Source: Bacteroidota bacterium (GTDB lineage: Bacteria; Bacteroidota; Bacteroidia; CAILMK01; JAAYUY01). Taken from it: 40,449 nucleotides of DNA. The stretch covers positions 1-40,449 of the forward strand of contig JABINZ010000121.1 of the NCBI GenBank assembly GCA_018698135.1, written 5' to 3'. A program made the translations under genes and the position numbers. Shown here piece by piece: positions 1 to 40,449 of this stretch. Positions within the stretch are counted from its first letter, which is position 1. The number at the start of each line of letters is the position of its first letter. Under the pieces are notes generated by a model that was given only the letters and a program-made list of their open reading frames with translations, had not been told where the DNA came from and did no database searches.

Positions 1-185
1 ATTAATAATTATTTAGACGTCCATGATAGCAATTAGAAAGCCAGAAAAATTAGTGCTTGAAGAAGTTGAAATTATACTATAAACAAAAAATATGATATGA
101 CAGAATATGATAAATAGCAACATCCTGAATCAAGTTCTATCTGATGATCTGGGATTTATGTCAAAAACAAAATCTCATTAACATA
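1..185. other. Left edge, no confident gene
   Basis: AT-rich sequence before the repeat array. A short open frame from ATG at 23 to TAA at 82 (19 codons, including KPEKLVLEEVE) has a coding-like composition and could be the shifted end of a gene that enters from the left. An in-frame stop at 14-16 and the window edge prevent a call. Nothing else recognisable was seen. Confidence 0.2.
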
Positions 186-632
186 AACCTAATAGGTGGC
201 CTTGCTCCTGTTAGGTTGAGCAACTGAATATAAACATCAAACTTTTGACTGGATATTTTCCCCTTTCGACCTATCAGGTTTTGTTCAACCAGATAGGACT
301 AATTCTTTTCAGGACCTGTCGTAGTGCGACTTAAAGTCAGCCATAACCTAACAGGTGGCCTTGCTCCTGTTAGGTTGAATACCTGAATATAATCAACCAA
401 CTTTTTGCTGGATATTTTTCCTTTCGACCTATCAGGTTTTACTCAACCAGACAGGACTAATTCTTTTCAGGATCAGTCGTAGTGCGACTTAAAGTCAGCC
501 ATAACCTAACAAGTGGCCTTGCTCCTGTTAGGTTGAGCATCTGAATATAATCAACAAACTTTAAACTGAATACTTTCTCTTTTCGACATATCAGGTTTTA
601 TTCAACCAGATAGGTCTGGTCGAAACCTCACC

Positions 633-683
633 AAAAAAAACCTCACAAGTTTACTATATCAATGTAATAGAAACTTGTGAGGT
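633..683 (-). terminator. Duplicate copy of the ppdK terminator
   Basis: Same 12-bp stem (CCTCACAAGTTT / AAACTTGTGAGG) and A-run (U-run on the minus strand) as the terminator at 966-1016, with one base different in the loop. It sits next to the duplicated ppdK tail, so the two were copied together. Confidence 0.75.
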
Positions 684-701
684 ATTGGATTATCAGATGT
701 A

Positions 702-768
702 TTATCGAATATTCGCTTGTGCTGCTGCTAATCTAGCGATAGGTACTCTAAAAGGTGAACAGGAAACA
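702..768 (-). pseudogene. Orphan 3' fragment of ppdK
   Basis: Reading the minus strand, 768 to 702 encodes the last 21 residues of PPDK plus the stop codon, ending AQANIR-stop. The fragment aligns base for base with 1035-1101 at a fixed offset of 333. I count eight nucleotide differences in 67 bases. All eight are synonymous, including a CGC/AGA arginine switch, so the peptide is unchanged. Homology stops abruptly at 768/769, where repeat sequence (agataggactaat) resumes. The fragment has no start and cannot be functional alone. The all-synonymous pattern suggests that it diverged as part of a working gene and not as a dead duplicate. Confidence 0.85.
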
Positions 769-965
769 GATAGGACTAATTTTTTCAGGACCAGTCGTAG
801 TGCGACTTAAAGTCGGCCTACGACTAATGTTACCCATAACTAACTGGTGGCCTTGCTCCTGTTAGGTTGAATACCTGAATATAATCAACAAACTTTTTGC
901 TGGATATTTTTCCTTTCGACCTATCAGGTTTTACTCAACCAGATAGGTCTGGTCGAAACCTCATC

Positions 966-1016
966 AAAAAAAACCTCACAAGTTTACCATATCAATGTAA
1001 TAGAAACTTGTGAGGT
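966..1016 (-). terminator. Rho-independent terminator of ppdK
   Basis: Stem CCTCACAAGTTT / AAACTTGTGAGG with an 18-base loop, followed on the minus strand by eight T residues. It starts about 20 bases after the ppdK stop codon. A strong intrinsic terminator. Confidence 0.85.
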
Positions 1017-1034
1017 ATTGGATTATCAGATGTA

Positions 1035-3752
1035 TTATCGAATATTCGCTTGTGCTGCCGCTAAGCGTGCAATTGGCACTCTAAATGGTGAACAGGAAAC
1101 ATAGTCTAAACCTGTTCTGTGACAAAATTCGACAGATGAAGGTTCTCCACCGTGCTCACCACATATTCCTAATTTGATATCAGGTCTTGTTGCTTTTCCT
1201 TTTTCACATGCCATTTCAACTAATTGGCCAACACCTGTTTGATCAAGTGCCTGGAAAGGATCTTGTTTCAAGATACCTTTCTCAATGTAGATAGGTAAGA
1301 ATTTACCCGCATCATCACGAGAATATCCAAATGCCATTTGAGTTAAATCATTCGTTCCAAATGAGAAGAATTCAGCACGTCTTGCAATTTCGTTTGCAGT
1401 TAAAGCAGCGCGAGGAATTTCAATCATTGTTCCTACCAAGAAGTCAACTTTAATACCTTTTTCAGTTTGTACTTCTGCAGCAACTCTACGAATAATATCT
1501 TCTTGCATTTCGAATTCCTGGTATGTTCCAATTAAAGGAACCATAATTTCTGGCTTAGGATCAAAACCTTCTTTCTTCAAATCACATGCAGCTTCAATAA
1601 TTGCTCTTGCTTGCATTTCTGTTATCTCAGGATATGTATTTCCTAAACGACAACCTCTATGGCCTAACATAGGATTGAATTCGTGCAATGATTCAACTTT
1701 TTCTTTTACAATATTTACATCAACATTTAATTTCTCAGCCATTTCTTTTTGAGAAGCATCATCGTTAGGAGTAAACTCATGTAAAGGTGGATCTAATAAA
1801 CGAATAGTAACACCATAACCGTCCATAGCTTTTAATATACCATAGAAATCTTCGCGTTGTATAGGAAGTAATTTCTTGAGAGCTTTCACTCTACCATCTA
1901 AATCTTCAGCTAAAATCATTTCACGGATAGCCCAGATACGGTCGCCTTCGAAGAACATATGTTCTGTACGTGTAAGACCAATTCCTTTTGCTCCGAATTC
2001 ACGAGCTGTTATTGCATCGGCAGGAGTATCAGCATTGGTGCGCACATACATTCTTGTGTTTTTCTCAGCTAAGTCCATTAACTTACCAAAATCTCCATCT
2101 AATTGAGGAGTAATAGTATCCACTTTACCATCATATAGTTCTCCAGTTGATCCATTCAATGAAATGAAATCACCTTCTTTATATTCTCTATTACCAATTT
2201 TTAATGATGTATGAGAAACTGTAATACCCGCAGCAGAAGAAACACAACATTTGCCCATTCCACGAGCAACAACAGCTGCGTGAGATGTCATACCACCACG
2301 TTCAGTTAAAATACCTTCAGCAGCATACATACCCGCTAAGTCTTCTGGAGATGTTTCTCTACGTACTAAGATTACTTTTTTACCTTCAGCAACCATTTCT
2401 TCAGCCCGTTGAGCAGAGAAAACACACATACCTGTTGCAGCACCTGGCGAAGCAGGTAAACCTTTACTTAATACAGTTGCTTTATCAATAGCTACTTGGT
2501 CAAAAACAGGGTGTAATAATTCATCTAGTTTGTTAGCATCTTGACGCAAAAGAGCAGTCCTCTCATCAATCATACCTTCAGCTAGCATATCAACAGCCAT
2601 TTTTACCATAGCAGCACCAGTACGCTTTCCATTTCGAGTTTGCAACATCCAAAGTTTGCTATTTTGGATGGTAAACTCCATATCTTGCATGTCATGATAA
2701 TGATCTTCGAGTTTTTGCTGAGTTTCATTCAATTGAGCATATAACTCTGGCATTGCTTCTTCGAGTGAAGCAAAGTCACGCACACGAACTTCTTCTGAAG
2801 TACCATTACGTTGAGCCCATCTTTTTGAGCCTTCTAAAGTAATTTCAAGTGGCGTACGAACACCAGCAACAACATCTTCTCCTTGCGCATTGATCAAATA
2901 TTCTCCATTGAAAATATCTTCACCAGTGGCAGCATCACGAGAGAAACAAACACCCGTAGCTGAAGTTTCACCCATATTGCCATAAACCATGGCCTGTACA
3001 TTAACCGCTGTTCCCCATTCTGATGGAATGTTTTCCATTCTACGATAAAGAATAGCTCTTTCTGTATTCCATGAATCGAATACAGCACATACAGATCCCC
3101 AAAGCTGATCCCAAGGATTTGTTGGAAAATCAACACCAGCATGTTTTCTTACAACAGCTTTATATTGTTCTACTAAATCTTTCAGGTCATCTACAGTTAG
3201 TTCAGTATCAACCTTATAACCTTTAGCCTCTTTCATTTTGTCTAAAACAACTTCAAAAGGATTGTGTTGTCCTTCTTCTGCCTCAACACCCATAACAACA
3301 TCACCATACATATGGATAAATCTTCGGTAAGAATCATATGCAAATTTTGGATTGCCAGATTTATCAGCAATAATTCCTACTGTATCATCATTCATTCCAA
3401 GGTTAAGAACCGTATTCATCATACCTGGCATTGAAGCACGAGCACCTGAACGAACTGATACCAATAATGGGAAAGAACCATCTTTTGCATCAAATTTTGC
3501 ATTCATTGCAAGTTCAGTATCTTTAACAGCTGCTTCAACTTGATCTTTAATAGTTGCTACAACAGCATCTTTTCCTCGTAAATTGTAATCAGTACAAACT
3601 TCAGTTGTTATTGTAAAACCTGCAGGAACAGGAACACCAATTAAATTCATTTCAGCAAGGTTTGCACCTTTCCCACCTAGAAGGTTTTTCATGTCTGCCC
3701 TACCTTCTGCTTTCCCAGCACCAAAGGTGTATACGTACTTCACATTACTCAT
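1035..3752 (-). CDS. ppdK: Pyruvate, phosphate dikinase
   Basis: Interconverts pyruvate, ATP and phosphate with PEP, AMP and diphosphate in the cytosol. In anaerobes it can run in the glycolytic or the gluconeogenic direction. The 905-residue length is normal. The N-terminal ATP-grasp domain begins with GGKGANLAEM (about 26-35). The swivelling phosphohistidine domain has GGMTSHAAVVARG (486-498), in which His491 is the expected phospho-carrier. The C-terminal TIM barrel shows FGTNDLTQMAFGYSRDD and, near the end, GICGEHGGEP with the expected catalytic Cys. The ATG at 3752 fits the family N-terminus. A TATATTTG box lies about 70 bases upstream and a strong terminator follows. Its last codons are duplicated at 702-768. 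The next gene upstream, pckA, also acts on PEP but is separated by its own terminator. Confidence 0.98.
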   Translation of the reverse strand: MSNVKYVYTFGAGKAEGRADMKNLLGGKGANLAEMNLIGVPVPAGFTITTEVCTDYNLRGKDAVVATIKDQVEAAVKDTELAMNAKFDAKDGSFPLLVSVRSGARASMPGMMNTVLNLGMNDDTVGIIADKSGNPKFAYDSYRRFIHMYGDVVMGVEAEEGQHNPFEVVLDKMKEAKGYKVDTELTVDDLKDLVEQYKAVVRKHAGVDFPTNPWDQLWGSVCAVFDSWNTERAILYRRMENIPSEWGTAVNVQAMVYGNMGETSATGVCFSRDAATGEDIFNGEYLINAQGEDVVAGVRTPLEITLEGSKRWAQRNGTSEEVRVRDFASLEEAMPELYAQLNETQQKLEDHYHDMQDMEFTIQNSKLWMLQTRNGKRTGAAMVKMAVDMLAEGMIDERTALLRQDANKLDELLHPVFDQVAIDKATVLSKGLPASPGAATGMCVFSAQRAEEMVAEGKKVILVRRETSPEDLAGMYAAEGILTERGGMTSHAAVVARGMGKCCVSSAAGITVSHTSLKIGNREYKEGDFISLNGSTGELYDGKVDTITPQLDGDFGKLMDLAEKNTRMYVRTNADTPADAITAREFGAKGIGLTRTEHMFFEGDRIWAIREMILAEDLDGRVKALKKLLPIQREDFYGILKAMDGYGVTIRLLDPPLHEFTPNDDASQKEMAEKLNVDVNIVKEKVESLHEFNPMLGHRGCRLGNTYPEITEMQARAIIEAACDLKKEGFDPKPEIMVPLIGTYQEFEMQEDIIRRVAAEVQTEKGIKVDFLVGTMIEIPRAALTANEIARRAEFFSFGTNDLTQMAFGYSRDDAGKFLPIYIEKGILKQDPFQALDQTGVGQLVEMACEKGKATRPDIKLGICGEHGGEPSSVEFCHRTGLDYVSCSPFRVPIARLAAAQANIR

Positions 3753-3820
3753 AATACAAGATTTATGTTTTTACTAATTTTTATCATTTAAACTCAATAA
3801 TCCGCTTAAAAAGCGTGCTG

Positions 3821-3828
3821 CAAATATA
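3821..3828 (-). promoter_or_regulatory. Possible ppdK -7 box
   Basis: Minus strand reads TATATTTG, an exact match to the Bacteroidota TAnnTTTG element, inside the pckA-ppdK gap and after the pckA terminator. No TTTG -33 element stands at the usual ~19-base spacing, so support is moderate. Confidence 0.45.
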
Positions 3829-3879
3829 GCAAGCATATCGCTATAATGTCTTGCGAAATCTGATTATTCTTGACAAAAG

Positions 3880-3915
3880 AAAAGCCTTTCTCGGATTAAT
3901 CAAAGAAAGGCTTTT
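3880..3915 (-). terminator. Terminator of pckA
   Basis: Inverted repeat AAAAGCCTTTCT / AGAAAGGCTTTT with a 12-base loop, about 18 bases after the pckA stop. The minus-strand arm ends in a T-rich stretch (TTTTCTTTTG). It separates pckA from ppdK. Confidence 0.8.
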
Positions 3916-3932
3916 GCATCGTTCAATAAAGA

Positions 3933-6212
3933 TTATAAAAATGCGTTAAGCTCTTTAAACAATCGATTTGGATCTTTCATAATACCCGGATGTTTGTCAA
4001 TATAAATTAACGAAGCAATAGTCAGCTTGCGAATTTCACAACTTCTTTCTCCTTTGTCATTTACTTTTCTGACAATTAAGAGAGAACCAATTTTAATTGA
4101 CATTTTATCAATATCCTGGGTTAACTTTAAATAAGCCTTGATTGCCTTTTCTAAAACAGAATTGCCCAAATTGCTTGGATCCTTAAATATTTCTCCAATT
4201 TTATCAATCAGCTCATGCTCTTGTCTTAAGTCGATCCTGTCTTTAGAGGCCGCAATAAATTTATTCAATTTAAAGTTCTCGTTTTCTGAATAATAAAAAT
4301 CAAATCCTGCAGCTTCAATTATATCCTTAACTGCATAATTGATGTTCATTGTCAGTTCTTCATTATCTGCGTTTGCAAAATTCACAACTGGCAAATAGCG
4401 ATTTAATGGACGTGTTTTGTATTCAGAGTTAATTGAGTTGAAAGAAATATAATCATGATAAGACTCCTGCAGAATATAAATCTGATCACGTAAACGACCC
4501 ATTTCAGCTTTATGATCAGACTCAAGCGTTTTAATTTTACTCTCATAATACTCATAATACTGCTTCATGTACTGATCTTTCGGACCAGCAGCAATCAATC
4601 TTTTTCCTTCTTCAGTATCGGTAAAGTTTTGGAAATTATCAATGAATTTCTCAGCTAATAATTGAGCTTGCTTTGCATAGGCTGATTCATATTTCCATGC
4701 TTTTCTTGGGTTTAGAATATTGGAATCAACTCCTGGCACTTCGCGAGGGATTTGAAGTCCGAAAGTAGGAAGCTCATAATATTCAGCATCATCTAAGGTG
4801 CCATCTAAAATAGCTTTGATAATATTCCTTGTGCTCGGCAAATCGATTCTTTTTCCAGTGCCATAAGCACCACCAATCCATCCCGTATTTACCATATAAG
4901 CTGTTGCGCCATGCTCTTGCATTTTCTTGGCCAATTCACGGGCGTAAACAGTTGGGTGAAGCAGTAGAAATGCTGCACCAAAGGCTGATGAAAAAGTTGG
5001 CATCGGTTCTTTTACACCTCTTTCTGTTCCGGCTAATTTGGCAGTATATCCCGACAGGAAGTAATACATTGCCTGATCGTTAGTAAGTTTTGCTACTGGA
5101 GGAAATACGCCAAATGCATCTGCTGTCAGGAAAATAATCTTTTTCGGATGTGTTCCTTTTGAAACAGGCTTAACAATATTATCAATATGATAGAGTGGAT
5201 AGGAGACTCTTGTATTTTCTGTTTTAGATGAATCATCAAAGAATATTTCACCACTTTTCTCATTGTAACTTACATTTTCAAGTAAGGCATCTTTGCGAAT
5301 AGCGTTGTAAATATCGGGTTCTTTCTCGGAGCTCAAATTGATACATTTTGCATAACAACCTCCCTCGAAATTAAAAATCCCTTCATCGTCCCAACCATGC
5401 TCATCATCGCCAATTAAAAAGCGATCTGGATCTGCAGAAAGTGTTGTTTTCCCAGTTCCTGATAATCCAAAGAAAATAGCTGTATCGCCATTTTTTCCCA
5501 TATTGGCAGAGCAATGCATGGCTGCCATTCCTCTTAATGGAAGGAAGTAATTCATGATAGAGAAAAATCCCTTTTTGATTTCTCCACCATACCATGTTCC
5601 ACCCACAACAGCCATTTTTTCTGAAATATTGAAGGCAACATATACATCAGAATTCAAATTATGACTCTCCCATTTAGGATTTACCGTTTTACAGGCATTA
5701 AGCATAACAAAGTCAGGCTCAAAATCTTTCAACTCTTCATCTGTAGGACGAATAAACATATTCTTTACAAAATGAGACATCCATGCCACCTCAGTAATTA
5801 CACGAATTTTTATGCGTGTATTCTCATTTGCACCACAATAAGCATCCGTTACATAAACTTTTTTCTCATTGAGCTGGTCGATACTTGTTTCCAATAGTTC
5901 ATTCCATACTTTTTTATTTATGGGTTTATTATCGGATCCTTTTCTTTTCGGATCGGCCCACCACACATTTTCCTTGGTATCGTCATCAACTACAATGTAT
6001 TTGTCTTTTGGTGATCTTCCAGTAAAAATACCTGTATCAACCGAAACGGCTCCAGAGGCGGTTACAAATCCTTTTTCAAATCCTTCCAACTCAGGATTAG
6101 TTTCATGCGCAAATAATTCATCATACGAGAGGTTATAATATATCTCGCTAATGCCTTTAAGACCGTAATTCTTTAATTCTTCAAGAACTTTTTTTGCCGC
6201 GGCTGAATTCAT
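3933..6212 (-). CDS. pckA: ATP-dependent PEP carboxykinase with C-terminal extension
   Basis: Interconverts oxaloacetate plus ATP with PEP plus CO2 and ADP. Residues 1-545 are a full [15 protein letters not shown] (65-74), the P-loop [14 protein letters not shown] (249-262), the metal-binding [10 protein letters not shown] region (269-278) and [14 protein letters not shown] (442-455). The normal family ends at about 540 residues, at a motif like AAGPK, here 541-545. This protein continues for about 214 more residues: a charged coiled-coil-like helix (about 546-590), then a compact region ending with [11 protein letters not shown] (707-717) and a helical tail. I do not recognise that extension. 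Reading is open across the junction, and no second start with a clear signal was seen, so this looks like a real fusion. A TACCTTCG box at 6248-6255 (minus) might be its promoter. Confidence 0.95.
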
Positions 6213-6318
6213 GATATGTTTATTTAATTAAGAAAAAAACTAGTTTACGAAGGTAAAAATATATATCAAATTTCACACTTATTGAAATGTATATATTTAT
6301 ATATTCTGTTAAAAAACA

Positions 6319-7449
6319 TTAAGACTGTGGAGAAGAAAAGTCACAATAGATATTCCATGTTTGTAGAGCAGTGCTGAAAGTTGAAAAGGCCTTTACTCTT
6401 TCTCTAGCATTTTGTACAAGCGTATCTCTTAAAATAATGTCATTTACAAGTCGTAAGACTGATTCGGCTAAACATTCAGAATCGCCCACATTACACAACA
6501 AACCATTTATTTCGTGCTGAATTATTTCAGGAATACCACCAGCATTGGTACTAACAATAGGCACAGCACTGGCCATGGCATCTAAAACACTGGTGCCCAG
6601 TCCTTCTGTTTTAGAAGTAAAGAGAAAAATATCAAAATCAGCAAGAACAATGGGAATGTCAGCTCGAAAGCCAGTGAAAATAATATCTTCTTGCAAAGAT
6701 TTCAAAACAGCATATTTCTGAATATCGTTTTTTAATGGACCATCGCCAACTACCAAGTACTTTGCTTTTAAACCTTTTGCTTTAAGCAATTTTACTGTAT
6801 CGATAAAAGTATAATAATCTTTATGATCAGCCAAGGCTGCTACATTACCAATTATTAATTCATCCGAAGAAATCTGCAATTCCTTTCTCAATAAACCTTT
6901 TGTGTATTCAGTCGAAAAACGATCTAAATCAATTCCGGAATGAACAACTGCAAGCTTTGATTTGTCCTTCACTCCTTCTGCTAATATTTCTTTAATAGCA
7001 TTTGAAACACAAATGTATTTTTTGATAAACTTATTGTTATACTTCCATTTTGACAAGATAGAAGAATGGATGGCGAAATCGACCCTGCGGCTAACCACAA
7101 TGGCACTTCTCAGTTTTCCAAATAAAGTATTGATGAATGCAAGCGTATGTGATTTGGAATCGTGTGCATGAACCACATCTATTTCTTGTTCATCACAAAT
7201 TTGCCTGATTATTTTTTGATTTCTAAAGAAGTTTTTAATGCCTTTTTGATATACAAAAGAAGGGATCTGATTTTTTTTACAATAATCCGACATTGCATTG
7301 CCTTTGGCACACAACACCCATTGCTGGCATTTTTTTTTGACTAATTCGGAAATCAGATAAGCAATTTGTTGCTCACCACCCCTCCATGTCATTTGAGAGG
7401 ACAAATGAAGGATTTTGAGTTCAGAATGTTTGCTTGAATCTATGCTCAT
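6319..7449 (-). CDS. Glycosyltransferase, GT4 family
   Basis: Likely transfers a sugar from a nucleotide-sugar donor to a glycan or lipid in the cytoplasm; the acceptor is unknown. The N-terminal fold shows LHLSSQMTWRGGEQQ, typical of GT4 donors/acceptors that share the GGxE loop, then DVVHAHDSKS. The C-terminal Rossmann half has VVGDGP and TEGLGTSVLDAMA near the donor site, then STNAGGIPEI. The usual second Glu of the EX7E motif is Asp here. I place the start at the ATG at 7449 (MSIDSSKHS, 376 residues). A longer open frame exists, but it would overlap rpe, and the family N-terminus begins just after 7449. It lies 22 bases after rpe in the same orientation and is probably co-transcribed. Confidence 0.85.
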   Translation of the reverse strand: MSIDSSKHSELKILHLSSQMTWRGGEQQIAYLISELVKKKCQQWVLCAKGNAMSDYCKKNQIPSFVYQKGIKNFFRNQKIIRQICDEQEIDVVHAHDSKSHTLAFINTLFGKLRSAIVVSRRVDFAIHSSILSKWKYNNKFIKKYICVSNAIKEILAEGVKDKSKLAVVHSGIDLDRFSTEYTKGLLRKELQISSDELIIGNVAALADHKDYYTFIDTVKLLKAKGLKAKYLVVGDGPLKNDIQKYAVLKSLQEDIIFTGFRADIPIVLADFDIFLFTSKTEGLGTSVLDAMASAVPIVSTNAGGIPEIIQHEINGLLCNVGDSECLAESVLRLVNDIILRDTLVQNARERVKAFSTFSTALQTWNIYCDFSSPQS

Positions 7450-7471
7450 TTTGCGCAAACAAATTTGATTC

Positions 7472-8122
7472 CTAAATAGATTTGAATTTATGTATTGTAT
7501 CAGTAGGGTTGGTTGTCGCGAAAACTGCATTTCCTGCAACTAAAGCATCTGCCCCACTGTCAATTAACTTTCGTGCATTATCCAAATTAACCCCACCATC
7601 CACTTCAATTAAAGTGTTTGCATTCTTTTGAATAATCAGGTTTTTTAGTCGTTCGATTTTCGAATAGGTATTTTCAATAAATTTTTGTCCACCAAAACCA
7701 GGATTTACCGACATAATCAAAACCATATCAGCCAAATACAAACTATCTTCAAGAACAGAAACTGGAGTATGCGGGTTTAACGCTACTCCAGCCTTCATTC
7801 CATTTTTCTTAATTTCACTTAAAGTCCTGTGCAAATGTGTGCAGGCTTCGTAATGAATCGTTAAAGTTGATGTTGCATGTGCAGCAAATTCTTCAATATA
7901 TTGATCCGGATTTGTTATCATAACATGCACATCCAATTCTTTCCTTGCAGTCTTTTCCAGCATTTTCATCACCGGAAAACCAAAGGATATATTGGGAACA
8001 AAAACGCCATCCATAACATCCACATGAATCCAATCGGCTTCACTATTGTTTAACATGGTAATGTCTCTTTCAAGATTACCAAAGTCCGCGGATAATATAG
8101 ATGGAGCTAGTTTGAATTCCAT
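7472..8122 (-). CDS. rpe: Ribulose-phosphate 3-epimerase
   Basis: Interconverts ribulose 5-phosphate and xylulose 5-phosphate in the pentose phosphate pathway. At 216 residues it is a full-length TIM barrel. Motifs: APSILSADFGNL at the N-terminus, HVDVMDGVFVPN (metal-binding His/Asp and catalytic Asp), VHVMITNPDQYI, MSVNPGFGGQKF (phosphate loop) and VDGGVNLDNA (second catalytic Asp). It begins only five bases after the pnp stop codon, so it is almost certainly in the pnp transcript. Confidence 0.97.
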   Translation of the reverse strand: MEFKLAPSILSADFGNLERDITMLNNSEADWIHVDVMDGVFVPNISFGFPVMKMLEKTARKELDVHVMITNPDQYIEEFAAHATSTLTIHYEACTHLHRTLSEIKKNGMKAGVALNPHTPVSVLEDSLYLADMVLIMSVNPGFGGQKFIENTYSKIERLKNLIIQKNANTLIEVDGGVNLDNARKLIDSGADALVAGNAVFATTNPTDTIHKFKSI

Positions 8123-8127
8123 AAGAA

Positions 8128-10278
8128 CTACTCTTTTTTGTCTGATTCTGGTTTTTTAAACTCAGGCTTTGGGAGTAATACTTTGCGAGAAAGTCTTGAC
8201 TTACCAGAACGCTTGTCAAAATCGACCAGTTTAACGTCAAGCATATCTCCAACTTTCAGCACATCGGCCAACGTATTTTGTCTTTCCCATGAGTATTCAG
8301 AAATATGTAGCAATCCTTCTTTACCGTGGATGTATTCTAAGAAAGCACCAAAATCAACAATTGATTTTACCTTGGCATTATAAATAGTACCAACTTCAGG
8401 CTTGGTTGCAATATTCTTAATCCAGGCCACTGCTTTCTCCATGCTTTCTTTATCAGTTGAAGTAATTTCAACAATACCTCTTCCTGTCTCATCTTCTTCT
8501 ATGGATAAGATAGCTCCAGTTTCTTTCTGAATTTTCTGAATAACTTTACCACCTGGGCCAATAATAGCTCCAATAAACTCATTATCTACAATCAGTTTTT
8601 CGATTCTAGGGACATGTGGTTTATAATCAGCACGGGGCTCTGTGATCGCTTTTTTCATTTCCTCTAGAATATGTAAACGACCAGCTTTTGCCTGGGCCAA
8701 AGCTTCTGCTAATATTTCATAGGATAAACCATCCACTTTAATATCCATTTGACAAGCAGTAATTCCATCTTCTGTTCCAGTTACTTTGAAATCCATATCA
8801 CCTAAATGATCTTCATCTCCCAAAATATCTGATAAAATAGCATAACGACCTTTATCATCAATGATTAAACCCATAGCTATTCCTGAAACTGGTTTCTTTA
8901 TTTTTATACCTGCATCCATTAATGCTAAAGATCCGGCACAAACTGTTGCCATAGAAGACGAACCATTTGACTCCAATATATCAGATACTACACGAATGGT
9001 GTATGGATTTACCATGGTATCAGGAATAATACCTTCCAATGCACGTTGTGCAAGGTTTCCATGACCAATTTCTCTTCTGGCAGGACCTCTTTGTGGTTTT
9101 ACTTCACCAGTTGAAAAAGGAAGGAAATTATAATGTAACATGAAGCGATCAAAACGCTGAAATAATGCACCATCAACCATTTGCTCAGCCATTTTATTAC
9201 CCAATGTAATAGATGTTAATGATTGTGTTTCACCACGTGTAAATACTGCTGATCCATGTGCTGCTGGCAAATAGTCAACTTCACATTCGATCTCTCTTAT
9301 TTCATCATATTTACGATTATCCAATCGCACTTTGTCTTCTAATACAAAGTTCCTGATGACTTCTTTCTTTAATTCGCCAAAATATCTTTTTACCAAATGT
9401 TCTTTTTCAAGTTCCTCTTCGGTCAGCGTTTCAATAAATTCGGTTAGCATTTTTTTCAATGCATCACTACGTTCATTTTTTGGACTGAATGAACGTGCTA
9501 CTTCCAGAATTTTGCTGGCAAAATGCTTTTCAACTGCCAACTTAAGTTCTTCGTCTTGCTCTTGCTCAGGGTACACTCTTTTTTCTCTTCCAGCTAACTT
9601 AACCAGTTCTACTTGTCCTGCACATTGTTGTTTGATTACTTCATGAGCTACTTTGATTGCTTCTGCCAACTCCTCTTCACTCACTTCTTTCATTTCCCCT
9701 TCCACCATGTTTACATCTTTAGCTGATCCAGCTACAATGATGTTTAAAGTGGCTTCCTTAATTTGTTTGATGCCTGGGTTGACAACATATTTGCCATCAA
9801 TTTTAGCTACCCTGACTTCAGAAATAGGTCCTGCAAAAGGAATATCGGATATACATACTGCAGCTGAAGCTGCCAATCCAACTAAACTGTCAGGCATGAT
9901 ATCATCATCTGCTGAAATCAATGAAACTAATAATTGAATTTCGGCATAATAATCAGAAGGGAATAGCGGGCGCATAGCGCGATCAACTATCCTTGATATT
10001 AATATTTCATAATTTGAAATTCTTGCTTCTCTTTTCAAGAATCCACCCGGGAATCTACCAGCAGCAGCATATTTTTCCTGATAATCAACTGATAAAGGCA
10101 GGAAGTCAGCTCCTTCTCTGAATTCTTTATTGGATACCACAGTTGCTAGCAACATGGTGTTTCCTTGTCTTAAAACAACAGCTCCATCAGCTTGTTTGGC
10201 TAATTTTCCTGTTTCGATTGTAATTTCGGCTCCACTCCCCGATGGAATGGTAATTTTCTGTACGTTTTTGTATAACAT
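8128..10278 (-). CDS. pnp: Polyribonucleotide nucleotidyltransferase (PNPase)
   Basis: A 3'-5' phosphorolytic exoribonuclease, usually trimeric and part of the RNA degradation machinery. At 716 residues it has the normal order. The first RNase PH domain (about 10-150) includes FPGGFLKREAR. An alpha-helical linker follows, then the second RNase PH domain (about 315-540) with FTRGETQSL, GHGNLAQRAL and the active-site region DILGDEDHLGDMDFK. The KH domain (about 555-620) has the GxxG loop in IIGPGGKVIQ, and the S1 domain (about 625-700) has VDFGAFLEYIHGKEGLLH. It lies 80 bases downstream of rpsO, an order conserved in many bacteria, with a terminator-like hairpin between. Confidence 0.98.
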   Translation of the reverse strand: MLYKNVQKITIPSGSGAEITIETGKLAKQADGAVVLRQGNTMLLATVVSNKEFREGADFLPLSVDYQEKYAAAGRFPGGFLKREARISNYEILISRIVDRAMRPLFPSDYYAEIQLLVSLISADDDIMPDSLVGLAASAAVCISDIPFAGPISEVRVAKIDGKYVVNPGIKQIKEATLNIIVAGSAKDVNMVEGEMKEVSEEELAEAIKVAHEVIKQQCAGQVELVKLAGREKRVYPEQEQDEELKLAVEKHFASKILEVARSFSPKNERSDALKKMLTEFIETLTEEELEKEHLVKRYFGELKKEVIRNFVLEDKVRLDNRKYDEIREIECEVDYLPAAHGSAVFTRGETQSLTSITLGNKMAEQMVDGALFQRFDRFMLHYNFLPFSTGEVKPQRGPARREIGHGNLAQRALEGIIPDTMVNPYTIRVVSDILESNGSSSMATVCAGSLALMDAGIKIKKPVSGIAMGLIIDDKGRYAILSDILGDEDHLGDMDFKVTGTEDGITACQMDIKVDGLSYEILAEALAQAKAGRLHILEEMKKAITEPRADYKPHVPRIEKLIVDNEFIGAIIGPGGKVIQKIQKETGAILSIEEDETGRGIVEITSTDKESMEKAVAWIKNIATKPEVGTIYNAKVKSIVDFGAFLEYIHGKEGLLHISEYSWERQNTLADVLKVGDMLDVKLVDFDKRSGKSRLSRKVLLPKPEFKKPESDKKE

Positions 10279-10323
10279 TTCTTTTTTATTTGTCGTTCGT
10301 GTTCCAGTTCTTACTGGGCGTAT

Positions 10324-10350
10324 AAAAAAAAAGGCGATTTGTCAACCGCC
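10324..10350 (-). terminator. Intercistronic rpsO-pnp terminator
   Basis: On the minus strand GGCGGTT, a short loop and AATCGCC form a stem directly followed by nine T residues. It lies between the rpsO stop and pnp and would partly separate the very high rpsO expression from pnp. E. coli also has a terminator at this position. Confidence 0.7.
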
Positions 10351-10358
10351 CCCCTCAT

Positions 10359-10628
10359 CTATTTTCTGATTCCTAATTCTTTAATTATCTTACGATACCT
10401 CTCAATATCCCGATCGATTAGATAATCAAGTAATCTTCTCCGTTTTCCAACTAAACCATATAAACCTCTTTGGGTTGAAAAATCTTTCCTATGCACTTTC
10501 AAATGTTCAGTTAAATGACTGATTCTCTTTGTCAACAATGCAATTTGGCTCTCAGCTGAACCTGAATCTTCAGCATTTTTACCATATTGGGTAAATAAAT
10601 CCTGCTTAGCTTCTTTTGTTAAATACAT
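10359..10628 (-). CDS. rpsO: 30S ribosomal protein S15
   Basis: Binds 16S rRNA in the platform of the small subunit. The 89-residue length is exactly typical. The family helices are clear: GSAESQIALLTKRISHLTEHL (nearly all of the first 16S-binding region), then HRKDFSTQRGLYGLVGKRRR and a helix ending LDYLIDRDIERYRKI. The ATG at 10628 starts MYLTKEAK. A good -7 box is 26 bases upstream. The gene is followed by a short terminator and then pnp. Confidence 0.98.
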   Translation of the reverse strand: MYLTKEAKQDLFTQYGKNAEDSGSAESQIALLTKRISHLTEHLKVHRKDFSTQRGLYGLVGKRRRLLDYLIDRDIERYRKIIKELGIRK

Positions 10629-10653
10629 AAATAATTCATTTTTTTACGAGATG

Positions 10654-10661
10654 CAAAGATA
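10654..10661 (-). promoter_or_regulatory. rpsO promoter -7 box
   Basis: Minus strand reads TATCTTTG, an exact TAnnTTTG match, 25 bases before the rpsO ATG. A TTTTTG stretch lies about 16 bases further upstream, slightly closer than the ideal -33 spacing. It fits a strong ribosomal-protein promoter. Confidence 0.6.
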
Positions 10662-10831
10662 TAACAATTCTTTATTTCAAAAAGCAATTTCCTCACTATT
10701 AATTATTTAGGCTTGTGTCAACACTTTTATTGTTCATTTTTTAGGTCGCAAATGTCTTAGAATAAAGTTGAGAAATAGCTTATATATATATTTATTTCTT
10801 AAATTCGACTCAAATTCAAAAACATAAAAAC

Positions 10832-12031
10832 ATGAAAAAAGTTCTATTACTTCTGGTCTCTTTATCCTTTATTTATTCAGTAAATGCTCAAAAGTTTGTG
10901 TGGGATAAACTGAATTCTGGTATTAGTAGTGGAAACTTGTATGATATAAAATTTGTTAATGATAGCGTTGGAATGGCTATTGGCAACGATGGAAGCATCA
11001 ATTTTGTCCTCAAAACAACTGATGGAGGACTAAATTGGAACAATGTGGCAACAGCCAGTATTGATCAATTGGTAAGAGCTTGCGATTTTGTTGATGTAAA
11101 CAATGTATTTATTGTTGGACGTAAAGGTGGTTTATACAAATCTATTGATGGAGGACAAAGCTGGTCTAAACTCAATCTTGGAACCAATGTCGACCTAATT
11201 GATATTTCATCACCTGATGCGAAAGCCATATATATTTGTACAGCTGGTGGACGCTACATTAATTATGATGGTGTTGGTTGGGCAACAAAAACTGTTTATT
11301 CTGCAGATGATTTTGTAGCAGTGGGTTTTCCAACTAAAAACGAAGGATTTCTGACTGCAACAAACGGAAGAGTTTGGCGTACCAGTGATGGTGGAGACAC
11401 TTGGGATACGGTTAAAACTGACCAGGAAAGTATTTTAGGCAGTCATTTCATCACCTATAATGTTGGCTACGTTGTCGGAGGAAAAGGCATGGTTAAGCGT
11501 ACTATTAATGGAGGAATTAATTGGAGTGACACACTCATTTATCCCGAGGATTACAAAAATATTGATTTCAGAGCTGTAAGTTTTCCATTACAGAATTTTG
11601 GTTTTATTGGCGGAAATAATGGAACAATTTTAAGGACTGCTGACGGTGGAAGTAATTGGATTCAGGAAATCACCAATATAACTGATAAAATATACAAAAT
11701 TGATGCACCCAGTATTACAAGTGCTTTTGCGGTTGGTGAAAATGGAATCATTTTGAAAAGAAGAGATGCAAGCAGCATACATGAAAACGACTTTAACACC
11801 ATTAATATATACCCCAATCCGGCAACCTCTGTTTTGCATATTGTCCATACAGTTACTCATGAGCAAGCTCAAATTTCCATTTACAATCTTAATGGAAAAG
11901 AAGTATTGCATTCAACATTAACAAAAGGGAATAACCATCAGCTTGATATTTCAGGGTTAACCCAAGGATTGTATTTGATTAAATTGCTTTCTGATGAATC
12001 GAGTAGTTGGGGAAAAGTACTTATTAAATAG
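10832..12031 (+). CDS. T9SS-exported YCF48/BNR-type beta-propeller protein
   Basis: Probably secreted or surface-attached; its ligand is unknown. Residues 1-19 are a Sec signal peptide (MKKVLLLLVSLSFIYSVNAQ, cleaved after NA). Residues about 20-310 contain a series of propeller blades marked by TTDGGLNW, SIDGGQSW, TSDGGDTW, TINGGINW and TADGGSNW, the YCF48/BNR pattern shared by photosystem assembly factors and many environmental exported proteins. The last ~75 residues are a type IX secretion C-terminal domain, with NIYPNPATSVLHI, the central YNLNGKEV and the terminal GLTQGLYLIKL. This implies export by the Por/T9SS apparatus, encoded elsewhere. It lies divergent to rpsO in a ~200-base gap; no convincing promoter box was found. 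Confidence 0.88.
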   Translation: MKKVLLLLVSLSFIYSVNAQKFVWDKLNSGISSGNLYDIKFVNDSVGMAIGNDGSINFVLKTTDGGLNWNNVATASIDQLVRACDFVDVNNVFIVGRKGGLYKSIDGGQSWSKLNLGTNVDLIDISSPDAKAIYICTAGGRYINYDGVGWATKTVYSADDFVAVGFPTKNEGFLTATNGRVWRTSDGGDTWDTVKTDQESILGSHFITYNVGYVVGGKGMVKRTINGGINWSDTLIYPEDYKNIDFRAVSFPLQNFGFIGGNNGTILRTADGGSNWIQEITNITDKIYKIDAPSITSAFAVGENGIILKRRDASSIHENDFNTINIYPNPATSVLHIVHTVTHEQAQISIYNLNGKEVLHSTLTKGNNHQLDISGLTQGLYLIKLLSDESSSWGKVLIK

Positions 12032-12117
12032 ATATTCCTTTTAGGATGCGCTAAAAATATCATCATTATGTCTTTGAAAAGAGACACTATACATACAAAA
12101 TAAGTATTTGAAAACAG

Positions 12118-13435
12118 ATGAATATTAAGCTAATATCTGGTTTAGAGCTAAATACAAATCTCTCCATCATCAGATTTCTTTGCATATTGCTTATTCTAAT
12201 ACAGTTCATTGTCTTTGACAGTTTTGCACAAAATATTTCAAAGAATAAAGTTGCAAAAGAAACTGAATACTACAAAACTTTCCCCAAAAAGCTCCAGAAG
12301 CAAATACAGCCTCTGCTAAAAGACATGATATTGATTCCGGGTGGTACTTTTGAGATGGGACGTAGCTTAAAAGGTATATGCACGGATGAAAATGACAGTA
12401 ATCTTATTATTCCACAAAATCCTCGAAATGTTACCGTTTCTCCTTTCCTGCTTATGCAGTCATGAGGTAACTAATCAAGAATACACAGAGTTTGTTAACT
12501 ATGTGAAAGACTCAATGGCCAGAAGAATTCTATCCGGAGTTGATTCTACATATTATTTGAATAGTAAAGAAGGTTGGCTGAATTATGATAAGGTCATTGA
12601 TTGGCATCATGACTCTTTGGTTGGAAAACTGATTTACAGGAATAGCTATTACCCTGATGAGTTAGATTTTCTGAATGAAAATATAAGCTTCACTTATCCA
12701 ATCAACACTTCAAAGGGTATTGTCCATAAAACCACATTGATTTATCCTGATACAGCAGCCTTTGACAAATTGTACTATAGATTTTGTGCTCCTATGATGA
12801 CTTTCTATTTCTATCATCCCGGCTATAGAGAGTATCCAGTAATAGGAGTAAATTGGGATCAGGCATTTGCCTTTTGTCAATGGAAAAACAGTTTGCTCGA
12901 CAAAGAAATCAAAAATCATCCTGATCTTAAACACGTTTTAGGAAAATTCCATTTACCATTAGAAGCCGAATGGGAATTTGCCGCGTTCGAGCTCAGGTAT
13001 AAAAATACAGGTTTTTATAAGTATTTCGAATGGCAGCAAAATGACAACAAGGATAAGAAAAATGTCTATCGTTTCAATTTTGGATTTATCATTGATCCTA
13101 ACAATTTTACAGCAAAATATCTGGATGATGATGGATGTGAATATACTTGTAGAATTGCCTCATATGCTCCAAATCAGTATGGACTTTATGACATGAGTGG
13201 CAATGTTGCCGAATGGGTTTGGGATGATACTAGTTTTGACTACAATGCCGAACATGAATTGAATCAAGCAATTCGATTTGATTATATTGATAATTGGGAT
13301 TGTAACCGACTTACGAAAGGAGGATCATGGGCAGATAATATTATTTATCAGCATACATCTTCAAAAGTTTGGATGCATCATTCAATTCAAAGTGGGAAAA
13401 ATGGCTTTCGCATTGCGATGACTGTTATTGAATAA
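12118..13435 (+). pseudogene. SUMF1/FGE-domain exported protein, frameshifted
   Basis: The first frame (12118-12465) has a signal peptide ending DSFAQ, then the start of a formylglycine-generating-enzyme-type domain (MILIPGGTFEMGRS, VTVSPFLL), and stops at a TGA. The second frame, one base over, continues the same domain without loss: EVTNQEYTEFV, PVIGVNWDQAFAFCQW, LPLEAEWEFAA, YGLYDMSGNVAEWVWD, LTKGGSWAD and NGFRIAM. The shift lies at about 12450-12470. Removing one base, or a +1 slip at the TCA-TGA, restores the usual five residues between F and EVTN. In Bacteroidota such exported domains occur in GldJ/GldK gliding and T9SS proteins, which this resembles only generally. The break could be mutation, sequencing error or, less likely, programmed frameshifting. 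Confidence 0.82.
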
Positions 13436-13544
13436 TAATCAAAATCAAAGCGACCATTTGTTTTGCATATCAATAATACAATTGTTCTTGTAATTCAATT
13501 TTTGATAAATAATTGCAACCCACACGAAATATAATCGATTTTAA

Positions 13545-13552
13545 TAGCTTTG
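13545..13552 (+). promoter_or_regulatory. folE promoter -7 box
   Basis: TAGCTTTG, an exact TAnnTTTG match, 24 bases before the folE ATG at 13577. It overlaps an in-frame TTG (13550), so that codon is very unlikely to be a start. No clear -33 TTTG at the usual spacing. Confidence 0.55.
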
Positions 13553-13576
13553 CAAACGAATAGTAAAGCCAAACTT

Positions 13577-14218
13577 ATGTGTTCAGATTCACAGAATAAT
13601 GACAGAGAATGTTGCGAAACACCCTTGCGAAAAGATGCATTCGAAATCTCTGATAAAGAAAAGATTCAACTGATTTCTCATCATTTCGGCAAGATTATGG
13701 ACATTATGGGTCTTGATCTGGAAGATGATAGCTTAAAGGGAACACCAAAGAGAGTTGCCAAAATGTATATTAATGAAATATTCAGTGGACTGAATCCTGA
13801 TAATAAACCAAAGATATCTTTGTTTGAGAATAAATTCGCCTACGACAAAATGATCATTGAAAAGGATATCACCGTGCATTCCAATTGTGAGCATCATTTT
13901 GTTCCTTTTATGGGCAAAGCTCATGTGGCTTATTTTTCAAAAGGAAAAGTAATTGGCTTGTCAAAAATAAACAGACTGGTTCATTATTTTAGTAAGAGAC
14001 CGCAATTACAAGAGCGACTAACACTTCAAATTGCACGTGAAATTAAATCAGTTACCGACACCGATGATGTAGCGGTATTAATTAATGCCAAGCATATGTG
14101 TGTAGCCAGCCGAGGCATTCAGGATGTAAATACAAGTACGATTACTGCGGAGTATTATGGCAAATTCAATGAGCCAAGCGTGAAAGCAGAATTTTTGAGG
14201 ATTATAGGGTATGAATAA
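13577..14218 (+). CDS. folE: GTP cyclohydrolase I
   Basis: Converts GTP to 7,8-dihydroneopterin triphosphate, the entry to folate and biopterin and also to the 7-deazaguanine (queuosine) pathway. The protein has 213 residues from the ATG at 13577 (MCSDSQNND). Family motifs are clear: GTPKRVAKMY, the zinc/active-site segment HSNCEHHFVPFMGKAHVAY, GLSKINRLVHYFSKRPQLQE and the second zinc Cys in NAKHMCVASRG, followed by TSTITAEYYG. The Cys-rich N-terminal 20 residues are variable in the family. A -7 box lies just upstream and it is probably monocistronic. The queE-like gene about 2.4 kb away suggests, but does not prove, a shared deazaguanine role. Confidence 0.96.
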   Translation: MCSDSQNNDRECCETPLRKDAFEISDKEKIQLISHHFGKIMDIMGLDLEDDSLKGTPKRVAKMYINEIFSGLNPDNKPKISLFENKFAYDKMIIEKDITVHSNCEHHFVPFMGKAHVAYFSKGKVIGLSKINRLVHYFSKRPQLQERLTLQIAREIKSVTDTDDVAVLINAKHMCVASRGIQDVNTSTITAEYYGKFNEPSVKAEFLRIIGYE

Positions 14219-14240
14219 AAATCACCCACCAATATTGTAG

Positions 14241-14259
14241 GACCGAATTGCATTCGGTC
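14241..14259. terminator. Hairpin between convergent genes
   Basis: Perfect palindrome GACCGAAT-tgc-ATTCGGTC between the 3' ends of folE and the acyl-CoA synthetase gene. It could stop transcription from both sides, but neither arm is followed by a strong T-run. A REP-like repeat is an equally good reading. Confidence 0.4.
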
Positions 14260-14289
14260 AATAAAGAAGCCCTTACTTAAATGCAAAAT

Positions 14290-15939
14290 CTAGCTATACA
14301 AAAACCTCTTTACTTTTTGAGTAGGTGTACGCTCAAATGGTGATGATTGGTGCAATACAATTTGAAGTTGTGAAAATTTGTTTACAGTTCCGTTTACCTG
14401 GAGTTGAATTTCCTTTAGTATTTCATCCAGCCTGGCTTCAATCTCATGCTGCTTCATTTTAAGTTCATGGAATTTCTTCTCCAATTCTTCCATATTTAAA
14501 TGTACCATAGCAACCAACTTCCCTTTACGTTCTAAAACTAGTGATTCTAATACGTAAGGATAGGTATTGATTACACTTTCAATTTCTTCAGGATAAATAT
14601 TTTCACCACTGGAGCCAACAATCATATTTTTAATTCGACCCCTAATATGAAGGTCTCCCGCCTTTGAAACAATTCCCAAGTCTCCAGTTTTAAACCAACC
14701 ATCTTCAGTAATAACTTTTTTTGTTAGTTCCGGCTCTTTATAATAACCAAGCATTACATTTGGTCCTTTAGCCCAAACCTCACCTTCACCAGTTTCAGGA
14801 TCAGGATCATTGATTTTAATTTCTATTCCGGTCATTGGAATACCAGTAGACTGAAACTCACCCTTGAAAGGAGAAGTTCCACAAAGCATAGGAGCTGTTT
14901 CTGTTAATCCATAGCCAATGGCATAAGGAAATTTTGCTTCCATCAAAAACTGCTCAACCTGAGCAGATACTTTTGCTCCACCTAAACCAAAAAACAAAAG
15001 TCTTCCGCCAAAGGTTTCATACAATTTTTTACCTGCAACTCTATTCAAAAGTTTTCGGGTAGGTGCAAATTTATAGAGCGTTCGTGTTATCGCCTTTGAA
15101 TTAATATTTGGCAAAACCTTGCCTTTGTATATTTTCTCAATGATCAATGGAACAGTCAGCATAACTGTTGGACGAACCTCTTTTAAAGCAGCCATCAAAA
15201 CAGTTGGTGTCGGAGGATTCTTGTTATATTTTACAGATGCTCCACAAATAATTGGGAGTACCAATCCAATTGTGTTTTCATAGGAATGAGATAATGGTAA
15301 AATGGATAACATGACATCGGTAGGCTCAACTTTATAAACAGACTCACAATGATAAGCATCATACGCAATGTTCTTGTGAGTTAACATAACCCCTTTTGAC
15401 GAACCGGTTGTTCCACTTGTATAGATGATAGATGCCAGATCACTTTCTTCTACGGTATGGTCCATCTTAGGACTGGAATTATAATCTGCATTTTTGAAAC
15501 GAATGGCTACTTCATTCACATCTTCACCAATTTCTATTTCATTGAAATTATCTATTAATATTCTTGTTTTAAGCTTATCAGCCTTAATATCCTTCAGCTT
15601 GTGAATCAAATTAGATGACACGAATAATGCTTTGCATTCTGCATGAATAATAATATTTTCAATTTCTTTTGTGTGAAAATCTGGTAATATCGGCACAGCA
15701 ATTACACCCATATAATTCAAAGCAAAAAAGCTAATTCCCCAATTGGGCATATTTGTACTAAGAATGGCCACTTTATTGCCCTTTTCAATTCCAAATTTTT
15801 CGAGGATTACGATTAATGAATCAATCTCTTTTTTCAATTCTGAATAGGTAAAAGATTCTTCACCAACAAAGCCAAGGGATATATTTTGCGAATAATTTGC
15901 AAAAGAATTGTCTAAAAGGGCAGGAAGTGTGTATTTCAT
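14290..15939 (-). CDS. AMP-dependent acyl-CoA synthetase (long-chain fatty-acid-CoA ligase type)
   Basis: Activates a carboxylic acid, most likely a fatty acid, through an acyl-AMP to acyl-CoA. Its 549 residues carry the full ANL signature set: the P-loop-like SIIYTSGTTGSSKGVMLTHK, YGLTETAPMLCGT (A5), WFKTGDLG (A7), GRIKNMIVGSSGENIYPEEIE (hinge, starting A8) and a C-terminal Lys in the TPTQKVKRFLY segment. The N-terminus MKYTLPALLDN at ATG 15939 matches FadD-like proteins that start with a short helix. Substrate chain length cannot be read from sequence. It is convergent with folE. A TAACTTTG box at 16092-16099 would give a ~145-base leader containing a hairpin. Confidence 0.9.
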   Translation of the reverse strand: MKYTLPALLDNSFANYSQNISLGFVGEESFTYSELKKEIDSLIVILEKFGIEKGNKVAILSTNMPNWGISFFALNYMGVIAVPILPDFHTKEIENIIIHAECKALFVSSNLIHKLKDIKADKLKTRILIDNFNEIEIGEDVNEVAIRFKNADYNSSPKMDHTVEESDLASIIYTSGTTGSSKGVMLTHKNIAYDAYHCESVYKVEPTDVMLSILPLSHSYENTIGLVLPIICGASVKYNKNPPTPTVLMAALKEVRPTVMLTVPLIIEKIYKGKVLPNINSKAITRTLYKFAPTRKLLNRVAGKKLYETFGGRLLFFGLGGAKVSAQVEQFLMEAKFPYAIGYGLTETAPMLCGTSPFKGEFQSTGIPMTGIEIKINDPDPETGEGEVWAKGPNVMLGYYKEPELTKKVITEDGWFKTGDLGIVSKAGDLHIRGRIKNMIVGSSGENIYPEEIESVINTYPYVLESLVLERKGKLVAMVHLNMEELEKKFHELKMKQHEIEARLDEILKEIQLQVNGTVNKFSQLQIVLHQSSPFERTPTQKVKRFLYS

Positions 15940-15994
15940 CTGTTTATAATTTGATTTTTAGTGGTCAGATGGAACTCGCATTGTATTCATTCCC

Positions 15995-16033
15995 TTGTGC
16001 CTGCATACCGAAGTGTTTCGGCACACAGGTGTG
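15995..16033. repeat. Imperfect REP-like hairpin
   Basis: Nested inverted repeats, CCTG...CAGG around CCGAA-gtgt-TTCGG, within the likely 5' leader of the acyl-CoA synthetase gene. It resembles dispersed REP-like palindromes, but only this copy is visible here. A leader regulatory structure is the alternative. Confidence 0.35.
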
Positions 16034-16091
16034 TGAGAAAATTTTACTCATGCTTGTTTCATATCTTTATTATTGCCTTAAAATTAGGGCG

Positions 16092-16099
16092 CAAAGTTA
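16092..16099 (-). promoter_or_regulatory. Possible acyl-CoA synthetase -7 box
   Basis: Minus strand reads TAACTTTG, an exact TAnnTTTG match, about 150 bases upstream of the ATG at 15939. No -33 partner at standard spacing. Confidence 0.45.
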
Positions 16100-16170
16100 G
16101 ATATTATTCTGATATTTAGATGATTGAATCTTTAAAATGACTTATTCTATTATGTAGATGAAAAGATAAA

Positions 16171-17067
16171 CTACACATATTGTTTATTATCAAAAAGGTC
16201 GATATGAACTCGAGGGCAATATTGCCATCGATTTCGCACAGCCATTTCAGCTGTCATTTTTGCCGTGATTTTTAAAAAATCCTGGGTAGATCCTAGAGGC
16301 ATGAGCAAAATATCCTTGTTTTCCCAATTATTCAGAAGGGCTAAGTATTCATCTCTTATTTCATCTTCCTCTTCGGGATTACTGATGACAAATTTCAACT
16401 GGAAATCCTTATCCGCTCTTCTGGTTAAATCGGCATTGGGAAAATCTCCGTAGTAATCATCTTTGGTGTAACAATAGTTGATATACTTTTGAATGCTTTC
16501 AATATTTTTCCTGATTTCCCTGTGATGATCAACCAATACTTCTTCAATTGGGACAGACATTTTTGCTATTTTTTCTTTGTCTGGTTCGGAAGATTTTAGT
16601 TTTGGAGAAATTGAAAACAAATCGATATATCGAGCTAAATAAGGGAAAAACAAAATCCCATTTGTTTCCATTGTAATGTGTAAATAAAGCTTCTTGAGTT
16701 CTTTTGCCAGCTCAACCACTGCCAGGTTTTGCAAAGTTGGTTCCCCTCCTGAAATAATAACATGTTTTATTCCGTGTAGGTTTTGCTTTACAATCTGTAT
16801 GATTTCGTCAACTTCCAGCTCTTCAAACTCTTCAAGATTATGAGAAGAATAAGGTGTATCACAAAAATCGATACTTCCATCAAAAGCTTTCCAACTACAT
16901 CTTAAATTGCAGCCTGCTAAACGAATAAACAAACTGGGCGTACCAGCCAATTTACCTTCACCCTGAATAGTACCAGATACTGAGTAGCCAGTTTGTGGTA
17001 ATTGCTCTTCTCCTGCTATATTCTCCTTTATGGGAAAAACACCCTCTTTTACTAACCTAATCTTCAT
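16171..17067 (-). CDS. QueE-like radical SAM protein (7-carboxy-7-deazaguanine synthase type)
   Basis: QueE contracts 6-carboxytetrahydropterin to 7-carboxy-7-deazaguanine on the way to preQ0 and queuosine. Supporting motifs: SGTIQGEGKLAGTPSLFIRL (31-50), AGCNLRC (51-57), FCDTPYSS (68-75), HVIISGGEPTLQ, and METNGI in the SAM/substrate half. At 298 residues it is longer than most QueE proteins (about 210-250). The cluster motif is unusual: Cys53, Cys57 and Cys69 give CX3CX11C in place of CX3CX2C, as if nine residues were inserted before CDTPYS. Burkholderia QueE has a different expansion (CX14CX2C). A paralogous radical SAM activase is the alternative. The TACCTTTG box upstream supports its own promoter. 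It is divergent from gatE. Confidence 0.8.
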   Translation of the reverse strand: MKIRLVKEGVFPIKENIAGEEQLPQTGYSVSGTIQGEGKLAGTPSLFIRLAGCNLRCSWKAFDGSIDFCDTPYSSHNLEEFEELEVDEIIQIVKQNLHGIKHVIISGGEPTLQNLAVVELAKELKKLYLHITMETNGILFFPYLARYIDLFSISPKLKSSEPDKEKIAKMSVPIEEVLVDHHREIRKNIESIQKYINYCYTKDDYYGDFPNADLTRRADKDFQLKFVISNPEEEDEIRDEYLALLNNWENKDILLMPLGSTQDFLKITAKMTAEMAVRNRWQYCPRVHIDLFDNKQYV

Positions 17068-17098
17068 ATTTGATCAAATAACACATTATTATTGCCCG

Positions 17099-17106
17099 CA
17101 AAGGTA
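17099..17106 (-). promoter_or_regulatory. queE promoter -7 box
   Basis: Minus strand reads TACCTTTG, an exact TAnnTTTG match, 31 bases before the queE ATG. A minus-strand TTTG lies 17 bases further upstream (17124-17127), close to a normal -33 position. Confidence 0.6.
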
Positions 17107-17233
17107 GTTAATTAGATCAAATCCAAATTAGCAGACAAACCTTAAATTAAATACACTAGGCCCTTCTAACTTTAGGCACTTTCTGAGGCAAATACTTTTC
17201 CCCATTAATATATTTCCTTTACTAAAATTCATG

Positions 17234-17241
17234 TAGGTTTG
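17234..17241 (+). promoter_or_regulatory. gatE-gatD promoter -7 box
   Basis: TAGGTTTG, an exact TAnnTTTG match, 45 bases before the gatE ATG. Its TTTG contains an in-frame TTG (17239) that could be miscalled as a start; the box argues against that. No clear -33 element. Confidence 0.45.
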
Positions 17242-17286
17242 AGCTTTTTTAAAATTGGCTTATTTACAATACAAATACAAAAGGTA

Positions 17287-19257
17287 ATGACTCAAACTTT
17301 TGATCCGGTTCAGAATTATGAAGATAGCAAGAAAGCAATTGGATATGTGAACCGAAAGGAGGCTACACAAGCTGATTACGACAGAATTGGATTCATGTCG
17401 GGCTTAGAAGTTCACCAGCAATTATTAACCAAGCGAAAGCTATTCTGCCGATGTCCGGCAGGAATTTACAATCAGAGTGAAGATTATGATGCAGAAGTCA
17501 TTCGCCATATGCGTCCAACATTAAGCGAATTGGGCGAATACGATGGCACTGCATTGATGGAATTCAAAACGCGAAAAAACATTGTTTATCGGATAAAGAA
17601 TGAGACAGCCTGTACGTATGAAGTAGATGACACTCCTCCTTTTCCTATTGACCCTGAGGCTTTGGAAAAAGCACTCGAAATTTCCATTTTAAGCAATTTG
17701 AATATTGTTGGCGAGGTGCACATTACCCGTAAACAGTATTTAGATGGAAGTATCCCAACAGGTTTCCAAAGAACTGCAATTTTAGGTGTAGAGGGTGAAA
17801 TTCAATTGAAACATAAAAAAATCAGGCTCATTCAGTTGAGTATTGAGGAAGACTCCTGTCGTGAAGTTTCAGATATTGGTCATTGGCGAATTTACAAAAC
17901 AGATCGATTAGGCATGCCTCTGATTGAAACAGTTACTTATCCTGAATTCATGAATCCTGATGAAGTAAAAGAAGGTGCCGATTACATTCGTTTTTTAAAC
18001 CGAAGCACTGGAAAGGTTAGAACTGGCGTTGGCTCAACTCGGGCAGATGTTAATGTAAGCTGTAAAGGTGGAACACGTGTAGAGATAAAAGGGGTTGCCC
18101 ATACCAATTGGATGCCCGAACTCACACATATTGAAGCTTTCCGCCAATTTGCATTGTTAAATATCAGGACACTACTAAATAATAAGGTAAAAGATACGGC
18201 AAAGTGGAATTTATCTCATATTGAATTAACAGCTGAAGACTTCAAATACAGCTACGAGCCACTCATTCAAGCAAATAAAAATAACAATAAAATAATTGCC
18301 ATTAAACTACCTCAATTCAAAGGTATTTTATCTCACTTTACACAACCTACAAAGATTTTTGCTGACGAGATTTCTGACCGATTAAAGGTTATTGCTTGTA
18401 TCGAAAAACCAAACATGTTGCATTCTGAAAAGCTGGAAAAAGTGATTACGGAATCTAATTTCGAAAAGGTCAACAACATTCTTGATGTGAAGGAAGATGA
18501 TGCATGGATTGTGTTTTGGGGACCTGAAGAAGACATTCCAACAGCTCTTGAAACAGTTGAAGAAAGATGTCGTATGGCATTTGAAGGAGTTCCAAACGAA
18601 ACCCGGAAATCATTTATAGATGGCAGCACAATTTTCGAACGCGTTCTCCCTGGTGCTGACCGCATGTATCCTGATACCGATACTGCACCTATTCCTTTAA
18701 AAGATGAGTTTATTGAGAACATTAGAAAGAACTTACCCATGGATATTCATGAGCGTATTGCTCAATTACAATCATGGAGTGTTCCATACGACACCTATAC
18801 TTTTATTCTGAAAAGAAATTTAGTTCCTTTAATGGAAAAAATTAATAAGGAATTAGGAATTAGCTATCCATTTATTGGCACTTTCATTGGACACAAGTTG
18901 AAGTTCGTAGAAAATAATTTTGAATGTCCTCAGGAGTTTAATTACGAGAAACTTTACGATTTGTTTAAATACATGAAAGACAATAATCTTGATCTTTCCA
19001 TTGCTAAAAATATGTTAATCGAATATTATCAGCATCCAAAATTGGATTTTGATTCTGTTTTAACCTATATCAATTTCAAGCCTGTTACAAAGGAGGAGAT
19101 AATTGAAAAGATTCCATTCCTGAAAGAAAAATTCAAGGAAATCAAATACTCTGAGAAAGAAGATGTTGATGCACATTGGATAATGGGGCAAGTTGCAAAA
19201 ATGGCGAGAGGAAACATTCGTTTTTCTGAACTCAAAGAATTGGTTGATTCTCAATAA
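17287..19257 (+). CDS. gatE: Glu-tRNA(Gln) amidotransferase subunit E (archaeal type)
   Basis: Activates Glu-tRNA(Gln) by phosphorylation and amidates it with ammonia supplied by GatD. The protein has 656 residues from ATG 17287 (MTQTFDPVQN). The GatB/E cradle domain has GLEVHQQL (39-46), KLFCRCPAG (51-59; Zn-type Cys pair), YQ-like KQYLDGSIPTGFQRT (149-163), EEDSCRE (187-193), DRLGMPLIE (206-214), VGSTRADVNVS (248-258) and GTRVEIKGV (262-270). An AspRS-like GAD insertion follows (about 335-440), then LPGADRMYPDTDTAPI (454-469). The insertion separates GatE from GatB, which is only ~480 residues. The C-terminal YqeY-like tail ends MARGNIRFSELKELV. gatD follows after 13 bases. GatDE is described as archaeal, so a bacterial copy implies transfer or an under-described bacterial lineage. 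Confidence 0.93.
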   Translation: MTQTFDPVQNYEDSKKAIGYVNRKEATQADYDRIGFMSGLEVHQQLLTKRKLFCRCPAGIYNQSEDYDAEVIRHMRPTLSELGEYDGTALMEFKTRKNIVYRIKNETACTYEVDDTPPFPIDPEALEKALEISILSNLNIVGEVHITRKQYLDGSIPTGFQRTAILGVEGEIQLKHKKIRLIQLSIEEDSCREVSDIGHWRIYKTDRLGMPLIETVTYPEFMNPDEVKEGADYIRFLNRSTGKVRTGVGSTRADVNVSCKGGTRVEIKGVAHTNWMPELTHIEAFRQFALLNIRTLLNNKVKDTAKWNLSHIELTAEDFKYSYEPLIQANKNNNKIIAIKLPQFKGILSHFTQPTKIFADEISDRLKVIACIEKPNMLHSEKLEKVITESNFEKVNNILDVKEDDAWIVFWGPEEDIPTALETVEERCRMAFEGVPNETRKSFIDGSTIFERVLPGADRMYPDTDTAPIPLKDEFIENIRKNLPMDIHERIAQLQSWSVPYDTYTFILKRNLVPLMEKINKELGISYPFIGTFIGHKLKFVENNFECPQEFNYEKLYDLFKYMKDNNLDLSIAKNMLIEYYQHPKLDFDSVLTYINFKPVTKEEIIEKIPFLKEKFKEIKYSEKEDVDAHWIMGQVAKMARGNIRFSELKELVDSQ

Positions 19258-19270
19258 ATGATTGAATATA

Positions 19271-20656
19271 ATGAGCGAAGATATATTTCAAGGATACAAA
19301 GGACAAGCTTTAGAAGTTTTAAAGAAATTCAAAGCACGTGTTTGGGCGCAGGTGGCCGCTGAAACTACACGTGGCAAATTTGAAGGCACCATTCTTCCCA
19401 GAGCAGAAAATACAGATGACGAGCATATTGTGCTTAAAATTATTACTGGATATAATGTAGGATTAGACATTCACACAATCACCAGTATTATTGAAACAGG
19501 ATATAAAAAAGCCAATTACGCCATTCCAGAGAAAGAATTTCCATTTACAGAAGGTTTACCCAATGTAAAGCTATTTGGAACAGGTGGTACAATTGCTTCT
19601 CGTTTAGATTATAGAACTGGAGCAGTTATTCCTGCTTTTTCACCAGGAGAGCTTTATGGAGCCGTTCCTGAATTAGCAGATATTTGTAATTTAGATACTG
19701 AAAAGGTTTTTGCTGTATTTAGTGAAAACATGGGACCTCAACAATATATTTCTTTAGCACATGCTATCAAGAAAGAAATTGAGAATGGAATTGATGGTAT
19801 TGTCATTGGTCATGGAACGGATACATTGCAGCATACGGCTGCAGCTTTATCATTTATGGTTAAAAACCCTCCTGTTCCTATTATTTTAGTTGGTTCTCAG
19901 CGCTCTTCTGACCGTCCGAGTTCTGATGCTGCATTAAATCTTATGCATGCAATGAACACAGCTGGAAATTCAGATATTGCTGAAGTAATGGTTTGCATGT
20001 TTGGTCCAACCTCTGATGAATATGGATTATTACACAGAGGTACTCGTGTTCGTAAAATGCACTCCAGTTACCGTTCAACATTCAGGACTATTGGTGACAC
20101 ACCAGTTGCCATGGTTACCCGTGACAGCATTACTCCTTTGAAAAAAATATACAACCACAGGCGTAAGGATAAGAGTGTAGAAATCGCTCCTTACTTCGAG
20201 GATAAAGCTACCATGCTTTACTACTATACAGGTATGAAGCCCGACATCATGCATTCCATGATTGATATGGGTTATAAAGGAATTGTAATTGTTGGTACAG
20301 GTTTAGGTCACGTGAACAAAGAGTTATATCCTGCTATTGAAAGAGCACAAAAAGAGGGCGTAAATGTATTTATGACCTTACAAACTATTTGGGGTTATGT
20401 TCACATGTTTGTATATGATACTGGTCGAGATATGATGGCAAAAGGTGTTGTTCCTTTAGCGAATATGCTTCCTGAAACAGCCTACATTAAATTGGGTTGG
20501 GCATTAGGCCAAACTGATGATTATGAAAAAGTAAAAGAAATAATGCTTACCCCTATGTGTTCTGATATGACAGAAAGAGAGCCGTATAATGGTTATTTAG
20601 TCTATCAGGGTGGTGTTCCTGAAGTGGAAGACTTTATTAGAAAGGTGCATAAGTAG
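19271..20656 (+). CDS. gatD: Glu-tRNA(Gln) amidotransferase subunit D (asparaginase-like)
   Basis: Supplies ammonia to GatE by hydrolysing glutamine or asparagine. The protein has 461 residues from ATG 19271 (MSEDIFQGYK). Residues about 20-75 are the small N-terminal GatD domain (VWAQVAAETTRGKFEGTIL). The L-asparaginase-type domain follows, with FGTGGTIASRLDY (102-114; first catalytic Thr107), GAVIPAFSPGEL, GHGTDTLQHTA (180-190; Thr183, Asp184) and GTRVRKMHSS (257-266; Lys262). All four expected catalytic residues are present. Ordinary asparaginases are ~330 residues and lack the N-terminal domain and the SPGELYGAVPEL segment. Its position right behind gatE confirms the pair. A strong terminator ends the operon. 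A TTG nine bases upstream is a less likely start. Confidence 0.94.
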   Translation: MSEDIFQGYKGQALEVLKKFKARVWAQVAAETTRGKFEGTILPRAENTDDEHIVLKIITGYNVGLDIHTITSIIETGYKKANYAIPEKEFPFTEGLPNVKLFGTGGTIASRLDYRTGAVIPAFSPGELYGAVPELADICNLDTEKVFAVFSENMGPQQYISLAHAIKKEIENGIDGIVIGHGTDTLQHTAAALSFMVKNPPVPIILVGSQRSSDRPSSDAALNLMHAMNTAGNSDIAEVMVCMFGPTSDEYGLLHRGTRVRKMHSSYRSTFRTIGDTPVAMVTRDSITPLKKIYNHRRKDKSVEIAPYFEDKATMLYYYTGMKPDIMHSMIDMGYKGIVIVGTGLGHVNKELYPAIERAQKEGVNVFMTLQTIWGYVHMFVYDTGRDMMAKGVVPLANMLPETAYIKLGWALGQTDDYEKVKEIMLTPMCSDMTEREPYNGYLVYQGGVPEVEDFIRKVHK

Positions 20657-20676
20657 AGAAATTTTCAAATTGACAG

Positions 20677-20712
20677 AATAGCCGAGGGTTTAAACCTTCG
20701 GCTATTTTTTTT
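20677..20712 (+). terminator. Terminator of gatE-gatD
   Basis: Stem AATAGCCGAGGG / CCTTCGGCTATT followed by eight T residues, 21 bases after the gatD stop. Its far edge touches the stop codon of the convergent membrane-protein gene. Confidence 0.88.
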
Positions 20713-21388
20713 ATATAACACTTTTCACATCTCTTTCCTGTATATACTTAAACGACAAATAAAGGATTGTTAAAAACAGACCCAATGCCATAGTCATCCC
20801 CCAAGTGGTAGGATGCTGAAATGGAAAAATTACTCGATGTCCAATGTCATATATGATTCGAAAAGGATCAGTTAATAAATCCCAGCTATTCCATCTCAGA
20901 TACCGCCCAACATAAATACCGAAACTGCCTAAAAACAGCATACAAATTGAAAGAAATGTTTTTACTGAATTGTTAAACGCATTTCCAATTATTTTTTCAA
21001 TATCCCAGAGGCTTAAAAAACCAAAAAGCAAGCCCGTCCATGCATATGATAATACCAAAACTAAATCGAACCAAATTGGCATTGAAGATCTTAACCGCAA
21101 ATGAAATAAATCTGTCAGGATGTAGGGTGCATTTGGAAAGAATAATATCCAAACACCTATAACTGAAATGATGATCAGTTTTCTCTTTTGCAATTTTGGT
21201 TTTGCCATCAATAATCTTGTTAAAAACCAAGAAATACATGCCAGAAACAAGTTCCATATCAAGAATAGATACATTGTTGAGTCTGTGTAAAGAAATCTAA
21301 AAATTGATAAGCTCAGGCATATAGCTGAAAGACCTCCTAAAAAAAGGGATTCTTTGAACATCTTTTGTCTTTCAAAAAACTTTAACAT
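20711..21388 (-). CDS. DUF1361-type integral membrane protein
   Basis: 225 residues with about six to seven hydrophobic helices. The segment FFPNAPYILTDLFHL and the later RYLRWNSWDLLTDP match what I know of the DUF1361 family, which has no established function. The start at 21388 (MLKFFERQK) overlaps the dgkA stop by seven bases, so the two are translationally coupled in one transcript. No catalytic signature was recognised. Confidence 0.8.
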   Translation of the reverse strand: MLKFFERQKMFKESLFLGGLSAICLSLSIFRFLYTDSTMYLFLIWNLFLACISWFLTRLLMAKPKLQKRKLIIISVIGVWILFFPNAPYILTDLFHLRLRSSMPIWFDLVLVLSYAWTGLLFGFLSLWDIEKIIGNAFNNSVKTFLSICMLFLGSFGIYVGRYLRWNSWDLLTDPFRIIYDIGHRVIFPFQHPTTWGMTMALGLFLTILYLSFKYIQERDVKSVI

Positions 21389-21789
21389 AACTCAATTATT
21401 TTAGGAATAAACACAATGAGTCCTGTGCCAGTTGCTATTAATGCTGATAGTAAAACTCCGGCTGCTGACAAATCCTTAATCTTTTTGATAACCTCATTAT
21501 CTTCTGGCGAAATGAAATCAGCAATATTCTCAAAAGCTGAATTAATAATCTCGATGATAATAACCAGCCCAACTGCAAAACCAACAGCCAGCCATTCGAA
21601 AGCAGTTATATTTAGTACAAAACCTGCTATTATTACACATACAGCGGCAAACACATGAATCCGTGAATTGTGTTCTTCCTGTATGAGTATTTTCAAACCA
21701 TTAAATGCTGGTTTGAAGCTTCTTATTCTATCTTTTATTGAGAATCTTTTGTTTGTCATTTCGATAATATTAAGTTTTGATTTTTGCAT
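21382..21789 (-). CDS. dgkA: Small integral-membrane diacylglycerol/undecaprenol kinase
   Basis: Phosphorylates a membrane lipid alcohol (diacylglycerol, or undecaprenol in many Gram-positives) with ATP. 135 residues. It shows the DgkA pattern: RIRSFKPAFNGLKILIQEEHNSRIH at the N-terminus (the Glu/Asn region lies before TM1), VIIIEIINSAFENIADF (the EINSAxE motif) and AADK-like KIKDLSAAGVLLSA, then a third helix. Two ATGs are possible: 21789 (given) or 21756 (MTNKRFSIKDR), which matches the family N-terminus more closely. It overlaps the DUF1361-type gene. A 152-bp inverted-repeat element separates it from xrtN. Confidence 0.9.
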   Translation of the reverse strand: MQKSKLNIIEMTNKRFSIKDRIRSFKPAFNGLKILIQEEHNSRIHVFAAVCVIIAGFVLNITAFEWLAVGFAVGLVIIIEIINSAFENIADFISPEDNEVIKKIKDLSAAGVLLSALIATGTGLIVFIPKIIELC

Positions 21790-21805
21790 CCACTATTTCT
21801 GAAAA

Positions 21806-21957
21806 GAGGTTGTCTCAAAAGTCATAAATTCTATCATGTGGCGTCATTCCCATGAAAATGGGAATCTCATAATCAACAACTTAGAGATTCCCGCATTCCT
21901 GCCTGCCGTCAGGCATGGCGCGAGAATGACAGTCAGAAGGACTTTTGAGACAGCCTC
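21806..21957. mobile_element. MITE-like inverted-repeat element, 152 bp
   Basis: Terminal inverted repeats of about 18 bases: GAGGTTGTCTCAAAAGTC at the left and GACTTTTGAGACAGCCTC at the right, one mismatch. Inside is a second pair, GTCATTC...GAATGAC, around ATTCCCAT-gaaa-ATGGGAA and a CCTGCC/GGCAGG-type hairpin. There is no coding capacity for a transposase. It supplies the last 25 codons and stop of xrtN, so it inserted into or right at the end of that gene. No clear target-site duplication could be seen. Confidence 0.8.
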
Positions 21958-23317
21958 TATTCTTTTCACAAGCAATAAATAAGTTCATTTGTAAAAGTCT
22001 ATCGCATTCTATTTTCAATTCCTTCAAACTTTCCGTAGTAACATTAATCAAACGATAGGCTTCTGCTCCTTTTATCATATTTAATCGCCATTCGATTTGT
22101 GAAATGCTTTTGTCCAATCCATTATCAAACCACCAAGCTGTATACAGAACTTCCTTTTCAGGAGATGTGAGTTTGGTATAATAGATTTCCTCATCATCTA
22201 TTTTCAATACATTTACATTGTTGAATTCATACCCGCTACCTTCCCAACAGATTAAAGGATTATGGTCGGCACCATAAAACTGACAGCTAGCTTTAACATA
22301 TACCAATGCTTTCTCGCTCTGGAATTTGTAAATGTCAGTTTTATAGCAAGTTTTAGTATAACCCTCCACAGATAAATACTCCAATGGCCGGTCTGTTCCA
22401 GTATTTTTAAATTCATCACGTTTTATATTTAGAAATGTCAAAATCAGAATCAAAATGCCGGATACGGCATATTTAATAATACTATTTACTTTTTTGGGGA
22501 AGCTCTCTTCAGGTTTTGCTTTTCGATTTTTCATAATTGCTTTACTCACAAAAAACATGGGCAGCATAAAGTAAATCAATAAGCAAATAACGCCAACAAG
22601 CTCATGTCCAAATGTTTCTGGTGGAAATGCTAATATCACAAGCAACACTATTCGCAAAAAATTTGAGAAAAGGAGAACAATGAAAGCAATACACATGATC
22701 AGGCTTATCCATAGAAAATTGATTTGGACTTTAAAGAGTTTTGAAAAATAGGCTATATAAAAAAGTTGAATAACTAAGCCTAAATTCATCATTTTCAAAC
22801 CCATACAAGCCGGATCGACCGAAAAACTCTGCTCTCCCATGATGATTAAATTGCCAAACGATTTCACATCATTGAAAAACAAACTCAGTGTTGAAGCTGC
22901 AAATCGGGTAAGTTCAAGTCTGATTGGGAATCCAAATACTTTGAATAGGTAAATTGAAAGTGGCGAAAGCAATACAACAAGGAATAAAACTGTATCGTTC
23001 AGCCGTCCAAAATGAGATTCGATGGTGAATAGAATTAAAAATACAAAAGCAAAAAAGTAACAGCATTGTATTTTAAGTATAATATACAAAAGGAGAAAAA
23101 CAAAAGCAAAAAAAGCAAAGCGCATGCTGTTTACTCCTTTTTTTTGAAAGAAAAGGGTAAAAGGTGCCAACAGTAAAACCAACTTTAGCTCGAAAGAGAA
23201 ATGCATATACTCGAGCACATTGGCCCCTCCCATCAAAATCACTAAAGCAATTAAGATGTGTGCGGGTACAAGTTGACTATAGTTGATAGTTGAAACTATT
23301 TTCTTAATAAAATCCAT
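21881..23317 (-). CDS. xrtN: Exosortase N
   Basis: Membrane transpeptidase-like protease expected to process proteins bearing a short C-terminal sorting signal. About eight N-terminal helices carry the exosortase triad: Cys171 in DPACMGLKM, Arg222 in SNFLRIV and His238 in FGHELVG. A soluble C-terminal region follows, about 300-453. Residues 454-478 (from RGCLKSPSDC) are translated from the inverted-repeat element at 21806-21957, so the natural C-terminus has been replaced. The triad is intact and the enzyme may still work. It overlaps the VIT-protein gene by 22 bases. The adjoining VIT protein ends in a VPEPHEW signal, which points to the XrtN subtype and not XrtF or XrtK. Confidence 0.88.
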   Translation of the reverse strand: MDFIKKIVSTINYSQLVPAHILIALVILMGGANVLEYMHFSFELKLVLLLAPFTLFFQKKGVNSMRFAFFAFVFLLLYIILKIQCCYFFAFVFLILFTIESHFGRLNDTVLFLVVLLSPLSIYLFKVFGFPIRLELTRFAASTLSLFFNDVKSFGNLIIMGEQSFSVDPACMGLKMMNLGLVIQLFYIAYFSKLFKVQINFLWISLIMCIAFIVLLFSNFLRIVLLVILAFPPETFGHELVGVICLLIYFMLPMFFVSKAIMKNRKAKPEESFPKKVNSIIKYAVSGILILILTFLNIKRDEFKNTGTDRPLEYLSVEGYTKTCYKTDIYKFQSEKALVYVKASCQFYGADHNPLICWEGSGYEFNNVNVLKIDDEEIYYTKLTSPEKEVLYTAWWFDNGLDKSISQIEWRLNMIKGAEAYRLINVTTESLKELKIECDRLLQMNLFIACEKNRGCLKSPSDCHSRAMPDGRQECGNL

Positions 23318-25800
23318 TGGATTTTTTTGCGGTATGAAAAGTATAATACTATGCTAAGTGCAAGAATAATTAAAACCCATTCGTGGGGTTCAGGAACAGC
23401 ACCTGAAGAATTAGCACTGGCATTTCCCAAACTGTTTTTGTTCTCCTCAATTCCAAACCTTTCGTAATCGGCTACAGTTTCCAAAACTATTAAGCTGGAA
23501 ACCGGACTGGTAATAAATGCTTTTTCAGCTATTGGAACTAACTCCTCAATCCTCGCATCCTTATCACCAAAATAAGCTGCACCTGCTTTTTGAATTATTG
23601 AATTATAGGCATACAGTCTCATTAAATGTTCATTACCTTGTCCGCCATGCTGTAAGTTGGAATCCATACTAATCTGCATTTCTGCTTTAGGGATATAAAC
23701 TGTATTTGAGGTTTTTACAATCCTTTTAATTTGATTATTCTCTATGATTTCTTTAAGGTCTCCAATATTTCCTTCCATATAATTAAAACAATCAAATTGC
23801 TTTAAAGTCTCTAAGTAGGGAGACAATTCTCCGCCTAAGTTTATTACATTAATTGACTCTGTCATGTTGAGCAAATACACTATTAAGTTTTTTCCAAATT
23901 CAGATTCTTTTAATTCATCGATATTGGGAGATATATAATTACTTTTTGTGATAACAATAGAGGATTCTGCATCAGGAATAAAATGAAAAGGAAATAAGGA
24001 ATAGTTCTTTTCGACTACTGACCTGAATAATGCTGATGAAGCTTGGGATTCAATCGTGATAAGCTTATCATCATAGATAAATACCTTTTTATCAGCACAC
24101 ATTTTCAATATGTTATCATACTCTCTTTTTGTCCAATGGGAATTAACATCCATATAAACTGTTTGTATATTTATGTCTTGAAGTTCATATGCAATAGGTG
24201 AGACTTTATAAGCCTCTCCGTCAAATAAAAAGCTTTCCTCACTTAAAGGTGGTGATTTTATGCTGAATGCTATTTGTTTGCATCCACGACCAGTATAAAT
24301 GTATTCATTTATTGACTTCGAGTCGAAATTCTTTAATCCAATAGGATGAAATGCCTTATCATCTTTAATTCTCAACAGAACCGATTCCCGACATGCCTTA
24401 ATTGGAGGTCCTGTAATATGCTCAGCCTCATAATAGAGTTTTCCATTTTCAAATTTCATAGGTGATGTATAGCCAAGCTTAAATCGTCTATTTTCCGCAG
24501 GCGTACAAGGAAAAACAGCAATGGTCACAATGTTTCCTTCCTGCCAATGCAAAATGGATGGATCTCGTCTTTCAACACCTACAATAGTTGTATAGGCGCT
24601 ATCGGCTTTTTTTCTTGTTGATAATCTCGACTTTTCTTCTACGCCATTGATCCAAAGCGACAAGGAGGTTGCTGTTGACCCTTCGGGTAGTTTAAAACTA
24701 TATAAAGCTTCTTGTTGATTTCTTTGCCAACTTGAGCTATTCTTAATACTGATAATTTTTTCCGTATACGCAATTCGATAGTCGGGGTACAGCCTGATAT
24801 TGGTTAACACTTCGGACGTACTCAAATTATCGCCACGCCACAGTTTTCTTCTCGATAAATGCCTTGTGTTGAAGGATGTATTCAGAATATTAATTCTTGC
24901 TTTATCGCTCAGGTTGAGATCTGGTCTCAAAAGCATTGCAACAGCTAATACAGGATCGTTTTTCTTCATTTCATCAAATGATCCTATCGAATTCCATCCC
25001 CAATTTGATAATAATTCATCTTCATACAATAATCCTGATTTCAGAATTCGTTCGGTAAAATAGTTATTGGGCATTCGTTGGCTTAGTTCTACCCAATCAG
25101 GCAGGCTGGATGTTTGACCAGTTAATATTTCTGCCGACTTTCTATGCATGCTATCTGCTATTTGAGCATTCCAATAGATCAGAATAACTACAGCAATTAA
25201 TGGTAGTGAAGCGCCAATGCTAAAAGAAATATTATCATAATAAGTCCTTTTGGCTTTGAAGAAAAGGATTAATGCAACCAGAAACAGAACAAACGGAATA
25301 TAAACATGAATAGTTAGTCCGAAAAGTATCATACCAATAAAACCAATTCCCCATAATGGAACCATAAACAAGGAATAAAATAAAACAATGGTAGCACCAA
25401 CACCTACTATCAGATAATTGAAAGTCACAAGATATTTTGGAACATTATGGCGAAAAACATGAACAACCAAAGCGAGATGGAAAAGAATCAAAATAATGGA
25501 CACACCCAATACCAATTCAGAAAAAATCTGAAAATCGAGATTGAGACAAAAACAGGAAATTGAAAAGAGAGAGAGTACCCATACAAAATGATTTCCATTG
25601 TAGCCCTCTTTCTTCTTGTAGGCGAAATAGTTGGCAATACTATAGCCACCATAAGCAGCTGCTATAATAAAGCAAATAAAAGAGTATCCCTCAATATCGT
25701 TGGTATCCATTTGTCGAAATATCATAAATAAACTAAAAGAGATTAGAACCAGGAAAAATCCCACAATAAAAATTGGGCTAAGTTTTAATTTTGCTTTCAT
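23296..25800 (-). CDS. XrtN-system VIT-domain protein with C-terminal sorting signal
   Basis: Expected dedicated substrate of the adjacent exosortase. 834 residues from ATG 25800 (MKAKLKLSP); a TTG 45 bases upstream is an unlikely start. The first ~230 residues hold about six membrane helices. A VIT (inter-alpha-trypsin) domain follows at about 330-450 (LYSFKLPEGSTATSL, VGVERRDPSILHW, RFKLGYTSPM). A large extracytoplasmic region contains short ALFRSVVEK-like segments. The C-terminus has the classical tripartite signal: VPEPHEW (about 802-808), a hydrophobic helix and the basic RKKIQWILLRK end, so cleavage or transfer near PEP is expected. The biological role of the protein is not known. It starts 51 bases after the regulator gene in the same operon. 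Confidence 0.87.
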   Translation of the reverse strand: MKAKLKLSPIFIVGFFLVLISFSLFMIFRQMDTNDIEGYSFICFIIAAAYGGYSIANYFAYKKKEGYNGNHFVWVLSLFSISCFCLNLDFQIFSELVLGVSIILILFHLALVVHVFRHNVPKYLVTFNYLIVGVGATIVLFYSLFMVPLWGIGFIGMILFGLTIHVYIPFVLFLVALILFFKAKRTYYDNISFSIGASLPLIAVVILIYWNAQIADSMHRKSAEILTGQTSSLPDWVELSQRMPNNYFTERILKSGLLYEDELLSNWGWNSIGSFDEMKKNDPVLAVAMLLRPDLNLSDKARINILNTSFNTRHLSRRKLWRGDNLSTSEVLTNIRLYPDYRIAYTEKIISIKNSSSWQRNQQEALYSFKLPEGSTATSLSLWINGVEEKSRLSTRKKADSAYTTIVGVERRDPSILHWQEGNIVTIAVFPCTPAENRRFKLGYTSPMKFENGKLYYEAEHITGPPIKACRESVLLRIKDDKAFHPIGLKNFDSKSINEYIYTGRGCKQIAFSIKSPPLSEESFLFDGEAYKVSPIAYELQDINIQTVYMDVNSHWTKREYDNILKMCADKKVFIYDDKLITIESQASSALFRSVVEKNYSLFPFHFIPDAESSIVITKSNYISPNIDELKESEFGKNLIVYLLNMTESINVINLGGELSPYLETLKQFDCFNYMEGNIGDLKEIIENNQIKRIVKTSNTVYIPKAEMQISMDSNLQHGGQGNEHLMRLYAYNSIIQKAGAAYFGDKDARIEELVPIAEKAFITSPVSSLIVLETVADYERFGIEENKNSLGNASANSSGAVPEPHEWVLIILALSIVLYFSYRKKIQWILLRK

Positions 25801-25851
25801 AATTTCTGTTTTTAAAGCACTTTGTTTTTCAAAGTTTGGATTCAAAAAAAT

Positions 25852-26154
25852 TTACTTCTTTACATTCTCCATGATGGAGCTCAGGCCATTAATATGATCT
25901 TCAAAGGCTGTTCGACCAATGATAGTTGCTCTATAACTAGTTTTGGGTTTTCTGCCCACGAACTGCTTCTTAACTTCAATATAATCTTCGAGTTCTAAGG
26001 CTTTAATGTGAGATGCCAGATTTCCATCGGTGGCTTCAAGCAGTTCTTTCAGGTTATTGAATTCCACCCAGTCGTTCACAACCAATATGGCCATAATACC
26101 AATCCGTAATCGATTGTTAAACATTTTATTTAGTCCTGCAATGATATTTTTCAT
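25852..26154 (-). CDS. Winged-helix transcriptional regulator
   Basis: 100 residues consisting almost entirely of one winged-helix domain. FNNLKELLEATDGNLASHIKAL would be the recognition region, DYIEVKKQFVGRKPKTSYR is the wing and FEDHINGLSSIMENV is a C-terminal dimerisation-like helix. It resembles the MarR/ArsR-like 'winged helix DNA-binding' proteins common in Bacteroidota. No ligand-binding domain is present. It lies between a membrane-protein gene (six-base gap) and the VIT gene, so it probably controls this operon. Confidence 0.85.
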   Translation of the reverse strand: MKNIIAGLNKMFNNRLRIGIMAILVVNDWVEFNNLKELLEATDGNLASHIKALELEDYIEVKKQFVGRKPKTSYRATIIGRTAFEDHINGLSSIMENVKK

Positions 26155-26160
26155 GCTTCA

Positions 26161-26796
26161 CTATCTATCGTACTTGAAATGCATGGCTGTTCCATAAATA
26201 ATATGCAATAAGCCAAATCCTATGACCCAAAACAATAAGCCATAGCCCGGTAAAAATAAGGCTATTAATCCGATTAGTATTTCTGATAAACCCAGATAAC
26301 GTACATCAGCAATGGTATGTCTGCTGCCATTTAATAAAGCCATTCCATAAAAAATAAGCGTTAAAGGAGCAATTAAATAATAATCACTGTATAGAATTGA
26401 CGCAAAAACAAAAATGCCTCCCACAAAAAGAGGTATTCCTAAATGAATGAACATTTTTATGGCCACAGGTGTAAATACTTTCTGACTATTTTTTCTTGCT
26501 TTCCTCCAGGTAAAATAAAATCCAAACAAAATGGCCAATGCCAATGCGCTTAAACCATTTACGATCATTAGTTTCAAACCATCGTTACTGAAATATCTGC
26601 CTTCACAACTGAAAGATTGAAACAATGTCCCACCATTCTCATTTTTGAATATAAGGAGGGCAATGTATGTGCATATTAGCGCAACAATACCAGCTGCAAC
26701 ACCTGATAACCCACTTAATGATAAAAAGCGAGTAGACTTCATCATCAATGATTTTATCTCCGCTAATTCTTCGAATGACTTGCTATTTTCCTGCAT
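26161..26796 (-). CDS. Multi-pass membrane protein of the XrtN operon
   Basis: 211 residues with about six hydrophobic helices after a soluble N-terminal stretch (MQENSKSFEELAEIKSLM). I recognise no catalytic motif. The gene heads the operon directly behind a near-ideal promoter and is followed after six bases by the regulator. A membrane sensor partner for that regulator is a reasonable inference, not a demonstrated role. Confidence 0.75.
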   Translation of the reverse strand: MQENSKSFEELAEIKSLMMKSTRFLSLSGLSGVAAGIVALICTYIALLIFKNENGGTLFQSFSCEGRYFSNDGLKLMIVNGLSALALAILFGFYFTWRKARKNSQKVFTPVAIKMFIHLGIPLFVGGIFVFASILYSDYYLIAPLTLIFYGMALLNGSRHTIADVRYLGLSEILIGLIALFLPGYGLLFWVIGFGLLHIIYGTAMHFKYDR

Positions 26797-26816
26797 ATCT
26801 AAAGCACTTTGAATTG

Positions 26817-26847
26817 CAAAGCTAGTAATTATTCTAGACTGAGCAAA
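26817..26847 (-). promoter_or_regulatory. XrtN operon promoter
   Basis: Minus strand: TTTG (26844-26847), exactly 19 bases, then TAGCTTTG (26817-26824). This is the full Bacteroidota -33/-7 consensus. The predicted start of transcription is about 15 bases before the ATG at 26796. It is the best promoter in the window. Confidence 0.78.
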
Positions 26848-26878
26848 TTAATTTTTAAATATTCTTACGAATTAATTT

Positions 26879-27048
26879 AACTCACCCCCTAGCCCCCTCT
26901 CTAAAAAAATCAGAGAGGGGGAATAGATTCTACTTCAAAAAATATGAAAACAAAATTCGTTCATTGTACAATCTACTCCCCTCTTTACAAGGTAGAGAGG
27001 GGCTGGGGCTTTGCTTCTGCTGAAGCTTCAGCGAAAGCAAGGTGAGTT
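26879..27048. repeat. Inverted-repeat element, 170 bp
   Basis: Ends AACTCACC / GGTGAGTT. Internal complementary blocks include CCCCCTAGCCCCCTCTCT near the left end and AGAGAGGGGCTGGGG near the right end. A smaller hairpin, CCCTCTCT-aaaaaaatc-AGAGAGGGGG, lies at the left end. The GC-rich arms stand out in AT-rich surroundings. It has no coding capacity. A MITE or REP-type dispersed repeat is most likely. It is unrelated in sequence to the element at 21806-21957. Confidence 0.7.
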
Positions 27049-27693
27049 GTTTTGTCCTAGAATAAGTTTACAGTCTGCACTGCTGAGGTGTCTTGTTATG
27101 CTAAACCAGTAAGTCATCTTACCATCTGAGAGGCATTTGAAGATTCAGGAATAACTATTTTTGGTTTTCGGACACTTCCTACTCGGGACAACATTGTACT
27201 CTAAGAAACATTTCTTAATCATTTTCCGTCTATCCATACAGGTTTTGAGTAAGAAAGAAGCAATTCGTAATCTCTTTATGTCCACAAAGTGTCTCCTGCA
27301 AGGGACACTGTGTATAAATTATGTGCAACAATCATCACTGTCCTCGTTGAGAGACACTGATGGAACTAAAATTGAACTTGCGCTTGTACCTATATGCAAT
27401 AGTTGCCACAGATTTGTTTTTAGGCAGGTAGTGAGATTTATGTTAATCTGTGGCAAAATATATATGGCAATTGCAATAAATATGTCTGTGGTATAAAAAA
27501 GGATATAGGATAGGACAATAATTGATTTATGAAAAATCAAACAGCAGTAAAGTCTATGATCAAGCGAAAAATAGGTGAATTAACTAATGTAATTTGGGGA
27601 AATAAAAGCTAATTATATTGACATTCAAACACATTCATTCTTACTCAAAATCAATTTTTAGCAATAATTAATGTCTCATTGATTAAAATGCGA
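27049..27693. other. Long intergenic stretch without a convincing gene
   Basis: About 650 bases between the repeat element and the TPR gene promoter. An open frame at 27161-27496 starts at TTG and lacks any family signature or coding-like composition. The stretch holds short hairpins such as GTGTCTCC-tgcaa-GGGACAC (about 27290-27310) and the inverted repeat at 27403-27456. A small RNA or a decayed gene is possible; nothing can be named. Confidence 0.4.
27403..27456. repeat. Perfect 12-bp inverted repeat
   Basis: TTGCCACAGATT at 27403-27414 and AATCTGTGGCAA at 27445-27456, with a 30-base spacer. It lies inside the long gene-free stretch. It may be the ends of a tiny element or a stem-loop in an RNA. 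Confidence 0.65.
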
Positions 27694-27701
27694 TAAATTT
27701 G
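27694..27701 (+). promoter_or_regulatory. Possible promoter of TPR gene and ribH
   Basis: TAAATTTG, an exact TAnnTTTG match, 20 bases before the ATG at 27722. No -33 TTTG at the usual spacing. Confidence 0.5.
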
Positions 27702-27721
27702 CGCTTTAATAAAATAACCCA

Positions 27722-28426
27722 ATGGTAAAGAAAGATACAGAAAAAACAGCAGCGGCTTTTAAGATTCCGATTTTTACACTGGAAAACAAAACCAAACTGG
27801 AAGACTTTTTTGAGAAGTATAAAAAGCAACTAACCTACGTTTTAGGAGGTATTCTTGTCATTATTCTATTAACATTTGCCTACAAAAATTTTGTTATTAA
27901 GCCTCAACAATTACAAGCTCAGGACTTGATGTTTATGGCTGAAGACTTATTTGGTAAAGACTCATTTGAATTAGCACTAAATGGATCAGCTGAAAGTTTT
28001 TATGGCTTTTTGGATATCCTGGATGAATTTAAAATGACAGAATCAGGCAACCTTGCTCGCTATTATACTGGTATTTGCTATTATAAATTAGGCGATTATG
28101 AAGAAGCCCTTGTCCATTTAAAAAAATTCAAGACCAATAGCTTGCTGTTGAAACCTATTGCACTGGGAACCATTGGAGACTGTTACTCCGATCTTGAAGA
28201 GTATACCAAAGCTTTGAAATACTATTATAAAGCAGCAGATGCTACCGCAAACGAATTTACCACTCCAATTTATTTAATGAAAGCTGGTGGTGTTTTGGAG
28301 CATTTGGAAGAGTACGAAAAATCAATTAAGGTATACGAACGGATTAAAAAGGAATTCAAAGATTCCAAAGAAGCAAGCAATGCTGATAAGTATATTGGCA
28401 GAGCAAGTGCAAAAGCAGCATTATAA
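27722..28426 (+). CDS. Membrane-anchored tetratricopeptide repeat protein
   Basis: 234 residues. A charged cytoplasmic N-terminus (about 1-35) is followed by one membrane helix, YVLGGILVIILLTFAY (about 39-54), and then a periplasmic region with TPR-like helix pairs. YTGICYYKLGDYEEALVHLK and GDCYSDLEEYTKALKYYYKA are clear repeats; a third is LEEYEKSIKVYERI. The architecture resembles YfgM-type periplasmic TPR proteins that interact with chaperones or outer-membrane assembly factors. The partner here cannot be read from sequence. It lies seven bases before ribH, so co-transcription is likely. Confidence 0.87.
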   Translation: MVKKDTEKTAAAFKIPIFTLENKTKLEDFFEKYKKQLTYVLGGILVIILLTFAYKNFVIKPQQLQAQDLMFMAEDLFGKDSFELALNGSAESFYGFLDILDEFKMTESGNLARYYTGICYYKLGDYEEALVHLKKFKTNSLLLKPIALGTIGDCYSDLEEYTKALKYYYKAADATANEFTTPIYLMKAGGVLEHLEEYEKSIKVYERIKKEFKDSKEASNADKYIGRASAKAAL

Positions 28427-28433
28427 GTATTTC

Positions 28434-28952
28434 ATGCAAATAAAAAGTGAACCATCTCCTGATTTTGAGTTTCTGCCAAAAGAACAAGCAGCAAACATCA
28501 AAGTCGGATTGCTCGTTTCGGAATGGAATATTAAAATAACATCAGCCCTGCTTAAAAAGTGTATTGAAACACTGGAAAAACACCATATTTCCAAAGAAAA
28601 TATTGAACTGAAATGGATACCTGGATCTTTTGAACTTCCTTTAGGGGCTCAATGGATGTTTGAATATAGACATGTTGATGCTGTCGCCTGTCTGGGTTGC
28701 ATCATTCAAGGTGAAACGCCTCATTTTCAGTTTATCTCTGAAAGTGTGGCTTTAACTATCGGACAACTTGCTATAAAATACAACAGACCGGTAGCATTTG
28801 GTGTGATTACAGCCAACACCGACCAGCAAGCACTCGATCGTGCTGGGGGGAAAGTTGGCAATAAAGGAGAAGAAGCAGCTATCGCATTGCTTAAAATGTT
28901 GAAAGTAAAGTCAGAATTTGCTGAACCAAAATCGCCATTAGGTTTCAAGTAA
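28434..28952 (+). CDS. ribH: 6,7-dimethyl-8-ribityllumazine synthase
   Basis: Condenses 5-amino-6-ribitylaminouracil with 3,4-dihydroxy-2-butanone 4-phosphate, the penultimate step of riboflavin synthesis; forms icosahedral or pentameric assemblies. 172 residues from ATG 28434 (MQIKSEPSPD), slightly above the usual ~155 because of an N-terminal addition. Motifs: IKVGLLVSEWN (substrate loop), WIPGSFELPLGAQ, CLGCIIQGETPHFQF with the conserved His, and FGVITANTDQQALDRAGG near the phosphate site. A longer open frame overlaps the TPR gene and was rejected. No other rib genes are nearby. Confidence 0.97.
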   Translation: MQIKSEPSPDFEFLPKEQAANIKVGLLVSEWNIKITSALLKKCIETLEKHHISKENIELKWIPGSFELPLGAQWMFEYRHVDAVACLGCIIQGETPHFQFISESVALTIGQLAIKYNRPVAFGVITANTDQQALDRAGGKVGNKGEEAAIALLKMLKVKSEFAEPKSPLGFK

Positions 28953-28993
28953 AATAGCCTATCTGATTCAGTTATCTTTCGGAAAACAAGTAA

Positions 28994-29578
28994 ATGATTA
29001 AGTTACAGATGAAATATTCTTTCATTCTATTGCTTTGTATATTCCTACATGCTTGCGAAAGCATTCCCCACAAAAACAAAGAAAGAGACATGGAAGTTGG
29101 CAAAGCTGATAAATACTCTGCTTTTAATTTTTTTCCAAACGGACATGAACTATATGCTGACTTAAGCTCCAGGTCCGATACACTAAGCATAGAGTTCAAG
29201 GATGTTAAACTAACCTTTGAACGCAGAACAGAAATCAGCACAGACAGCTCCATCATTCGTAAAAGCTTGTATATAGTTCCATCCGGAGATGTGTATGTTT
29301 TAGATGGCTGTGTCGATCAGATTTTTCCGTTGAAAAAAGGCGCCATTCTTAACGATCGATACAACTGGAATCCTGTTGCTTCCAAAATAAGAGTTTCAAC
29401 CTATCAAATCGAAAAAGACTCACTTCAACAGTTAAAAACTTCCTTTTTGGGTTACATTTTTCACCAAGAATATTTTGCTTTTATGTTTTATGCCGAAGGA
29501 ATTCAAAAATATGCTTTTGTTCATTTATCAAATGATAGTTTCTCAAGCATTTTATATGATTATGCCTATCAAAACTAA
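28994..29578 (+). CDS. Uncharacterised lipoprotein
   Basis: 194 residues. The N-terminus MIKLQMKYSFILLLCIFLHAC is a lipoprotein signal with lipobox LHAC; Cys21 would be lipidated by Lgt. The rest is a beta-rich, charged domain with no motif I recognise (TLSIEFKDVKLTFERR, YIVPSGDVYVLDGCVDQIF). A second in-frame ATG at 29009 is possible. It stands between ribH and an S9 peptidase with no tight operon link. Confidence 0.7.
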   Translation: MIKLQMKYSFILLLCIFLHACESIPHKNKERDMEVGKADKYSAFNFFPNGHELYADLSSRSDTLSIEFKDVKLTFERRTEISTDSSIIRKSLYIVPSGDVYVLDGCVDQIFPLKKGAILNDRYNWNPVASKIRVSTYQIEKDSLQQLKTSFLGYIFHQEYFAFMFYAEGIQKYAFVHLSNDSFSSILYDYAYQN

Positions 29579-29759
29579 TGATACATCAATAGCAAAAATT
29601 TCAAATACATATTTCAGATCATAATCACTATTTTCGCATAGCCTTATAATCCATTTCTTAATTTAGCTTATATGAAATGTTCATGAGAAATATATTCATA
29701 CCAACCGAAATGATTATATGGCCGTTCAATGTATCCGTAAAAAGACAAATTATAAGCAC

Positions 29760-31853
29760 ATGAAAAAGTATTATTCTTTATTATTTTTAGCTGTTGCCTT
29801 GGTATTATCAAGTTGCAATCAAGCTGCAGATGAAATATCATATGAAAACGATCCTAGCATTTTTGAAAATGCACAAGGAAGAATGACACCAGAAATGATG
29901 TGGAGTTTTGGTCGCTTAAGCGATATGCAAATTTCTCCTGATCAAAAGAGCATTTTATATGGTGTTAAGAAATACAACCTAAAAGCCAATAAAGGCAAAA
30001 ATAGTCTTTATACGATGTCAATTGATGGTAGTTCTGAGATACAAATTACGCATACAGATGGAAGCGTTTGGAATGGCTTATGGCATCCGACAAAAAATAT
30101 TATTGGGTACATTTATGCTGATGAAAATGGAGCACAATTATGGGAAGCCAATCCCGATGGAAGTGATGCAAAAAGAAGAAGTAATATCGAAGGAGGTATC
30201 ACAGGCTTTAAATACTCACCAGATGGCAATTCTTTAATGTTTACAAAAGATGTCAAACTTGATAATACAGCCACAGAAAAGCATGAGGACTTACCTGAAG
30301 CAAAAGCTCGAATTATTGATGAATTAATGTACCGGCATTGGAGCGAATGGCACGACTATAAATACTCACATATTTTTATTGCGAATATGGACGATGGAAT
30401 ACTGGGAGACGAATCAACAAAAGACCTTATGGAGGGCGAACGTCACGATTGCCCGATGAAACCCTGGGGTGGTTTAGAGCAAATAAGTTGGAGTCCGGAT
30501 TCCAAAAAAATTGCCTATGCCTGTAAAAAAATGACTGGAAAAGAATATGCAACTCGAACCAATTCAGAAATATATATTTATACGATTGAATCGAATGAAA
30601 CCACTTGCCTGACAAAAGAAGGGTTTGATGGCTACGATCATGATCCTGTTTTTTCACATAGCGGTAACATGATTGCCTGGAAAAGCATGGAAGAAGATGG
30701 ATTTGAAGCGGATAAAGAAAGAATCATATTGCATGATTTTGAGACAACTGAAACCATTGATTTATCTGAAGGATTTGACCAGAATTCATCGCAATTCGTA
30801 TTTTCCGAAAACGATGAATATATCTATTTTATCAGCGGAGTAAATGCCACTTATCAGGTTTATTCCATGCAGATTGCAACGAGAGAAATCAAGCAAATTA
30901 CAACTGGATGGCATAATTATCAATCCTTTGCACTGGCAGGAGATCAGATTATTGGCACAAAAATGAGCATGTCGATGCCCACAGAAATATTTGCGATTGA
31001 CCAAAAAGGACTAGAAACTCAGCTTAGTCATGTGAACGATTGGATACTGGATGAGATTGAAATGGGCAAAGTGGAAGAAAGATGGATAGAAACCTCCGAT
31101 GGCAAACAAATGCTTACGTGGGTTATCTACCCTCCCGGATTTGATTCAACTAAACAATACCCTGCGCTGCTCTATTGTCAGGGAGGACCACAAAGTGCTG
31201 TTAGTCAGTTTTTCAGCTACCGCTGGAATTTCCAAATTATGGCTTCACACGATTATATTATTGTAGCTCCAAACCGCAGAGGTTTACCCACTTTTGGACA
31301 AGAATGGAATGATCAGATTAGTGGGGATTATGGTGGACAAAACATGCTGGATTATTTCAGTGCTATCGATGCATTGAAAAAAGAATCATATATCGATGAC
31401 CAAAGACTAGGTGCACTTGGCGCTAGTTACGGAGGTTATTCGGTATTTTGGTTAGCAGGTCATCATGAGGGGCGATTTAAGTCATTTATCTCACACTGTG
31501 GTATCTATAATTTTGAGAGCATGTATGGATCGACTGAAGAATATTTCTTTGTGAACAAAGATTACGAAGGAGCATATTGGGAAGATCCTAAGCCTAAGAG
31601 CTATGAATTCTCACCACATTTAGCTATCGACAAATGGGATACACCAATTCTTATTGTTACTGGAGAGCATGATTATCGTATACCTTATACACAAAGTTTA
31701 GAGGCATTTAATGCAGCTCAATTAAGAGGTGTTGAAAGCAAGTTATTGTTTTTCCCTGAGGAAACTCATTTTGTATTGGCACCTCAAAGTGCTGTACTTT
31801 GGCAACGTGAGTTTTTTGAATGGCTGGACAAAGATTTAAAAATTGTCGAATAA
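29760..31853 (+). CDS. S9-family prolyl oligopeptidase/acylaminoacyl-peptidase, lipoprotein
   Basis: Serine peptidase likely acting on short peptides at the cell envelope. 697 residues from ATG 29760 (MKKYYSLLFLAVALVLSSC), where the signal ends in lipobox LSSC. An upstream ATG at 29718 would bury the signal peptide and was rejected. Residues about 40-430 form a beta-propeller (WSPDSKKIAY, YSPDGNSLMF, FSHSGNMIAWKS repeats). The C-terminal alpha/beta hydrolase has GASYGGY with Ser556, Asp638 in GEHDYRIP and His670 in EETHFV, a complete triad. The propeller normally limits substrates to small peptides. It overlaps the VanZ-like gene if that starts at 31843. Confidence 0.92.
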   Translation: MKKYYSLLFLAVALVLSSCNQAADEISYENDPSIFENAQGRMTPEMMWSFGRLSDMQISPDQKSILYGVKKYNLKANKGKNSLYTMSIDGSSEIQITHTDGSVWNGLWHPTKNIIGYIYADENGAQLWEANPDGSDAKRRSNIEGGITGFKYSPDGNSLMFTKDVKLDNTATEKHEDLPEAKARIIDELMYRHWSEWHDYKYSHIFIANMDDGILGDESTKDLMEGERHDCPMKPWGGLEQISWSPDSKKIAYACKKMTGKEYATRTNSEIYIYTIESNETTCLTKEGFDGYDHDPVFSHSGNMIAWKSMEEDGFEADKERIILHDFETTETIDLSEGFDQNSSQFVFSENDEYIYFISGVNATYQVYSMQIATREIKQITTGWHNYQSFALAGDQIIGTKMSMSMPTEIFAIDQKGLETQLSHVNDWILDEIEMGKVEERWIETSDGKQMLTWVIYPPGFDSTKQYPALLYCQGGPQSAVSQFFSYRWNFQIMASHDYIIVAPNRRGLPTFGQEWNDQISGDYGGQNMLDYFSAIDALKKESYIDDQRLGALGASYGGYSVFWLAGHHEGRFKSFISHCGIYNFESMYGSTEEYFFVNKDYEGAYWEDPKPKSYEFSPHLAIDKWDTPILIVTGEHDYRIPYTQSLEAFNAAQLRGVESKLLFFPEETHFVLAPQSAVLWQREFFEWLDKDLKIVE

Positions 31854-32271
31854 ATTGAAGAGCAATTCACTAAATCAATTTATAAACAGCAGGCAAAAGC
31901 TGTTTAAGTACCTTTTTTGGTGCTGGCTCATATTATTGTTGATTGCTTCATCCATACCCAATATTCCGGTTCCTGATAAGAAAATTATTGGGCCTTTGCA
32001 AAGTGATTATTTCATTCATTTCTTTGAATATTTTGTGCTGGCTTTACTTTTTGTGCTGTGGAAAAAAACAACCACCTATAAGCCCGTATCCTTGGGTATT
32101 ATTTGGCTAATCGGATCTGCTATTGCTTCATTAGACGAAGTTCATCAGTTGTGGATACCAGAACGCACATTCAATCCAATCGATCTCGTTTTCAATTCGA
32201 TTGGAATACTATCTGGCCTTATCCTAACCAATCTGATGTTAATAAATATTTCGACCTCCACAGATAATTAG
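31843..32271 (+). CDS. VanZ-like membrane protein
   Basis: 142 residues with three to four membrane helices. The VanZ-family signature is visible: DYFIHFFEYFVLALLFVLW (D..xHFxEYfvLa) and LDEVHQLWIPERTFNPIDLVFNSIG (DExhQ...R.f...Dl..N..G). VanZ of the vancomycin operon lowers teicoplanin sensitivity, but most chromosomal homologues have no known function. There is no ATG near the 5' end. TTG at 31843 (overlapping the peptidase by 11 bases) or TTG at 31855 are the candidate starts, so the exact start is uncertain. Confidence 0.8.
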   Translation: MSNKLKSNSLNQFINSRQKLFKYLFWCWLILLLIASSIPNIPVPDKKIIGPLQSDYFIHFFEYFVLALLFVLWKKTTTYKPVSLGIIWLIGSAIASLDEVHQLWIPERTFNPIDLVFNSIGILSGLILTNLMLINISTSTDN

Positions 32272-32299
32272 AGCTATTTTTGGAATATAATCATTGCAA

Positions 32300-32803
32300 A
32301 TGGGAATTATTCACACCACATTTAATGATCTGTCGAAAGACCAAAAAACATTAGTAAGTGCTGCGCAAAAGGTCATGGCAAGAGCATACAACCTCTATTC
32401 ATCGTTTTATGTAGGCGCTAGCGTGTTAACCAAGAGCGGCAACACCTTTTCCTCAGCCAACATGGAGAACTCTTCTTATGGGCTTTCTGTATGCGCTGAA
32501 GTAGGGGCAATACAACAAGCTCTTTCAGCAGCTGATCCAGAAATAACTGCCATAGCTATTTGCGGAGGATATAAACCAGATTCAGGTGGTTTGATTACAA
32601 CACCATGCGGAAGATGCAGACAATTGATTTACGAATCAGCTCAGATAGCAAATACTGATATTGAAGTGATTTGTGCAAATGCTGATTTATCAAGCATTCT
32701 GGTTGCCAAAATATCCGACTTACTACCTTATCCTTTTGGGCCGAAAGATTTAAAATTGGATCAAGAAATTGATGTTTTGCTCAATAGAATTAAGAATGCG
32801 TAA
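32300..32803 (+). CDS. cdd: Cytidine deaminase
   Basis: Hydrolytically deaminates cytidine and deoxycytidine to uridines in pyrimidine salvage. 167 residues from ATG 32300 (MGIIHTTFND). The active site is complete: NMENSSYGLSVCAEVGA holds the zinc ligand Cys and the catalytic Glu, and TTPCGRCRQLIYE holds the second and third Cys ligands. YSSFYVGASVLT is the substrate region. It is longer than the ~130-residue tetrameric enzymes because of added N- and C-terminal segments, which are common in Bacteroidota. Confidence 0.96.
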   Translation: MGIIHTTFNDLSKDQKTLVSAAQKVMARAYNLYSSFYVGASVLTKSGNTFSSANMENSSYGLSVCAEVGAIQQALSAADPEITAIAICGGYKPDSGGLITTPCGRCRQLIYESAQIANTDIEVICANADLSSILVAKISDLLPYPFGPKDLKLDQEIDVLLNRIKNA

Positions 32804-32845
32804 CCTTCTTAAAACAATGGATTAAACTTTATTAATACACAAGCG

Positions 32846-33391
32846 ATGAAATATATTAGTACGGCAATCGTAAGTATCTTTACGCTCTTTCTCTTATCAG
32901 GCTGTTTAACCTGCGAGAAAAAAGAATACCTTTTTGAGCTGAAATCTGATGGAAGTGGTAAGTTGACAATTACTTATTTCAATATCATGTCGAGCATGGA
33001 AGATAAAGTTGATATGACACAAAAGGATTATACTGAACTCACAAGTGACTATATTGAAGGAAATAAACTTCAGGAAGATTTCCCAAATTGCAAAATAAAA
33101 AAGTATAAGCTATTTGAAAAAGATGGTCTGTTAAACGGTAAAGTGACCATATATTTCAAGAAATTAGAAGATGTAAACATTTACCAACATCAGGGCAAAG
33201 GTCCATATATGCTTAGTTTATGCGATTTTAGTGAAAATTATGTTAGCTCCAATGGCAGCTATGGTGATGAAGCCATGCCCGTGGTTTTTTGGGAGAAGGG
33301 CTTGAAAGAACTGAAACTGACTACCTCAATCGATGAGCCAGGGGAAGACAATATCAGTTTAATCGATGAACATAAAAGTTTCAAAAACTAA
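32846..33391 (+). CDS. Uncharacterised lipoprotein
   Basis: 181 residues. The signal peptide ends in lipobox LLSGC (Cys20), which is followed by LTCEKKEYLFELKSDGSGKL. The remainder looks like a beta-sandwich domain with conserved-looking acidic stretches (MTQKDYTELTSDYIEG, GYGDEAMPVVFWEKG-like). No family was recognised. Only a short gap separates it from the next two envelope-protein genes, so the three may form one transcription unit. Confidence 0.7.
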   Translation: MKYISTAIVSIFTLFLLSGCLTCEKKEYLFELKSDGSGKLTITYFNIMSSMEDKVDMTQKDYTELTSDYIEGNKLQEDFPNCKIKKYKLFEKDGLLNGKVTIYFKKLEDVNIYQHQGKGPYMLSLCDFSENYVSSNGSYGDEAMPVVFWEKGLKELKLTTSIDEPGEDNISLIDEHKSFKN

Positions 33392-33402
33392 GCTTGCTCA
33401 TT

Positions 33403-34077
33403 GTGCCAACTAAAAAACAGCTGATTGCCATAATATTCCTTGCATTCACCAGCCTAAGCAATCATTCTTTCCCTAACAATAAATCATATAATTCATTTTA
33501 TTCTAGTTATTTATTTCAAATCGAATCTACAATTGATTCTGGTAATGATACTTTATTATTTGGTAATGTTTACTTAAAACATATTTCAACCCAAGCACAT
33601 ACCCAGCTCAAAGTCTATCAAAGCATCTCTCCTTTCACCAACCAGATTTGTATACTATTGCCCGGGCCAGACTCTTTTGAAACCATTTGGTCCTCCTCTT
33701 TTGCTCATGTCGACCATTTTGAATTCCTTGATTTTAACCAAGATCAACAGGATGAGATTGTTATAGAAACAACAATGGATTTTGGGGGATGTTTATACCG
33801 AAACATGTTTATACTTGCATTAACCAACACCTCTGTTGATACGTTATTTCATACAACAGGCTTTAGCTTCAAATCTGCACCACCCGAAAATATAGATTTA
33901 ATTGCCAAAACATTCTTTTATAAAATTAAGGATTACAACAAGGACAATCAGTTGGATGTGAAGCTAAAAACCATCCGTAAATACACAAAAGACCGAAAAT
34001 GCGATTGCGATAAAGATCATTTTTACCGTGTTAGAAAACAGTTGTACTATTTTAAAAACGGAATTTTTACAGAATAA
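33403..34077 (+). CDS. Exported protein with two EF-hand-like loops
   Basis: No ATG is available near the 5' end. GTG at 33403 (MPTKKQLIAIIFLAFTSL) gives a good signal peptide; TTG at 33394 is the alternative. Two Asp-rich loops, DFNQDQQDEIVIE and DYNKDNQLDVKLK, have the DxNxDxxxE/D calcium-binding spacing seen in VCBS/EF-hand repeats of exported proteins. No enzymatic motif was seen. It is tightly spaced after the lipoprotein gene at 32846. Confidence 0.65.
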   Translation: MPTKKQLIAIIFLAFTSLSNHSFPNNKSYNSFYSSYLFQIESTIDSGNDTLLFGNVYLKHISTQAHTQLKVYQSISPFTNQICILLPGPDSFETIWSSSFAHVDHFEFLDFNQDQQDEIVIETTMDFGGCLYRNMFILALTNTSVDTLFHTTGFSFKSAPPENIDLIAKTFFYKIKDYNKDNQLDVKLKTIRKYTKDRKCDCDKDHFYRVRKQLYYFKNGIFTE

Positions 34078-34110
34078 TTTATTTCTTTACGCTACTTTTC
34101 AAATTGATTC

Positions 34111-34118
34111 TATTTTTG
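34111..34118 (+). promoter_or_regulatory. Possible -7 box before the 34133 gene
   Basis: TATTTTTG, an exact TAnnTTTG match, 14 bases before the ATG at 34133 and just after the upstream stop codon. No -33 element; the region is AT-rich, so chance is possible. Confidence 0.35.
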
Positions 34119-34132
34119 CACAAAATCAACTA

Positions 34133-34744
34133 ATGACCAAACGAATTATTACGATTTTCCTAATTTGTTCTCTACCGCTTTCTTTGCTGTGCGATTCACC
34201 GATTACAAACACCCCTTTTTATAAAGCTTATCTCGATTTCAAAATGGTAGAGAAAGCGGAGTTGAAAGGTTATCTCGATCAGGAAATTGCAGACTATCTG
34301 CTCTCTCCAAAGATATCATTAGACCTGAAAGCAGCCATTATAAACGCTTTGTCATTTGAAATACTTGGAACTGACAATGCTGAAAGATTCATTCGTTTTT
34401 TGAACATAAAATATCATTCGGAAGATTTTGTCGAATACCAGGATAGATTATCAGCACATGAATTGTTCTGCTTGGGTTATTTATATGCTATGGACGACTA
34501 TTTTCAGCCTGAAATTGCTTTACCCTATTTCAACAAAGCACAAATCAAGGATCCCAATAATTATTCGATTAATATGCTACAGGCTGTTACCATAGCTCAA
34601 TCTTTATTTAAGATTGATAAATGCAAAGCATGGAAATTAGTAGAGGTAGTAATTAATAATGCTGAACTATATGAAAGAATGCTTCCAGAGGCAGAAGAAA
34701 TCATCATTACCTATTTCAAACATTTAGAACAGGATTGTAAGTAA
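34133..34744 (+). CDS. Exported helical (TPR-like) protein
   Basis: 203 residues from ATG 34133 (MTKRIITIFLICSLPLSLLC). The hydrophobic leader could be a lipoprotein signal with Cys20 or an ordinary Sec signal. The body is helical, with a TPR/Sel1-like stretch (LFCLGYLYAMDDYFQPEIALPYFNKA). A longer frame beginning at TTG 34028 overlaps the preceding gene and was rejected. The function is unknown. Confidence 0.7.
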   Translation: MTKRIITIFLICSLPLSLLCDSPITNTPFYKAYLDFKMVEKAELKGYLDQEIADYLLSPKISLDLKAAIINALSFEILGTDNAERFIRFLNIKYHSEDFVEYQDRLSAHELFCLGYLYAMDDYFQPEIALPYFNKAQIKDPNNYSINMLQAVTIAQSLFKIDKCKAWKLVEVVINNAELYERMLPEAEEIIITYFKHLEQDCK

Positions 34745-34860
34745 ATCAACTTTTTATACACAATTGCATATTCAATCAAGTCAAGTAATAAGGCTTAAGG
34801 GATTGTCTTTTAAATAATTAAAACAAATTATAATTAGTTTATTATTAATAAATAAGCTAC

Positions 34861-35706
34861 CTAATCACTGTTTTTGGACTCTTGAATTCGCTCCTTGGTC
34901 AGCACTTTGATATTTTGCTTTTTCAACAAGCGAAAATAGAAGTATATAACACCTGCGATTACAAAAATGGAAATGAATTGCGAATGAGAAATTACATTAT
35001 CAATAATATAACCTCTGGCTTCATCTCCTCTGAATATTTCAATAATACTCCTGCCAATTGCATACAAGGTTAAATAGATCAAAAACAATTGTCCGTGAAA
35101 CTGCTTTCTGGATTTGATCACGCTTAATACGATGATAATGATAGCCAGCATGAAAACACTATATAATTGTGTAGGATGCAGGGGTACATCATGGGGATGG
35201 GCTGCACACATCGGATCTGAAAAAGTAATTCCCAGAAAACTATTTGTAGGTACGCCATGGCAACAACCTGCCATAAAACAACCTAAACGACCAAAAGCAT
35301 GGACAATAGGAGCCGTTATGGCTATTATGTCAAGCATCTGAAGAATAGGAATTTTGTTTTTCTTAAAGAAATAAAGCATGGTTGGTATGGCAAATAGTAA
35401 GGAGCCATAAAAGACAAAGCCACTGGAGAAATTCTTCAACAAATTAGCTGGATCTGAAAAATAGTATTTAGGATCTTCAAACCAGGTAAAAACTTTGCCC
35501 CCAACCACTGAAGCAATCACAAGATAAATAAGCAAAGAGGTAATTGTGTCCTGCCCTATATTCAGTTCACGATTCGCTCTCCAGGCAGTATATGCATATG
35601 CAGCAATAATTCCCAATGCTATCATAAACCCATAAGAATGAACAGTTAGATAATCAGGTCCGGGCAAAAAATCTGGCCAAGGAATTCTAAATAGTTGAGG
35701 GTGCAT
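34861..35706 (-). CDS. lgt: Prolipoprotein diacylglyceryl transferase
   Basis: Transfers diacylglycerol from phosphatidylglycerol to the lipobox Cys of prolipoproteins in the inner membrane. 281 residues with about seven helices. Motifs: VHSYGFMIALGI (essential His), GRLGCFMAGCCHG (the signature loop; here the Cys-rich variant of GRIGNFxNxE) and HPTQLYSVF (HPxQLYE-type, with Ser for Glu). The start at 35706 overlaps the dagK-like gene by 20 bases, so they are co-transcribed. It serves the several lipoproteins encoded here. Confidence 0.95.
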   Translation of the reverse strand: MHPQLFRIPWPDFLPGPDYLTVHSYGFMIALGIIAAYAYTAWRANRELNIGQDTITSLLIYLVIASVVGGKVFTWFEDPKYYFSDPANLLKNFSSGFVFYGSLLFAIPTMLYFFKKNKIPILQMLDIIAITAPIVHAFGRLGCFMAGCCHGVPTNSFLGITFSDPMCAAHPHDVPLHPTQLYSVFMLAIIIIVLSVIKSRKQFHGQLFLIYLTLYAIGRSIIEIFRGDEARGYIIDNVISHSQFISIFVIAGVIYFYFRLLKKQNIKVLTKERIQESKNSD

Positions 35707-36664
35707 ATTTCTTGAGTTTTGGATTTACATCAAAGTTAATGGAATTTACAACCACATTCAGGCTAGTCGGTAGAATTTCAATTTCGGATGGTGTATCACC
35801 CAAAAACTCACCATCGGTCTCCACTTTCAATGGAATATCCGAAGAGAATGAAAAAGTTGTGCCTTTGCCTAATCGAACCTTTTTCACCTTCACAAAACTT
35901 CCACTAAATAACCGAAGCACATTTCTGATAACTCCCAATTTGCTCAGGTTAAGGATCATGGTCACATCCAGTTTTGCATTATTGGGTTCAGAAAATGGCA
36001 ATATCATCATGCCTCCACCATTGTACTTACAAACGCCAGCTGCAATGCTTAAAAATTTATGACGATAAACGGTATCATCAATTTTCACTTCTCCACTTAT
36101 ATATTTAGATTTAAATAAATCCATTAGCAAGGTTGAAAAGTAGATCAAGGCTCCTGATTTCCCTTTATCTTTTGCTTTCTGCACATCCCTAACCACCAAG
36201 GCATCAAAACCAAAACCGGCAATATTTGCAAAATACCTGACTTTTTTAACTCCCTCCGAAAAATAGGATAGCTTACCAATATCTTGTTTAAATCGATTGC
36301 CTTCCCTTAATAGTTTTACTGATTCAGCAATTTTAACAGGGTTATTGTAGGTCTTGCCCCAATCGTTTCCGTTACCTACTGGAATGTTTGCTATGAGAAT
36401 TTCATTTGTAGCAATTGTTTTCTGCATGAATACACCATTAATAACCTCATTCATACTACCATCTCCTCCAACAACAGCAAATTTTCGGTATCCTTTTTCT
36501 ACAAATTCACTTGTTTTCTGAATGGCGTGTCCGGGGAACTCGGTAAAAAAAGAATCGAATTGGATTTGATTGTTCTGCAAGCATTCCTGAATATAGGGCC
36601 AATCCTTCAAGCCCTTTCCTTCACCAGCATTTGGATTAACGATGATCATCCATGTATTTTCCAT
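35687..36664 (-). CDS. Diacylglycerol kinase catalytic-domain lipid kinase
   Basis: Soluble DagK/YegS-type lipid kinase, expected to phosphorylate diacylglycerol or a related lipid. 325 residues. N-terminal IIVNPNAGEGKG, the nucleotide loop VVGGDGSMNEVINGVF and IPVGNGNDWGKTY are the family signatures. A beta-rich C-terminal domain follows (LKVETDGEFLGDTPSEIEILP). Its overlap with lgt is functionally sensible: Lgt turns over phospholipid and this class recycles diacylglycerol. Substrate specificity (diacylglycerol, ceramide or sphingosine) cannot be read here. Confidence 0.9.
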   Translation of the reverse strand: MENTWMIIVNPNAGEGKGLKDWPYIQECLQNNQIQFDSFFTEFPGHAIQKTSEFVEKGYRKFAVVGGDGSMNEVINGVFMQKTIATNEILIANIPVGNGNDWGKTYNNPVKIAESVKLLREGNRFKQDIGKLSYFSEGVKKVRYFANIAGFGFDALVVRDVQKAKDKGKSGALIYFSTLLMDLFKSKYISGEVKIDDTVYRHKFLSIAAGVCKYNGGGMMILPFSEPNNAKLDVTMILNLSKLGVIRNVLRLFSGSFVKVKKVRLGKGTTFSFSSDIPLKVETDGEFLGDTPSEIEILPTSLNVVVNSINFDVNPKLKKYAPSTI

Positions 36665-36721
36665 TCGATTTCTATTTTTTCCAGCAGTAAAAATAATTCA
36701 ATTCACTTAATAATTCAGAAC

Positions 36722-36729
36722 TACCTTTG
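36722..36729 (+). promoter_or_regulatory. AEC transporter promoter -7 box, leaderless
   Basis: TACCTTTG, an exact TAnnTTTG match, ending only four bases before the ATG at 36734. The transcript would therefore start at or within a few bases of the start codon. No -33 TTTG at the usual spacing. Confidence 0.5.
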
Positions 36730-36733
36730 TATT

Positions 36734-37642
36734 ATGGATGTAATTCTAATCAAAATACTTCCCGTTATTCTTATTTTTCTATTAGGCTATGTTCTTAAAA
36801 TCCTGAAGGTATTATCTCTTAAAGAGGGAGATATGCTGATTAAAGTGATTTTTAATTTTTCACTTCCAGCTTTAATATTACACTCCATTTCTTCGCTTGC
36901 GCTGACCTTGGAATTAATGTACTTACCTCTTTGTTCCCTTATTGTTATCATTATCGCTTATTTTATTAGTCTGTTAAGTGGCAAAGCTTTGAAGCTAAAA
37001 AAAACCACGCTGGGAACCTTTATCATTGGTGCGATGATACTGAATAGTGGATTTTTAATTCCATTTATCATGTCGGCTTTTGGAGAGGATGGTTTAGCCC
37101 GATTACTCCTTTTTGATTTTACAAATGGCATTCTTGTTTTTACTTTTATATACTACCAAGCAGTAAAATATGGAGGAACAAATGGAGAACATAAAACGCT
37201 GACAAAAAAATTCTTGCGCTCGGCACCCCTTTGGGCTTTACTAATTGCCATGCTTTTGAACCTCAGTCATACTAGCTTTCCAATTCCTATCAAAAGCTTT
37301 CTGAAAATTTCGGGAGATATGACAATTCCTTTAATGATGCTGAGTTTAGGCATCTTTTTTAATCCAAAACTACATAAAGCCAAGCTAGTTGCTGTAGGCA
37401 TATTCATCCGTATGGGAATAGGTTTGGGTTTAGGGATTTTACTTAGTTACCTTTTTAATCTTGATGGTTTGAACAGAATAATAGTTATTATAGGCTCAGC
37501 TGCTCCAATAGGTTTTAACACTTTAACCTTTGCTTCTCTTGAAGATTTAGACAAAGAGTTTGCTGCCAGTTTAGTATCAGCGTCCATTCTTATTGGGATT
37601 TTATATACACCGCTGCTAATTTATTTATTCAATATAAGCTGA
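36734..37642 (+). CDS. AEC-family transporter (auxin efflux carrier/malonate type)
   Basis: Probable secondary transporter of an organic acid or similar solute; the substrate is unknown. 302 residues from ATG 36734 (MDVILIKILPVILIFLLGYVL), about ten helices. Family features: the N-terminal PVILIFLLGYVLK helix, FNFSLPALILHSIS, the internal Asn-containing LNSGFLIPFIMSAFG and the late PIGFNTLTFASLE. A longer frame reaching back to 36527 overlaps the divergent dagK-like gene and has a promoter box inside it; it was rejected. Confidence 0.85.
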   Translation: MDVILIKILPVILIFLLGYVLKILKVLSLKEGDMLIKVIFNFSLPALILHSISSLALTLELMYLPLCSLIVIIIAYFISLLSGKALKLKKTTLGTFIIGAMILNSGFLIPFIMSAFGEDGLARLLLFDFTNGILVFTFIYYQAVKYGGTNGEHKTLTKKFLRSAPLWALLIAMLLNLSHTSFPIPIKSFLKISGDMTIPLMMLSLGIFFNPKLHKAKLVAVGIFIRMGIGLGLGILLSYLFNLDGLNRIIVIIGSAAPIGFNTLTFASLEDLDKEFAASLVSASILIGILYTPLLIYLFNIS

Positions 37643-37660
37643 CAAAAATTAGAACAAATA

Positions 37661-38608
37661 ATGGCCGACAATAACTTCAAATGGGGACACCCAAGACGCT
37701 TCAATGCATATTCAAATTTTCTTCAAAAGAAGTTTGGTAGCAGGGTACAAAAAGTAGCAGTAGATGCAGGCTTTAGCTGCCCCAACCGTGATGGGAAAAT
37801 TGGCTTTGGAGGATGCAGTTTTTGCTCAAATGACGCCTTCAGACCTAAATTTTGCAATACCGAAAACTCCATCACGCAGCAACTTACTGTAGGGATTAAT
37901 CATTACAAAAAAAGATATAAAACGCCCCAGCAATTCATGGCCTATTTTCAGGCATATACGAATACTTATGCATCGATTGATGTTTTGGAGAAGCGCTATC
38001 AGGAAGCATTATCATTTCCTGAAGTGACAGCCCTTTGCATAGGAACCCGACCCGATTGTATGGACGATGATGTGCTGGACTTATTGGAAAACATTGCAAA
38101 AGATTACTATGTATCGGTTGAATTTGGCATAGAATCGATTTATGACGATAGCTTGGAGAGGGTTAATCGTGGACATGGCTTCGAGCAAACTGTAAACATG
38201 CTTAATAAAACAGCTGCCAGAGGTTTGCATACTGGTGGTCATGTTATATTTGGTTTGCCAGGCGAAACCGAAAAAATGATGCTTTATGAAGCAGAGGTTC
38301 TTTCCAGCCTTCCTCTCGATTCCATCAAGTTCCATCAGCTCCAAATTTTAAAAGGAACGCCCATTGAAAGCCAATTCATTAAGCAACCAGCGGATTTTTT
38401 ACAATTCACCTTGGATGAATACCTCGACTTTTTAATTCGCTTTCTGGAAATTTTTAATCCGGACATTGTTGTGGAGCGAATTGCCTCTGAAATTCCAGTT
38501 GAATTCCTGCTCAAAACCTCTTGGGGCAAGGTTCGTTATGAGCAAATTGTTGGCAAACTAGAAAAGCTTTTAGAAGAAAGAGACAGCTGGCAAGGGAAGC
38601 ATTTCTGA
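37661..38608 (+). CDS. YhcC-like radical SAM protein (TIGR01212 type)
   Basis: 315 residues. The radical SAM cluster motif is in the long form seen in YhcC: GFSCPNRDGKIGFGGCSFCS, where CX..GGCSFC provides the three Cys ligands. FGIESIYDDSLERVNRGH and FGLPGETEKMM are typical of the SAM-binding barrel. The C-terminal half (ILKGTPIESQF, VVERIASEIPVEFLL) also fits YhcC. The biochemical role of YhcC is not established. It follows the AEC gene after 18 bases. Confidence 0.88.
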   Translation: MADNNFKWGHPRRFNAYSNFLQKKFGSRVQKVAVDAGFSCPNRDGKIGFGGCSFCSNDAFRPKFCNTENSITQQLTVGINHYKKRYKTPQQFMAYFQAYTNTYASIDVLEKRYQEALSFPEVTALCIGTRPDCMDDDVLDLLENIAKDYYVSVEFGIESIYDDSLERVNRGHGFEQTVNMLNKTAARGLHTGGHVIFGLPGETEKMMLYEAEVLSSLPLDSIKFHQLQILKGTPIESQFIKQPADFLQFTLDEYLDFLIRFLEIFNPDIVVERIASEIPVEFLLKTSWGKVRYEQIVGKLEKLLEERDSWQGKHF

Positions 38609-38793
38609 TTTGGTGCCAGCCCTGATTAATTACAAAAAACTAGACCTCACACTATTTCAAATACATACTTAACTATGTACTAATGGCTCATCTTTACTGT
38701 ATTCGTATTGCTTAAGCAAACACCAGACTACCAAAAGCTTAAGCACAAGCAATTGAATGGCTGTTTGACAAAAATAAGGTAATATATTTTCCG

Positions 38794-38801
38794 TATATTT
38801 G
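38794..38801 (+). promoter_or_regulatory. Promoter -7 box of the terminal PKD protein
   Basis: TATATTTG, an exact TAnnTTTG match, 28 bases before the ATG at 38829. The -33 region is not convincing. Confidence 0.5.
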
Positions 38802-38828
38802 AATAACTCAAATTAGTCTCTACTCTAT

Positions 38829-40449
38829 ATGACCATTAAAACTTCATATCGTAGTTTAATCATCTTACTTTTAGGGATGTTTATTTCATTGAGTTCTTTT
38901 GCCCAAGGTGAATCAGATTGGTGGTATTTCGGAAATCATGCTGGGATCCATTTTCAAAATGGACAGGCAGTAGCAGACACTCATTCTGCAATGGCTTCCT
39001 TTATTTCTTGTGCGTCAATTAGTGATAAAAAAGGCAAGCTTCTGTTTTATACAAATGGTGATAAAGTCTGGAATAAAAATCACCAGCTTATGGAAAATGG
39101 AGATACTATTTCAAATGTCAATTATTTATCCAATCCCAACAGATATTCATGGGTGTCTTTGATTGTCCCTGATCCAGCAAATAAATTACGTTATTATATT
39201 TTTACAACTGACGATCATTATTATGGAACAACCAGTTTATATTATTCTATTGTAGATTTATCTTACAATAATGGATTAGGCAAAGTAATCTCAAAAAGAA
39301 ATGTACTGTTAAGTGATGTATGCTGTAAATTAACGGCAGTTCAGCATTCAGATAAAGAATCGGTTTGGTTGATTTCGCATAAATGGAACTCTTCTTTATT
39401 CTATTCTTTTTTAATCACTAAATCAGGAATCAAAAAGACTGTTATTTCTAGTATAGGAGAATATGTTGGAGGACTAAATAAAAGTCTAAAAGTTGGCTAT
39501 TTACGTATATCACCAAGAAGTGATAAGGTAGTAACTGTAAAGTTTAATTATGGTCAACCTTTGTTGCAACCTTCATTAGAAATATTTGATTTTGACCAAA
39601 GTAGCGGAATCCTTTCCAATCCAATGAATTTAAATATAATTGGCCCAGCAGGAGTTGAGTTCTCACCTGATGGTTCTAAGCTCTATTATACCAGCGAAAA
39701 CTCTAAAATTAACCAGATTGACTTATCATTAAAATCTAATAATGCAATAATTAACTCGCAAAAGGTTATTGGTACTTCAATAGGTTTAGTCTATGCACTT
39801 CAGGTTGCAAAAAATGGTAAAATATATACTTCAAATCAATCCTCAGATTATCTTGGAGTTATTAACTATCCCAATCTGGCTGGTATTAATTGCAGTTTTG
39901 TTGATAGTGGTTTTTATTTAGGAGGAAAACAAAGTATCAGGGGATTGCCTATTTTCATCCAGTCCTATTTCTTCAAACCCGATTTTGAAGCCATTGGAAC
40001 TTGTGAGGGAGATACTACCCAATTTTATGTTTCTGATTCATCCCAAGTGGATTCATTGTATTGGATATTTGATGACAGCATTAGTGGAACAAATAATTAT
40101 TCTAGTTCGTGGGCTCCTAAACATTATTATTCAGATACTGGGCTATATAATATACAAATGATAGTTTACCATGATTCGATTGCTGATACATCATCTCGTG
40201 AAATTCGTATTACTCCTTATCCTTCTGCAAATTTTTCCATAAATGATATTGAGCAGTGCTATCATAACAATTATTTCAAGTTTACTAATTCAAGCAGCAT
40301 CTCAGCTGGCTCATGTTCTTATGAGTGGCAATTTGGAGATTCATTAAAAAGTTATGATACAAATGCTACTCATCACTACAGCAGGGAAGATAGTTTCAAT
40401 GTGGTGCTATATGCACTTTCAGACTATGGTTGTCTGGATACTTTAACTA
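38829..40449 (+). CDS. Exported beta-propeller/PKD protein, truncated by window end
   Basis: The frame is open from ATG 38829 to the last base (540 codons), with no stop inside the window. Residues 1-26 are a Sec signal (MTIKTSYRSL..., ending SSFAQ). The first ~390 residues look like a WD40/PD40 beta-propeller (DWWYFGNHAGIHF, GVEFSPDGSKLYYTSE), a common start in large adhesion or T9SS-exported proteins. At least two PKD-type domains follow, recognisable by YWIFDDSISG...YYSDTGLYNIQM and SYEWQFGDSL...HYSREDSFNVVL. A T9SS or sorting tail is expected beyond the window. Likely cell-surface function; ligand unknown. Confidence 0.85.
   Translation, partial: MTIKTSYRSLIILLLGMFISLSSFAQGESDWWYFGNHAGIHFQNGQAVADTHSAMASFISCASISDKKGKLLFYTNGDKVWNKNHQLMENGDTISNVNYLSNPNRYSWVSLIVPDPANKLRYYIFTTDDHYYGTTSLYYSIVDLSYNNGLGKVISKRNVLLSDVCCKLTAVQHSDKESVWLISHKWNSSLFYSFLITKSGIKKTVISSIGEYVGGLNKSLKVGYLRISPRSDKVVTVKFNYGQPLLQPSLEIFDFDQSSGILSNPMNLNIIGPAGVEFSPDGSKLYYTSENSKINQIDLSLKSNNAIINSQKVIGTSIGLVYALQVAKNGKIYTSNQSSDYLGVINYPNLAGINCSFVDSGFYLGGKQSIRGLPIFIQSYFFKPDFEAIGTCEGDTTQFYVSDSSQVDSLYWIFDDSISGTNNYSSSWAPKHYYSDTGLYNIQMIVYHDSIADTSSREIRITPYPSANFSINDIEQCYHNNYFKFTNSSSISAGSCSYEWQFGDSLKSYDTNATHHYSREDSFNVVLYALSDYGCLDTLT

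Follow-up and report, generated by a model that had tools for sequence, protein, structure and literature searches.

A GatE-GatD gene pair in bacteria that possess glutaminyl-tRNA synthetase

The 40,449-nucleotide stretch of DNA analysed here (the window) comes from a Bacteroidota genome (G000; 4.23 Mb, 97% complete) and carries adjacent genes for both subunits of the Glu-tRNA(Gln) amidotransferase GatDE. This bacterial GatDE has the architecture and the catalytic residues of the family, is encoded in an operon, is under purifying selection, is widely spread in bacteria, and coexists with glutaminyl-tRNA synthetase (GlnRS), with GatA, or with both. With regard to activity, substrate and role alike, we infer that it is probably a working Glu-tRNA(Gln) amidotransferase, which supplements GlnRS as a second or corrective route. 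GatDE itself is a known protein family, while its bacterial host range and the GlnRS setting appear to be undescribed. No description of a bacterial GatDE was found in the literature searched, which covered the smaller part of the subscription papers, and genome pipelines may already name such proteins.

Reviews from 2021-2022 treat GatDE as confined to archaea and as an archaeal signature protein (PMC8007984, PMC8762117, PMC9499178). No archaeon has been reported to have GlnRS, and the archaeal use of GatDE is explained by that lack (PMC9499178). Arguments about LUCA, and about the reason why GlnRS was never adopted by archaea, build on the absence of GatDE from bacteria (PMC8762117, PMC9499178). 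A conserved bacterial GatDE living with GlnRS contradicts the stated archaea-only distribution; an archaeal host that has no GlnRS, which G000 is not, describes where GatDE occurs and is no property of the protein. Cells in which both systems work on one tRNA-Gln pool make the supposed incompatibility of GatDE and GlnRS directly testable.

The gatE-gatD pair and its products

The following features were located in the window:

17287..19257, + strand: gatE, Glu-tRNA(Gln) amidotransferase subunit E, 656 aa (NF003107, TIGR00134; structures 2d6f, 1zq1)
17374..18186, + strand: catalytic (cradle) core of GatE, with the ATP/metal motifs GLEVHQQL, IEEDS, PLIETVT, RADVNVS and RVEIKG (motif conservation)
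18277..18525, + strand: GAD (AspRS-like) insert of GatE, residues 331-413 (Pfam GAD, E = 9e-4)
18739..19236, + strand: helical and tail domain of GatE, which in archaeal GatDE binds the tRNA elbow / D-loop (Pfam GatB_Yqey, 27.3 bits, over cut-off)
19271..20656, + strand: gatD, Glu-tRNA(Gln) amidotransferase subunit D, 461 aa (TIGR02153, NF003217; 1zq1_A, 2d6f_A)
19373..19486, + strand: GatD_N domain (Pfam PF18195, 39.5 bits, cut-off 25.7)
19589..19591, + strand: codon of catalytic Thr107 of gatD (alignment to M. thermautotrophicus GatD and 37 bacterial GatD)
20675..20708, + strand: intrinsic terminator 3' of gatD (15-pair stem and T-run)

The original prediction placed the two genes at 17287-20656, 13 bases apart, and these coordinates hold; both genes lie on the + strand. 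An in-frame TTG at 17239 is an alternative start for gatE, but a less likely one, because the relatives start at the ATG of 17287.

The assignment to GatE and GatD, rather than to GatB and a simple asparaginase, was likewise confirmed by the NCBIfam equivalog profiles. GatE scores 471.7 bits against NF003107 (cut-off 456) and 407.2 bits against TIGR00134 (cut-off 319.55), whereas all GatB models are far under their cut-offs (best 129.5 bits, cut-off 338). GatD scores 497.1 bits against TIGR02153 (cut-off 324) and 496.6 bits against NF003217, and its scores on asparaginase models are below these. Among solved structures, both subunits come closest to the archaeal GatDE complexes, GatE to the GatE chains of 2d6f and 1zq1, and GatD to 1zq1_A and 2d6f_A.

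The Pfam order in GatE is GatB_N, GAD insert and GatB_Yqey. The GAD insertion that had been predicted is recovered at 19.8 bits, slightly under the curated Pfam cut-off of 23.4; this insert is a feature specific to GatE, and most GatB proteins are without it. The predicted helical tail is also supported. Although the AlphaFold model of the whole GatE is poor (mean pLDDT 52.5, 14 sequences), its usable part is the C-terminal helical region, where the helical and tail domain is all-helical at a pLDDT of about 75-93. In a Foldseek search with this poor model, the GatE chains of 1zq1 and 2d6f took the top ranks. The residues of the ATP/metal motifs are invariant, or almost so, across 48 aligned GatE sequences.

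In GatD the Pfam order is GatD_N, Asparaginase and Asparaginase_C, and the GatD_N domain sets GatD apart from simple asparaginases. Both this N-terminal domain (the PF18195 match) and the four catalytic residues are as predicted. The tetrad Thr107, Thr183, Asp184 and Lys262 aligns with T101, T177, D178 and K254 of M. thermautotrophicus GatD, and is invariant in 39 GatD sequences.

The pair thus resembles the archaeal GatDE of M. thermautotrophicus (2d6f) and P. abyssi (1zq1) in both subunits, in domain layout, in the GatD tetrad and in the GatE ATP/metal motifs, with identities over the aligned parts of 33-38% for GatE and 45-47% for GatD. It differs from them in its bacterial host with GlnRS, in the U1-A72 pair of the tRNA-Gln, in the constant pairing of gatE with gatD, in a fast-diverging tail, and in forming separate deep clades. 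With bacterial GatCAB it shares the chemistry and the homology of GatE to GatB; unlike in GatCAB systems, G000 has no GatA, and GatE is far under every GatB cut-off, on a very long branch from GatB. With the Type I and Type II L-asparaginases it shares the catalytic domain of GatD, but GatD has GatD_N, far exceeds the GatD cut-off, and is paired with GatE. It is very improbable that GatD and GatE act purely as a glutaminase or asparaginase with no role on tRNA. The asparaginase type of the GatD catalytic domain and the position of GatD as the more conserved subunit would suit such an activity, but GatE has been retained with GatD, its kinase motifs are invariant, and GatD_N is present.

The original prediction also described a Bacteroidota-style transcription unit with a -7 box and a terminator. 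The terminator is real and strong (-21.7 kcal/mol, z = -7.2). The -7 box TAGGTTTG is indeed present before gatE at 17234-17241, but chance alone would give 57 matches to the pattern TANNTTTG in the window, and 46 were counted; at this chance frequency, the box does not count as evidence.

In all genomes that show both genes, gatE and gatD are neighbours in an unchanged order, with a gap that is mostly of a few bases and in some genomes of about 100 bases to 1 kb. The gaps of about 1 kb are seen in some genomes of family f62 (L128, L139). Among the genomes compared, conservation of the genes around gatED was limited to local blocks, each confined to a single group. The constant order of the pair amid variable neighbours indicates that it is a self-sufficient unit. 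Comparisons of close relatives gave dN/dS values of 0.02-0.08 (gatE) and 0.006-0.04 (gatD). Both genes are therefore under strong purifying selection, even in the presence of other Gln-tRNA routes.

Occurrence in bacteria and descent

GC content is even (0.34-0.38) over the 40 kb contig, and gatED is flanked by genes of Bacteroidota type, among them those for PNPase, FolE, and exosortase XrtN with the protein that it sorts. The gene for XrtN (TIGR04476, 336 bits) adjoins that for the XrtN-system VIT-domain protein (TIGR04477, 834 bits) at 21884-25845 on the - strand; XrtN and its sorted VIT-domain protein are a known system.

GatE was found in three of the four genomes examined of the window's family. 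In G001, a 92% complete genome of the same genus, GlnRS is present and GatE was not found. GatE also occurs in 13 MAGs, mostly of Bacteroidales, at 59-68% identity. Of 395 genomes of the phylum that were searched, those with GatE over cut-off were G000 and 29 belonging to other classes. In one such class of the same GTDB phylum, that of G199, 110 of 391 genomes and 62 of 190 genera carry it. The relatives thus lie in many independent genomes, single-contig assemblies among them.

Bacterial GatDE is therefore neither archaeal contamination nor a one-off. That the contig is mis-binned archaeal DNA, or that the pair is a recent transfer in decay, would agree with the description of the family as archaeal (PMC8762117, PMC9499178), but both readings are refuted by these data and have next to no probability. 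The uniform GC, the Bacteroidota-type flanks (e.g., XrtN and its sorted protein) and the many independent relatives, some of them in single-contig assemblies, speak against them, as do the intact frames and the purifying selection. The alternative of an under-described bacterial lineage, which the original prediction had also raised, is well supported by the spread among genomes, by the MAGs and by the tree described below.

A tree of 65 GatE and GatB rows (45 bacterial GatE, 3 archaeal GatE and 17 GatB) was built by a quick method. One of the three archaeal rows is the N-terminal part only, from a frameshifted plasmid copy. The GatB rows form one group and the archaeal GatE rows another, each with 100% SH-aLRT support. 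The bacterial GatE fall into two deep clades, the window's clade of 17 rows (100%) and a second clade of 27 rows (96%), and one long row (G423) remains unplaced in either. Both clades are separate from the three archaeal sequences and from GatB, to which the branch is very long; accordingly, GatE does not nest with GatB. In the second clade the sequences cluster largely by family, as is expected from mostly vertical descent. In the window's clade, the GatE of G223, a genome of another class, nests among the others, and that of G597, from the same family as G223, is 60% identical to the window's, with a GatD identity of 78%. The window-type pair in these two genomes points to its transfer between classes. 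The loci concerned are L150 (G223) and L250 (G597), with identities of 60-62% for GatE and 78% for GatD.

By comparison with the three archaeal sequences, bacterial GatDE may have been gained from archaea or may have been retained since an older split. No archaeal relative was found in viral contigs, and plasmids yielded one, a frameshifted Natrinema copy. It is an unannotated gatE-like gene spanning two reading frames on the haloarchaeal Natrinema thermotolerans plasmid CP031304.1 (L087 3001-4900); either the copy itself is frameshifted or the sequence is in error.

Other Gln-tRNA routes and the tRNA-Gln

The check for gatCAB, glnS and GluRS that had been proposed with the original prediction gave GlnRS, no GatA and one GluRS in G000. 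The GlnRS is full length (769 bits in the profile search), GatA was not found in this 97% complete genome, and the single GluRS copy is at L002. Elsewhere in the window's clade, 15 other genomes are GatE-positive (G002, G003 and the 13 MAGs); GlnRS is over cut-off in 12 of these 15, and GatA in none. The draft MAGs G062, G065 and G069, with neither GlnRS nor GatA over cut-off, were rejected as GatDE-only cells, since the same search gave no complete GluRS match in them either, and they are probably incomplete.

In the other classes, GlnRS is present in 26 of the 29 GatE-positive genomes and GatA in 22. The three in which GlnRS was not found (G317, G353 and G380) all have GatA. In G353 (L181) and G380 (L182), which belong to family f78 and are 99% complete, GatDE and GatA are present without GlnRS, and GluRS lies mid-contig; the absence of GlnRS looks genuine. 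Gln-tRNA must therefore arise by amidation in these two, where GatCAB is also present. G317 was not accepted as a GlnRS-less genome; its GluRS meets the contig end (87218-87418 of 87504), and in its sister genome G122 glnS comes just after GluRS, so that the lack is probably due to an assembly gap. In no well-covered GatE-positive genome sampled was GatDE found as the sole route to Gln-tRNA.

The equivalent of Arg358 (T. thermophilus numbering) was considered as a marker of discriminating GluRS. It is Arg in 28 of the 28 GluRS in which the region is readable, those of the two GlnRS-less genomes included, and being the same with and without GlnRS it is uninformative here.

Archaeal tRNA-Gln has A1-U72 and C12-G23, and A1:U72 is reported to be read by archaeal GatDE (PMC9499178). 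The two tRNA-Gln genes of G000 are of bacterial type, with U1-A72 and G12-C23, and the tRNAs of the genome are standard bacterial ones. In G003, too, both tRNA-Gln carry U1-A72 in place of the archaeal A1:U72; in G000, A1-U72 is found on tRNA-Trp alone. The A1:U72 pair is a property of the substrate, reported for archaea, and does not define the protein family. The discriminator base of tRNA-Gln is A73 in archaea and G73 in bacteria (PMC9499178). Both G000 isoacceptors have A73 (L096), and the gatE-bearing family member G003 has G73 (L110).

The archaeal-style role in Gln-tRNA synthesis that the original prediction implied is not supported as stated, in view of the full GlnRS, the bacterial-type tRNA-Gln and the presence of another route in every well-covered genome with GatDE. 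It is distinctly unlikely that GatDE and a non-discriminating GluRS supply most of the Gln-tRNA(Gln), with GlnRS as the minor route. The complete and strongly constrained GatDE would fit this reading, but the GlnRS beside it is full length at 769 bits. A73, the archaeal discriminator (PMC9499178), is present in both G000 isoacceptors, yet G003 has gatE and G73; and the two relatives that credibly have no GlnRS both carry GatA.

Proposed function beside GlnRS

In the favoured reading, that of a second or corrective route, GluRS would charge tRNA-Gln with Glu, and GatDE would then convert Glu-tRNA(Gln) to Gln-tRNA(Gln), alongside the charging by GlnRS. GatD would release ammonia by hydrolysis of glutamine; GatE would phosphorylate the Glu side chain on the misacylated tRNA and then amidate it with the GatD-derived ammonia. 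Such a role is favoured because GlnRS is present in this cell together with a single GluRS. It also draws on the equivalog-level matches, the invariant residues, the purifying selection, the self-sufficient gene pair, and the amidation needed in G353 and G380. Against it stand G001, which has GlnRS without GatE, the lack of GatDE dependence in the well-covered genomes sampled, the U1-A72 pair in tRNA-Gln, and a GatE tail that is hardly conserved between the clades.

In tRNA-Gln, the small D-loop is what the tail of archaeal GatDE recognises (PMC4810234). When GatE is compared across the two bacterial clades, identity falls from 64% in the core to 32% in the GAD insert and 15% in the tail; the core has 42% identity to archaea. 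A conserved core with a diverged tail suggests that the chemistry is fixed while the tRNA-reading part changes. Such a pattern would suit both an adaptation to bacterial tRNA-Gln and a changed substrate.

A changed substrate would mean a repurposed amidotransferase, which keeps the GatDE chemistry, recognises a different tRNA or other acceptor, and no longer takes part in general Gln decoding. To this reading, the main rival, we give a small but real probability. To our knowledge, GatDE is known for Gln only. The difference in identity between tail and core would fit repurposing, as would the lower identity of GatE (46%) than of GatD (68%) between the bacterial clades, while the two archaea compared are near-equal in the two subunits (59% and 58%). 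GlnRS is present in the cell, and the tRNA-Gln does not have the A1:U72 that archaeal GatDE reads. However, no neighbour gene of gatED suggests another pathway, there is no obvious alternative tRNA, as A1-U72 in G000 is on tRNA-Trp alone, and glnS adjoins gatED in one genus.

A more specific proposal, possible though doubtful, is that of a bacterial GatDE branch beside GlnRS with retuned tRNA recognition, which would act as a Glu-tRNA(Gln) repair enzyme or as an amidotransferase for another aminoacyl-tRNA. Neither GatDE as a repair enzyme beside GlnRS nor GatDE for another aminoacyl-tRNA is described in the searchable literature. In Bdellovibrio, Thermus and Deinococcus, which have GlnRS, AsnRS and GatCAB, an amidotransferase is likewise kept beside direct synthetases, but there it serves Asn (PMC4206432).

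For the corrective route at tRNA-Gln there is a weak pointer from genus g112, in which glnS directly adjoins gatED in both genomes where the region is visible (G083 and G714). In these, glnS is convergent to gatD-gatE and directly adjacent to it, at L225 4918-8234 (G083) and at L236 2149-5710 (G714).
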